This document shows, piece by piece, positions 1-45,162 of a stretch of 45,162 nt of DNA (the first letter of the stretch is position 1; every line of letters starts with the position of its first letter). The notes under the pieces were generated by a model, which was not told the origin of the DNA, searched no databases, and saw nothing but the letters and a program-made list of their open reading frames with translations. Origin of the DNA: Ferrovibrio sp. (GTDB lineage: Bacteria; Pseudomonadota; Alphaproteobacteria; Ferrovibrionales; Ferrovibrionaceae); NCBI RefSeq assembly GCF_029255545.1, contig NZ_JANLJJ010000055.1, positions 1 to 45,162 on the forward strand, written 5' to 3'. Both the position numbers and the translations under genes were made by a program.

Positions 1-97
1 AGATGCGCAGGCCGCGCGCCACCAGCAGCGGGATTAGGTCGGCCAGCAGGGTGGTCTTGCCCGACCCGCTCCAGCCGGCTATACCGAGAACCCTCAT
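1..97 (-). CDS. mobB: MobB, molybdopterin-guanine dinucleotide biosynthesis adapter (partial, N-terminus only)
   Basis: Only the first 32 residues lie in the window; the rest continues beyond base 1. The readable start is MRVLGIAGWSGSGKTTLLAD, an N-terminal strand followed by a P-loop (GxSGSGKTTL) typical of MobB, a GTP-binding partner of MobA in Mo-bis-MGD cofactor assembly. The start ATG (97-95) overlaps the stop of the upstream poly-ferredoxin gene in an ATGA, so the two are translationally coupled. P-loop NTPases are numerous, so the name rests on this N-terminus plus the formate dehydrogenase and mobA context. Fairly sure. Confidence 0.75.
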   Translation of the reverse strand, partial: MRVLGIAGWSGSGKTTLLADLIPLLVARGLRI

Positions 98-2139
98 GAC
101 GGCTTCTTCCCCGAAGCCTTCAGCTCGGCCGCCGTGCGTTCAGCCAGGTAATCATCCGTGGTGCGGATCTCAGGTCGCGGCGCGCCGGCATAGGGGTCGA
201 TCTTGCTTTCGCTCTGCACGATGATGCGGCAATCGCCGCACATGCGCACGCGTTCGATGGCGCCAGACTGGTACATCCAATGCTTGCCTTCAAGCTGCGC
301 CACAATGCGATCGATGGTCGACTTGGTGCCAAAGGCCTTGCCGCAACGGATACAATGGAAGGGCTCTTCTTCCTTGATCAGCCGGGCCAGGGCTCCGGTT
401 TCGGTGAAATTCACCCGCGGCTCGAGCGCGATCACCTTTTCCGGACAGGTGTTTTTGCACAGTCCGCATTGCACGCAGGCGTCTTCGGTGAAGCTGAGCC
501 GCGGCCGCTCAGGGTCGTCGCTGAGCGCGCCGGTCGGACAAGCCGAAACGCAGGATAGGCAGAGCGTGCAGCCCTCGGCGTCGATCTTCAGGTTGCCGAA
601 TGGCGCGCCGGGCGGCAAAGTCAGGATATCGACCGGCTGCGGCGACACCTTGTGCAGATGTCGGAAAGCCAGGCGAGTCAGGTCGCGGCTGCGGCCCATC
701 GGCAGATAGCTGGCGCCCGCCGGCGCTTCGCGCGGCGCCAGCGCGGCCAGCGCGGCGCCGAGTTGATCGGGGTCGTCGGTTTCGATCAGGCCAACGCGAC
801 CGGCCTCGAAACCCAGCCCGACCAGAATGGTTTCGGTCAGCGCGAGCTGCTGCGCCAGGCCGCCAAGATCCTCGCGCCGTTTGCCCGGCGCCAGCACGCG
901 CAGGTCGGCAGCGCCATAGGCAAAGGCAGAAGCAAAGACTGCCGTGCTGCATTCGCTGACGGAATACACCGCCAGCGGCAGAACGCGGGCCGGCAGGCCG
1001 TCGCCATAACGGGACAGGGCATCGATCAGCGGCGCACCATGTTTGGCATCGTGCAGCAGCAGCACTGCCTGGCGGCCACCGGCTTCGCGATAGGCCAGCA
1101 GCAGGGCGCGCACCTGTTCGACCAGGTTTGCCGCTGGCGGCAGGCGGTAATCGGCAGCGCCGGTCGGGCAGACCGCGCCGCAATTGCCACAGCCGCCGCA
1201 GATATAGGGGTCGATGGCGACATGGTCGCCGGCCGAGGTGATCGCGCCGGTCGGGCAGACATCGAGGCACCGCGTGCAGCCGGTTTTTTTCGAGCGCGAA
1301 TGAGTGCAGAGCTCGGCATGGAAATCGACATAAAGCGGCTTTTCAAAACTGCCGGTCAGGTCGCTGGCCTCGAACAGGACGCGCTGCACCGCGGCCGGAT
1401 CGTTCGGATCGGGCCGGAAATAGCCGTCGCGTTTTTCATGGGCCGGGAACAGCGGCGTGCCGCCACTGAGATCGAGGATGATGTCGCAGCGCGAACTGGC
1501 ACCGTTGCGGGCCGGACCAAAAACCAGATGCCGGCGCGACGATGGCAGTGGCAGGGCATAATCGTCGATCACCAGCTCAAAAGCACCCAGATGCCCGCGT
1601 GCGCCGACGATGCGCCCCTGCACAATTGGAATATCCATCAACGGCTGGCCGGGCACGTCCTTCGGGCGATCCAGCATGATGGTGACATCGAGTCGATCCG
1701 CCAGTTGCCGGGCGGCGGCAATCGCGCGCTCGTCGCGGCCATAGACCAGGACGATGCCTTGCGACGACATGGTCACTGCCGGCAGCACCGGAGCAGGCAC
1801 GGCAGCCGCGGCCAGCAATGCGGCGATTTTCGGGGTCGCCGCCGCGGCCTCGCTCGACCAGCCGGCCGTCTCGCGGATATTGACGTAGGATACGACGGTG
1901 GCGCTGCCGCGCTCTTCGCGCTGTTCTTCGAAAAGGGGTTGTTCCTGGGTGCAGGCGACGGTGACCGGTTCACCGGATTTCAGCGCGTCGTGGAAGCGCC
2001 AGAGCTCGGCACGGCAAAGCTGGGTCGCCAGGCCATCCTTGTCGGCCACGGCACCACAGGCCCTGGCCAGGGCCGCGCCCTCCAGCGGCATAGTGCCCTC
2101 GCAATTGCACACAAGGACGCGTTTGCCGTCCAGCCGCAT
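94..2139 (-). CDS. Poly-ferredoxin: 4Fe-4S binding protein of the formate dehydrogenase cluster
   Basis: A soluble iron-sulfur protein of about 681 residues. I start it at the ATG at 2139 because GGGAG lies just upstream; an in-frame TTG at 2169 would add ten residues without a better ribosome site. It has an N-terminal CNC motif (near residue 11), a first ferredoxin pair around residues 285-340 (CTRCLDVCP and CGGCGNCGAVCP) and a second around 520-570 (CTLCLSCVSACP and CVQCGLCKNTCP). The C-terminus has paired CxxC motifs (CIRC, CGDC) that look zinc-binding. Proteins of this design occur beside DUF3305/DUF3306 genes in alphaproteobacterial FDH clusters. A role in electron transfer or FDH maturation is inferred. 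It couples into mobB by an ATGA overlap. Confidence 0.85.
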   Translation of the reverse strand: MRLDGKRVLVCNCEGTMPLEGAALARACGAVADKDGLATQLCRAELWRFHDALKSGEPVTVACTQEQPLFEEQREERGSATVVSYVNIRETAGWSSEAAAATPKIAALLAAAAVPAPVLPAVTMSSQGIVLVYGRDERAIAAARQLADRLDVTIMLDRPKDVPGQPLMDIPIVQGRIVGARGHLGAFELVIDDYALPLPSSRRHLVFGPARNGASSRCDIILDLSGGTPLFPAHEKRDGYFRPDPNDPAAVQRVLFEASDLTGSFEKPLYVDFHAELCTHSRSKKTGCTRCLDVCPTGAITSAGDHVAIDPYICGGCGNCGAVCPTGAADYRLPPAANLVEQVRALLLAYREAGGRQAVLLLHDAKHGAPLIDALSRYGDGLPARVLPLAVYSVSECSTAVFASAFAYGAADLRVLAPGKRREDLGGLAQQLALTETILVGLGFEAGRVGLIETDDPDQLGAALAALAPREAPAGASYLPMGRSRDLTRLAFRHLHKVSPQPVDILTLPPGAPFGNLKIDAEGCTLCLSCVSACPTGALSDDPERPRLSFTEDACVQCGLCKNTCPEKVIALEPRVNFTETGALARLIKEEEPFHCIRCGKAFGTKSTIDRIVAQLEGKHWMYQSGAIERVRMCGDCRIIVQSESKIDPYAGAPRPEIRTTDDYLAERTAAELKASGKKPS

Positions 2140-2219
2140 CACTCTCCCACCCGATGCTTGGTAAACCAACTGTATCGACTATAGTGTTGAGGTATCAGGA
2201 AAACCAGCCGGAGGTCAGT

Positions 2220-2633
2220 TTGTCTCTGCGTCTCATGCCTGTGTTGGGCCTGATTCTGGCGAGCAGTGCGGCACTGGCGCAATCAGTCTCGCCCCTATCG
2301 GTCAGCAGCGATGAGATCGAGCCGCCCAGCCTCGAACGCGGCGCCGAACTCTGGGCCAAATGCCGGGCCTGCCACACCCTCGAAGCACAGGGCCGCAACA
2401 TTGTCGGGCCACGGTTGTATGGCGTGTTTGGCCGCAAGGCCGGCAGCGTAACGGACTATCGCTATTCCGAGGCCATGAAGAAATCCGGCGTGATCTGGAC
2501 ACCGGAAAACATGGATCGATATCTGGCCGCCACTCAGGACTATATTCCTGGAAACAAGATGTATGGTGGACTGGCGATTGCCCAGGACCGCGTCGACCTG
2601 ATCGCTTGGCTGCAACAGCAGACAAGCCGCTAA
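2220..2633 (+). CDS. Periplasmic class I c-type cytochrome (TTG start)
   Basis: A 137-residue mono-heme cytochrome. The best start is TTG at 2220: GGAGG sits five bases before it and it gives a clean signal peptide (MSLRLMPVLGLILASSAALA, then Q). An upstream ATG at 2154 would add 22 residues that overlap the divergent ferredoxin start region. The mature part has one heme site, CRACH, early in the chain and a likely axial Met in PGNKMYGG, as in the cytochrome c2/c550 group. It is exported and heme is attached in the periplasm. Its position beside the FDH genes suggests it may accept electrons from formate oxidation, but this is inference. Confidence 0.85.
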   Translation: MSLRLMPVLGLILASSAALAQSVSPLSVSSDEIEPPSLERGAELWAKCRACHTLEAQGRNIVGPRLYGVFGRKAGSVTDYRYSEAMKKSGVIWTPENMDRYLAATQDYIPGNKMYGGLAIAQDRVDLIAWLQQQTSR

Positions 2634-2700
2634 CCCCTTTAAATTAGACAATAAAATATCTTATAATTAAAAAATAATCAGCGCCCTGGAGGATACCCCC

Positions 2701-2853
2701 ATGAAAGCCTTCATTTCCGGTGTGATCGCCGCCCTCATCGTCGCGGCGGGTGCGGCCGTGATCCTGCAGACTGTGAACAAGCCCGTCGATATGGCCTTCA
2801 GCACCGACAGCGCGCGGGTCAGCCCGGAACGCGAATTCGGGCACCGGAACTGA
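2701..2853 (+). CDS. Small single-pass membrane protein (50 aa), function unknown
   Basis: A short ORF with a GGAGG about eight bases before the ATG, on the same strand and 67 bases after the cytochrome c gene. The product has an N-terminal hydrophobic helix (about residues 4-22, ISGVIAALIVAAGAAVILQ) followed by a polar tail ending in ...REFGHRN. It could be a membrane anchor or a small subunit working with the cytochrome. The strong ribosome site and the sensible helix argue that it is real. I recognise the general style (tiny MKAFxxGxIAA proteins) but no function. Confidence 0.65.
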   Translation: MKAFISGVIAALIVAAGAAVILQTVNKPVDMAFSTDSARVSPEREFGHRN

Positions 2854-2865
2854 AGCCGCGCCCAC

Positions 2866-3834
2866 TCACAATTTCGGCTGTACCGGCAGGCTGGTCTCCA
2901 ACGACCACAGTTTGATCACCGTATCGTAGCCGCCGGAAACGGCGTGTTTGCCATCCGGTGTGAATGCCACCGACCAGACCGGCTTTTCGTGGCCGGCGAA
3001 TTGTTTGAGTTGCCGGCCTTCGCGCAAATCCCACAGACGCATCAGCTTGTCGCCGCCGCCTGAAAGCGCATAACGGCTATCCTGCGATATGGCCAGCGAC
3101 GTGATGAAGCCGCGATGACCCGGCAGGCTGCCGCTTTCCCGGCGCGCCACCAGATCCCACCGCTTGATCGCACCATCGGTGCTGCCGGTCAGCGCGCTTT
3201 TGCCGTCTGGCGCAACGGCCACTGCGTTCACACTGCTGTCATGCCCAGTCAGCACGGCCAGTTCCCTGCCGCTGGCAACATCCCACAGCCTGACGCTGCG
3301 GTCGTAGGCCACCGAAACGAGCTGGCTGTCATTCATGGCGAAAGCCACCTGCATCACATTCGCTTCGTGGCCTTCGAAGCTGCGCTCCATGCGACTGGTC
3401 GCAACATTCCACAGCTTCACGCTGCGATCCCAGCTGGCGCTGGCCAGCCAGCGACCATCGCGACTCAGCGCAATGCCGGCAACGTTGTTGACATGCCCGC
3501 TCAGCCGGCCGGTTTCCATGCCGCTCGCCAGGTTCCAGCGGATGATGCTGTGGTCCCAACTCGCCGAGAACGCGCTTTTGCCGTCTGGCAGGAAAACCAC
3601 CGCATTGACGCTGGCGGTATGGCCATCGAGAACCTTGAGCTCACTCTGTTTCGCCAGGTCCCACAGCCGCACGGTATAATCCCAGCTGGCCGACAGCAGC
3701 CTCTGCCCGTCCGGCGATACCGCAATCCCATTCACCATGGCGCCATGGCCAACCATATCGGCATGCGCCAGGAATGGGCCGCAGGCGAGGACGGCAGCAG
3801 TCAGGGTGGTTATTGCGTGGCGACGAATCCCCAT
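2866..3834 (-). CDS. Exported WD40-repeat beta-propeller protein
   Basis: A protein of 322 residues if started at the ATG at 3834, which has GAGGAAG upstream and yields a signal peptide (MGIRRHAITTLTAAVLACGPFLAHA). An earlier ATG at 3867 has no better site. Seven WD40 blades are visible from their ends: LWDLAKQ, RWNLASG, LWNVATS, LWDVASG, RWDLVAR, LWDLREG and LWSLETS, enough for a complete propeller with no other domain. It is probably periplasmic, where WD40 proteins act as interaction scaffolds. It converges on the small membrane protein and cytochrome c genes. A role with the cytochrome or FDH is only suggested by location. Confidence 0.85.
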   Translation of the reverse strand: MGIRRHAITTLTAAVLACGPFLAHADMVGHGAMVNGIAVSPDGQRLLSASWDYTVRLWDLAKQSELKVLDGHTASVNAVVFLPDGKSAFSASWDHSIIRWNLASGMETGRLSGHVNNVAGIALSRDGRWLASASWDRSVKLWNVATSRMERSFEGHEANVMQVAFAMNDSQLVSVAYDRSVRLWDVASGRELAVLTGHDSSVNAVAVAPDGKSALTGSTDGAIKRWDLVARRESGSLPGHRGFITSLAISQDSRYALSGGGDKLMRLWDLREGRQLKQFAGHEKPVWSVAFTPDGKHAVSGGYDTVIKLWSLETSLPVQPKL

Positions 3835-4033
3835 ATGCAACTTCCTCGCCGGTTGTCCGTTCATCATGGCGGACAGGAATGGCTTTGCAAACCCTGCCGC
3901 AAGGCCCTCCGCAGGCCCGAAGGCGCAAAAAATTGGCGGTTAACCCGGGTCAGATCGGTTTCCTCGCGGCCGCAGCTGTCCTATTTAGTTTGATCCTCGG
4001 ACTGGTAAACCTTCACTCAAGGAGCAGATGTTT

Positions 4034-4636
4034 ATGGGCGCCCCGTTTACAATGAAATCCCTCCCCTATGCCGATGATGCCCTGAGTCCGGTCATCAAGG
4101 CGGAAACCATCGGTTTCCATTACGGCAAGCATCATACGGCCTATCTGAACAACCTGAACAACCTGATCGCTAACGACCCGCTGAAGGACAAGAGCCTGGT
4201 CGAGATCATCAAGGCGACCCACGGCAAGGCCGACAAGGCCGCGATTTTCAACAACGCCGCCCAGGTCTGGAACCATGATTTCTACTGGGACAGCCTGTCG
4301 CCCAAGGGCGGCGGCAAGCCGAGCGGCCGCATCGCCGACATGATCAAGGACAGCTTCGGCGACTACGAGAAGTTCAAGAGCGAATTCGCCAATACCGGCG
4401 TCACACAGTTCGGTTCCGGCTGGGCCTGGCTCTGCCTGGAAAACGGCAAGCTGGTGTTCAAGAAGACCGGCAACGCCGAGAATCCGCTGCACATGGACGG
4501 CATCAAACCGCTGCTGACCCTCGATGTGTGGGAGCATGCCTATTACCTGGACTGGCAGAACCGCCGGCCAGATCACCTGAACGCCGCCATCGACAAACTG
4601 CTGAACTGGGACTTCGCCGAAAAGAATCTCGGCTGA
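4034..4636 (+). CDS. sodB: Superoxide dismutase, Fe type
   Basis: About 200 residues of a typical Fe/Mn superoxide dismutase, converting superoxide to peroxide and oxygen in the cytoplasm. The metal ligands are recognisable: His in HYGKHH, His in WNHDFYW, and Asp and His in DVWEHAYYLD. The FNNAAQVWNHDFYW and GSGWAWL segments favour the Fe form. AAGGAG at 4019-4024 serves either ATG 4028 (3-base spacing) or ATG 4034 (9-base spacing); I prefer the second. A bidirectional hairpin terminator follows. Its place between FDH genes may reflect protection of Fe-S and Mo enzymes. Confidence 0.93.
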   Translation: MGAPFTMKSLPYADDALSPVIKAETIGFHYGKHHTAYLNNLNNLIANDPLKDKSLVEIIKATHGKADKAAIFNNAAQVWNHDFYWDSLSPKGGGKPSGRIADMIKDSFGDYEKFKSEFANTGVTQFGSGWAWLCLENGKLVFKKTGNAENPLHMDGIKPLLTLDVWEHAYYLDWQNRRPDHLNAAIDKLLNWDFAEKNLG

Positions 4637-4657
4637 TCGGTCAGCGCAGGTCAAACG

Positions 4658-4690
4658 AAAAAAGGGCGGTGGATATCCACCGCCCTTTTG
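4658..4690. terminator. Bidirectional Rho-independent terminator between sodB and fdhC
   Basis: A perfect inverted repeat, GGGCGGTGGA / TCCACCGCCC (4664-4685), is flanked by an A run on the left and a T run on the right, so it can end transcripts from either side. It lies 20 bases after the sodB stop and 22 bases beyond the fdhC stop on the opposite strand. Confidence 0.9.
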
Positions 4691-4711
4691 ATTTCTGGGA
4701 TACCACCACGC

Positions 4712-5713
4712 TCAGTCGTCGCCGCCAACCCGGGCCTGGTTCTCCTTGACCCACAGGCTATGGTGCTCTTTGGCCCAGTTCATGTCGACCTGGCCGCTGC
4801 CCATGGCGTCGAAGGCGCCTTCCATGCCAACCGAGCCGATGTAGATATGGGCCAGGATAATGGCGACCATCACGATACCGGCAATGGCATGCACCAGTTG
4901 GGCCATCTGCATGCCGGCGATATCGGTGACGTAGAACGGGAACATCAGCATATAGCCGCTCACCGCCAGCGCGGCCGCGCCCAGAACCACCGCCCAGAAG
5001 ATGATCTTCTGGCCACCGTTGAACTTGCCGGCGGGCGGGTGCACGCCCTTCTGCAGCAGCCCGCCGCCCTGGCGGAACCACTCCATATCGATGGCGTTGA
5101 AGATGTTGTGGCGGATCCACAACACGGCCATCAGCAGCACACCCAGCACGAAGGGGAAGCTGAGGAAGTTATGCGCCAGCTTGCCAAACGAGGTCAGCCC
5201 GGTGAACGCCTCCGGCCCGATCGCCGGCAACAGCAGGGTCCGGCCAAAGGACAGGTTTAGACCGCTCAGGCCCAGGATGATGAAACAGATCGCCGTCAGC
5301 CAGTGGGCGAACCGTTCAATGCCAGAAAAACGCTCGATGGTACGGCCCGAAGGGCCGGAGTCGATCTTGATGCGGCCACGGATCGCCATGAATGCCGCCA
5401 GCGCCACCACCGTAATGACCAGCAGCCAGCCACCGGCCGACTTGACCGGACCTTCCAGCGTCTGGCGCCATTCCCGGCCCTGCGGCTGAATCAGGACGCC
5501 TGACTTGGCATCAGGGATCGAGACGCGACCGGCAACCGGCGCGCCCTTGAGTTGCTGCAGCAATGCGGCTTCGTCGGCCGTGGTCTGCTGCGCCGAGGCC
5601 GGCGCAACCGCGCCGAAGCCCAGCATGAGGCCAAGGGCGAGCGCGGCGCAGGCCATCCGCATGATCCCAGGCCGCATGGTCAGTGGCGTGCGCTTGAATG
5701 CGAAAAGGCGCAT
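4712..5713 (-). CDS. fdhC: Formate dehydrogenase gamma subunit, membrane cytochrome b
   Basis: A 333-residue membrane subunit that anchors FDH and passes electrons through b hemes to quinone. An N-terminal hydrophobic stretch ending in APASAQ looks like a signal or first membrane segment. Four further membrane helices follow (near residues 90, 135, 175 and 275). Candidate heme ligands are in RFAHW, KLAHNF, IRHNIF, VHAIAG and LAHIYIG, as in the FdnI/FdoI family. AAGGAG precedes the ATG by nine bases. It is the last gene of the structural operon, 26 bases after fdhB. The family is usually about 210 residues in enterobacteria; the extra N-terminal domain is common in alphaproteobacterial forms. 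Confidence 0.92.
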   Translation of the reverse strand: MRLFAFKRTPLTMRPGIMRMACAALALGLMLGFGAVAPASAQQTTADEAALLQQLKGAPVAGRVSIPDAKSGVLIQPQGREWRQTLEGPVKSAGGWLLVITVVALAAFMAIRGRIKIDSGPSGRTIERFSGIERFAHWLTAICFIILGLSGLNLSFGRTLLLPAIGPEAFTGLTSFGKLAHNFLSFPFVLGVLLMAVLWIRHNIFNAIDMEWFRQGGGLLQKGVHPPAGKFNGGQKIIFWAVVLGAAALAVSGYMLMFPFYVTDIAGMQMAQLVHAIAGIVMVAIILAHIYIGSVGMEGAFDAMGSGQVDMNWAKEHHSLWVKENQARVGGDD

Positions 5714-5739
5714 CTTGGTATCTCCTTGCTGGTCTGCGA

Positions 5740-6336
5740 TCAGGCCGAAGTGCCGGATTTATAAGCCGTCGCCCAGCCCCAGGCGCCGGAACCGTAACCG
5801 CGGCGGGTGACACGCTCCTTGTAGATTTGGGCGATGACGTCGCCATCGCCGGCCAGCAACGCCTTGGTCGAGCACATCTCGGCACAGAGCGGCAGCTTGC
5901 CTTCGGCAAGACGGTTGGCGCCATACTTGATGTATTCTTCCTTGGTGTTATCGGCTTCCGGGCCGCCAGCGCAGAAGGTGCATTTGTCCATCTTGCCGCG
6001 GCTGCCGAAATTGCCGACCTGCGGATACTGCGGCGCGCCGAACGGACAGGCATAGAAGCAATAGCCGCAGCCGATGCACAGGTCCTTGGAATGCAGGACG
6101 ACGCCTTCCTCGGTCTTGTAGAAGCAGTCGACCGGACAGACCGCCATGCAGGGCGCGTCTTCGCAATGCATGCAGGCCATCGAGATCGAGCGCTCGCCCT
6201 TGGCGCCGTCATTCAGCGTGACGACGCGGCGGCGATTGATGCCCCAAGGCACCTCGTGCTCGTTCTTGCACGCGGTGACGCAGGCGTTGCACTCAACGCA
6301 ACGCTCGGAGTCGCAGAGGAATTTCATACGAGCCAT
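5740..6336 (-). CDS. fdhB: Formate dehydrogenase beta subunit, four-cluster ferredoxin
   Basis: A 198-residue iron-sulfur subunit that wires the catalytic subunit to the membrane cytochrome. Four cysteine groups are visible in order: CVECNACVTAC, CMHCEDAPCMAVCP, CIGCGYCFYACP and a final CTFC with a later CAEMC, matching the FDH3/HybA/DmsB ferredoxin family with four [4Fe-4S] clusters. GGGAG lies before the ATG. It has no export signal of its own, so export would be by hitch-hiking with FdhA through Tat (known for the family). It sits between fdhA and fdhC with short gaps (23 and 26 bases). Confidence 0.93.
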   Translation of the reverse strand: MARMKFLCDSERCVECNACVTACKNEHEVPWGINRRRVVTLNDGAKGERSISMACMHCEDAPCMAVCPVDCFYKTEEGVVLHSKDLCIGCGYCFYACPFGAPQYPQVGNFGSRGKMDKCTFCAGGPEADNTKEEYIKYGANRLAEGKLPLCAEMCSTKALLAGDGDVIAQIYKERVTRRGYGSGAWGWATAYKSGTSA

Positions 6337-6359
6337 GGTGATATCTCCCTAACCGCCGC

Positions 6360-9248
6360 TCAGGCCGCTTCGATGCGGCACAGCGTGGCCTTGTTCTCAT
6401 GCATATGGGTGACCGGGTCGTAGCCGTAGGTCGTCACGCCATTGGCCGCTTCACCCAGCACGATCGGATCGGTACCCGGCGGATAGTTCTTGCGCTGGTC
6501 CACGCCCTGCCAGAAGCCGGAGAAGTGGAACGGCAGGAACACCACGCCCTTGCCGACGCGCGGCGTGACCAGGGCCTTGACCTTGGCCTTGGCATTGGCT
6601 TCCGGACCGTAGACCCAGACATTCTGGCCCTCCTTGATGCCAAGGCGGGCCGCGTCGTCGGGGTTGATCTCGACGAACATGTTCTGCTGCAACTCGGCCA
6701 GCCACTTGTTCGAGCGGGTTTCCTCGCCGCCGCCCTCGTATTCGACGAGGCGGCCCGAGGTCAGGATCATCGGGAAGTCCTTCGAGACGTCCTTGTCCTG
6801 GATGCTCTTGCCCAGATGCGGCAGGCGGTAGTCGCGACGGTCGGCCATAGCCGGATACTTGGCGACCAGATCACGGCGCGCCGTATAGATCGGCTCACGA
6901 TGCACCGGGATTGGATCTGGCAGGCCGAAGGCGTTGGCGCGGGCCTTGGCATTGCCCATCGCCTGCACGCCATGCGCCATGCAGACGCGGATGATGCCGC
7001 AGCTGTAATCGATAGCCCAGCCCACGGCATCCGGGTTGTTGCCACCGATCTTCTCGATCGTGGCACGCTCGGCATCGGTAAGCTCCTTGTCCCAGCCCAT
7101 TTTCTTGAGCAGGCCATAGGTGAACTCGGGGTGACCGTCCTGGATTTCCGAGCCGACCGGGTAGGATCCCTCGGCCAGCAGCGAAACGCCATTGCGCTCG
7201 ACACCGAAGCGGGCGCGGAAGGCACCGCCACCGTCCTTCACCGGCAGGTTGGTGTTATAGAGCACATGGGTGCCGGGATGCTTCATTTCCGGCGTGCCCC
7301 AGCAGGGCCACGGCAAGCCGTAGAATTCACCCTTCAGCGGGCCTTTGGTGGCACGCAGACTGACCACGTCGAAATCGGCCTGGTGCGCCATATGCTCCTT
7401 CAGGCGCTCCGGCGACTGGCCGGAGTAACCGATCGAGACGCTGCCCTTGTTGAGCTCGCGCAGGATGTCCTCGACATTCGGCTCGTCGCCCTCGTCGATC
7501 TTGATGTTCTTGAACAGCTCCTGCTCGAAGCCGAGCTTCTTGGCGAACTTGTGCAGGATCCAATGATCTGGCTTGGACTCGAAGATCGGCTTGACGATCT
7601 GCTCACCCCACTGCAGCGAGCGGTTCGAGGCCGTGCGTGAACCGCGGGTCTCGAGCTGCGTGCAGGCCGGCAGCAGATAGGTGCCGTTCTTGCGATCCGG
7701 CAGGGCTGCGGCGGTGGTCGGATGCGGGTCGACCACGACCATCAGCTCGACCTTCTCCATGCCGGTGCGCATTTCGGGCATGCGCGGCACGGTGTTGCCG
7801 CCATGGCCCCAGAAGAACATCGCCTTCACGTTGTCCTTCTGCTCCAGGTCCTTCTTGTCGACCAGCACGGCGTCGAACCAACGGGTCGACGGGATACCCT
7901 TGGTCTCCATCATCTTCTTCGACTCGAACCGGCTCTGCACCCAGTTGTAGTCGACATCCCAGACCCGACTCCAATGCTTCCAGGCGCCTTCGACCAGGCC
8001 GTAATAGGCCGGCAGGGTCGTGACATCGAGGCCAAGATCGGTGCAGCCCTGCACGTTGCAATGGCCACGGAAGATGTTGGCGCCGCCGCCTTCCACGCCA
8101 ATGTTGCCGAGCGCGAGCTGCAGGATGGACAATGCGCGCACGTTGGCAGTGCCAACGGTGTGCTGGGTCACGCCCATGCACCAGATCAGGGTGCCGGGCC
8201 GGTTCTTGGCCATCAGCTCGGCGACGCGCTTCATCTGCTCGCCGGGCACGCCGGTAACCTTCTCGGTTTCCTCGGGCGTCCACTTCTCGACTTCCTTACG
8301 GATGTCGTCCATGCCGTAGACGCGCTGGCGGATATATTCCTTGTCCTCCCAGCCATTCTGGAAGATGTGCCAGAGCAGCCCCCAGATCACGGGAATATCG
8401 GTGCCCGGGCGGATGCGCATATATTCGGTGGCATGCGCGGCCGTGCGGGTGAAGCGCGGATCAATCACGATCATCGGCGCCTTGTTCTTCTCCTTGCCGC
8501 GCAGCACATGCTGCAGCGACACCGGATGCGCCTCGGCGGGGTTGCCGCCCATGATCACGATGCACTTGGAATTGTGGATATCGTTATACGAATTGGTCAT
8601 TGCGCCGTAGCCCCAGGTATTGGCTACGCCGGCGACCGTGGTCGAATGGCAGATACGCGCCTGGTGGTCGATGTTGTTGGTGCCCCAGAAGGCGGCAAAT
8701 TTGCGGAACAGATAGCCGCCCTCGTTGGAGAACTTGGCCGACCCGAGCCAGTAGACGGATTCAGGGCCGGACTTCTCGCGAATCTCGAGCAGCTTGTTGC
8801 CGATTTCCTCGACCGCCTGGTCCCAGCTGATGCGGGTCCATTTGCCATCGACGATTTTCATCGGATATTTCAGGCGGCGGTCGCCGTGGGTCAGTTCGCG
8901 GATCGAGGCGCCCTTGGCGCAATGGGTGCCAAGGTTGATCGGGCTGTCCCAGGTCGGCTCCTGGCCGACCCAGACGCCGTTCTCGACTTCGGCAGTGACG
9001 GTGCAGCCAACCGAGCAGTGGGTGCAGATATTCTTCTTGACGATATTGGCGCCGGCCGAGGGCGCGGCCCTGGCCGGCCTGACCATGGCCGGGCTGAGCG
9101 CCGAAACGGCGGCAAGACCACCGGCCGCCAGACCCGAAGCCTTCAGGAAACCACGGCGATCCACGGTCTGCAGCGCGGCGCCGGCGAGGATGCCGGACAG
9201 CTTGCCCTTCGAGGGGGCGCCGGCGGTGGAGCTCTTCTTGATCAACAT
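6360..9248 (-). CDS. fdhA: Formate dehydrogenase alpha subunit, Mo/W-bis-MGD catalytic subunit (Cys form)
   Basis: A 962-residue catalytic subunit oxidising formate to CO2. A twin-arginine signal (RRGFLKASG at 31-39, then a hydrophobic stretch and ARAAPSAG) directs folded export. A [4Fe-4S] site is formed by Cys75, 78, 82 and 110 (CTHCSVGC and THCAKG). The metal ligand is Cys200 in ARICHSTTVAG, where other FDHs may carry selenocysteine; there is no in-frame TGA. The C-terminal molydopterin-dinucleotide domain is complete (molybdopterin-binding end near GYDPVTHMHENKATLCRIE). GGAGACG precedes the ATG. It follows the Tat-signal gene fdhX by 35 bases. Confidence 0.95.
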   Translation of the reverse strand: MLIKKSSTAGAPSKGKLSGILAGAALQTVDRRGFLKASGLAAGGLAAVSALSPAMVRPARAAPSAGANIVKKNICTHCSVGCTVTAEVENGVWVGQEPTWDSPINLGTHCAKGASIRELTHGDRRLKYPMKIVDGKWTRISWDQAVEEIGNKLLEIREKSGPESVYWLGSAKFSNEGGYLFRKFAAFWGTNNIDHQARICHSTTVAGVANTWGYGAMTNSYNDIHNSKCIVIMGGNPAEAHPVSLQHVLRGKEKNKAPMIVIDPRFTRTAAHATEYMRIRPGTDIPVIWGLLWHIFQNGWEDKEYIRQRVYGMDDIRKEVEKWTPEETEKVTGVPGEQMKRVAELMAKNRPGTLIWCMGVTQHTVGTANVRALSILQLALGNIGVEGGGANIFRGHCNVQGCTDLGLDVTTLPAYYGLVEGAWKHWSRVWDVDYNWVQSRFESKKMMETKGIPSTRWFDAVLVDKKDLEQKDNVKAMFFWGHGGNTVPRMPEMRTGMEKVELMVVVDPHPTTAAALPDRKNGTYLLPACTQLETRGSRTASNRSLQWGEQIVKPIFESKPDHWILHKFAKKLGFEQELFKNIKIDEGDEPNVEDILRELNKGSVSIGYSGQSPERLKEHMAHQADFDVVSLRATKGPLKGEFYGLPWPCWGTPEMKHPGTHVLYNTNLPVKDGGGAFRARFGVERNGVSLLAEGSYPVGSEIQDGHPEFTYGLLKKMGWDKELTDAERATIEKIGGNNPDAVGWAIDYSCGIIRVCMAHGVQAMGNAKARANAFGLPDPIPVHREPIYTARRDLVAKYPAMADRRDYRLPHLGKSIQDKDVSKDFPMILTSGRLVEYEGGGEETRSNKWLAELQQNMFVEINPDDAARLGIKEGQNVWVYGPEANAKAKVKALVTPRVGKGVVFLPFHFSGFWQGVDQRKNYPPGTDPIVLGEAANGVTTYGYDPVTHMHENKATLCRIEAA

Positions 9249-9283
9249 GGGGCGTCTCCGTATTTCGTCTTGCGGCGCGGCAA

Positions 9284-9487
9284 TCAGAGCCGGTTGGTCT
9301 CGTAGTAGCGCTTCACGTGGTCGGTTTCCTTGTAGCGCTGCTTCTTGCGGGTCTCGGCATTCTCGGCGGCCTCGGCCTGGCCCGGAGCGCCCGCAGCGGT
9401 CGCCACGGCGGCAGCTGCGGCGCCGACACCGGCCGTGCGCAGGAAATTGCGGCGATCCATCTGGTCTTTCTTGTCGGTGGCGGTCAT
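9284..9487 (-). CDS. Small Tat-signal protein of the FDH operon (FdhX-like)
   Basis: A 67-residue protein starting at the ATG at 9487, nine bases after GGAGG. The same frame stays open further upstream, but that part is antisense to the torD-like gene. Residues 12-16 (RRNFL) followed by an Ala/Gly-rich hydrophobic stretch make a twin-arginine signal. The rest (NAETRKKQRYKETDHVKRYYETNRL) is short, charged and conserved in style among small proteins encoded directly before fdhA in proteobacteria. It may help targeting or assembly of the FDH complex; the exact role is not known to me. Confidence 0.85.
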   Translation of the reverse strand: MTATDKKDQMDRRNFLRTAGVGAAAAAVATAAGAPGQAEAAENAETRKKQRYKETDHVKRYYETNRL

Positions 9488-9518
9488 TGCTGGTCCTCCG
9501 TAAAAGCCGGCCCGGCCG

Positions 9519-10328
9519 TCATGCGGCGAGGGCGAATGCCTGGGTTTCGATAGACATGAACAGCCGGCCGATGGTGCCGAGCGGCTGATAGAGCCTAGCG
9601 CTAGGCGCCTGCTCCAGATCGGTGAAGAAGCGTTCGCCCCAAGGCGCGATATGCTGGCGGAACAGGCGTTCCTGGGTGGCAAGCTCGGCCGGGCCGCGGC
9701 CTTCGCCGCCACTGATCAGCAGCGACATCAGTTCGCACAGCGCGCCCATGTGATCTTCGGGCTCGTAAATGCCATCGGCGCGGGCGAAGCCAAGCTTTTC
9801 CATATCGCCGCGCAGTTTCGCCAGCGGCCGTTCATAGAGAAAACCGGTGCGGTAGAACGAGGCATAAGGCACCAGCTCGCCACGCGGCAGACCAACAAAT
9901 AATGCATCGTATTCGTCCTGCGCCCGCTCCAGCGAGGTGGCGCGGGCCAGTTCGGCCAGCCTGGCCAGGGCCTGTCCCACCGGCGTTTCGTCGCCCTTCA
10001 GCTGGCCAAGCGCCGTCAGCAGCGCCGTGTCGGGTCGCCGCGCCAGGCTGCGGCCCAGCAATGCATAGGTCTGGCTCCGCCACTGGTCTTCCTCTGGGAT
10101 AATCGGCAGGGCATCGGCGGCTTGCGTATCGGGATAAAGATCGGGCCGGAGGTCATGGCGCGTGATCTGGCCGCCACAGGCTTTCTCGATGGCCAGCACA
10201 TACTCGCCCGGCACACGGCCCGCCTTGTTCAGCCAATGCCAGACATTGGCCTGCTTGACACCAAGCAGCCGGGCCAGTTGCGTCTGGCCGCCGACGATGG
10301 CGATGGCTTTCATCAGTGCTTCGGTCAC
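9519..10328 (-). CDS. TorD-family chaperone with N-terminal YdaS/Cro-type DNA-binding domain
   Basis: A 269-residue two-domain protein with a GTG start at 10328 and AGAGG upstream. Residues 1-66 match the YdaS/Cro helix-turn-helix: GGQTQLARLLGVKQANVWHWLN is the HTH, followed by GRVPGEYVLAIEKACGGQITRHDLRPDLYP. Residues 80-265 are an all-helical TorD/DmsD chaperone, with YASFYRTGFLYERPLAKLR and the EPEDHMGALCELM signature. TorD proteins bind Tat signals of Mo enzymes and hold them until the cofactor is in. Here it is first in the FDH operon. The fused DNA-binding domain suggests it also regulates the operon, sensing free FdhA; this is inference. Confidence 0.9.
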   Translation of the reverse strand: MTEALMKAIAIVGGQTQLARLLGVKQANVWHWLNKAGRVPGEYVLAIEKACGGQITRHDLRPDLYPDTQAADALPIIPEEDQWRSQTYALLGRSLARRPDTALLTALGQLKGDETPVGQALARLAELARATSLERAQDEYDALFVGLPRGELVPYASFYRTGFLYERPLAKLRGDMEKLGFARADGIYEPEDHMGALCELMSLLISGGEGRGPAELATQERLFRQHIAPWGERFFTDLEQAPSARLYQPLGTIGRLFMSIETQAFALAA

Positions 10329-10346
10329 GTTTACCTCTTCCCGTGC

Positions 10347-10394
10347 GTTAACCTACAAATTCTTTTGTGGGGTAACAATAAAAATCGGCGTAAC
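10347..10394 (-). promoter_or_regulatory. Predicted promoter of the torD-fdhXABC operon overlapped by GTTAAC-like repeats
   Basis: On the minus strand a TTGTTA (-35, 10378-10373) and a TAGGTT (-10, 10355-10350) are separated by exactly 17 bases, just upstream of the GTG start. Three copies of a GTTAAC-like motif lie here: GTTAAC at 10347-10352 (on the -10), GGTAAC at 10371-10376 (on the -35) and CGTAAC at 10389-10394. A fourth perfect GTTAAC is at 10492-10497, near the divergent antiporter gene. The placement suits a repressor, plausibly the HTH-TorD fusion itself. Pattern seen; function inferred. Confidence 0.45.
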
Positions 10395-10564
10395 ACACTG
10401 ATTTTACTCCAGTTTTGTTGCGACTGCGAAATTTTGATAGCGCCTCTCAATCGCATCTCCTGTCGCAGCTTTAAATTGCTTAATCAAATGTGTTAACGGT
10501 GAGCCAAGTCCCTGTAACCGCGACATTCCCTTGGCCGCGCACAGCCCCGAAGAGAAATTCTGCG

Positions 10565-11803
10565 ATGCCGCATGACACACCGCTGATCACAATGCTCGCT
10601 CTGGCCTTTGTGATCGCGTTTGCCTTCGGCATGATTGCCCAGAAATCCCGCCTCTCCCCTCTGGTCGGCTATCTGCTGGCGGGGATCGTCGTTGGTCCGC
10701 ATACGCCCGGCTATGTCGCCGATTCGGTGCTGGCTCAGCAGCTGGCTGAAATCGGTGTGATCCTTCTGATGTTCGGCGTCGGGCTGCATTTCACCCCGGC
10801 CGATCTCATGCGGGTGCGCTGGATCGCCATTCCCGGCGCATTGGCGCAGATCGCCGTCGCGACCCTGCTGGGTTTTGGCCTCGCCCAGTTTTTCGGCTGG
10901 GGCCTGGGCGGCGGGCTGGTATTTGGCCTCGCCCTTTCGGTTGCCAGCACCGTGGTGTTGCTGCGCGCACTGGAAAGCCGCGGCGAGGTCGACAGCGATC
11001 TGGGCAGAATCGCGGTCGGCTGGCTGCTAGTGGAAGACATCTTCATGATCGCCGCCCTGCTGCTGCTGCCGCCGCTGGCCGACATCCTGGGCGGACGTGG
11101 CGAAGGCAGCGAAAACATCCTTGGCTCGCTGCTGGTCACGGCCATCAAGGTGGCTGCCTTCGCCGCCCTGGCCCTGATCGTCGGCAAACGCGTCATTCCC
11201 TGGCTGCTGCAGCATGTCGCCGAAACCGGCTCGCGCGAGTTGTTCACGCTGGCTGTGCTGGCCTCTGCGCTGGGGATCGCATTTGGCGCGGCCCTGCTGT
11301 TCGACGTGTCCTTTGCGCTGGGGGCCTTCTTCGCCGGCGTGATCATGAACGAGTCCGATCTCAGCCATGACGCGGCCCAGCGTTCGCTGCCGTTTCAGGA
11401 TGCCTTCGCGGTGATGTTCTTCGTGTCGGTCGGAATGCTGTTCGATCCGCGCATCGTCTTCGAGGCGCCGCTGGCCCTGTTCGGCGTGCTGCTGATCATC
11501 ATTGTCGGCAAATCGCTGGCAGCCTTTGCCATCGTCCTCATTTTCCGCCACCCGCTGTCAACGGCCCTGACGGTATCCGTGAGTCTCGCCCAGATTGGCG
11601 AATTCTCGTTCATCCTGGCCGGACTGGGTGTTTCACTCGGCCTGCTGCCGGAGGAAGGCCGCGACCTGCTGCTGGCCGGGGCGTTGCTGTCAATCGCGGT
11701 CAATCCGCTGCTGTTCCGCGCCCTCGAACCGGCCGAAGCCTGGCTGCGCGCCCGGCCTGACCTGCTGCGCCGCCTGGGCGCCCGGGACGACGCCGAATTC
11801 TAG
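10565..11803 (+). CDS. CPA2-family cation:proton antiporter, membrane domain only (YbaL-like)
   Basis: About 412 residues with roughly 12 membrane helices, starting at the ATG at 10565; an upstream GTG at 10490 would add 25 non-hydrophobic residues. The helices resemble KefB/YbaL transporters (PLVGYLLAGIVVGPHTPG, SVASTVVLLRALE, ALGAFFAGVIMNESD, SLAQIGEFSFILAGLG). Such proteins exchange K+ or Na+ for H+ across the inner membrane. Many relatives carry a C-terminal TrkA-N/RCK domain; here the protein stops soon after the last helix, so it lacks that nucleotide-sensing part. The stop shares a CTAG palindrome with the stop of the convergent DUF3306 gene. Divergent from the FDH operon. Confidence 0.88.
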   Translation: MPHDTPLITMLALAFVIAFAFGMIAQKSRLSPLVGYLLAGIVVGPHTPGYVADSVLAQQLAEIGVILLMFGVGLHFTPADLMRVRWIAIPGALAQIAVATLLGFGLAQFFGWGLGGGLVFGLALSVASTVVLLRALESRGEVDSDLGRIAVGWLLVEDIFMIAALLLLPPLADILGGRGEGSENILGSLLVTAIKVAAFAALALIVGKRVIPWLLQHVAETGSRELFTLAVLASALGIAFGAALLFDVSFALGAFFAGVIMNESDLSHDAAQRSLPFQDAFAVMFFVSVGMLFDPRIVFEAPLALFGVLLIIIVGKSLAAFAIVLIFRHPLSTALTVSVSLAQIGEFSFILAGLGVSLGLLPEEGRDLLLAGALLSIAVNPLLFRALEPAEAWLRARPDLLRRLGARDDAEF

Positions 11804-12390
11804 TCCGGCAAAGCGCCGCCATGGCGGCGGCGTGGCGGCATGTAAACCGGCGCTGGCTGCTCGGCCGGCTTTTCATCCATTGTTTGAACAACCGGATCAA
11901 TCTCGGGCCCCTGTTCCGAGATATCCGCCAAAACCTGCGGCACTGGCTCCGGCTGTTGCGATGCCGCTGCCGGCTGGGTCTCAGGCTCCGCTGGCTTCAA
12001 GCTGCCATCGAAGACTGTCCGCACGTATTTGGCAATGTCGTCGCCGGGCAGCAATTCACCATAGCCCGGCGCGGTGAAGTCCCAGTTGTATTCGACCAGC
12101 GGCTGGTAGTTCACCACGCTCGGCTCAACCAGCCAGAGCTTGCGCAAGGCCGCGGCGCGCAGGGCCGGCGGCACGCCCTTTTTGAGAAACAGGCCGAAGT
12201 CGCTGCTCGCGGTCAGGCTTTCTATCGGCGGCAGGGTGGCTGGGTCGATTTCAACATTATCTTCCCCGACCGGTGATTCGTCTGGTGCTTCGACCGGCTT
12301 TTCTTCGCGGGCTTCGGCCTTGCGACGCGACCAGCGGGCCAGGAAACCGCCCTGCCCGTCGTCTTCCGGCCTGTCACTGTCACGCGTCAT
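11800..12390 (-). CDS. DUF3306 protein of the FDH maturation operon
   Basis: A 196-residue soluble protein. The N-terminal FLARWSRRKAEAREE and the central LPPIESLTASSDFGLFLKKGVPPALRAAALRKLW segments are the hallmarks of DUF3306; after residue 140 the tail is low-complexity, rich in Pro, Glu and Gln. The family is found almost only beside formate dehydrogenase genes; its role is unknown and it may act in assembly. It is the last gene of the operon, nine bases after the DUF3305 gene. Its stop overlaps that of the convergent antiporter gene. Confidence 0.85.
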   Translation of the reverse strand: MTRDSDRPEDDGQGGFLARWSRRKAEAREEKPVEAPDESPVGEDNVEIDPATLPPIESLTASSDFGLFLKKGVPPALRAAALRKLWLVEPSVVNYQPLVEYNWDFTAPGYGELLPGDDIAKYVRTVFDGSLKPAEPETQPAAASQQPEPVPQVLADISEQGPEIDPVVQTMDEKPAEQPAPVYMPPRRRHGGALPD

Positions 12391-12399
12391 GCGATGCCC

Positions 12400-12945
12400 C
12401 TATTCATCCTCGGGCACCTGGCGCAGCGGATCGGATTCATACAACCGCGTGCGCCGCGCCAGCGCTTCAGGATCGGCCCGGTCGCGCTTGCGCCTGTAAT
12501 GCTCCTTCGTGGGGGGATGGCGCTGCACGTAATCGGTCACCCAGGCCAGGATTGCCTCGGGCATCGGCACGAAATCGACGATGTCATCGCCGGTATCGTT
12601 ATGCGCATGTGCCTCGCCAGGATCGACCGATGCACCATAAAGCTCGATGCCGGGCTCGGATGCGCTGTTGCGCAGGAAAACCCACACCGACGGCTGCGCG
12701 CTTTCGATATTGTAGGCGTATGTCTCGCTTTCGTGGCGATACAGCACCAGCTCCGCAGCACCGGCATAGAATTGCGTCCAGCCCTCGCCTTCGGCCAGCC
12801 TGGTCCAGGGCGGCGAGTCCGGCACGCCGGGCAGCACCTGTACGGGGTGCCAGCTGTAATCCACCCAGGGATTGTCCAGCTTGCGGCGCTCCAGGATCAC
12901 GCCGACCATGCGTGTTTCGGTTTCCGGTGGCCTGATCTCGCTCAT
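12400..12945 (-). CDS. DUF3305 protein of the FDH maturation operon
   Basis: A 181-residue protein with the DUF3305 pattern: a start near MVGVILERRKLDNPWVDYSWHP, then FYAGAAELVLYRHESETYAYNIES and WVFLRN. It is predicted to be cytoplasmic, with no membrane segment or cysteine cluster. It pairs with DUF3306 in FDH clusters, which suggests the two proteins work together; the biochemical role is not known. The C-terminal tail (RKRDRADPEALARRTRLYESDPLRQVPEDE) is highly charged. The start lies three bases after the stop of the DUF6352 gene, so coupling is likely. Confidence 0.83.
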   Translation of the reverse strand: MSEIRPPETETRMVGVILERRKLDNPWVDYSWHPVQVLPGVPDSPPWTRLAEGEGWTQFYAGAAELVLYRHESETYAYNIESAQPSVWVFLRNSASEPGIELYGASVDPGEAHAHNDTGDDIVDFVPMPEAILAWVTDYVQRHPPTKEHYRRKRDRADPEALARRTRLYESDPLRQVPEDE

Positions 12946-12948
12946 GCT

Positions 12949-13974
12949 TCAGCTTCCCGAATTGAGCGGCAAGTTTATCACAAGATTCTGCGGTTTCATC
13001 CGCACGCGGCCTTGCGCATCCATCGCCAAGCCCAGATAGACCGGCCGCCCGGCGATGCGCGGCAACATCAGCGACGGATCGCGGAATTCCAGGCGGAACA
13101 GCGCCAGGATATGCCGCAGACGCTCCTCCTCCACGCTCTGGCCCTCGTACAGCGTATTCATGATGCCGCTGGCCGTGGCATCCAGGCCGATATGCCAGAC
13201 CCAGCGTTCGTCGCGGATGGTCTGCACCGGCTGCACCTGCACGGCGGCGCCAGTCAGGCGCTCGACCCAGAGCTCGACCACACGGGCGAAGGCATCCTGC
13301 CCCGGCCGGGTGAAACCGAAATCCAGCACGAAGTCATGCCGGTCGCTGCGGCCCCAGTATTGCGCGGCATTCTCCTTGGTCAGGATATCCATGTCGACGC
13401 TGCGCAAGGCCGTGCCGGCCTGCGCCACCAGCGCGCCAAGCGAGCCAAAGCCGCCGCCGGCCGCCAGCATCTCGACCGTTTCCTCGTCAGCCAGCAGGAT
13501 GCGCCCCTCCTGGGTCGTCGCCTTCTGCACGCGGAAAAACAGTTCAGCGGCGCGCAAGCGGAAGGCGTCAGGGCTGCCATCCAGCAGGTCGCGCAGGATC
13601 GCGGCCACGAGGTGATCGATGAACAGGGCCGGCACCGCCGGTGCGCCCGCCCGGAACAGGCTGATATAAGCGGCTTCGATGCTGCCGCTGGCGGCCAGGT
13701 GGTCGCGGAAGCGCAGGAAGATTTTGTAATTCTCACGCGCATCGGCATCGGCCAGCGCGTCGATTTCGCCGCCGGGCACCGCCCAAAACGGATCCTCCAG
13801 CAACCTTGCATGCAGGCGGCGTTCGGCCAGGCAGGCTTCCTCCGGCGGCAGCATTTCCGGTCGGCTTAAATAAGCGCGGATGAAGTCTATGCTCGCGACC
13901 AGATGGCCATCATCCGCGCGGTCCAACAGGTCATAGCCGCTGCTGATCCAGAAGGCGGCCTGCGGTTCAGTCAT
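12949..13974 (-). CDS. DUF6352 family protein of the FDH maturation operon
   Basis: A 341-residue soluble protein beginning MTEPQAAFWISSGYDLLDR. I recognise it as the DUF6352 type seen in FDH clusters of alphaproteobacteria. It looks largely helical in its first two thirds (EIDALADADARENYKIFLRFRDHL, LFIDHLVAAILRDLLDG), then has a beta-rich C-terminus (HDFVLDFGFTRPGQDAFARVVE, GRPVYLGLAMDAQGRVRMKPQNLVINLPLN). No catalytic motif is obvious. It overlaps the preceding DUF6505 gene by eight bases, so it belongs to the same transcript as fdhD and mobA. Function unknown. Confidence 0.75.
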   Translation of the reverse strand: MTEPQAAFWISSGYDLLDRADDGHLVASIDFIRAYLSRPEMLPPEEACLAERRLHARLLEDPFWAVPGGEIDALADADARENYKIFLRFRDHLAASGSIEAAYISLFRAGAPAVPALFIDHLVAAILRDLLDGSPDAFRLRAAELFFRVQKATTQEGRILLADEETVEMLAAGGGFGSLGALVAQAGTALRSVDMDILTKENAAQYWGRSDRHDFVLDFGFTRPGQDAFARVVELWVERLTGAAVQVQPVQTIRDERWVWHIGLDATASGIMNTLYEGQSVEEERLRHILALFRLEFRDPSLMLPRIAGRPVYLGLAMDAQGRVRMKPQNLVINLPLNSGS

Positions 13975-14443
13975 CGGGACTGATCTCCCAGATCTTGGTA
14001 TGCAGCTTCTCTCCGGGCGGCGGCACGACGCGGAACTGCTCGCGGATCGCCTCGCCCTCGATGAAACGGCTTAAGGAAAGCAGGGTGTTGATCGGATGCT
14101 CGCACAACGCGGCAGCATAATCGACCTCCTCGCGCGCGGCTGCCGTCGCGCTGGCCATATCGGGGGCGCCATAATGCCCGGCCAGATGCTGCGCCAGGGC
14201 TGCCACGGCTGCCTCATACTCATCCGCTTCGGCGGTTGCGACCGTCACCAGCGTGGACCAGCCGAAACTGCCCAGCCCGAGGAAGCCATTGGCGAAGGCC
14301 TGACGCTGCTGCCGGCTCAAAGATTCCGGGTTGGCATCGGCGAAGGCAAAAGTACCCGGCACCGCCCATTCGCCGGGTGTGGCGGCCTGCGGGAAAACCC
14401 GCGTATCAGACTCATCGAAACGGATACAGCGCAGCAGCTTCAT
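13967..14443 (-). CDS. DUF6505 family protein of the FDH maturation operon
   Basis: A 158-residue protein starting MKLLRCIRFDESDTRVFPQ. The length, the FANGFLGLGSFGWSTLVTVA segment and the end EKLHTKIWEIS fit DUF6505. It is probably soluble and compact. Its start overlaps the stop of the ligase-like gene upstream (ATGA) and its end overlaps the DUF6352 start by eight bases, showing tight coupling. Nothing in the sequence shows an enzymatic activity. The name rests on recognition of the family and the operon context. Confidence 0.7.
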   Translation of the reverse strand: MKLLRCIRFDESDTRVFPQAATPGEWAVPGTFAFADANPESLSRQQRQAFANGFLGLGSFGWSTLVTVATAEADEYEAAVAALAQHLAGHYGAPDMASATAAAREEVDYAAALCEHPINTLLSLSRFIEGEAIREQFRVVPPPGEKLHTKIWEISPDD

Positions 14444-15165
14444 GATACCTGCCCCACCGGCTCGGGCAGTACCCAGCTGCGATGCCGCAGGGCATCGCGC
14501 AGGCCACGCCAGGCTTTCACCGTGCCATCCTCGAACCAGGCATCGCCGTTCGGCTCGATCCTGAGGCCCTTGTCCTGCAGATCGTGCAGCACGGCGCGGC
14601 GCACCGGTTCAAAGCCGTCTTCCTGCCAGCGATCGAGCCAGTGCAGCAGATGCCGCGCGAAAGCCTCGATCAGCTGCGGCACGGTCACCTCGCCACAGCC
14701 TTCTTCATAGAGATTGGTGTATTCCAGTTCGACGCCAGGCGTGTCGTCGTCGCGGTCGCCGCTCATCTGCACGGTGATGCCAAGCACCAGCCAGTCAGGC
14801 ACATCGGCCATGCCGTCTTTCTCGACCAGTGGACCATGGACAACCTGCACGCCGCCGACACAGGCCTCATTCACCAGCAGGCGGTCGGGCCAGCCGATGC
14901 TGGCCGGCGTTTCGGCGGGCGCCAGCGCCGCCAGCCCGTCATGCAGACCAAGCAGGCCGACATAGGCCAGCGTCAGCGCCGGCTGGATCGGGTCGAGCGG
15001 CCGCAGCACCAGGGCGGCCTCGCAGCGATCCGGCCGGTCGACCATGAGCATCAGGCCATCCTCGGCGCCATCGCGCGCTGCCTGGCAAGCGGTTTCGAAA
15101 GCATCGGCGACGCAGAGTCGCAGCGTGTAGCCCGGCGGCATGGCCGGCCAGTCAGCGGGATTCAT
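14440..15165 (-). CDS. Biotin/lipoate protein ligase-like protein lacking catalytic residues
   Basis: A 241-residue protein related to the BPL/LplA/LipB catalytic fold. The position of the GRGRxGR loop of true ligases is occupied by DGLMLMVDRPDRCEAALVL, and the KWPND motif with its catalytic lysine reads GWPDRLLVNEACVGGVQV. So the fold seems kept but the adenylation residues do not. It sits between mobA (ATGA overlap) and the DUF6505 gene (ATGA overlap) in the FDH maturation operon. A scaffold or cofactor-handling role is more likely than ligation; this is inference. The family name is likely, activity unlikely. Confidence 0.75.
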   Translation of the reverse strand: MNPADWPAMPPGYTLRLCVADAFETACQAARDGAEDGLMLMVDRPDRCEAALVLRPLDPIQPALTLAYVGLLGLHDGLAALAPAETPASIGWPDRLLVNEACVGGVQVVHGPLVEKDGMADVPDWLVLGITVQMSGDRDDDTPGVELEYTNLYEEGCGEVTVPQLIEAFARHLLHWLDRWQEDGFEPVRRAVLHDLQDKGLRIEPNGDAWFEDGTVKAWRGLRDALRHRSWVLPEPVGQVS

Positions 15166-15785
15166 GCCGCGTCTCCCAGTTGCGCCAGCAGGCGTTCGGC
15201 CGCCGCGATATCCTCCGGCGTGTTGGCATTGAAAAACGGATCGACCGGATCGGCGGCGAAATGCACCTGCGCCAGTTTGTGCCGCGCGGTCCAGCGATCC
15301 ACCTTGCGGATATCCTCGTCCACCATCGCATGGCGCAGGTCGTCATGCAGGCGCAATGGCCACAGACCGACCACGGGATAAGCCTGGCCGGCCGAAACCG
15401 CGCAGGCCAGGTCGGCGCCGGCCTCGGTGCGCGCCGCTACCATACGCGCCACCAGATCGCGCGGTAAAAACGGCCCATCCCCCGGCACGGTAACGATATC
15501 GGTGACATCCGGACGGTTCTGCTTCACCCAGGCCATGCCAGCCAGCACGCCGGCCAGCGGCCCGGCATAATCGGGGATGGCATCGCCCGCCACCGGCAGG
15601 CCCCAGGCCGCGAACCGCGCCGGATTGCCATTGGCATTGAGGATGATGCCATCCACCTGCGGCCGCAGGCGGTCGAGGATGCGATCCAGGATCGGCCGGC
15701 CGCCCAGCATCTGAAGGCTCTTGTCGCCGCCACCCATGCGGCGGGCCAGGCCACCCGCCAGCACCACGCCGAGGATTGTCGTCAT
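15162..15785 (-). CDS. mobA: Molybdenum cofactor guanylyltransferase MobA
   Basis: A 207-residue nucleotidyltransferase that joins GMP from GTP to molybdopterin, making the MGD cofactor needed by FdhA. Key motifs are present: VVLAGGLARRMGGGDKS (nucleotide binding) at the start, AGPLAGVLAGMAW, PGDGPFLP (metal site region), YPVVGLWPL, and a C-terminal FFNANTPEDI. The length is normal. Its start directly abuts the fdhD stop and its end overlaps the ligase-like gene by four bases. With mobB at the window's left edge, both MGD genes are in the district, though in separate operons. Confidence 0.93.
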   Translation of the reverse strand: MTTILGVVLAGGLARRMGGGDKSLQMLGGRPILDRILDRLRPQVDGIILNANGNPARFAAWGLPVAGDAIPDYAGPLAGVLAGMAWVKQNRPDVTDIVTVPGDGPFLPRDLVARMVAARTEAGADLACAVSAGQAYPVVGLWPLRLHDDLRHAMVDEDIRKVDRWTARHKLAQVHFAADPVDPFFNANTPEDIAAAERLLAQLGDAA

Positions 15786-16675
15786 TACGCCGCCTCGTCG
15801 CCGCGGCTGCCCTTGCGCTGCAGCGTGGCGTCCTCCTCGCCGACAATGGCCGGATCGGCATCGAAGCGCAGGCGCTCGGCGCCGGAAAGCGCCACGAAGC
15901 GCTTGCCCTTGGCGCGGCCGATCAGGGTCATGCCGATCTGGCGGGCGAGCTGCACGCCCCAGGCGGTGAAGCCCGAGCGGCTGATCAGGATCGGAATGCC
16001 CATCTGCGCCGTCTTGATCACCATTTCCGAGGTGAGTCGCCCGGTGGTGTACATGCTCTTGCCCTGCGGCGAGATGCCGTTCACCCGCATATAGCCGGCG
16101 ATCTTGTCAATGGCGTTGTGGCGGCCGACATCCTCCATGTAGATCAGCGGCCGGTCATCCTCGCACAGCACGCAGCCATGGATGGCCCCGGCCTCCAGAT
16201 ACAAGGATGGCGCCAGATTGATCTTCTTCGACAGCGCATAAATCCACGAGGTGTGCAGCATGGCCGTAGGGTCGAGCCGCACATTTTCCACCGCATCCAT
16301 CATGTTGCCGAACACCGTACCCTGGGCGCAGCCCGAGGTCTGGGTCTTTTTCTTCAGCCGCTCTTCATAGTCGGTCTGGCGTGCGGTGCGCACCACGATG
16401 GTCTCGATCTCGGGGTCGAAATCGATGCCGGTCACCTCGTCGTCGGGCAGCAACATGCGCTGGTTGACCAGATAGCCCAGGGCCAGATAGTCGGGATAGT
16501 CGCCGATCGTCATCATGGTGACGATTTCCTGCCCGTTCAGGAACAGGGTGAGCGGGCGCTCGACCGGCACCTTGGTCTCGACGGGTTTGCCATCATGGTC
16601 GATGCCCTGCACCGTTTCGGTGAGGGCGGGATCGAGCGGGTCCGGGCGGACGAGGAATTCGGGCGTGCTGGTCAT
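15785..16675 (-). CDS. fdhD: Formate dehydrogenase accessory sulfurtransferase FdhD
   Basis: A 296-residue protein that passes sulfur from a cysteine desulfurase to the Mo cofactor, which FDH needs for activity. TAGGAGCC lies just before the ATG. Family motifs are clear: GAIHGCVLCEDD, YMEDVGRHNAIDKIAGY, YTTGRLTSEMVIKTAQMGIPILISRSG. The loop that carries the CxxC of the E. coli enzyme reads TSGCAQGTVF here, with a single cysteine. A separate CVLC occurs about 60 residues later. This variant may be common outside enterobacteria. First gene of the maturation run, 21 bases after the CBS-domain gene. Confidence 0.93.
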   Translation of the reverse strand: MTSTPEFLVRPDPLDPALTETVQGIDHDGKPVETKVPVERPLTLFLNGQEIVTMMTIGDYPDYLALGYLVNQRMLLPDDEVTGIDFDPEIETIVVRTARQTDYEERLKKKTQTSGCAQGTVFGNMMDAVENVRLDPTAMLHTSWIYALSKKINLAPSLYLEAGAIHGCVLCEDDRPLIYMEDVGRHNAIDKIAGYMRVNGISPQGKSMYTTGRLTSEMVIKTAQMGIPILISRSGFTAWGVQLARQIGMTLIGRAKGKRFVALSGAERLRFDADPAIVGEEDATLQRKGSRGDEAA

Positions 16676-16696
16676 GGCTCCTATATAGGGCAGGTC

Positions 16697-17128
16697 TCAG
16701 CCGGTGGCGATGTATTGCCGCAGGGCTTCGGCTTCCATTTCAGTCTCGGCGATCCGGCGCTTGACTACGTCGCCGATGGAAATCATGCCGGTCAGGCGGC
16801 CGTTATCCACAACCGGCAGGTGGCGAATCCGCCGCTTGGTCATCAGATGCATGATATCGCCCAAAGTGTCATGGCTGGAACAGACCATCACGTTCCGGGT
16901 CATGATGCTGTCGGCGCCTTGCTTCAGCAGGTCGGTGCCGATCATCGCCAGGCCGCGCACGATGTCGCGTTCCGACAGGATGCCGGCAATGCTGCCATCG
17001 GGCCGCAGCACCAGCACCGCGCCGATGCCCTTGTCTGCCAGCAGCTGGCAGACGCTTTCGATGCTGTCGTCCGGTCTGGCGCTGATCACGCCACCCGTCT
17101 TGCCTTTCAGAATCGCCGCAACGGTCAT
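16697..17128 (-). CDS. Tandem CBS-domain protein
   Basis: A 143-residue protein made of two CBS domains (roughly residues 8-60 and 75-130), a module that binds adenine nucleotides and senses energy state. I start it at the ATG at 17128, preceded by GAGGAAAC; an ATG at 17143 is part of that ribosome site. Segments such as GIGAVLVLRPDGSIAGILSERDIVRGLA and RIRHLPVVDNGRLTGMISIGDVVKRRI are typical. It ends 21 bases before fdhD and so may share its transcript, but stand-alone CBS proteins occur in many contexts and a link to FDH is not shown. Confidence 0.88.
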   Translation of the reverse strand: MTVAAILKGKTGGVISARPDDSIESVCQLLADKGIGAVLVLRPDGSIAGILSERDIVRGLAMIGTDLLKQGADSIMTRNVMVCSSHDTLGDIMHLMTKRRIRHLPVVDNGRLTGMISIGDVVKRRIAETEMEAEALRQYIATG

Positions 17129-17577
17129 GGTCGTTTCCTCCATTTTCGCTGGATAACCTGCTCGCTACGCAACCTCCTGCCGGACCTGTCGGTTCCCTGG
17201 CCGCGCGGGGGCGCCGGCGGGTCCGTTACAACGCAATATGCCGGGGGAAACCTGTCCGCGCCGCAGCGCGGCACTGGCGGCGCTGTCGAAATCGCTGCGG
17301 GCGGCGAGGCGGTGTTGGCCGGTACCCATGCGCTCTCCCCGATACCGATGCCGGGCTGGCGCGATCCAGGCTCTGGCAGGCACCGTGCCGCCAGTCTCAG
17401 CCAAGCCCGCGGCAATGACAAGACCAACCTTGCACAGCCGGATAACTGCTTGACCGGCCAATGGCTTTCCGGCTCCCGCGGAAGTCGGCCGGAGCCTTGC
17501 GGGCGGCTGCCGGTTCGGTTAAGGTCCGCGCCGCTTTCGACCCCCGGCCAGGATAGTCTTCCGCGCCGGCCCTCTGC
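17129..17577. other. Intergenic region between the CBS gene and tRNA-Ser
   Basis: About 450 bases without a credible gene. Open frames exist on both strands because of high GC, but none has a ribosome site or a recognisable product. It should hold the minus-strand promoter of the CBS/fdhD operon and the plus-strand promoter of the tRNA; I could not pick out either with confidence. Confidence 0.5.
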
Positions 17578-17667
<90 letters not shown>

Positions 17668-17673
17668 TTCACC

Positions 17674-17709
17674 AAAAACAGCCGCCGGCACCCGCCGGCG
17701 GCTGTTTTT
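17674..17709 (+). terminator. Strong Rho-independent terminator after tRNA-Ser
   Basis: A 16-base perfect inverted repeat (AAAAACAGCCGCCGGC with its complement) around a four-base loop, ending in five Ts, seven bases after the tRNA. The A and T runs make it able to act in both directions. Confidence 0.92.
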
Positions 17710-17915
17710 GCTGCAGCGCCGCCCGCCCGGAACGGCCACGCGACAAAGCCGGCTTACTTTCCCTGCACATTCCGCGATACTATCCTTCCGGATGAATACC
17801 CGTCACTGGGGTGCCTAAACATGCCGCCGCTGCAGAGTCGCCTTTCATGTTTGCATGCAGCCTTTCGGTTCCCTCAGCCATCGCCGATCCATCCAGGCCA
17901 TAATTGGCGCAGGCC

Positions 17916-20900
17916 ATGAAGCCCGACAAAAAAACTGCCCTGGCCTGGATTCTGCTAGGCATCGGCCTGCTGCTGACCGCGTTGGCGGGACTGCAGGTCC
18001 GGCGCGCCATCGTCAACGAGGCCACCGACCGAATCATCCTCACCAGCGATCAGATCACGCTGCAGATCCGCGAGCGCCTCGATGCCTACGCGCTGATCCT
18101 GCGCGGCGCCGCCGGCCTGATATCGGGACGTCTCCAGGTCGACCGGAGGGAATGGCGCCTCTATGTCGAAAGGCTGCGCAGCGGCGATGGGGTGCCGGGA
18201 GTGCAGGGCGTCGGCTTTGCCAGATACATCCCGGCAACGGAACTGGACGCCCATGTCACCGGAATCCGCAGCGAGGGCTTTCCGCAATACCAGGTATGGC
18301 CGGCGGGCGATCGCGACTACTACTCGTCGATCATCTTTCTTGAGCCTTTCAGCGACCGCAACCTGCGGGCCTTCGGCTACGACATGCTCTCCGAGCCGGT
18401 CCGGCGCGAGGCGATGGAGCGGGCGCGGGATGCCGACAACGCCACCCTGTCGGGCAAGGTGACGCTGGTCCAGGAAACCGGCACGGAAAACCAGGCCGGC
18501 ACGCTGATGTATGTTCCGGCCTACAGAAGCGGCATGCCAACCACGACCGTGGCGGAGCGGCGGGCAGCGCTGATGGGCTGGGCCTACAGCCCCTACCGCA
18601 TGACGGACCTGATGACGGCGATCCTCCGGGACTGGCGGGCCGAAGGCAAAACCGGGTTCGACCTTCACGTCTACGACGGCGCCACCATCGGGCCGGAGAC
18701 CCTGCTGTTCGACAGCAGCGGCGGCAGGAATTTCGAGCTGTCGCCGCTGGCGCAGTCGCGGGTCATCAATTTCAACGGCCGCCAGTGGCAGCTGCTGTTC
18801 AATCCGCATCCGGTGGCCTACGGCATCCGCTTTGCGCCGGTCTTTCTGACCATCGGCGCGGGCATGCTGATCAGCGTCCTGCTGTACCTTCTGATCCTGG
18901 CGCTGATCAGGCGGCGGGAACAGGCGGCGGCGCTGGCCGAGAAGCTCGTCCTCGATATCCGGCAGCGTGAACAGACGCTGGAGGAAACCGAGAACCGCTG
19001 GCGGGCCGCGCTGGAAGGCTCCGGCCTGGGCGTCTGGGACTGGAATGTCCCGACGGGCACCGTGTTCTTTTCCAGGCTGTGGAAAGAAATGCTTGGCTTC
19101 AAGGAAAACGAGATCGGCAACCAGCTTCAGGAATGGGAAAGCCGCGTCCATCCCGACGACAAGGCGGGCGCCCTTGAAAAGGTCAGCGACTGTCTTGAAG
19201 GCAGAACCAAGACTTACGCAAGCGAACACCGCCTCCGCTGCAAAGATGGCCGCTACAAGTGGATTCTCGACCGCGGCACGGTGTTCGAGCGCAGCGCCGA
19301 CGGAAAGCCGCTGCGCGTCGTCGGCACGCATAGCGATATTTCCGCCCGCAAGGAAAACGAGTTTCGCCTGCAGGCAATGATCACGGAAACGCAGCGGCTG
19401 CGCGATGCGCTCGACAACGTGGCCGCCTGCATTTACCTGAAAAATGCCGAAGGCCGGTATGTCTTTGCGAATAAGCCCGCCCTTGAGCTCTTCGGCTGTT
19501 CCGCCGAAGAGCTCGGCCGGCGCTTCGACAGCCGGTATTTTCCGCCTGATGGCATCGGGCCGCGACGGGACTCCATGCAAAGAGTGCTGCGCGGGGAACG
19601 CATCACCGAGGAAATTACGGTTGACGATCCTCGGCGCGGACGACGGATATATCTGGAAAACAGGACCCCGGTTTATGCCGATGCCCAACGTCAGACGATC
19701 TGGGGGATCTGCGGCATCTTCACCGACATCACCGAGAGCCGGGAACTGCAAGAAGAGCTGCAGGAAAGCCGGTTCGAGCTCGTGCAGGCCCAGCGCATCG
19801 CCAAGGTGGGCAACTGGCATTTCGACCTTGCGACAGACCGGGCGATCTGGTCGGAGGAACTCTACCGGATGTTCGGGCTGGACCCGGCGACTCCGGCGCC
19901 GGGATTCAACGAGCAGTCCCGCATCTTCAGCCCTGACAGCTGGAAACGCGTATCTGCCGGGGTCGCCAAGACCGCGGCGACTGGCGAGCCCTACGAACTT
20001 GAGCTGGAGACTGTCCGCCAGGATAACAGCCATGGCTGGATGCTGGTGCGCGGCGAGGCGGTGCGCGATGCCGCCGGAACGATCGTCGGACTGCGCGGCG
20101 TGGCCCTCGACATCACCGACCGGAAGCAGGCCGAGATTCAGGGCCAGCGCCTCAACCGGCTTTACGCCGCTCTGCGGGAATGCAGCCGCGCCATCCAGGA
20201 CTGCCGGACGCAGCAGGAGTTGTTCGACCGGATCTGCGAGATTGTCGTTGAATTCGGCGGCGTCAGGCTGAGTTGGATCGGCCTGGTCAATGAAGACAGC
20301 GGCACCGTCACCCCCGTGAGCACCTACGGCTTCGGCCGGGAATACCTGGATAACATCAGGATTACCGTCCATGCCGACGATCCATATGGTCGCGGCCCGA
20401 CGGGCACGGCCATCCGCGAAAACCATCCGGTCTGGTTTGACAATTTCCAGCAGGATTCCCGCATCGAGCCATGGCGGCAGCGCGTGGCGGAATATGGCTG
20501 GCAGGCCGCTGCCGCGCTGCCGATCTGCCGACGGGGCAAGCCGGTCGGCGCACTCACATTCTATGCCGACGAGGCCGGTTTGCCCGCCGACGAGATGCGT
20601 GAGCTTCTGAACAGGCTGGCGGCGCAGATCAGCGTGGCGCTCGACCGGCTCGACCTGGAAGCGCAGGCACAGCTTGCCCTCGCCGCGCTGCCGGCAGCCG
20701 AACAGAGCTTCCGCTTCCTGTTCGACACCTGCAGCGACGGCATGATCCTGGCCGAGCCGGGCGGCACTATCCTGGCGGCCAATGCCGCCGCCTGCCGGCT
20801 GCTCGGCCACAGCGAGGAGGAGATGCGCCGCCTCGGCCTGGCCGGGCTGGCGCAGACCGCACAGGCCGGCACCGCCCTGCAGACCGCGATCACGTCGCCA

Positions 20901-20969
20901 TCATTCCGTGACCAACAGGGTAATGCGTGGATCGTGAAGGTGATCCCGGCCCAGCCGGGGACCGGTTAA
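17916..20969 (+). CDS. Membrane CHASE-PAS-PAS-PAS-GAF-PAS sensor without an output domain
   Basis: About 1017 residues from the ATG at 17916 (a TTG at 17904 is also possible; neither has a strong ribosome site). The order is: membrane helix near residues 9-28, extracytoplasmic CHASE-like sensor (about 75-290), second helix (about 308-332), PAS with PAC (about 360-475), second PAS (about 485-600), third PAS_3-type (about 640-735), GAF (about 750-905), and a final partial PAS (about 925-1010). It then stops. No histidine kinase, GGDEF, EAL or phosphatase domain follows. The stop is ten bases from the stop of the convergent livF. It may have lost its output module or may signal through a partner. 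Confidence 0.85.
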   Translation: MKPDKKTALAWILLGIGLLLTALAGLQVRRAIVNEATDRIILTSDQITLQIRERLDAYALILRGAAGLISGRLQVDRREWRLYVERLRSGDGVPGVQGVGFARYIPATELDAHVTGIRSEGFPQYQVWPAGDRDYYSSIIFLEPFSDRNLRAFGYDMLSEPVRREAMERARDADNATLSGKVTLVQETGTENQAGTLMYVPAYRSGMPTTTVAERRAALMGWAYSPYRMTDLMTAILRDWRAEGKTGFDLHVYDGATIGPETLLFDSSGGRNFELSPLAQSRVINFNGRQWQLLFNPHPVAYGIRFAPVFLTIGAGMLISVLLYLLILALIRRREQAAALAEKLVLDIRQREQTLEETENRWRAALEGSGLGVWDWNVPTGTVFFSRLWKEMLGFKENEIGNQLQEWESRVHPDDKAGALEKVSDCLEGRTKTYASEHRLRCKDGRYKWILDRGTVFERSADGKPLRVVGTHSDISARKENEFRLQAMITETQRLRDALDNVAACIYLKNAEGRYVFANKPALELFGCSAEELGRRFDSRYFPPDGIGPRRDSMQRVLRGERITEEITVDDPRRGRRIYLENRTPVYADAQRQTIWGICGIFTDITESRELQEELQESRFELVQAQRIAKVGNWHFDLATDRAIWSEELYRMFGLDPATPAPGFNEQSRIFSPDSWKRVSAGVAKTAATGEPYELELETVRQDNSHGWMLVRGEAVRDAAGTIVGLRGVALDITDRKQAEIQGQRLNRLYAALRECSRAIQDCRTQQELFDRICEIVVEFGGVRLSWIGLVNEDSGTVTPVSTYGFGREYLDNIRITVHADDPYGRGPTGTAIRENHPVWFDNFQQDSRIEPWRQRVAEYGWQAAAALPICRRGKPVGALTFYADEAGLPADEMRELLNRLAAQISVALDRLDLEAQAQLALAALPAAEQSFRFLFDTCSDGMILAEPGGTILAANAAACRLLGHSEEEMRRLGLAGLAQTAQAGTALQTAITSPSFRDQQGNAWIVKVIPAQPGTG

Positions 20970-20979
20970 GGCCCGCCCA

Positions 20980-21687
20980 TTACTCCAGGCCCAGATAGGC
21001 CTTGCGGATTTCCGAGCGCCGCATCAGGTCGTGGGCCGGGCCATCCATCACGATGCGGCCCTCTTCCAGCACATAGGCGTGCGTCGCCAGCTCCATCGCC
21101 ATGCTGACATTCTGCTCGACCAGCAGCACGGACAGCCCTTCGGCATTGATGCGGCGGATGGCGTCGAACATGTCCATCACGATGGAAGGCGCCAGGCCCA
21201 GCGACGGCTCGTCCAGCAGCAGCAGCTTCGGCCGCGCCATCAGGGCGCGCCCGATCGCCACCATCTGCTGCTGCCCGCCCGACAGCGATCCGGCCGGCAT
21301 CGGCAGCTTCTGCCGCACCGCCGGAAACAGCTCGCAGACCTGCTCCAGCGTCTCGCGTCGGCGCGCCCGCGCCGCCGGCAGGTAGCTGCCCAGTTCCAGA
21401 TTCTCCAGCACGGTCATGCCGGTGAACAGGCGGCGGCTTTCCGGCACGATGGCAATGCCCGCCTCGCAGAATCTGTGCGCGGCGAGACGCGTGATATCCA
21501 CGCCATGAAACGCGATGCTGCCGCCGGCGGCGCGGTTGAGGCCGGCCAGCGTGTTGATCAGGGTGGTCTTGCCCGCGCCATTTGGTCCGACCACGCAGAC
21601 CAGTTCGCCGGTTTCGACCCGGATGCTGACATCCCACAGGGCCGGAGCGGCGCCATAGGCGACCCGCAGGTTACGCACCTCAAGCAT
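20980..21687 (-). CDS. livF: ABC transporter ATP-binding protein, LivF type
   Basis: A 235-residue ATPase of a branched-chain amino acid type (HAAT) importer. It has Walker A GPNGAGKTTL, signature LSGGQQQM, Walker B LLLLDEPSLGLAP, and the short length typical of LivF. It is the last gene of an operon and overlaps the end of the LivM-LivG fusion gene by eight bases. The real substrate may be an aromatic or related carboxylate rather than an amino acid, judging from the catabolic genes upstream. Confidence 0.9.
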   Translation of the reverse strand: MLEVRNLRVAYGAAPALWDVSIRVETGELVCVVGPNGAGKTTLINTLAGLNRAAGGSIAFHGVDITRLAAHRFCEAGIAIVPESRRLFTGMTVLENLELGSYLPAARARRRETLEQVCELFPAVRQKLPMPAGSLSGGQQQMVAIGRALMARPKLLLLDEPSLGLAPSIVMDMFDAIRRINAEGLSVLLVEQNVSMAMELATHAYVLEEGRIVMDGPAHDLMRRSEIRKAYLGLE

Positions 21688-23446
21688 GGGCTTTCCCGAG
21701 ATAGGCGGCCTTGACGGCCTCTTCGTTCATCACCGCGCTGGCGTCGCCCTGGGCGATCAGGGCGCCGTGGTTGAGCACCACGATGCGGTCGGTCAGCGCC
21801 ATCACCGCGCGCATGACATGCTCGACGAACACGATGGTGGTGCCGCGATCGCGGATCCGCTGGATCATCTCGATGGCTTCGTTGATTTCCCCGGGCGTCA
21901 GGCCGGACAGAACCTCGTCGAGCAGCAGCAGCTTCGGCCGGGCGGCCAGCGCGCGGGCCAGCTCGAGGAACTTGCGCTGATGCAGGTTCAGGTCATCCGG
22001 CAATGCATGGGCCCGATGCGACAGGCCGGCGAATTCGATGAAAGTCTGCGCCTCGCGCAGGGCCTCGGCGCGGCTCATCCCGCCGCCACCGAACATGCCG
22101 ACCATGGCCACGTTCTCCAGCACGCTCATATGGCTGAAGGGGCGCGGAATCTGGTAGGTGCGCGCGATGCCGGCCTGGGCGAAGCGATGAGCATCCTGAC
22201 CGGCAAGGCTCTGGCCTTCGAACAGGATTTCGCCGGCCGTCGGCTTGTAATGGCCACTGACCACGTTGATGAAGGTCGACTTGCCTGAACCATTCGGCCC
22301 GATCAGGCCGAGAATCTCGCCCTTGTAGACCTCCAGGGTCACATCGTTCAGGGCTTTCACGCCGCTGAAGGCTTTCGACAGCCCCCTGACCTGCAGCAAC
22401 GGCTCCGCCACGATGTGGCGCCTGGCCGGCAGGCGCGCCACCGGAGCCGCCTCGGCCGCATGGACCGGCGCCGCGCTGGCCGCGGCTTCGGCGGCGACGC
22501 GCACGCGCTTGTTATGGCGCCAGCCGGATACCAGGCCGAGCACACCGGCCGGCATGAAGAGAATGACGACCACGAGGATAAAGCCAACCGCGGCCCGGCC
22601 CAGCACGGCTGATTCACCCGACGTGAAGTAATAGAGCAAGCAGGTGATCAGCACGGCACCGACCGCCGGCCCGATCCAGTGCCGGCTGCCGCCCAGGATG
22701 CTCATCAGCACGACGCTGAGCGGCACGGTGATCGAGAAGGTTTCCGACACCGTGACATAGGAGACGAACAGCGCATGGATGCCGCCCGCCAGGCCGGCCA
22801 GGCCGCAGGAGATGGCCAGCGCGTAGAGCTTGAAGCGATAGGTCGGCACCCCCATCACCTCGGCGACATCCTCGTCGTCATGGATGGCAAACAGCCCGGT
22901 GCCGAATTTGGAAGCGTAGATCCAGTAGGAGATCAGCAGCGTCAGCGTCGCCGTGATCAGCCCCATCATATAGATCGAAGCCGATTGCGAGGGACCAAGG
23001 ACCGGAATATCGACGCCGATCAGGTAAATGCCCGGGCCGCCATCGACCGGCGTGTTCAGGATGACCGTGGCGAGGACAAAGGTGACCGCCAGCGTCAGCA
23101 GGGCGAACAATTCGCCACGCACGCTGGAAACCCGAAAGACGATGGCACCCAGCACCACGCCGAGCAACGCGGCAACCAGAATGGCCGCCGGCACGGTCGC
23201 CAGGAACGGCCAGCCGGCCCTGCCGGCCAGATAGGCGGTCGCGTAGATGCCAGCGCCGAAGAAGGCACCATGGCCAAAGGAGAAATAGCCGGTGTAACCC
23301 GACAGGATGTTCCACGAAACGGCAAGGATCATCCAGTGGAACAGCAGATAGAGAAAGGATTCATAAAAGGCCGGAACGCCCAGCCAGGGCAGGAATCCCA
23401 GAGCGATGCCTGCACCCAGGATTCCGAGAACGATTGTCCTGCTCAA
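21680..23446 (-). CDS. LivM-LivG fusion: ABC permease joined to ATP-binding protein
   Basis: A 588-residue protein with a TTG start at 23446, four bases after the livH stop. Residues 1-310 are a LivM permease with about ten helices (SGYTGYFSFGHGAFFGAG, GLAGGIHALFVSYVT, FMPAGVLGL). An Ala/Arg-rich linker (about 311-345) leads to a LivG ATPase: Walker A GLIGPNGSGKSTF and Walker B LLLLDEVLSGLTPGE. The ABC signature is degenerate (LNLHQRK in place of LSGGQ), as in some LivG relatives. One polypeptide thus provides a permease and an ATPase half of the importer. Confidence 0.9.
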   Translation of the reverse strand: MSRTIVLGILGAGIALGFLPWLGVPAFYESFLYLLFHWMILAVSWNILSGYTGYFSFGHGAFFGAGIYATAYLAGRAGWPFLATVPAAILVAALLGVVLGAIVFRVSSVRGELFALLTLAVTFVLATVILNTPVDGGPGIYLIGVDIPVLGPSQSASIYMMGLITATLTLLISYWIYASKFGTGLFAIHDDEDVAEVMGVPTYRFKLYALAISCGLAGLAGGIHALFVSYVTVSETFSITVPLSVVLMSILGGSRHWIGPAVGAVLITCLLYYFTSGESAVLGRAAVGFILVVVILFMPAGVLGLVSGWRHNKRVRVAAEAAASAAPVHAAEAAPVARLPARRHIVAEPLLQVRGLSKAFSGVKALNDVTLEVYKGEILGLIGPNGSGKSTFINVVSGHYKPTAGEILFEGQSLAGQDAHRFAQAGIARTYQIPRPFSHMSVLENVAMVGMFGGGGMSRAEALREAQTFIEFAGLSHRAHALPDDLNLHQRKFLELARALAARPKLLLLDEVLSGLTPGEINEAIEMIQRIRDRGTTIVFVEHVMRAVMALTDRIVVLNHGALIAQGDASAVMNEEAVKAAYLGKAHA

Positions 23447-23450
23447 GATC

Positions 23451-24308
23451 TTAAGCCTTCCCCGGGCGGAACAGCAGCATGAGAATCAACAGTGAAAACG
23501 ACACGATCGGCGCCCAGGAGGGAGAGAACAGCACCATCGCGACCGCCTCGCTCACGCCAATGATGATGCCGGCGACCAGCGGGCCGACCGCGCTGCCCAG
23601 CCCGCCCAGCATGACAACCGCGAAGACCACGCCCACCCAGGAGAAGATCTGCGTCGGCGTCAGCGTGAAGGTGAGCGCGAAACAGACGCCGGCGACGGAG
23701 GCCAGCGCGACGCAGGCGCCGGACAGCAGAAACGACAGCAGGCGCTGGTTGATCCCGAAGGCCGCCGCGATCGGGCCGTCTTCCGCCATCGCGCGCATCG
23801 CCTTGCCCAGATCGGTGAAGCGCATCGCCGCCCAGATCGCGAAGGCAAAAAAGATCGCCAACATCAGGGTCAGGAGCTCGGGCACCGGAACGAACAATCC
23901 GCCGACGGTGAACTTCTCCTCGCCGTAACTGGACTGCAATTTGCGGAAATCGGCGGTCCAGACATACTGGATCAGGCTTTCGATCATCACCGTGATGCCG
24001 AAAGTGACCAGCAGGGAATTGAATGGCGAAATATGGAACCGCGACAGCAGCCATTGCATCGCAACGCCGATGCAAAAAAAAACCGGCGGCAGGATCAACA
24101 GCGTCAGCAGCGGATCGATGCCCCAGACCGACGCCATGTGATAGCTGATATAGGCCGACAGGAAAACGAAGCCGAAATGCGCCAGGTTGATTTGCCGCAG
24201 CAGGCCCCAGGACAGTCCCAAGCCCAAACCGATCAGCCCATACATCCCGCCGATGAAAAAACCCGAAAGGATGGACTGCGACAGAAGGTTCAGGCTTGGG
24301 AGCGTCAT
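23451..24308 (-). CDS. livH: ABC transporter permease, LivH type
   Basis: A 285-residue inner-membrane permease with about eight helices. Family segments are visible: GLIGLGLGLSWGLLRQINLAHF near the start, SLLVTFGITVMIESL in the middle and VVMLGGLGSAVGPLVAG near the end. It forms the transport channel with the LivM half of the downstream fusion. It lies ten bases after the binding-protein gene and four bases before the fusion gene, so it is in one transcript. The substrate is not visible in the sequence. Confidence 0.9.
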   Translation of the reverse strand: MTLPSLNLLSQSILSGFFIGGMYGLIGLGLGLSWGLLRQINLAHFGFVFLSAYISYHMASVWGIDPLLTLLILPPVFFCIGVAMQWLLSRFHISPFNSLLVTFGITVMIESLIQYVWTADFRKLQSSYGEEKFTVGGLFVPVPELLTLMLAIFFAFAIWAAMRFTDLGKAMRAMAEDGPIAAAFGINQRLLSFLLSGACVALASVAGVCFALTFTLTPTQIFSWVGVVFAVVMLGGLGSAVGPLVAGIIIGVSEAVAMVLFSPSWAPIVSFSLLILMLLFRPGKA

Positions 24309-24318
24309 GCCTCTACTC

Positions 24319-25524
24319 TCACTGCATCTTCAGGCTGGCGCCGGGGGCGGCCCAGGCCTTCGGCCAGACGGTAACCCAATTGCCGCCCTGGACCTGCTTG
24401 ATGCGCATCAGGTCGTCGCCGAAATTGTTGCCGCGATCGAAGCGCAGGGTGCCCTGGATAGTCGGCACCTGGTTCGCCTTCAGCCAATCGGCCAGCTTGC
24501 GATCGTCAAAGCTCTTGGTTGCGGTCACCGCGGCCTCGAGCAGCTGCCAGGCCGTGAAGGAAGCAGCCGCCTGCACCTCGACCTTGGCATAGGGGAAACC
24601 GGCTGCCTTGGCCCGTTCATTGTAGGTGGCGACGAACTTCGCCGCGACCGGGTTGTTGGTATAGGGCGCGTGCTCCTCGAAGATGGTGACCGAGAGGGCA
24701 TTCTTGCCTTCCGGCGCCGTCGCCATCGGGCCAGGCGCGGGATAGAGGTGGAAATGAAGCGGCGGCTCGTAATCAAGCTTCTTCATTGCCTCGAGCAGCA
24801 TATTGCCTTCCAGGCCAATATCGCCAACGAAGACCAGATCGGGCTTCGCGTCCTTCACACGCGCAGCGATCGGACCGAAATCGCGGTTCCCGAATTCCCA
24901 TTCGAGGAACAGAACTTCCTGCAGGCCGCGTTTCTTCGCCACTTCGCGCGCCCCGAGCGACATGAAATGCACCGACGGGAATTTCGAGGTGACGACAGCG
25001 ATGGTTTTCGGCGGCTTCGGCGCGGCAGCCAGCGCGTCGAACAGCGTGTTCGGCACCGTGGTGCCCGGATCGGGACCCAGCGACCAGGCCGGGAAATGCA
25101 TGTCGTATTTCGCCAGCGACGGGATGCCAAAGGTATGGTGGATCAGGATCTTGTTGTAACGCTGGGCCACGCCCATCGCCGACAGGATCGCGCCGGTGGC
25201 ATAGGGCCCCATCAGCAGGTCGACCTTGTCGGAGGTGACCAGCTGTTCGTAGAGCGTGCGGGCCACTTCAGGCTTGGACTGGTCGTCCTTGACGATCCAT
25301 TCCACCTTGCGGCCGAGCAGACCGCCGCGCTTGTTGAGGTCCTCGACATAGATCTCGCCTGTCAGCTTGTGGACCAGCGCGGTGGCCGAAAGAGGGCCGG
25401 TCAGGGCCAACGTGCTGCCGATGCGGACAGGACTGCCTTGTTGCGACTGCGCAGGCCCGGCGAGAAAGCCAAGACTGCCGGCCGCGATCGCCGCCAGGGC
25501 GACGATCCGTTTCAAGCTTTTCAT
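24319..25524 (-). CDS. Periplasmic substrate-binding protein of the HAAT-type ABC transporter
   Basis: A 401-residue LivK-like (Peripla_BP_6) binding protein. GGGAGG precedes the ATG. The signal peptide MKSLKRIVALAAIAAGSLGF runs to a cleavage site near AQSQQ. The mature part has the two-lobe pattern: PVRIGSTLALTGPLSA, YVEDLNKRGGLLGRKVEW, DKVDLLMGPYATGAI. Members of this family also bind aromatic acids, amides and urea. Neighbouring FAH and VOC genes suggest an aromatic or ring-cleavage-type substrate; this is inference. A 35-base gap separates it from the FAH gene. Confidence 0.9.
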   Translation of the reverse strand: MKSLKRIVALAAIAAGSLGFLAGPAQSQQGSPVRIGSTLALTGPLSATALVHKLTGEIYVEDLNKRGGLLGRKVEWIVKDDQSKPEVARTLYEQLVTSDKVDLLMGPYATGAILSAMGVAQRYNKILIHHTFGIPSLAKYDMHFPAWSLGPDPGTTVPNTLFDALAAAPKPPKTIAVVTSKFPSVHFMSLGAREVAKKRGLQEVLFLEWEFGNRDFGPIAARVKDAKPDLVFVGDIGLEGNMLLEAMKKLDYEPPLHFHLYPAPGPMATAPEGKNALSVTIFEEHAPYTNNPVAAKFVATYNERAKAAGFPYAKVEVQAAASFTAWQLLEAAVTATKSFDDRKLADWLKANQVPTIQGTLRFDRGNNFGDDLMRIKQVQGGNWVTVWPKAWAAPGASLKMQ

Positions 25525-25559
25525 GTGTTTCCTCCCTCAGGTTTGTTCTTGTAGACGCG

Positions 25560-26414
25560 TCACTCGTTCTGGATTGTATTGCGCAGGACGCCCACCTTCT
25601 CGACTTCCACTTCGATCACGTCGCCCTGCTTCATGAATATCTGGGGCTTGCGGGCAAATCCGACGCCGGCCGGCGTGCCGGAGATGATCACGTCGCCGGG
25701 CTGCAGGGCGAAAATTTCCGAGCAGGTGCTGACCAGGGTCGCCACGTCGAAGATCATGTCCTTGGTGTTGGCGTCCTGCATTACCTGGCCGTTCAGGCGC
25801 GCGCGAATCTGCAGGCCGACTGCGCCGGCCGGCAGTTCATCGGCCGTCACCAGCTCCGGCCCGAAGGATGCCGTGGCATCGAAATTCTTGCCTATCATCC
25901 ACTGATGCGATTTGAACTGGTAATCGCGGATCGAACCGTCGTTGAACAGCGAATAACCGACCACATGCTCCAGCGCCTTGTCCCTGGCGATGTGGCGGCC
26001 GGCCTTGCCGATGATGACTGCCAGCTCGGCCTCGTAGTCGAACTGGTCCGAGACCTTCGGCTTGATCAGCGGCTCGTTATGGGCCACCCAGGATGATGGA
26101 AAGCGGTGGAACAGCACCGGATATTTCGGCGCGTCCTTGTAAGGGCTTTCGGCAGCATGATCGATGTAGTTCAGGCCGACGGCGATGGCCTTGGACGGAT
26201 TCAGAACCGGCGGCAGCAGCCTGGCCTGGGCGAGCGGCGTGGTCGCGCCACCCTTCGTGGCCGCCTCCTGCGCCTTGCGCAGACCATCGGGCCCAAGCGC
26301 CAGCAGGCCATCAATGCTATCGGGCAGCCCCGCGGCGGTCAGATCGACAATGACGTCGCCATTGCGGGCGCCCAGCGAGCAGCGGCCCCCCTTCAGGTAA
26401 TTCAGCAATCGCAT
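25560..26414 (-). CDS. Fumarylacetoacetate hydrolase (FAH) family protein
   Basis: A 284-residue member of the FAH superfamily, whose enzymes hydrolyse or decarboxylate C-C bonds in beta-diketo acids, often products of ring cleavage. Motifs: AIAVGLNYIDHAAES, FDYEAELAVIIGK (metal-binding Glu residues), GYSLFNDGSIRDYQ (metal-binding Asp) and PGDVIISGTPAGVG. AGAGGATC precedes the ATG. It sits between an extradiol-type dioxygenase gene and the transporter genes, consistent with a meta-cleavage product hydrolase or isomerase. The exact reaction cannot be told from the sequence. Confidence 0.88.
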   Translation of the reverse strand: MRLLNYLKGGRCSLGARNGDVIVDLTAAGLPDSIDGLLALGPDGLRKAQEAATKGGATTPLAQARLLPPVLNPSKAIAVGLNYIDHAAESPYKDAPKYPVLFHRFPSSWVAHNEPLIKPKVSDQFDYEAELAVIIGKAGRHIARDKALEHVVGYSLFNDGSIRDYQFKSHQWMIGKNFDATASFGPELVTADELPAGAVGLQIRARLNGQVMQDANTKDMIFDVATLVSTCSEIFALQPGDVIISGTPAGVGFARKPQIFMKQGDVIEVEVEKVGVLRNTIQNE

Positions 26415-26444
26415 AAGAATGATCCTCTGTAATTGGAGGCGGCG

Positions 26445-27407
26445 TCAGCCGGCCTTCCGGTCTTCGATTTCGTGGTTGGTGACGAAGTCCTCCGGCGCGC
26501 CCGGGCCCCAGAGGTAAAAGGAATCCTCGGGCGGGTGATCCTGCGCCGGCCAGTCGGTTTCCAGGCCGATGAAGTCGATGTCGTAGGAATATTCCGTGAA
26601 GCTGCCCCACGGATCGCGCTGGTAGTAAAAGTAATTCGAGCCCAGCACATGGCGTCCGACGCCCCAGCCGTATTTGTAGCCCTTGTTCAGCATCTGCTCC
26701 ATGCCAAGGCCGATCTCGTCGATGCCGCGCACGACCCAGCTGGTGTGATGCAGGCCCGGTCCGCTCGACTTGGCGAAAGCCAGCAGGTGATGGTCGCTGG
26801 AATGGGCGCCATGCATGAAGGCGATGCCCTCGCCCGAATGGTCGGACAACCGCATGCCGAGCGCTTCGTCATAGAACTTCAGCGAGCGTGGCACGTCGGA
26901 GCAGAACAGCAGCGCATGGGTCAGGCGCACCGGGCGCACCGGCTTCATATTCCGGCGGTTGATGCCCACCGTGGTGCCCTTGTCGGTGGTCATGTACATC
27001 GGGCCGTAGGTATCGCCCTTCTGGTTCGGCGATGATTTTTCGGCCACGACGATCTGCAGCGTGATGCCATCCGGGTCGCGCAGCCAGAAGCCCTGCTCGT
27101 CCACCAGGGGGTGTGGATCGATGGTTTTGATGCCGATCTTCTCGATATGGCGGCGCAGCGGTTCGTAATCCTCGGCATAGACGCCCAGCGCGAGGTATTC
27201 GAGTTTTTTTGGCTCGCCGCTCTCATAGATCGAGCCCCAGCGATGCGGATGCCCGAAGGTATAGAGGTCGAGCTGCTTGCCGACCTGGCGCACGTCGAGC
27301 CCGAAATCGGTGAAATACTGCTTGGCGACAGCCAGCTCGGGCACGCTGAACACGAAGCGGTCAAGCGAATGGATCGCGGTCACACCGGACCGCTTGGGAT
27401 CGGCCAT
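26445..27407 (-). CDS. VOC-family extradiol dioxygenase-like protein (catechol 2,3-dioxygenase type)
   Basis: A 320-residue two-domain VOC protein. I start it at the ATG at 27407, preceded by GAGGAAAC; the ATG at 27422 is part of that ribosome site. The first half (residues 10-130) is a non-catalytic repeat; the second carries a likely Fe(II) triad, His in THALLFCSD, His in GLHHTSWVV and Glu in FTEYSYDID, as in type I extradiol ring-cleaving enzymes. It is the first gene of the operon with the FAH protein and the transporter, and divergent from a GntR regulator. The substrate is unknown. Confidence 0.88.
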   Translation of the reverse strand: MADPKRSGVTAIHSLDRFVFSVPELAVAKQYFTDFGLDVRQVGKQLDLYTFGHPHRWGSIYESGEPKKLEYLALGVYAEDYEPLRRHIEKIGIKTIDPHPLVDEQGFWLRDPDGITLQIVVAEKSSPNQKGDTYGPMYMTTDKGTTVGINRRNMKPVRPVRLTHALLFCSDVPRSLKFYDEALGMRLSDHSGEGIAFMHGAHSSDHHLLAFAKSSGPGLHHTSWVVRGIDEIGLGMEQMLNKGYKYGWGVGRHVLGSNYFYYQRDPWGSFTEYSYDIDFIGLETDWPAQDHPPEDSFYLWGPGAPEDFVTNHEIEDRKAG

Positions 27408-27516
27408 ATCTGTTTCCTCCACATCGCCCCGATCAGGATCCGGCCTTGTCAGGGTCTGGTCTTTTCTGTATTTTCGTCTTACACATAGATTTGAAGGCTA
27501 GCAATATATTTTTGAC
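27408..27516. promoter_or_regulatory. Divergent promoter region between the VOC operon and the GntR gene
   Basis: A 109-base AT-rich gap. TATATT at 27505-27510 lies six bases before the GntR ATG, so as a -10 it would give a leaderless message; there is no ribosome site before that ATG. A dyad TGTA-N9-TACA (within about 27468-27484) is a possible GntR operator. A weaker minus-strand promoter may be present. Pattern only. Confidence 0.35.
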
Positions 27517-28230
27517 ATGAAAATAATCCACAGCCCCTCCGATCCAGCCCCCGCCCCCGTTCTGCCGGAGGCCAGCGCCGGCACCAAATCCCATCGGGCC
27601 TACACCCAGATCCGCGCCGACATCCTGTCCTGTCGTCACATGCCGGGCACCAAGCTGAACATCGCGGCCCTGGCCAGCGACCTTGATGTCAGCCTCGGCG
27701 CCGTCCGCGAGGCGCTGTCGATGCTGCAGTCAGAGGCGCTGGTGGTTTCCGAACCGCAGCGCGGCTACACGGTCAGCCCGGTTTCACCCAAGGAACTGGC
27801 CGACATCACCGAGGCGCGGATCGCCATCGAAACGCTATGCCTGCGCACCTCGATCCAGCGCGGCGACCTGGCCTGGGAAACCCGCATCGTCGCCGCCTGG
27901 CACCGCCTCTCACGCCTGAGCCAGTCCGAAGCCGGCAAGGACCAGCATTTAAGCGAGGTCTGGTCGCGGGCGCATGCCGATTTCCATGCCGAGCTAGTGA
28001 GCGCCTGCGGCAACGACTGGCTGCTGCGCATGCGCGCGATGCTGTACGAGCAGAGCGAACGCTACCGCCGCATGTCGGTGCCCCTGCAGACCGAGGCCCG
28101 CGACGTTCCCGCCGAGCACAAGGCCATCTTCGATGCCGTGATGGATCGCGACGTCGAGCGCGCCATGGCGGCGCTGGAGAGCCATCTGCGCAAGACCGCC
28201 ACCATCGTCCGCACGTCCGTAGCCCTCTAA
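27517..28230 (+). CDS. GntR-family transcriptional regulator (FCD domain)
   Basis: A 237-residue regulator. A winged helix-turn-helix spans about residues 25-95 (AYTQIRADILSCRHMPGTKLN, then DLDVSLGAVREALSMLQSEALV), followed by an all-helical FCD ligand-binding domain (about 100-225) with the usual metal-site histidines in AHADFHAELV and AEHKAIFDAV. FCD regulators normally repress neighbouring catabolic genes until a carboxylate inducer binds. It is divergent from the VOC/FAH/ABC operon and most likely controls it. No ribosome site precedes its ATG. Confidence 0.9.
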   Translation: MKIIHSPSDPAPAPVLPEASAGTKSHRAYTQIRADILSCRHMPGTKLNIAALASDLDVSLGAVREALSMLQSEALVVSEPQRGYTVSPVSPKELADITEARIAIETLCLRTSIQRGDLAWETRIVAAWHRLSRLSQSEAGKDQHLSEVWSRAHADFHAELVSACGNDWLLRMRAMLYEQSERYRRMSVPLQTEARDVPAEHKAIFDAVMDRDVERAMAALESHLRKTATIVRTSVAL

Positions 28231-28246
28231 CGTCAGAAGCAACACC

Positions 28247-28834
28247 ATGACCCGGATCGCAGCCGACGCGCTGAAGCAGATTTTCTTCGATGCCCGCACC
28301 CAGAATGGCTGGCAGGACAAGCCGGTATCGGACGAGTTGCTGCGTGAGATATACGACATCCTGAAGATGGGCCCGACCTCGATGAATACGCAGCCGATGC
28401 GACTGCTGTTCCTGCGCAGCAGGGAAGCGAAGCAGCGCCTGGCTGCCGCCCTGTCGCCGGCCAATCTCGACAAGACCATGGCGGCCCCGGTGACCGCCAT
28501 CGTGGCGCGCGACACCAGATTCTACGAATACATGCCCGAGATCTGGCACAAGCCGGAGGCGCGCGAGACCTTTGCCAGCAACGCGCCGCTGGCCCAGGCC
28601 ACCGCGCAGCGCAACGCCACCCTGCAGGGTGCCTACCTGATCATCGCCGCCCGCGCGCTGGGCCTGGATTGTGGTCCGATGAGCGGTTTCGATGCCGCCA
28701 AGGTGAATGCCGAATTCTTCCCCGACGGCCGCTGCCAGGTCGATTTCCTGTGCAACCTGGGTTATGGCGATCCGTCGAAACTGTTCGGCCGCCAGCCGCG
28801 CCACGCCTTCGAGCGTGCCTGCCAGGTGCTTTAG
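28247..28834 (+). CDS. RutE-like nitroreductase, putative malonic semialdehyde reductase
   Basis: A 195-residue FMN-dependent nitroreductase-fold enzyme. ILKMGPTSMNTQPMRLLFL, ALGLDCGPMSGFDAAKVNAEFF and FLCNLGYGDPSKLFGRQPR match the RutE/YdfG-type malonic semialdehyde (3-hydroxypropionate-forming) reductase group. It follows the GntR gene by 16 bases on the same strand, so the two are likely co-transcribed. RutE acts in pyrimidine breakdown, but no other rut gene is here; a role in reducing an aldehyde or enone from the adjacent pathway is possible. A terminator follows. Confidence 0.85.
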   Translation: MTRIAADALKQIFFDARTQNGWQDKPVSDELLREIYDILKMGPTSMNTQPMRLLFLRSREAKQRLAAALSPANLDKTMAAPVTAIVARDTRFYEYMPEIWHKPEARETFASNAPLAQATAQRNATLQGAYLIIAARALGLDCGPMSGFDAAKVNAEFFPDGRCQVDFLCNLGYGDPSKLFGRQPRHAFERACQVL

Positions 28835-28855
28835 CGCCCGGCTTCATCGCCCGGC

Positions 28856-28884
28856 AAAAAAGGGAGCCTTGCGACTCCCTTTTT
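28856..28884. terminator. Bidirectional terminator between the RutE-like and flagellin genes
   Basis: AAAAAAGGGAG and CTCCCTTTTT form a ten-base stem around an eight-base loop (ccttgcga). It is positioned to stop the RutE-like transcript on the plus strand and the flagellin transcript on the minus strand (flagellin stop at 28905). Confidence 0.88.
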
Positions 28885-28904
28885 CATAACCTCGGGCCAA
28901 CCGG

Positions 28905-29744
28905 TTACTGGAACAGGCTGAGCAGGGTGTTCGGCTGCTGGTTGGCGATCGACAGCGCCTGGATGTTGAGCTGCTGACGGACCTGCAGGGACTGCAGCGT
29001 GGCGCTCTCCGAGGCGACGTCGGCGTCGACCAGGGCGCCAAGGCCCTTCTTGGTGGCATCGACCAGGTCGTCGACGAAGCTCTTCTGCAAGCTGATCGAA
29101 CGCGACTGGGCGGCAACCTGCGCCGAGATGGAGTTGACCAGGGCTTCCAGAGTGCCGAGGCCGACGATGGCAGCCGAGTAACCGGCCGCACCGGCGCCGC
29201 TGTACACGGTGATCACCGAGTTGAAGTCGGCAGAGGCGGCCGAAGCCAGACCGCTGGTGGTCTGCAGGGTCAGCGTGGTGCCGACGACGTCGGCCACGAA
29301 GGTCACCGAAGTACCAGTGGAGTCGGTGTTCAGCAGGTTCTTGCCGTTATAGGTCGCCTGGTTGACGTAGTTGGTGACCTGGGCGAGCAGCTGCTTGGTA
29401 TCGTTCAGATACACATCGCGCTGGGCGGTGGTCAGCGAGCCGTCGGCGAGGTTGGCGAACTTCGCCTTGATGTCACCGATCAGGTTTGAGATGCCGGTCA
29501 GCGCGGCGGCGGTCACCTGACCGAGGCCTTCACCGGCCGACAGCGACGACTGCACCGACGAGTACGCCTTCACATTGCCGCGAATGCCCTGGGCAACCGC
29601 GAAAACGGCGGCATCATCCGATGCATCGGCCACCTTGTAGCCGGTCTGGACGCGCTTGGAGGTCTTGTCGAGTTCCGTATTGAGGCTGCGCAGCGATGAC
29701 AGGGCAACGAGGGCACCGACATTGGTATTGATCGAGTTTGACAT
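28905..29744 (-). CDS. Flagellin
   Basis: A 279-residue flagellin, the filament subunit exported through the flagellar secretion system. The N-terminal D0/D1 region (MSNSINTNVGALVALSSLRS, then RVQTGYKVADASDDAAVFAVAQ) and the C-terminal end (LQSLQVRQQLNIQALSIANQQPNTLLSLFQ region) are typical. The central variable part is very short, as in many alphaproteobacteria. AGGAG lies before the ATG. It stands alone, with no other flagellar gene in the window. No cysteine or signal peptide, as expected. I found no convincing sigma-28 or sigma-54 promoter upstream. Confidence 0.93.
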   Translation of the reverse strand: MSNSINTNVGALVALSSLRSLNTELDKTSKRVQTGYKVADASDDAAVFAVAQGIRGNVKAYSSVQSSLSAGEGLGQVTAAALTGISNLIGDIKAKFANLADGSLTTAQRDVYLNDTKQLLAQVTNYVNQATYNGKNLLNTDSTGTSVTFVADVVGTTLTLQTTSGLASAASADFNSVITVYSGAGAAGYSAAIVGLGTLEALVNSISAQVAAQSRSISLQKSFVDDLVDATKKGLGALVDADVASESATLQSLQVRQQLNIQALSIANQQPNTLLSLFQ

Positions 29745-29917
29745 TGCAATCTCCTGTTCTGGGATCGTGAAGAAGATCGCCGGTCTTTACCGGTCAAGGG
29801 CCACGCTAGGCAGCGCACGTTGCCGTCGCAATCCATCCTCGCGGCGCGCAATATCGCGTTACAATGCAACAAAGCCGCGGCATAGCCGCCGCCATATCGG
29901 TGGAAATGATTTTTTAA

Positions 29918-30865
29918 TTATGACCGGGGCTGCCCGGCTTCGCCGCCCTGCAGGGCCGTGATGGCGGCGCGTTCGACCTGCGCGCGCAACCAGATATGGG
30001 CCGGATCATTCTGCACCCGGCGGTGCCAGACCATATACATTGGCAGATCGCCTACGCCCTGCTGATAAATCTCGGGCAACGGGATCGGCACCTGGGCGAA
30101 ATCGCGCATCAGGCCGTCCCGCAGCAGGCTGGGCAGGCTGGCCAGCATCGGCGTGCCGCGCAGGAAAGCCGGCACGCCGGAAAAATTCGGCACCGATACC
30201 GCCACCTCGCGCCGGTGGCCGGCCGCCAACAACCGCTTGTCGAATTGCAGCCGTTCGTTGTCGCTGTAGACCACCGTGACATGGCGCGCCTGCAGATAAT
30301 CATCCGCGCGGCGCGGCGGTGAGCGCATGGCAGCGTCGTAGTAACAGACATAGCGGTCGCTTAAGAGTCGCTTCTGCAGCATGTCGGTGCCCGCCGGCGG
30401 CACCGGCGAGATCAGCAGCTCGCAGCGATTCTCGCGCAGCATCTCGGCACTGGGCAGTTGCGAGGGGATGGCGCGCAGCCGCACGCTGCGTGTCGCGGCC
30501 TCCAGCTGCCGCAGCAGGGTGGGCAGCAGCAGGTCACGCTGGAAATCGTTGGCGGCGATGGTGAGGTCGAGATCGGCGCTGGCCGGTTCGAACTGCGCCC
30601 CGCTGGAAAAAGCCTGCATGTCGTCGAGCAGCCGGCGCGCCTGTTCGGCCAGGGCATGGGCATGGCCGGTGGCGATGATGCCCCGGCCCGATTTAACGAA
30701 GAGCGGGTCGCGCGCGATCTCGCGCAGCTTCTGCAGGCTGTGGCTGACCGCCGACTGGGTGAGACCAAGCCTGGCCGCCGCCGCCGTCACCGACCCCTCT
30801 TCCAGCACGGCGAGGAACAGCTGCAGGCTATGGCCGTCCAGAGCCAAATGATCGAATTTACTCAT
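29918..30865 (-). CDS. LysR-family transcriptional regulator
   Basis: A 315-residue regulator. The N-terminal HTH is clear (LFLAVLEEGSVTAAAARLGLTQSAVSHSLQKLR), followed by a linker helix and a substrate-binding domain of the PBP2 type (about residues 95-300). It resembles the NodD/LeuO-like branch in starting with a conserved DGHSLQLFLAV. It is divergent from pcaHG over 112 bases, so it probably activates those genes in response to an aromatic intermediate, as PcaQ does; it is not clearly PcaQ itself. No obvious operon partner on its own strand. Confidence 0.9.
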   Translation of the reverse strand: MSKFDHLALDGHSLQLFLAVLEEGSVTAAAARLGLTQSAVSHSLQKLREIARDPLFVKSGRGIIATGHAHALAEQARRLLDDMQAFSSGAQFEPASADLDLTIAANDFQRDLLLPTLLRQLEAATRSVRLRAIPSQLPSAEMLRENRCELLISPVPPAGTDMLQKRLLSDRYVCYYDAAMRSPPRRADDYLQARHVTVVYSDNERLQFDKRLLAAGHRREVAVSVPNFSGVPAFLRGTPMLASLPSLLRDGLMRDFAQVPIPLPEIYQQGVGDLPMYMVWHRRVQNDPAHIWLRAQVERAAITALQGGEAGQPRS

Positions 30866-31703
<838 letters not shown>

Positions 31704-31707
31704 GACC

Positions 31708-32337
31708 ATGCCGCAGCCCCTCACCTACCTGCAGGAAACCGCCTCGCAGACCGCCGGCCCCTATGTGCATATCGGACTGGCGCCGCACCAGGCCGGCTTC
31801 GACATCTTCGCGCATAATTTCAGTAACGCGCTGGCCGGCCCGCAGACCAAGGGCGAGCATATCGTCATCGAGGGCCGCGTGCTGGATGCCACTGGCTCGT
31901 CGCTGAACGACGCGCTGCTGGAGATCTGGCAAGCCAATGCCGCCGGCCGCTACAGCCATCCGGCCGACACGCAGGACAAGCCGCTGGATGCCGATTTCCG
32001 CGGCTGGGGCCGCACCGGCGCCGATTTCGATACCGGCATCTATCGCTTCGAGACGATCAAGCCCGGCCCGGTGGTTGGTCGCCATGGCAAGATGATGGCG
32101 CCGCACATTAATTTCTGGGTGGTGGCGCGCGGCATCAATATCGGCCTCAGCACGCGGATGTATTTCTCCGACGAGGAAGCCGCCAATGCCGCCGATCCGG
32201 TGCTGAACCTGATCGAACTGAAAGTGCGGCGCCAGACCCTGCTCGCCCAACGCGGCGAGAAAAAGGACGGCAAAACCGTCTATCATTTCGACATCGTCCT
32301 GCAGGGCGACAACGAGACGGTGTTCTTCGACATCTGA
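31708..32337 (+). CDS. pcaG: Protocatechuate 3,4-dioxygenase alpha subunit
   Basis: A 209-residue partner of PcaH. It has the same fold (QTAGPYVHIGLAP, ALLEIWQANAAGRYSHPAD, HINFWVVARGINIGLSTRMYF) but lacks the full Fe-ligand set, as expected of the alpha chain. I start it at the ATG at 31708, just after the pcaH stop; an ATG at 31693 inside pcaH is possible. The two subunits form the active pair at each site. A GC-rich hairpin follows. Confidence 0.92.
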   Translation: MPQPLTYLQETASQTAGPYVHIGLAPHQAGFDIFAHNFSNALAGPQTKGEHIVIEGRVLDATGSSLNDALLEIWQANAAGRYSHPADTQDKPLDADFRGWGRTGADFDTGIYRFETIKPGPVVGRHGKMMAPHINFWVVARGINIGLSTRMYFSDEEAANAADPVLNLIELKVRRQTLLAQRGEKKDGKTVYHFDIVLQGDNETVFFDI

Positions 32338-32343
32338 ACAGAC

Positions 32344-32374
32344 ATGGCCGGCGGCGCATGCCGCTGCCGGCCAT
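32344..32374 (+). terminator. Possible terminator hairpin after pcaG
   Basis: ATGGCCG pairs with CGGCCAT and, inside, GCGGC pairs with GCCGC around a GCAT loop. It begins six bases after the pcaG stop. The T tract is weak (cgccTTTat), so it may be an attenuating or stability hairpin instead. Confidence 0.45.
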
Positions 32375-32408
32375 CGCCTTTATCCGACCCGCCGCCTATG
32401 CTGCGGCC

Positions 32409-33059
32409 ATGTCAGCACCTAAGCCGCCCTGCCCACTCTGCTCAGGCTCAGCACGTCCCTATCATCGCGACGCGCGGCGCGACTACCTGCAATGCGAAAG
32501 CTGCGATCTGATCTTCGTGCCGCCGCACCAGCATCTGGATGTGGCCGCCACGCGTGCCTTTTACGACACGCACGAGAATGCGCTGGATGATCCCGGCTAC
32601 CGCCGCTTCCTTGGCCGCCTGTTCACGCCACTGGCCCAGCGCCTGCCGCCAGGCGCCAGCGGACTGGATTTCGGCTGCGGCCCGGCCCCGGCGCTGGTCG
32701 CCATGTTCAGCGAGGCCGGCTTTGCCATGCGCGCCTACGATCCGCTTTTTGCGCCCGACGCCACCGCGCTGGAGCAGCCCTATGACTTCATCACCAGCAG
32801 CGAGGTGTTTGAGCACCTGGCCGAACCCGGCGCCGAGATCGCGCGGCTGTCAGGCCTGCTGCGGCCGGGCGGCTGGCTGGGCGTGATGACCAAACGCGTG
32901 CGCGACCGCGGAGCCTTCGCGCAATGGCATTACATCCGCGACCCCACGCATATCTGCTTCTATTCGGATACGACCTTCCGCTTCATCGCGAACCAGCATG
33001 GGCTGGAGCTGGAGCTGGCCGGCGCCGACGTCGCGCTGCTGCGCAAGCCGGCAGCTTAG
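32409..33059 (+). CDS. SAM-dependent methyltransferase with N-terminal zinc-ribbon
   Basis: About 216 residues from the ATG at 32409 (an ATG at 32358 is also open but adds an unlikely hydrophobic tail). The N-terminus has a CPLCSG...CESCDL four-cysteine knuckle. A class I methyltransferase core follows, with LDFGCGPAPALVAMF for SAM binding and FITSSEVFEHLAEP further on. The fold is close to UbiG-like or methyltransferase-12 proteins that act on small molecules or cell-surface parts. The substrate is unknown. The stop overlaps that of the convergent matB gene. Confidence 0.82.
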   Translation: MSAPKPPCPLCSGSARPYHRDARRDYLQCESCDLIFVPPHQHLDVAATRAFYDTHENALDDPGYRRFLGRLFTPLAQRLPPGASGLDFGCGPAPALVAMFSEAGFAMRAYDPLFAPDATALEQPYDFITSSEVFEHLAEPGAEIARLSGLLRPGGWLGVMTKRVRDRGAFAQWHYIRDPTHICFYSDTTFRFIANQHGLELELAGADVALLRKPAA

Positions 33060-34573
33060 CGGGTATAGATGTCCTTATACTGCTCGCGCAGCAGGTTCTT
33101 CTGCACCTTGCCCATCGTGTTGCGCGGCAGGTCATCGACGAAGAACACGCGCTTGGGCAGCTTGAACTTGGCCAGCCGGCCATCCAGCGCCTTCAGCACT
33201 GCCGCCTCGTCCAGCTTGCAATCCTTGCCGGCCACCACGACAGCCGTGACGCCTTCGCCGAAATCGGGATGGTTGACGCCGATCACGGCAGATTCGGTCA
33301 CGCCGGGCAGCGCGTCGATCTCGGTTTCGACTTCCTTCGGATAGACGTTGTAGCCGCCCGAAATCACCAGGTCCTTGCCGCGACCAACGATATGCACGTA
33401 GCCGCGCTCGTCGATCTTGCCCAGGTCGCCGGTGATGAAGAAGCCGTCCGGGCGGAATTCGGCCGCCGTCTTCTCCGGCATGCGCCAGTAGCCCTGGAAC
33501 ACGTTCGGACCCTTCACCTCGATCATGCCGATCTCGCCCTGGGCCAGCGGCTTGCCGGTTTCCGGATCGGCGATACGCAACTCGACATCCGGCAGCGGAA
33601 AGCCCACCGTGCCGGCCACGCGGTCGCCGTCATAGGGATTCGAGGTGTTCATGTTGGTTTCGGTCATGCCATAGCGCTCAAGGATGCGGTGGCCGGTGCG
33701 GGCCTCCCATTCCTTGTGCGTATCGGCCAGCAGCGGCGCCGAGCCCGAGACGAACAGGCGCACATGCCGGACCAGGTCTTTGGTCAGGCCCGGATGCTGC
33801 AGCAGGCGCACGTAAAACGTGGGCACGCCCATCATGCTGGTGGCGCGCGGCAGGTGCCGGATTATCTCGTCGGGATCCAGTTTCGGCAGGAAGATCATCG
33901 ACGCCCCGGCCAGCAGGATGATGTTGCTGGCGACGAACAGGCCATGGGTGTGGAAGATCGGCAGGGCGTGCAGCAGCACGTCGTTGGCCGTGAAGCGCCA
34001 GTACTCCATCAGCGTGGCGGCATTGGAATACAGGTTGCGATGACTGAGCATCGCGCCTTTCGAGCGGCCGGTGGTGCCCGAGGTGTAGAGGATGGCGGCC
34101 AGGTCGTTCGGCCCGCGCGGCACCGGCGTAAAGGCCGCGGCCGCGGCTTTTGCCTTGTCCATCAGGCTGCCATCGCCCTGCACACCCAGCGTCTCGCAAT
34201 GGGCCACGCCCAGCCGCCTGGCCAGCGGCGCCAGTTCGGCGGCCACCGACGGGCGGCAGACCACCACGCGCGGTTCGGCATCGCCGATGAAATATTCCAG
34301 TTCGGTCAGCGTGTAGCCGATGTTGAGCGGCAGATAGATCGCGCCAGCCGCCACCACGCCCAGATACAGGATCAGCGCCTCGGCCGACTTGTCGACCTGC
34401 ACGGCGACGCGGTCGCCCGGCTGCACGCCCAGGGCCACCAGTGCATTGGCGAAACGACCCGCCAGTTCGAAGGTGTCGCCATAGCTGAAGCGGCGGCCAT
34501 CGCCGGTCTCGATGAAGGTCCTGGCCGGATCGGTGATGCGGGCGCGGATCAGGGAATAGAGATTGTCGGACAT
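33056..34573 (-). CDS. matB: Malonyl-CoA synthetase
   Basis: A 505-residue acyl-CoA synthetase that adenylates malonate and transfers it to CoA. ANL-family motifs are all present: LYTSGTTGRSKGAMLSHRN, RYGMTETNMNTSNP, FFITGDLGKID, GGYNVYPKEVETEID and the catalytic lysine in PRNTMGKVQKN. The protein closely resembles MatB of Rhodopseudomonas in length and motif sequence, though methylmalonate is another possible substrate. No matA (malonyl-CoA decarboxylase) is nearby. The start has a weak ribosome site. Confidence 0.88.
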   Translation of the reverse strand: MSDNLYSLIRARITDPARTFIETGDGRRFSYGDTFELAGRFANALVALGVQPGDRVAVQVDKSAEALILYLGVVAAGAIYLPLNIGYTLTELEYFIGDAEPRVVVCRPSVAAELAPLARRLGVAHCETLGVQGDGSLMDKAKAAAAAFTPVPRGPNDLAAILYTSGTTGRSKGAMLSHRNLYSNAATLMEYWRFTANDVLLHALPIFHTHGLFVASNIILLAGASMIFLPKLDPDEIIRHLPRATSMMGVPTFYVRLLQHPGLTKDLVRHVRLFVSGSAPLLADTHKEWEARTGHRILERYGMTETNMNTSNPYDGDRVAGTVGFPLPDVELRIADPETGKPLAQGEIGMIEVKGPNVFQGYWRMPEKTAAEFRPDGFFITGDLGKIDERGYVHIVGRGKDLVISGGYNVYPKEVETEIDALPGVTESAVIGVNHPDFGEGVTAVVVAGKDCKLDEAAVLKALDGRLAKFKLPKRVFFVDDLPRNTMGKVQKNLLREQYKDIYTR

Positions 34574-34659
34574 GGTGAAAGACTGCTTCCGGTCGGTGTT
34601 TTTGTGGCGTCAATAATCGCCGCCCGGCCGCTCTGCGCAAGTGTCCCGCTGTTGCCAAT

Positions 34660-35334
34660 TTAGCCGAGGCAGGCCAGTTGCGCCGGGCCGAGCTGTCCCA
34701 TGCGCGCCCGGATCGTGGCGGTACGCCGTTCGACATACGCAGTGGGCGCCGCCGCATTCCAGCGGTTCGGCGATGGCAGGATGGCCGCGAGCCGGGCGGC
34801 CTGCATATCCGTCAGTCGGCCCGGGGCCCGGTCGAAATGATCGTCCGCAGCCACCGCCGCGCCGAACAGGCCGGGGCCCATTTCGGCGATGTTGAGATAG
34901 ACCTCCATGATACGCCGCTTTGGCCAGGCCGCATCCAGCGCCAGGGCCAGCGGGGCCTCCAGGGCCTTGCGCACGAAACCGCCACCCGGCCACAGGAACA
35001 GGTTGCGCGCCACCTGCATGCTGATCGTGCTGGCGCCGCGCAGGCGGCCGGTTTCCTCGTAATCCTCCAGCGCGTCCTGCACGGCCCCCAGGTCAATGCC
35101 GTGATGCAGGCAGAAGCGGGCGTCCTCCGAGGCGATCACGGCGCGTGGCAGCCCGGCGGCAACCTCCGCCAGCCCGACCGGGCGGTAACGCACCAGGGCG
35201 CCGCGCTCGATGCTGCGGATCAGCATCAGCGGCGTGGCGGGGGGATCGACGAAGCGGAACAGCAGCAAACCGCCGCCCCAGAAGGCCAGCAGCAGGGCAG
35301 CACAGATTTTCAGCAGGCGGAAAATACGCGTCAT
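34660..35334 (-). CDS. mtgA: Monofunctional peptidoglycan glycosyltransferase
   Basis: About 224 residues from the ATG at 35334. A membrane anchor spans about residues 7-28 (ICAALLLAFWGGGLLLF), followed by a GT51 domain facing the periplasm that polymerises lipid II. Motifs: VIASEDARFCLHHGID with the catalytic Glu, GASTISMQVARNLFLW, KRRIMEVYLNIAEMGPGLFG. There is no transpeptidase domain, so it is MtgA rather than a class A PBP. The reading frame is open further upstream, but that part lacks a ribosome site and would displace the anchor. Confidence 0.93.
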   Translation of the reverse strand: MTRIFRLLKICAALLLAFWGGGLLLFRFVDPPATPLMLIRSIERGALVRYRPVGLAEVAAGLPRAVIASEDARFCLHHGIDLGAVQDALEDYEETGRLRGASTISMQVARNLFLWPGGGFVRKALEAPLALALDAAWPKRRIMEVYLNIAEMGPGLFGAAVAADDHFDRAPGRLTDMQAARLAAILPSPNRWNAAAPTAYVERRTATIRARMGQLGPAQLACLG

Positions 35335-35437
35335 CGGCGCAGGAAAACCCGGCACAGCGGCAATGGCAACCGTCTCTTGCCGGTGGACAGGACAGGGCGA
35401 GGAGGATTTACTGGCCGGAACGGGGAGAAAACGCTTC

Positions 35438-38400
35438 ATGCTGCAGGGCAGCGCCATTCTGCTTCTGTCGCTCGGTTATCTCGGACTGCTGTTCGCGATA
35501 GCCCATCTCGGCGACCGGCTCGGACCGCGCTGGTATACCGGCCGCAGCGGCGCCACCATCTATGCCTTGTCGCTCGCCATCTATTGCACCTCCTGGACCT
35601 TCTACGGCTCGGTCGGCCGCGCCGCCCTCTCCGGCCCCGATTTCATCCTGATCTATGTCGGGCCGGTGCTGGCCATCACGCTGGGCTATCCGGTGATGGC
35701 CAAGATGATCAAGATCGCCAAGCGGCAGAATGTCACCTCGATCGCCGACTTCATCGGCTCGCGTTATGGCAAGAGTCGCGCCGTGGCCGTGCTGGTCACC
35801 CTGATCGCGGTGATCGGCGTGCTGCCCTATATCTCGCTGCAGATGCAGGCGGTCAGCGTCACCTTCGAGGTGCTGGTCGGCACCGACATGGCGCATCTGC
35901 TCAATGCCAGCCTGCCGCCGCCCTGGCGCGATACCGCGATGTTCGTGGCCGGCATCATGGGCTTGTTCACCATCCTGTTCGGCGTGCGCCATGTGCAGGC
36001 CACCGAGCAGCATCGCGGCATGATGCTGGCCATCGCCTTCGAATCGCTGGTCAAGCTGGCCGCCTTCCTGGCGGTGGGCCTGTTCGTCTTCTACGGCCTG
36101 TTCGATTCCGGCAGCGACCTGCTGGCCCGGGTGCAGGCCGATCCGCGCCTGACCGCGCAGCTGAGCCAGGGCCTGGGCAGCAACTGGATCGCCATGACGG
36201 TCCTGTCCGCCTTCGCCTTCCTCTGCCTGCCGCGCCAGTTCCATGTCGCCGTGGTGGAAGGCAGCGACCCGAACAGCCTGAAGGCGGCGCGCTGGCTGTT
36301 TCCGCTCTACCTGGTCGCCATCAACCTGTTCGTCGTGCCGATTGCCGCAGCCGGCCTGCTCCTGACCGACAAGGGCACCAATCCGGATTTCTTCGTCCTT
36401 ACCCTGCCGCTGAAGGCCGACCATATCGCCCTGTCGGTCTTTGCCTTCATCGGCGGCCTTTCGGCAGCAACCTCGATGGTAATCGTCGCCTGCATGGCGC
36501 TGTCGATCATGGTGTCGAACGAGCTGGTGACGCCGTTCCTGCTGCGCTCACGCGCCGGCGGCTCCGGCGAAGTCGGCCAGATCGTGCTGAATGTGCGCCG
36601 CGCCGCCGTCGTCCTGATCCTGATCGCGGCTTATATCTATCATACCTGGATCGCCGGCTATCTGCCGCTGTCCTCGATTGGCATGATCTCGTTCTGCGCG
36701 GTGGCCAATTTCGCGCCGCCCCTGCTGCTCGGCCTGTACTGGAAACGCGCCCATCGCCACGGCGTGATCGCCGGCCTGCTGGCGGCGTTTGCCGTGTGGA
36801 TCTACGCCCTGCTGGTGCCGTCCATCGAGGGCGCGGCGACCGGCCGGCCGATGGTGGCGCCGCTGGCCGCCTGGCTGCCCTGGCCGATCAGCGATTTCGA
36901 CGCCATCCTGCAAGGCTTCGTCGCCAGCGTCGTCGCCAATCTGACGCTGCTGATCGGCGTGTCGCTGCTGTCGCGGCCGCGCAGCCGCGACCTTGAGCAG
37001 GCGGCGATCTTCGTCTCCGGCGGCGAAGGCCTGCCAGCCACCGCCTTTGTTGAAGCCGATCACGACCCGCGCATCGACGAGCTGCGCGCCCTGGCCGCGC
37101 GTTTCATCGGCGAGGAGCGCGCCGAACGCGCCTTTGCCGGCCGTCGCATGAGCGCGGGCGAGGCCATGGCCTTCACCGAGCATCTGCTGGGCGGCGCGAT
37201 CGGCGCGGCATCGGCGCGCATCGTGATGGCCTCGGCCCAGGGCAAGAACCTGCTCAGCCCGCGCGCCGCCCGCGCCATGCTGGGCGAGGCATCCGAAGCG
37301 ATCCGTCACAATCTCGACCTGCTGCGCACCACGCTCGACCATATCAGCCAGGGCATCGGCGTGTTCGACAACCGCCAGCGCCTGGCGGCCTGGAACGACC
37401 GCTTCTTCGACCTGCTCGGCCTGCCGGCCAATCTGGCCGAGAATGGCGTGCCGCTCGCCACCCTGGTGGGCGACGCCGCCTCGGATCTCGCCGCCATGCT
37501 GGCGTCCGGCGCCAGCGGCTCGCGCATCCACGAACAGCGCCAGCCGAGCGGCCGGGTGATCGAAATCCGCGTCGATCCGATGCCCGATGGCGGCTTCGTC
37601 GCCACCTGCACGGATATCAGCGACCGCGTCCGCGCCGCCGAGGCGCTGCGCGATTCCGAGCGCGCCATCCGCATCTATACCGACAACGTGCCGGTGCTGA
37701 TCGCCTATGTGGATCGCGACGAGCGCTATCGCTTCACCAACATGCCGTTCCGCCGCGCCCTGCATCTGCCGCAGGACCAAATCGATGGCCGGCGCGTCCA
37801 CGAGATGCTGCCATCCGACCGGTATCTGCGGCTGAAGCCGCATATCGAAGCCGCCCTGGCCGGCCAGCGCCAAAGCTTCGAGACCGAATTCCCCACCAAT
37901 GACGCCAAGATCGAGGTGGCGCACGGCACGTATATTCCGCATATCGACGAGCAGGGCACGGTACTGGGTTTCTTCCTGCTCTATCAGGACGTCACCGAGC
38001 GGCGCCGCGCCGATGCCGCCCTGCGCGCCGCCTATGAAGGCCTGGAGCGCCGCGTCGCCGAGCGCACCGCCGAATTGCAGCTGGCCGTGCAGGAGCTGGA
38101 ATCCTCGCGGGCGCAGGCGGAAGCGGCCAACCTGGGCAAGACCCGCTTTCTGGCTGCCGCCAGCCACGACCTGCTGCAGCCCTTGCATGCCGCGCGGCTG
38201 TTCACCGCTGCCCTGGCCGAACGCGAGCCGGACAATCCGCTGGTCTCGAAGATCGACCATGGCCTCGGCGCGGTGGAGGCCCTGCTCGATGCCCTGCTCG
38301 ATATTTCCAAGCTGGATGCCGGCGCCGTGCAGCTCGAGGTGCGACCGGTGGCGCTGGGGCCGCTGCTCGATTCCATCGTGTCGGCCTTTGCGCCGCTCGC

Positions 38401-39280
38401 CGCCCGGCGCCATGTCACGCTGAAAGCGGTGCCGACCGGCGCCACGGTCAGCAGCGATCCGGCCCTGCTGCGCCGCGTGCTGCAGAATTTCGTCGCCAAT
38501 GCCATTCGCTATACCAGCGCCGACGAGCCGAACCGCCGCGTGCTGATCGGCTGCCGGCGGCGCGGCGACAGCATCCGCATCGAGGTCTGCGACAACGGCC
38601 CCGGCATCCCGGATGACAAGCGGCAGGTGATCTTCCAGGAATTCGCCCGGCTGGAGCGCGGCGGCGATGCGGCCGAGCGCGGCCTTGGCCTTGGCCTTGC
38701 CATTGTCGAGCGCATCGCCCGCATGCTGAACAGCCCGATCGGGCTGCGCTCAAGCGTCGGCCGCGGTTCGGTCTTCAGCATCACCGTGCCGCGCGCCGCC
38801 GTCGAACCCGCCCTGCCCGCGCTGCAGCCGGCATTGCCGGCCTTCACCGCCGGTTCGCTCAGCGGCAGCTTCGTGCTCTGCATCGAGAACGAGGCCGGCG
38901 TGCGCGAGGCGATGACCACGCTGCTGGAAGGCTGGTCCTGCACGGTGGCGGCGGTCGACACGATCGCCGCGGCCCGTGAGGCGGTGGCCGCCGTTGGCCG
39001 CAACCCGGACGTGATCCTGGCCGACCTGCATCTGGATGAGGATTCACCCGATGGGCTGGACGCGATCGCGCAGCTGCGCCGCGACTGGGGCCAGCAGCTG
39101 CCGGCCATCCTGATCACCGCCGACCGTGGCCAGGACATGCGCCGCCGCGCCGCCGAGACCCATGTAGACGTGTTGCACAAACCAGTGAAACCTGCGGCCC
39201 TGCGCGCCCTGATCAGCCAGCGCCGGCGGCCGGTCCAGCCCCAGCCCCTGGCCCGGTCCCTGGCCGAAACCGGCGACTGA
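35438..39280 (+). CDS. NahK/ErcS-like hybrid histidine kinase with sodium/solute symporter-like N-terminus
   Basis: About 1280 residues. Residues 1-500 form a 12-13 helix domain like sodium:solute symporters (CTSWTFYGSVGRAA, NVTSIADFIGSRYGKS, PRQFHVAVVE), as in CbrA and ErcS. PAS domains follow (about 625-735 and 740-850), then a HisKA box (AASHDLLQPLHAARL, His near 907), an HATPase (NFVANAIRY, DNGPGIPDD, GLGLGLAIV) and a C-terminal receiver (VILADLHLDED, Asp near 1195). The ATG at 35438 follows GGGGAGA. A CTG at 35411 five bases after GGAGG is an alternative. It converges on a LuxR response regulator gene, its likely partner. Confidence 0.92.
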   Translation: MLQGSAILLLSLGYLGLLFAIAHLGDRLGPRWYTGRSGATIYALSLAIYCTSWTFYGSVGRAALSGPDFILIYVGPVLAITLGYPVMAKMIKIAKRQNVTSIADFIGSRYGKSRAVAVLVTLIAVIGVLPYISLQMQAVSVTFEVLVGTDMAHLLNASLPPPWRDTAMFVAGIMGLFTILFGVRHVQATEQHRGMMLAIAFESLVKLAAFLAVGLFVFYGLFDSGSDLLARVQADPRLTAQLSQGLGSNWIAMTVLSAFAFLCLPRQFHVAVVEGSDPNSLKAARWLFPLYLVAINLFVVPIAAAGLLLTDKGTNPDFFVLTLPLKADHIALSVFAFIGGLSAATSMVIVACMALSIMVSNELVTPFLLRSRAGGSGEVGQIVLNVRRAAVVLILIAAYIYHTWIAGYLPLSSIGMISFCAVANFAPPLLLGLYWKRAHRHGVIAGLLAAFAVWIYALLVPSIEGAATGRPMVAPLAAWLPWPISDFDAILQGFVASVVANLTLLIGVSLLSRPRSRDLEQAAIFVSGGEGLPATAFVEADHDPRIDELRALAARFIGEERAERAFAGRRMSAGEAMAFTEHLLGGAIGAASARIVMASAQGKNLLSPRAARAMLGEASEAIRHNLDLLRTTLDHISQGIGVFDNRQRLAAWNDRFFDLLGLPANLAENGVPLATLVGDAASDLAAMLASGASGSRIHEQRQPSGRVIEIRVDPMPDGGFVATCTDISDRVRAAEALRDSERAIRIYTDNVPVLIAYVDRDERYRFTNMPFRRALHLPQDQIDGRRVHEMLPSDRYLRLKPHIEAALAGQRQSFETEFPTNDAKIEVAHGTYIPHIDEQGTVLGFFLLYQDVTERRRADAALRAAYEGLERRVAERTAELQLAVQELESSRAQAEAANLGKTRFLAAASHDLLQPLHAARLFTAALAEREPDNPLVSKIDHGLGAVEALLDALLDISKLDAGAVQLEVRPVALGPLLDSIVSAFAPLAARRHVTLKAVPTGATVSSDPALLRRVLQNFVANAIRYTSADEPNRRVLIGCRRRGDSIRIEVCDNGPGIPDDKRQVIFQEFARLERGGDAAERGLGLGLAIVERIARMLNSPIGLRSSVGRGSVFSITVPRAAVEPALPALQPALPAFTAGSLSGSFVLCIENEAGVREAMTTLLEGWSCTVAAVDTIAAAREAVAAVGRNPDVILADLHLDEDSPDGLDAIAQLRRDWGQQLPAILITADRGQDMRRRAAETHVDVLHKPVKPAALRALISQRRRPVQPQPLARSLAETGD

Positions 39281-39307
39281 TCCGTTTCAGTCAGGGCAAG
39301 AAATCTG

Positions 39308-39982
39308 TCAGAGCGAGAAATGCCGGGCGGCGATGACCGCCTGAGTCCGACTGCGCACGCCAAGCTTCTTGAGGATCGCGGTAACATGCGCCTTCACCGT
39401 GGCCTCGCCGACCGACAGCTCATGGGCGATCTGCTTGTTCAGCTTGCCCTTGCTGAGCAGGGTGAGGACGCGCAGCTGCTGCGGCGTCAGCTCGGCGACG
39501 CGGCGGGCGAAGTCATCCGGGACATCCGGGACGCCGCCATCCTCCAGTTCAGGCGGCAGCCAGACCTCGCCGTCCAGCACCGATTGCAGCGCGCTGGCGA
39601 TGGTGTCGAGCGCGGCTGATTTCGGCACGAAGGCGGCGGCGCCGAATTCGATGGCGCGGCGCATCACGGCCGGCTCGCGCGTGGACGAGACGATCGCCAC
39701 CGGCACGGCGGGATGGCTGGCGCGCACCGTGGCGAGGCCGGAGAAACCGTCCATGCCCGGCATGTCGAGATCGAGGATCAGCAGATCGACGGCCTCGCGC
39801 GCATCCAGGACGGCGCGAGCCTCGTTGAGGTCGGAACAGCCGATCACCGCGACGCCGGCCATGGCCTGCCGCAATGCCTGGCCCAGCGCCTCGCGCACCA
39901 GTGGGTGGTCGTCGGCGATGATGATTGTCAGCGCCGGTTCTGTGCCGGTCTTATCTGTGCCGGTCTTGTTGGCTCCCGTCAT
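39308..39982 (-). CDS. LuxR/NarL-family response regulator
   Basis: About 224 residues from the ATG at 39982 (the upstream open frame lacks a ribosome site). A receiver domain (residues 15-135) has the acidic pair in IIIADDHPLVREAL, the phosphoacceptor Asp in LLILDLDMPGMDG and the Lys in FVPKSA. A LuxR HTH (about 155-215) contains LTPQQLRVLTLLSKGKLNKQIAHELS and VKAHVTAILKKLGVRSRTQ. The gene is convergent with the hybrid kinase, 27 bases apart. Such pairs are common for NahK/ErcS kinases. Target genes are unknown. Confidence 0.92.
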   Translation of the reverse strand: MTGANKTGTDKTGTEPALTIIIADDHPLVREALGQALRQAMAGVAVIGCSDLNEARAVLDAREAVDLLILDLDMPGMDGFSGLATVRASHPAVPVAIVSSTREPAVMRRAIEFGAAAFVPKSAALDTIASALQSVLDGEVWLPPELEDGGVPDVPDDFARRVAELTPQQLRVLTLLSKGKLNKQIAHELSVGEATVKAHVTAILKKLGVRSRTQAVIAARHFSL

Positions 39983-40092
39983 GATCGCGAGGGTAAACCA
40001 CCGCTCCGCGCGCAGCAAGGTGAAGGCGGCACTGGACAGCGGCAATAGACCGGGCTAGTGCAGACCCTCGCCACCGTTCCAGGGAGCCCGTC

Positions 40093-41133
40093 ATGAGCAT
40101 TGCCGGCATTGTGGATATCTCGTCCCTCACCGCACGTTGCGCTGCGGCCGAACCACACCACGACTGGTCGCGCGCGGAAATCGATGCGCTATTCGCCCTG
40201 CCATTCAGCGACCTGGTCTTCCTGGCCCAGCAGGCGCACCGCCGCCATTTCGCCGCCAACGCGGTGCAGATGAGCACCCTGCTGAGCATCAAGACCGGCG
40301 GCTGTCCCGAGGACTGCGCCTATTGCCCCCAGAGCGCGAGTTTCGACACCGGCGTCAAGGCCGAGAAGCTGATGGGGCTGGACGAGACCCTGGCCGCCGC
40401 GCGCGAGGCCAAGGCGGCCGGCGCCAGCCGCTTCTGCATGGGCGCGGCCTGGCGCAGCCCGAAGGAGCGCGACCTTGAGAAGGTCTGCGCCATGATCGCC
40501 GAGGTGAAGGCGCTGGGCCTGGAGACCTGCGCCACGCTGGGCATGCTGTCGTCCGAGCAGGCGCAGCGGCTGGGCGAGGCCGGGCTGGATTACTACAACC
40601 ACAACCTCGACACCTCGCCCGAGCATTACGGCGCGATCATCACCACGCGGACCTACCAGGACCGGCTCGACACGCTGTCCAACGTGCGCGAAGCCGGGCT
40701 GAAAGTGTGCTGCGGCGGCATCGTGGGCTTAGGGGAAAAGGCCGAGGACCGTACCGGCCTGCTGCACAGCCTGGCCACCCTGCCCGCCCATCCCGACAGC
40801 GTGCCGATCAACATGCTGGTGCAGGTGGAGGGCACGCCGCTGGACGGCCAGGCGCCGCTGGACGGCATCGACTTCGTGCGCACCATCGCGGTGGCCCGCA
40901 TCGTGATGCCGGCCTCGATGGTGCGTCTGTCGGCCGGGCGCGAGCAGATGAGCGAGGAATTGCAGGCGCTGTGTTTCCTGGCCGGCGCCAACTCGATCTT
41001 CCTGGGCGAGAAGCTGCTGACCACGAAGAACCCCGGCAAGAATCGCGACGCGACCCTGCTGGCCAAGCTGGGCATCACCGCGATGCCGCACACCACTGTT
41101 GAAGTCGGCGGCTCAGCCGAAGCGGCGCAGTGA
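40093..41133 (+). CDS. bioB: Biotin synthase
   Basis: A 346-residue radical SAM enzyme that inserts sulfur into dethiobiotin. The CxxxCxxC motif ([10 protein letters not shown], about residues 71-78) binds the SAM [4Fe-4S] cluster. Other family segments are [31 protein letters not shown] (in LSAGREQM) and [20 protein letters not shown] lies before the ATG. It is alone here, with no bioF, bioD or bioA. It is divergent from the LuxR regulator across 110 bases. Its 3' end overlaps the convergent next gene by 21 bases. Confidence 0.96.
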
Positions 41134-41484
41134 GGGCAGCGAAGGCGGCATGCCGGTGCAGCCGGCGAGCGTGAACAGCGTGAAAGGCTGGGCGCGGTAG
41201 ACGCCGATGGCGCCGCTCTCGCGCAGGCGGCCGGCGAAACCGGGATCGTCGGAGGCCAGCTCGACCGCGTTGGGCAGCCAGGTCTGTCGCACCAGCCGGG
41301 CTTCCGTCTGCGTCGCCGCCGCCGTGACGGCCAGCGCATCCCAGCCGAAGGGATAGACCGCGATCACCCGGCCGCTGGCCTCCGGCGGCAGGGCGGCGCG
41401 CTGCACCGTGACGGCAAACAGCAGGCCCCAGACCAGCAGCACCGCCAGCGCAAAACCCAACGCGATGCGGTGCGTGCCGGCCAT
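41113..41484 (-). CDS. Small membrane-anchored protein, unknown function
   Basis: A 123-residue protein with one N-terminal helix (about residues 8-27, [20 protein letters not shown]) and an exported domain that looks compact ([49 protein letters not shown]). I do not recognise a family. It starts four bases after the stop of the MFS gene on the same strand and is probably co-transcribed with it. Its last 21 bases are antisense to the end of bioB. The AT-poor codon usage matches its neighbours. Confidence 0.65.
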
Positions 41485-41488
41485 GGCG

Positions 41489-42727
41489 TTACTCTGCCGG
41501 CGCTGGCGAGAGGCGCGCCAGCGGGCGTTCGTCGATCGGCCAGTGCACGATGGCGGCGAACACGCCGAGACCCATCGAGATCCACCAGACCAGATTGTAG
41601 GACCCCGTCATGTCGAACAGGCGGCCACCGAGCCAGACGCCAAGGAAACCGCCGACCTGGTGGCTGAAAAAGACGATGCCAAACAGCGTGGCCATGTAGC
41701 GCGGGCCGAAGATCTGCGCCACCAGCCCGGAGGTGAGCGGCACGGTGGAGAGCCAGAGCAGGCCCATGGCGAAGGCGAAGACCAGCACGCTGACCTCGGT
41801 CATGGGCAGCATGACGAACACCGTGATCACCACGGCGCGCGCGCCGTAGATGAAGCTGAGCAGGTATTTCTTGCTGCGTTTGCCGCCCAGCACGCCAGCC
41901 GTATACGAGCCGACCACGTTGGCGAGGCCGACCAGGGCCAGCGCCCAGGCGCCGGTGGCGGGATCGAGGCCGCGGTCGACGATATAGGCCGGCAGATGGG
42001 TCTGGATGAAGGAGACGTGGAAGCCGCAGACGAAAAAGCCCGAGATCAGCAGCCAGTAGCTTTTCTGCACGCCGGCCTCGCGCAGGGCCTCGCCCATCGA
42101 CTGCTGCGGCCCGCTGCCCTCCGGCGCCTTGCCGGCCAGCACCAGCGCCAGCGGCGCGATGGCCAGCGCAAACAGGCTGAGCAGGATCAGCGCGAAAGCC
42201 GTGCCGAAGGCGGCGATGAAGGCCTGGCCCAGCGGCACCATTAAAAACTGCCCCATCGAACCGGCCGCCGTGCCGATGCCCAGCGCCCAGGAGCGTTTTT
42301 CGGGCGGCACCATGCGGGCGATGGCCGACAGCGCCACGGTAAACGACGAGCCGGCCAGGCCGATGCCGATCAGCATGCCGAGCGTGACGTTGAGCATCAG
42401 CGGCGTGGTGGCATAGGCGGTGAGCGCCACGCCGGCGGCATAGAACAGCGCACCGCCGACCAGCACGCGGGCGGAACCGTAGCGGTCGGCGAGCGCGCCG
42501 GCGAAAGGCTGGCCGAAGCCCCACAGCACGGTCTGGATGGCGATGCCGAAGGCGAAGACCTCGCGGCCCCAGCCATTGGCGGCGCTGATCGGCTCGAGGA
42601 ACAGGCCAAAGCCCGAGCGCACGCCGAAATTCAGCAGGGCGATGGTGCAGCCGGCGAGGATGATCAGCAGCGGGGTGCGCCAGGAGGTCGGGGCCCCGGA
42701 GCGGGGGGCCTGGGTCTGGGTCGTCAT
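41489..42727 (-). CDS. Major facilitator superfamily transporter
   Basis: A 412-residue transporter with 12 predicted helices (starting LLIILAGCTIALLNFGV) and the family loop motif in QPFAGALADRYGSAR. The style (RSGFGLFLEPISAANGWGREVFAFGIAIQ) is close to monocarboxylate or oxalate/formate exchangers of the MFS. Its substrate is unknown. AGGAG lies ten bases before the ATG, and a perfect 12-base palindrome lies immediately upstream of it. A small membrane protein gene follows at four bases. Confidence 0.9.
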   Translation of the reverse strand: MTTQTQAPRSGAPTSWRTPLLIILAGCTIALLNFGVRSGFGLFLEPISAANGWGREVFAFGIAIQTVLWGFGQPFAGALADRYGSARVLVGGALFYAAGVALTAYATTPLMLNVTLGMLIGIGLAGSSFTVALSAIARMVPPEKRSWALGIGTAAGSMGQFLMVPLGQAFIAAFGTAFALILLSLFALAIAPLALVLAGKAPEGSGPQQSMGEALREAGVQKSYWLLISGFFVCGFHVSFIQTHLPAYIVDRGLDPATGAWALALVGLANVVGSYTAGVLGGKRSKKYLLSFIYGARAVVITVFVMLPMTEVSVLVFAFAMGLLWLSTVPLTSGLVAQIFGPRYMATLFGIVFFSHQVGGFLGVWLGGRLFDMTGSYNLVWWISMGLGVFAAIVHWPIDERPLARLSPAPAE

Positions 42728-42742
42728 GGGGACTCGTCTCCT

Positions 42743-42754
42743 GAACGCTCGTTC
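42743..42754. promoter_or_regulatory. Putative TetR-type operator upstream of the MFS gene
   Basis: GAACGCTCGTTC is a perfect palindrome with a two-base centre, directly upstream of the AGGAG ribosome site of the MFS gene. TetR repressors often bind such GAACG-N2-CGTTC sequences. No TetR gene is adjacent, so the regulator would be elsewhere. Confidence 0.4.
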
Positions 42755-42758
42755 GTTT

Positions 42759-43153
42759 CCAAGCCCTGCACTTAGGCAAGCGGGGCCGAAGCGGCAAGTC
42801 TTAAATTGGCACCGTACAAGTTCTGGCCTGTTGCGGATTGTGCAGCGCGGGCCAGCGCGGATTGCGCTGCCGCGCCGGGATTTGCAGTCGAGAGCGATGC
42901 GTTTTGAATCGTTTTGCGATGGTTTTGCATAGGTAAGTTATTGATTTTATATAAATGTGAGAGTCTGTCTTAGAAAGCAGGAATGGTTTCTAAATACCGG
43001 TCTGTGGCTCACCTGAACAGTATAGAACATAATAGGGTTATTGTTAAGATATAAAACCTAATTATGTAGTTCCCGCCATACGGAAAAACATCTTATCACT
43101 TTGGAATAATTGAGTTTTATGTGCCATTAGGCTGGGGAAGAAAAAAGAGTACA
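42759..43153. other. AT-rich intergenic DNA, unlike its surroundings
   Basis: About 400 bases with no gene. Composition drops from the GC-rich background to clearly AT-rich between about 42900 and 43140. Three GTTTTG copies occur at 42901, 42911 and 42922, spaced 10 and 11 bases, about one helical turn. This composition and the nearby transposase fragment suggest acquired DNA. Confidence 0.5.
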
Positions 43154-43282
43154 ATGATTGTGGTTTTGCAGCGTCGTCTGTTTCGTACTCGTCCTGATGA
43201 TGCTGCTGAGAATGTGCGTAGTGATAAGTCGGCTGATACGCCGATTATGCGTTTCAAGTTTCCTGAAACGATGGCAGAATGA
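43154..43282 (+). CDS. Small ORF (42 aa), unknown function, atypical codon use
   Basis: A 42-residue ORF starting MIVVLQRRLFRTRPDDAAEN and ending RFKFPETMAE. A purine-rich run with GAG lies about six bases before the ATG, so it may be translated. Codons favour T in the third position (CGT, GAT, GCT), unlike the GC-rich neighbours, which suggests recent arrival. The product would be a small, highly charged, soluble protein. Not recognised. The frame is open again after the TGA but passes through strong hairpins, so I end it here. Confidence 0.4.
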   Translation: MIVVLQRRLFRTRPDDAAENVRSDKSADTPIMRFKFPETMAE

Positions 43283-43316
43283 TTTCCGAAGTTTCCGCGT
43301 GACGAGTCTGCGGAAA

Positions 43317-43623
43317 TTGCGCCGAAAGGCGCAAAGCAAGACGCCCCCGGATTTCTCCGGAGGCGTCCCGTAGTGTCCCCCAACGGGGCTGCGAATTACG
43401 GCGGTGTTGGTAGCGCCTCCGTAACCCGGACGGAGATTATATTATGGGTTGCATGCCCATACACCTCCTTTCGGTACTGTACTTGGGGCGTGGGATGCCG
43501 CCGACCGCTAAATCAACGGCATCCCGGCCCCAGCCAGCCTCCCTGCGAAACAGGGAGACAATCGCTAATTTTACAGGCCCGTTCGGGAGCCCGGATAGCT
43601 GATTGTTTGCTTTCCGGAGCAAA
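43317..43623. ncRNA. Dense run of stem-loops, possible structured RNA or mobile-element end
   Basis: Within 307 bases at least six inverted repeats occur. (a) 43317-43334, TTGCGCC-GAAA-GGCGCAA. (b) 43340-43367, GACGCC.CCGGA with complement. (c) 43417-43435, CTCCGT/ACGGAG. (e) 43484-43532, TGGGGC-gt-GGGATGCCG with its complement, a 15-base stem. (f) 43539-43557, CTCCCTG-cgaaa-CAGGGAG. (h) 43606-43623, TTTGCT/AGCAAA. A smaller one (ATGGG/CCCAT) lies at 43444-43460. On the minus strand stem (b) is followed by TTGCTTTG, so it might end a transcript. No protein frame here is convincing. I do not recognise the RNA family. Confidence 0.4.
43437..43472 (-). other. Perfect Shine-Dalgarno followed by a seven-codon ORF (MGMQPII)
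   Basis: On the minus strand GAAAGGAGGTGT (43472-43461) is followed by ATG GGC ATG CAA CCC ATA ATA TAA. The AAAGGAGGTG run is an almost full match to the 16S anti-Shine-Dalgarno. The second ATG has ideal spacing. It lies between stem-loops, so it could be a leader peptide or a decoy ribosome site. On the plus strand the same bases mimic the 16S 3' end (CACCTCCTTTC). Confidence 0.35.
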
Positions 43624-43649
43624 AACTCGCTTGCTTTAGAGGATTCGCA

Positions 43650-43811
43650 ATGGGTAGTGGGCCCGATTCGCAAGATCGGTCCCAATACCCGGACGACCAA
43701 GCCGACGACCGGTTCAAGCGGCTGCTAGCCAGCGCCCTGAATACCCGGCCCCAGCCGATCAAGGACATCCCGAAGAAGCGCAAGGGCCGGAAGCCTACTT
43801 CCGCCGCCTAG
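43650..43811 (+). CDS. Small ORF (53 aa), basic protein next to an IS1595 remnant
   Basis: A 53-residue ORF starting MGSGPDSQDRSQYPDDQADD and ending with a Lys/Arg-rich tail (PIKDIPKKRKGRKPTSAA). AGAGGAT lies about seven bases before the ATG, and codon use is GC-rich like the chromosome. Its core FKRLLASALNTRPQP resembles tiny alphaproteobacterial proteins often found near transposons; I recall the style but no function. It converges on the transposase remnant, ending 45 bases before that gene's stop, so it may be a passenger of the element. Confidence 0.6.
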   Translation: MGSGPDSQDRSQYPDDQADDRFKRLLASALNTRPQPIKDIPKKRKGRKPTSAA

Positions 43812-43855
43812 CCGCCTGCCGGATAAACCAGTCTGTCAGAAGAAACGGAACCGGC

Positions 43856-44101
43856 TTAGTCAGGTTGCCGGTACATGAGCCGCTTGCCCTCGGCACCCTT
43901 CACCGCAAGGGCTGCGCGTTCACCATCCGTGACGCCTCGCACGTTGTAGCGGAAATCGAATTCCGCCAGATAGCGATGCAGGTGCTTTTCACCGCAATGG
44001 TGATAGATGCCCTTCATGCCCCGCTTGAAGATCGAGAAATAGCCTTCGACCGTGTTGGTATGAACGTCGCCCCGAGCGTATTTCTTGGCGGAATGAAGCA
44101 C
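43856..44101 (-). pseudogene. IS1595/ISXO2-like transposase, C-terminal remnant
   Basis: Eighty-one residues remain of a protein usually near 300. The text YARGDVHTNTVEGYFSIFKRG, then GIYHHCGEKHLHRYLAEFDFRYN, is the conserved C-terminal signature of ISXO2-like DDE transposases (DxN...E region). The frame continues upstream for about 18 codons to 44156 (RRRVDCKVCPTCSV), ending at a TAG; that part does not match the transposase. So the N-terminal zinc ribbon and first catalytic Asp are gone. The break lies close to the stop of yqaE. It cannot be active by itself. Confidence 0.85.
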
Positions 44102-44158
44102 GCTGCATGTGGGGCAAACTTTGCAATCAACCCGCCTCCTGATGAGGCGCGCGCGAGG

Positions 44159-44356
44159 CTACAGCGTGCGCCGCCCGGTCGCCTGCTCGATCTGTTTGGC
44201 GGTGTTGTACTGACTGAGCGAATAGACCGCCCACAAAGCCGCCGGAATCCAGCCGATCAGGGTGACCTGCAGGATCAGGCAGATGATGCCGGCAATCGGC
44301 CGCCCGATGGTGAAGAACACCATGAAGGGCAGGAAAATGGCGAGCAGCAGGCGCAT
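44159..44356 (-). CDS. YqaE/Pmp3-family membrane protein
   Basis: Sixty-five residues from the ATG at 44356, preceded by GGAGAC. Two membrane helices (LLLAIFLPFMVFFTIG and IAGIICLILQVTLIGWIPAALWAVYSLSQY) give the classic UPF0057/Pmp3 pattern. Such proteolipids are linked to membrane potential and salt or stress tolerance. The C-terminal QYNTAKQIEQATGRRTL is somewhat longer than usual. It lies 33 bases after the lysoplasmalogenase gene on the same strand, so co-transcription is likely. Confidence 0.88.
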   Translation of the reverse strand: MRLLLAIFLPFMVFFTIGRPIAGIICLILQVTLIGWIPAALWAVYSLSQYNTAKQIEQATGRRTL

Positions 44357-44389
44357 GGCGGGAGTCTCCTTCCCGACCAATGTAAGACG

Positions 44390-45073
44390 TCAGGCCCGGT
44401 CTTTCCAGCCCAGCACGATCATCACCTGGGCGGCCACATAGGTGATCCAGATCGCCGGGCCGACGAAGGGGATCGGCGCCACGAATTTGTCGAGCGCGAT
44501 GAGCGAGTCCGAGACCATGAAGCTGATCGCGCCCAGCATCACCAGCGGCCGGCCGGGCAGGGCCGTGGCGGCCAGCGCCATGGCAGCGATGGCGGCGATA
44601 TAGGCATAGACCGACGCCAGCAGCTTGCCCAGGCCGGGCGTGAGCAGCGCCAGCATGATCGTGATCCCGGCGAGAATGCCGAGCGCCACCAGCCGACGCA
44701 GGACCGGCAGCCGCATAGGCCGCGGACGACGCGCCACGAACTGCCAGAGATAAACCAGATGGGCGAGCAAGAAGCTGGCCAGGCCCGGCACGAACAGGCC
44801 AACGCGGTCGACCGCCAGGAACACATCGCCGGCCGCCGAGAACAGCAAAGCGAGGCCCAGGCGTTTGGCATCGGCATCGCCGCCGCGCGAAGCCCACAGC
44901 GCCACAGCCAGCAGCGGGCAGACCGCGCCCTTCACCGCCGCCTTCAGCCAGAGGATGTCGGGCAGCAGCGGGCCGGCAAACAGATAGAGGATGGCCAGAC
45001 CAAGCGCGGCGCCGAAGGCACCGCGAAACAGAAACGGCGCGCCAGAGGCAGTCTGGCGCGCCGCGCTGGTCAT
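44390..45073 (-). CDS. YhhN/TMEM86-family protein, putative lysoplasmalogenase
   Basis: A 227-residue polytopic membrane protein with about eight helices. GLALLFSAAGDVFLA, FLLAHLVYLWQF and GAISFMVSDSLIALDKF carry the conserved Asp and His positions of the YhhN family, whose animal member TMEM86B hydrolyses the vinyl ether bond of lysoplasmalogens. The bacterial role is less certain; it may act in lipid turnover. It lies 37 bases after the preceding truncated gene. Confidence 0.88.
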   Translation of the reverse strand: MTSAARQTASGAPFLFRGAFGAALGLAILYLFAGPLLPDILWLKAAVKGAVCPLLAVALWASRGGDADAKRLGLALLFSAAGDVFLAVDRVGLFVPGLASFLLAHLVYLWQFVARRPRPMRLPVLRRLVALGILAGITIMLALLTPGLGKLLASVYAYIAAIAAMALAATALPGRPLVMLGAISFMVSDSLIALDKFVAPIPFVGPAIWITYVAAQVMIVLGWKDRA

Positions 45074-45110
45074 CGGATGTCTCCGCCCGGCCGGTTATTT
45101 GCCGCCAGCC

Positions 45111-45162
45111 TTACTTGCCCAGGCTCGGATCGATCTGCTTGCAGGCATCGACCAGGCCCTTC
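45111..45162 (-). CDS. C-terminal end of an unidentified protein (partial)
   Basis: Sixteen residues, KGLVDACKQIDPSLGK, then TAA, run off the right edge of the window. The ending would suit a small exported or solute-binding protein, but too little is present to name it. A same-strand gap of 37 bases separates it from the YhhN-family gene. Confidence 0.45.
   Translation of the reverse strand, partial: KGLVDACKQIDPSLGK

Follow-up and report, generated by a model that had tools for sequence, protein, structure and literature searches.

The activity of the repressors HspR and HrcA is tied to the availability of the chaperones DnaK and GroE, respectively, and BirA and PutA combine a catalytic or assembly function with autorepression in one polypeptide. 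HspR and HrcA are separate repressors that act with general folding chaperones, whereas the protein described here, HTH-TorD, is one polypeptide with one presumed client; BirA and PutA sense metabolites or redox state, whereas the signal that we propose for HTH-TorD is an unfinished enzyme. Little is understood of how cells keep the production of large Mo/W respiratory enzymes in step with the slow processes of inserting the cofactor and exporting the enzyme by Tat. In E. coli, torCAD reportedly depends on Moco by a mechanism that is not established, and its expression is subject to feedback from apo-TorC, relayed by TorS (PMC10845959). In both torCAD and, as we infer, HTH-TorD, an operon responds to how far a component of its own respiratory enzyme has matured, but torCAD uses a two-component sensor whereas HTH-TorD would be a one-component fusion of a chaperone and a helix-turn-helix (HTH) domain.

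HTH-TorD shares with the TorD/DmsD/NarJ maturation proteins (PF02613) a complete domain, the EPEDH motif, the fold and synteny with a Tat-exported Mo/W enzyme, and with the YdaS and Xfaso 1 Cro repressors (PF15943) the HTH fold. YdaS is the Cro equivalent of its own prophage (PMC9986795); the HTH of HTH-TorD belongs to a chromosomal metabolic operon instead of a phage switch, and is fused to a chaperone. An HTH or DNA-binding domain in the TorD family is not mentioned in a paper on the evolution of the NarJ subfamily or in a review of molybdoenzyme maturation (PMC4464133, PMC10609526), and the open-access literature searched, a corpus of 5.4 million papers, holds no description of a fusion of TorD with a YdaS, helix-turn-helix or DNA-binding domain. 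The fusion of chaperone and probable repressor is real, conserved and overlooked, and comparative sequence analysis gives good support to a predicted operator in its own promoter.

A Cro-like domain fused to a TorD-family chaperone

The window, by which we mean the whole 45,162-nucleotide stretch of Ferrovibrio sp. DNA analysed, carries the fusion as a single unbroken frame with AGAGG preceding its GTG start.

9519–10328, minus strand: HTH-TorD fusion gene, 269 aa, GTG start (reading frame; Pfam; conservation in the genus)
10128–10313, minus strand: YdaS/Cro-type HTH domain, residues 6–67 (PF15943; Xfaso 1 Cro in sequence and fold)
10221–10253, minus strand: recognition helix, residues 26–36, QANVWHWLNKA (DSSP on the model; helix class predicts operator class)
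9522–10094, minus strand: TorD-family chaperone domain, residues 79–269, with EPEDHMG at 189–195 (PF02613; YcdY/DmsD/NarJ folds)

The first-pass annotation had read one 269-residue frame here, with an intact HTH and a complete TorD fold containing EPEDHMG, and had suggested a profile search of each half; Pfam, solved structures and an AlphaFold2 model confirm the architecture, and the outcome that would have spoken against it, residues 1–66 matching no DNA-binding profile, did not arise. Both profile matches are far above cutoff, YdaS_toxin (PF15943) at residues 6–67 (E 2.3e-24; 85.4 bits against a cutoff of 30) and Nitrate_red_del (PF02613; NarJ/TorD/DmsD) at residues 113–235 (E 3e-30; 105.5 bits against 22.2). 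By sequence, the nearest solved structures are Xfaso 1 Cro for the HTH half and DmsD for the TorD half. The model, built from 58 fused proteins, shows two domains (mean pLDDT 89.5, pTM 0.81). In Foldseek comparisons its HTH superimposes on Xfaso 1 Cro (3bd1) with 0.9 Å rmsd over about 60 residues, and its TorD half, which has the all-helical REMP fold, matches YcdY, DmsD and NarJ. Within EPEDH (residues 189–193), E191, D192 and H193 are invariant across the 58 fused proteins. Since the NCBIfam equivalog cutoffs for TorD (NF003442; 43.6 against 132 bits) and DmsD (NF008632; 33.5 against 162) were missed, HTH-TorD is a member of the family, and not TorD or DmsD proper; it is the sole TorD homologue detected in its own genome (E ≤ 0.001). 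By profile and modelled fold, the YdaS/Cro-type HTH counts as a genuine DNA-binding domain. The TorD half has probably retained chaperone function. A chance open reading frame or a frameshift was ruled out because the frame is kept in 8 of 10 Ferrovibrio genomes and in dozens of others. A role of the YdaS half as a toxin was set aside, since the YdaS family is equivalent to Cro (PMC9986795).

HTH-TorD is the first gene of an FDH3-type formate dehydrogenase operon in the window; its position at the head of the operon, also claimed by the earlier annotation, agrees with the order of formate_TAT, FdhA, FdhB and FdhC downstream on the same strand.

9284–9487, minus strand: formate dehydrogenase region TAT target protein (formate_TAT, TIGR02811; NCBIfam profile)
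6360–9248, minus strand: FdhA, Mo/W-bisPGD catalytic subunit with the twin-arginine motif DRRGFLK, the presumed client (Pfam and sequence)
5740–6336, minus strand: FdhB, 4Fe-4S subunit (Pfam)
4712–5713, minus strand: FdhC, cytochrome b subunit (TIGR01583; profile)
11800–16675, minus strand: accessory genes DUF3306, DUF3305, DUF6352, DUF6505, BirA/LplA-like, MobA and FdhD, upstream of the fusion

In all 61 fused loci with sufficient downstream sequence, the fusion gene is followed by FdhA-FdhB-FdhC, and in other genomes its immediate upstream neighbours are usually DUF3306, DUF3305, DUF6352, DUF6505 and the BirA-like gene. In the record of a Bradyrhizobium plasmid, the name FDH3 is given to the beta subunit of this enzyme, and the fusion appears as 'molecular chaperone TorD family protein'. 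A divergent YbaL/Kef-type K+ efflux gene (10490–11803, plus strand) lies between DUF3306 and the fusion gene in the window; found in only one mapped fused locus, it looks like a local insertion into a conserved cluster.

Distribution and origin of the fusion

Matches were present in 42 of the 289 genomes of a class-wide draw, about nine of them with the HTH, and about 70 fused loci were found among the best 80 in a scan of 84,980 species genomes. The survey of alphaproteobacterial fdh operons that the first-pass annotation had called for finds the fusion to be widespread in Hyphomicrobiales, which hold most fused loci (Bradyrhizobium, Nitrobacter, Bosea, Pseudolabrys, Mesorhizobium and Chelatococcus), and present outside them in Ferrovibrio (8 of 10 genomes), Elioraea and an Azospirillum-like lineage represented by a MAG. 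Further fused genomes were found with an approximate bait, whose C-terminal half did not match L060; the sequences analysed are those of the matches themselves. The fusion is thus common in rhizobia and their relatives, hidden under the NCBI name 'TorD family protein', as annotation pipelines name the TorD half only.

On the tree of TorD domains, the label YdaS, HTH_3 or none changes nine times, at least four of these changes being forced by well supported branches, which indicates that the fusion has been gained or lost repeatedly. In L009 and L081, TorD is fused at the same place and in a related locus to a different HTH family (HTH_3/HTH_31; PF01381/PF13560), suggesting a second fusion event, so that the design may have arisen twice. 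One genome (G493; loci L149 and L176) carries two TorD homologues, the fused one with the operator described below and the unfused one without it.

Predicted operators in fused promoters

The first-pass annotation had placed the target of the HTH in the DNA upstream of the gene (10329–10500), and the operator predicted here falls within that region on strong comparative evidence.

10355–10368, minus strand: predicted operator ACAAAAGAATTTGT (ACAAA-N4-TTTGT), with its centre some 33 nt ahead of the start codon (dyad search, genus comparison)
10373–10378, minus strand: tentative -35, TTGTTA (read from the sequence and the genus alignment)
10350–10355, minus strand: weak candidate -10, TAGGTT, with which the operator would fall in the spacer (from sequence and alignment)

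A de novo count of inverted 5-mers recovered ACAAA-N4-TTTGT in 6 of 6 dereplicated Ferrovibrio-type upstreams, against a best dyad in one or two upstreams across 200 shuffle sets. The site in the window belongs to the sole exact 15-mer ACAAA-N4-TTTGTA in its own 4.1-Mb genome. Among the ten genomes of the genus, the two without the fusion are also without the site, and two divergent genomes that carry the fusion (G291 and G293) have, in place of the exact site, a copy with one mismatch at the equivalent position. The dyad presumably resembles the operators of phage 434, which we take as a lead only. An alternative candidate promoter, TTCGCA-18-TAAAAT, was placed upstream of the operator by a promoter scan (10430–10401).

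Recurring dyads were first noticed in the upstream DNA of fused genes. In Hyphomicrobiales, CATAG-N7-CTATG, ATAGC-N5-GCTAT and ATAGG-N5-CCTAT lead the list, with top counts of 11, 10 and 8 among 37 dereplicated upstreams and a shuffle maximum of 3, while the de novo dyad search in 28 unfused TorD operon upstreams returned nothing. When as many as two mismatches are allowed, 60 of 68 fused loci carry CATAG-N7-CTATG, against 1 of 28 unfused loci, a difference that amounts to only 4–9 independent contrasts on the tree and is underpowered as an association alone; 2 of 20 unfused loci of the same order have it. Every QPS fusion (see below) among the loci added later carries the predicted site, as does a plasmid-borne fusion, and an unfused Sinorhizobium (S. 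meliloti) gene is without it. One locus, L091, has neither an ATAG nor an ATAA dyad.

The recognition helix and the operator change together

Where the recognition helix of the fused protein begins with QPS or QPT, 83 of 85 promoters carry an exact ATAG-N7-CTAT and none an exact ATAA-N7-TTAT. Proteins with QPA show the reverse (ATAA-N7-TTAT in 8 of 8, ATAG-N7-CTAT in none), a rule that is partly post hoc, as the GATAA class was defined after exceptions had appeared and was restated as ATAA when L153 (CATAA) matched at the inner base only. The third class, Q-x-x-[VI]-W, has a four-residue insertion and includes the protein of the window; seven of its eight members have the exact 14-bp ACAAA-N4-TTTGT, and the eighth has it with one mismatch. 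Two of the eight (L003 and L035) come from outside Ferrovibrio. Helix class and operator class each change three times on the tree, jointly in every independent pair, although three changes are too few for formal significance in a sign test. This coupling is the strongest evidence, comparative in kind, that the HTH binds its own promoter, and we consider it almost certain that the HTH reads a short dyad there. A specific dyad operator in the controlled promoter, the mark of a YdaS/Cro-type regulator, is thus found by comparative genomics. The three helix-operator pairings also offer ready-made specificity swaps for a Cro-like domain.

The position of the dyad suggests what binding would do. 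Across 60 Hyphomicrobiales sites, the eight bases of ATAG...CTAT are nearly invariant; a TTGAC -35 overlaps the dyad by 2 bases in 16 of them and lies 6–9 nt downstream in 15, where shuffling predicts TTGAC at a fixed phase in about 2% per site, and 28 of the 60 have no TTGAC at hand. Since the dyad overlaps or abuts a TTGAC -35 in about half of these sites, binding should repress through promoter occlusion, and HTH-TorD is likely to act as a repressor of its own operon.

A model for sensing enzyme maturation

Our preferred model, which we hold to be more probable than not, gives HTH-TorD two functions, that of a Tat-proofreading chaperone and that of a repressor of its own FDH3-type operon, and has apo-FdhA release it. 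The Cro-like domain almost certainly reads a dyad in the promoter of its operon, ACAAA-N4-TTTGT in the window and ATAG/ATAA-N7-CTAT/TTAT in Hyphomicrobiales; the bound protein would block the TTGAC -35 of Hyphomicrobiales promoters and thereby repress. The TorD half would be a working chaperone for apo-FdhA, engaged through the twin-arginine signal; synteny and family point to FdhA as the client, and the TorD half is complete, with no second homologue of this kind detected in the genome, which argues that it serves FdhA. The free dimer would repress, the chaperone loaded with apo-FdhA would leave the operator and the operon would fire, until assembly and export gave back free chaperone and firing stopped. 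As the client is bulky and would sit near the HTH, its binding could plausibly weaken DNA binding. Control of DNA binding by the client, in either direction, seems somewhat more probable than not, and that the loaded chaperone leaves the operator is a tentative choice of sign, for which we would put the chances a little short of even. For the broader reading, in which a Tat-proofreading chaperone is a transcription factor that reads FdhA maturation, apo-FdhA moving the Cro-like dimer off or onto the operator and tupBC of Ferrovibrio maybe being a target too, the chances appear evenly balanced. A chaperone that doubles as the repressor of its operon would be the simplest possible sensor of the maturation state of an enzyme. 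In many soil and water bacteria, an assembly helper probably sets the amount of formate dehydrogenase made. With the operator now predicted, the proposal is testable with one protein and a 60-bp DNA.

All of the DNA-level evidence would also be covered, with the fewest assumptions and no effect of a client, by simple autorepression, in which the HTH holds the level of operon and chaperone while the TorD half stays silent or another ligand (Moco, a guanine nucleotide or Mo/W) gives the signal. A separate small repressor would suffice for that purpose, however, and an in-frame fusion kept over many genera suggests that the linkage is needed; we regard simple autorepression as unlikely. The sign could instead be the opposite, with the client-loaded chaperone repressing and apo-FdhA acting as a co-repressor when Mo/W cofactor or export capacity is short. 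This arrangement would be economical physiologically, and the feedback of apo-TorC on torCAD via TorS runs that way (PMC10845959), but a client of about 105 kDa, placed beside an HTH dimer that is itself small, would be expected to obstruct DNA binding sooner than to aid it, and we think the opposite sign rather improbable.

Two further explanations question whether the HTH is bound at the dyads at all. The dyads might be sites of another regulator, such as a LysR-type activator or a Mo/W regulator: T-N11-A boxes of the LysR type fit ATAG-N7-CTAT, among the further exact CATAG sites of some genomes is one between a LysR gene and fdsG, and a dyad upstream of tupB in Ferrovibrio has the same ACAAA-N4-TTTGT core. 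Yet the dyads are present with the fused HTH and absent without it, even inside one order, the base that is read switches with the recognition helix of the fused protein itself, three times in parallel, which would be hard to explain for a site that served a different regulator, and the cluster of the annotated Bradyrhizobium locus contains no LysR gene (the wider synteny map covers window genes only), so that this explanation is very unlikely. Least credible, to the point of being nearly dismissible, is a YdaS domain that binds no DNA, whether it serves for dimerisation or some other accessory purpose or is what a decayed prophage has left behind. The toxin in its Pfam name and its neglect by annotation pipelines might be taken to favour this view, but fold and residues are Cro-like, and the recognition helix falls into conserved classes that are coupled to the operator sequence.

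Other copies of the operators and neighbouring elements

A regulon search found 0–2 exact operator copies per genome. Extra exact sites in G035, G301, G297, G289, G294 and G299 pointed consistently to just one further target, tupB in Ferrovibrio, and exact sites upstream of fdsG were found in only 2 of the 14 genomes that have this gene. In two Bradyrhizobium genomes (L124, L125 and L119:3626), CATAGGCTTTGCCTATG precedes fdsG, which belongs to the soluble NAD formate dehydrogenase, and in one case it is seen to lie between fdsG and a LysR gene; it could be a target of HTH-TorD or a LysR box.

Upstream of HTH-TorD, the genus shares another conserved block (10401–10455, minus strand), which reads TGCGAnTGAGAG...TTTCGCA...GCA-CAAA in the alignment, with a TGAGAGTCGCTCTCA-like dyad first, and is perhaps the site of a regulator, Fur-like in kind.

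In Ferrovibrio, a long dyad, TTTTCGCWACAAA-N4-TTTGTWGCGAAAA or variants of it, precedes tupBC-like tungstate transporter genes (L138–L145), about 70 bases upstream of tupB; in the genome of the window it lies in G000:C116 near 5824. In several species the core of this dyad is identical to the fdh operator, three genomes of the genus having a second exact ACAAA-N4-TTTGT upstream of tupB, and the core is degraded in G292, which is without the fusion. The dyad is possibly a second target of HTH-TorD or the site of a Mo/W regulator; if the former is true, it would couple metal uptake to enzyme assembly in Ferrovibrio.
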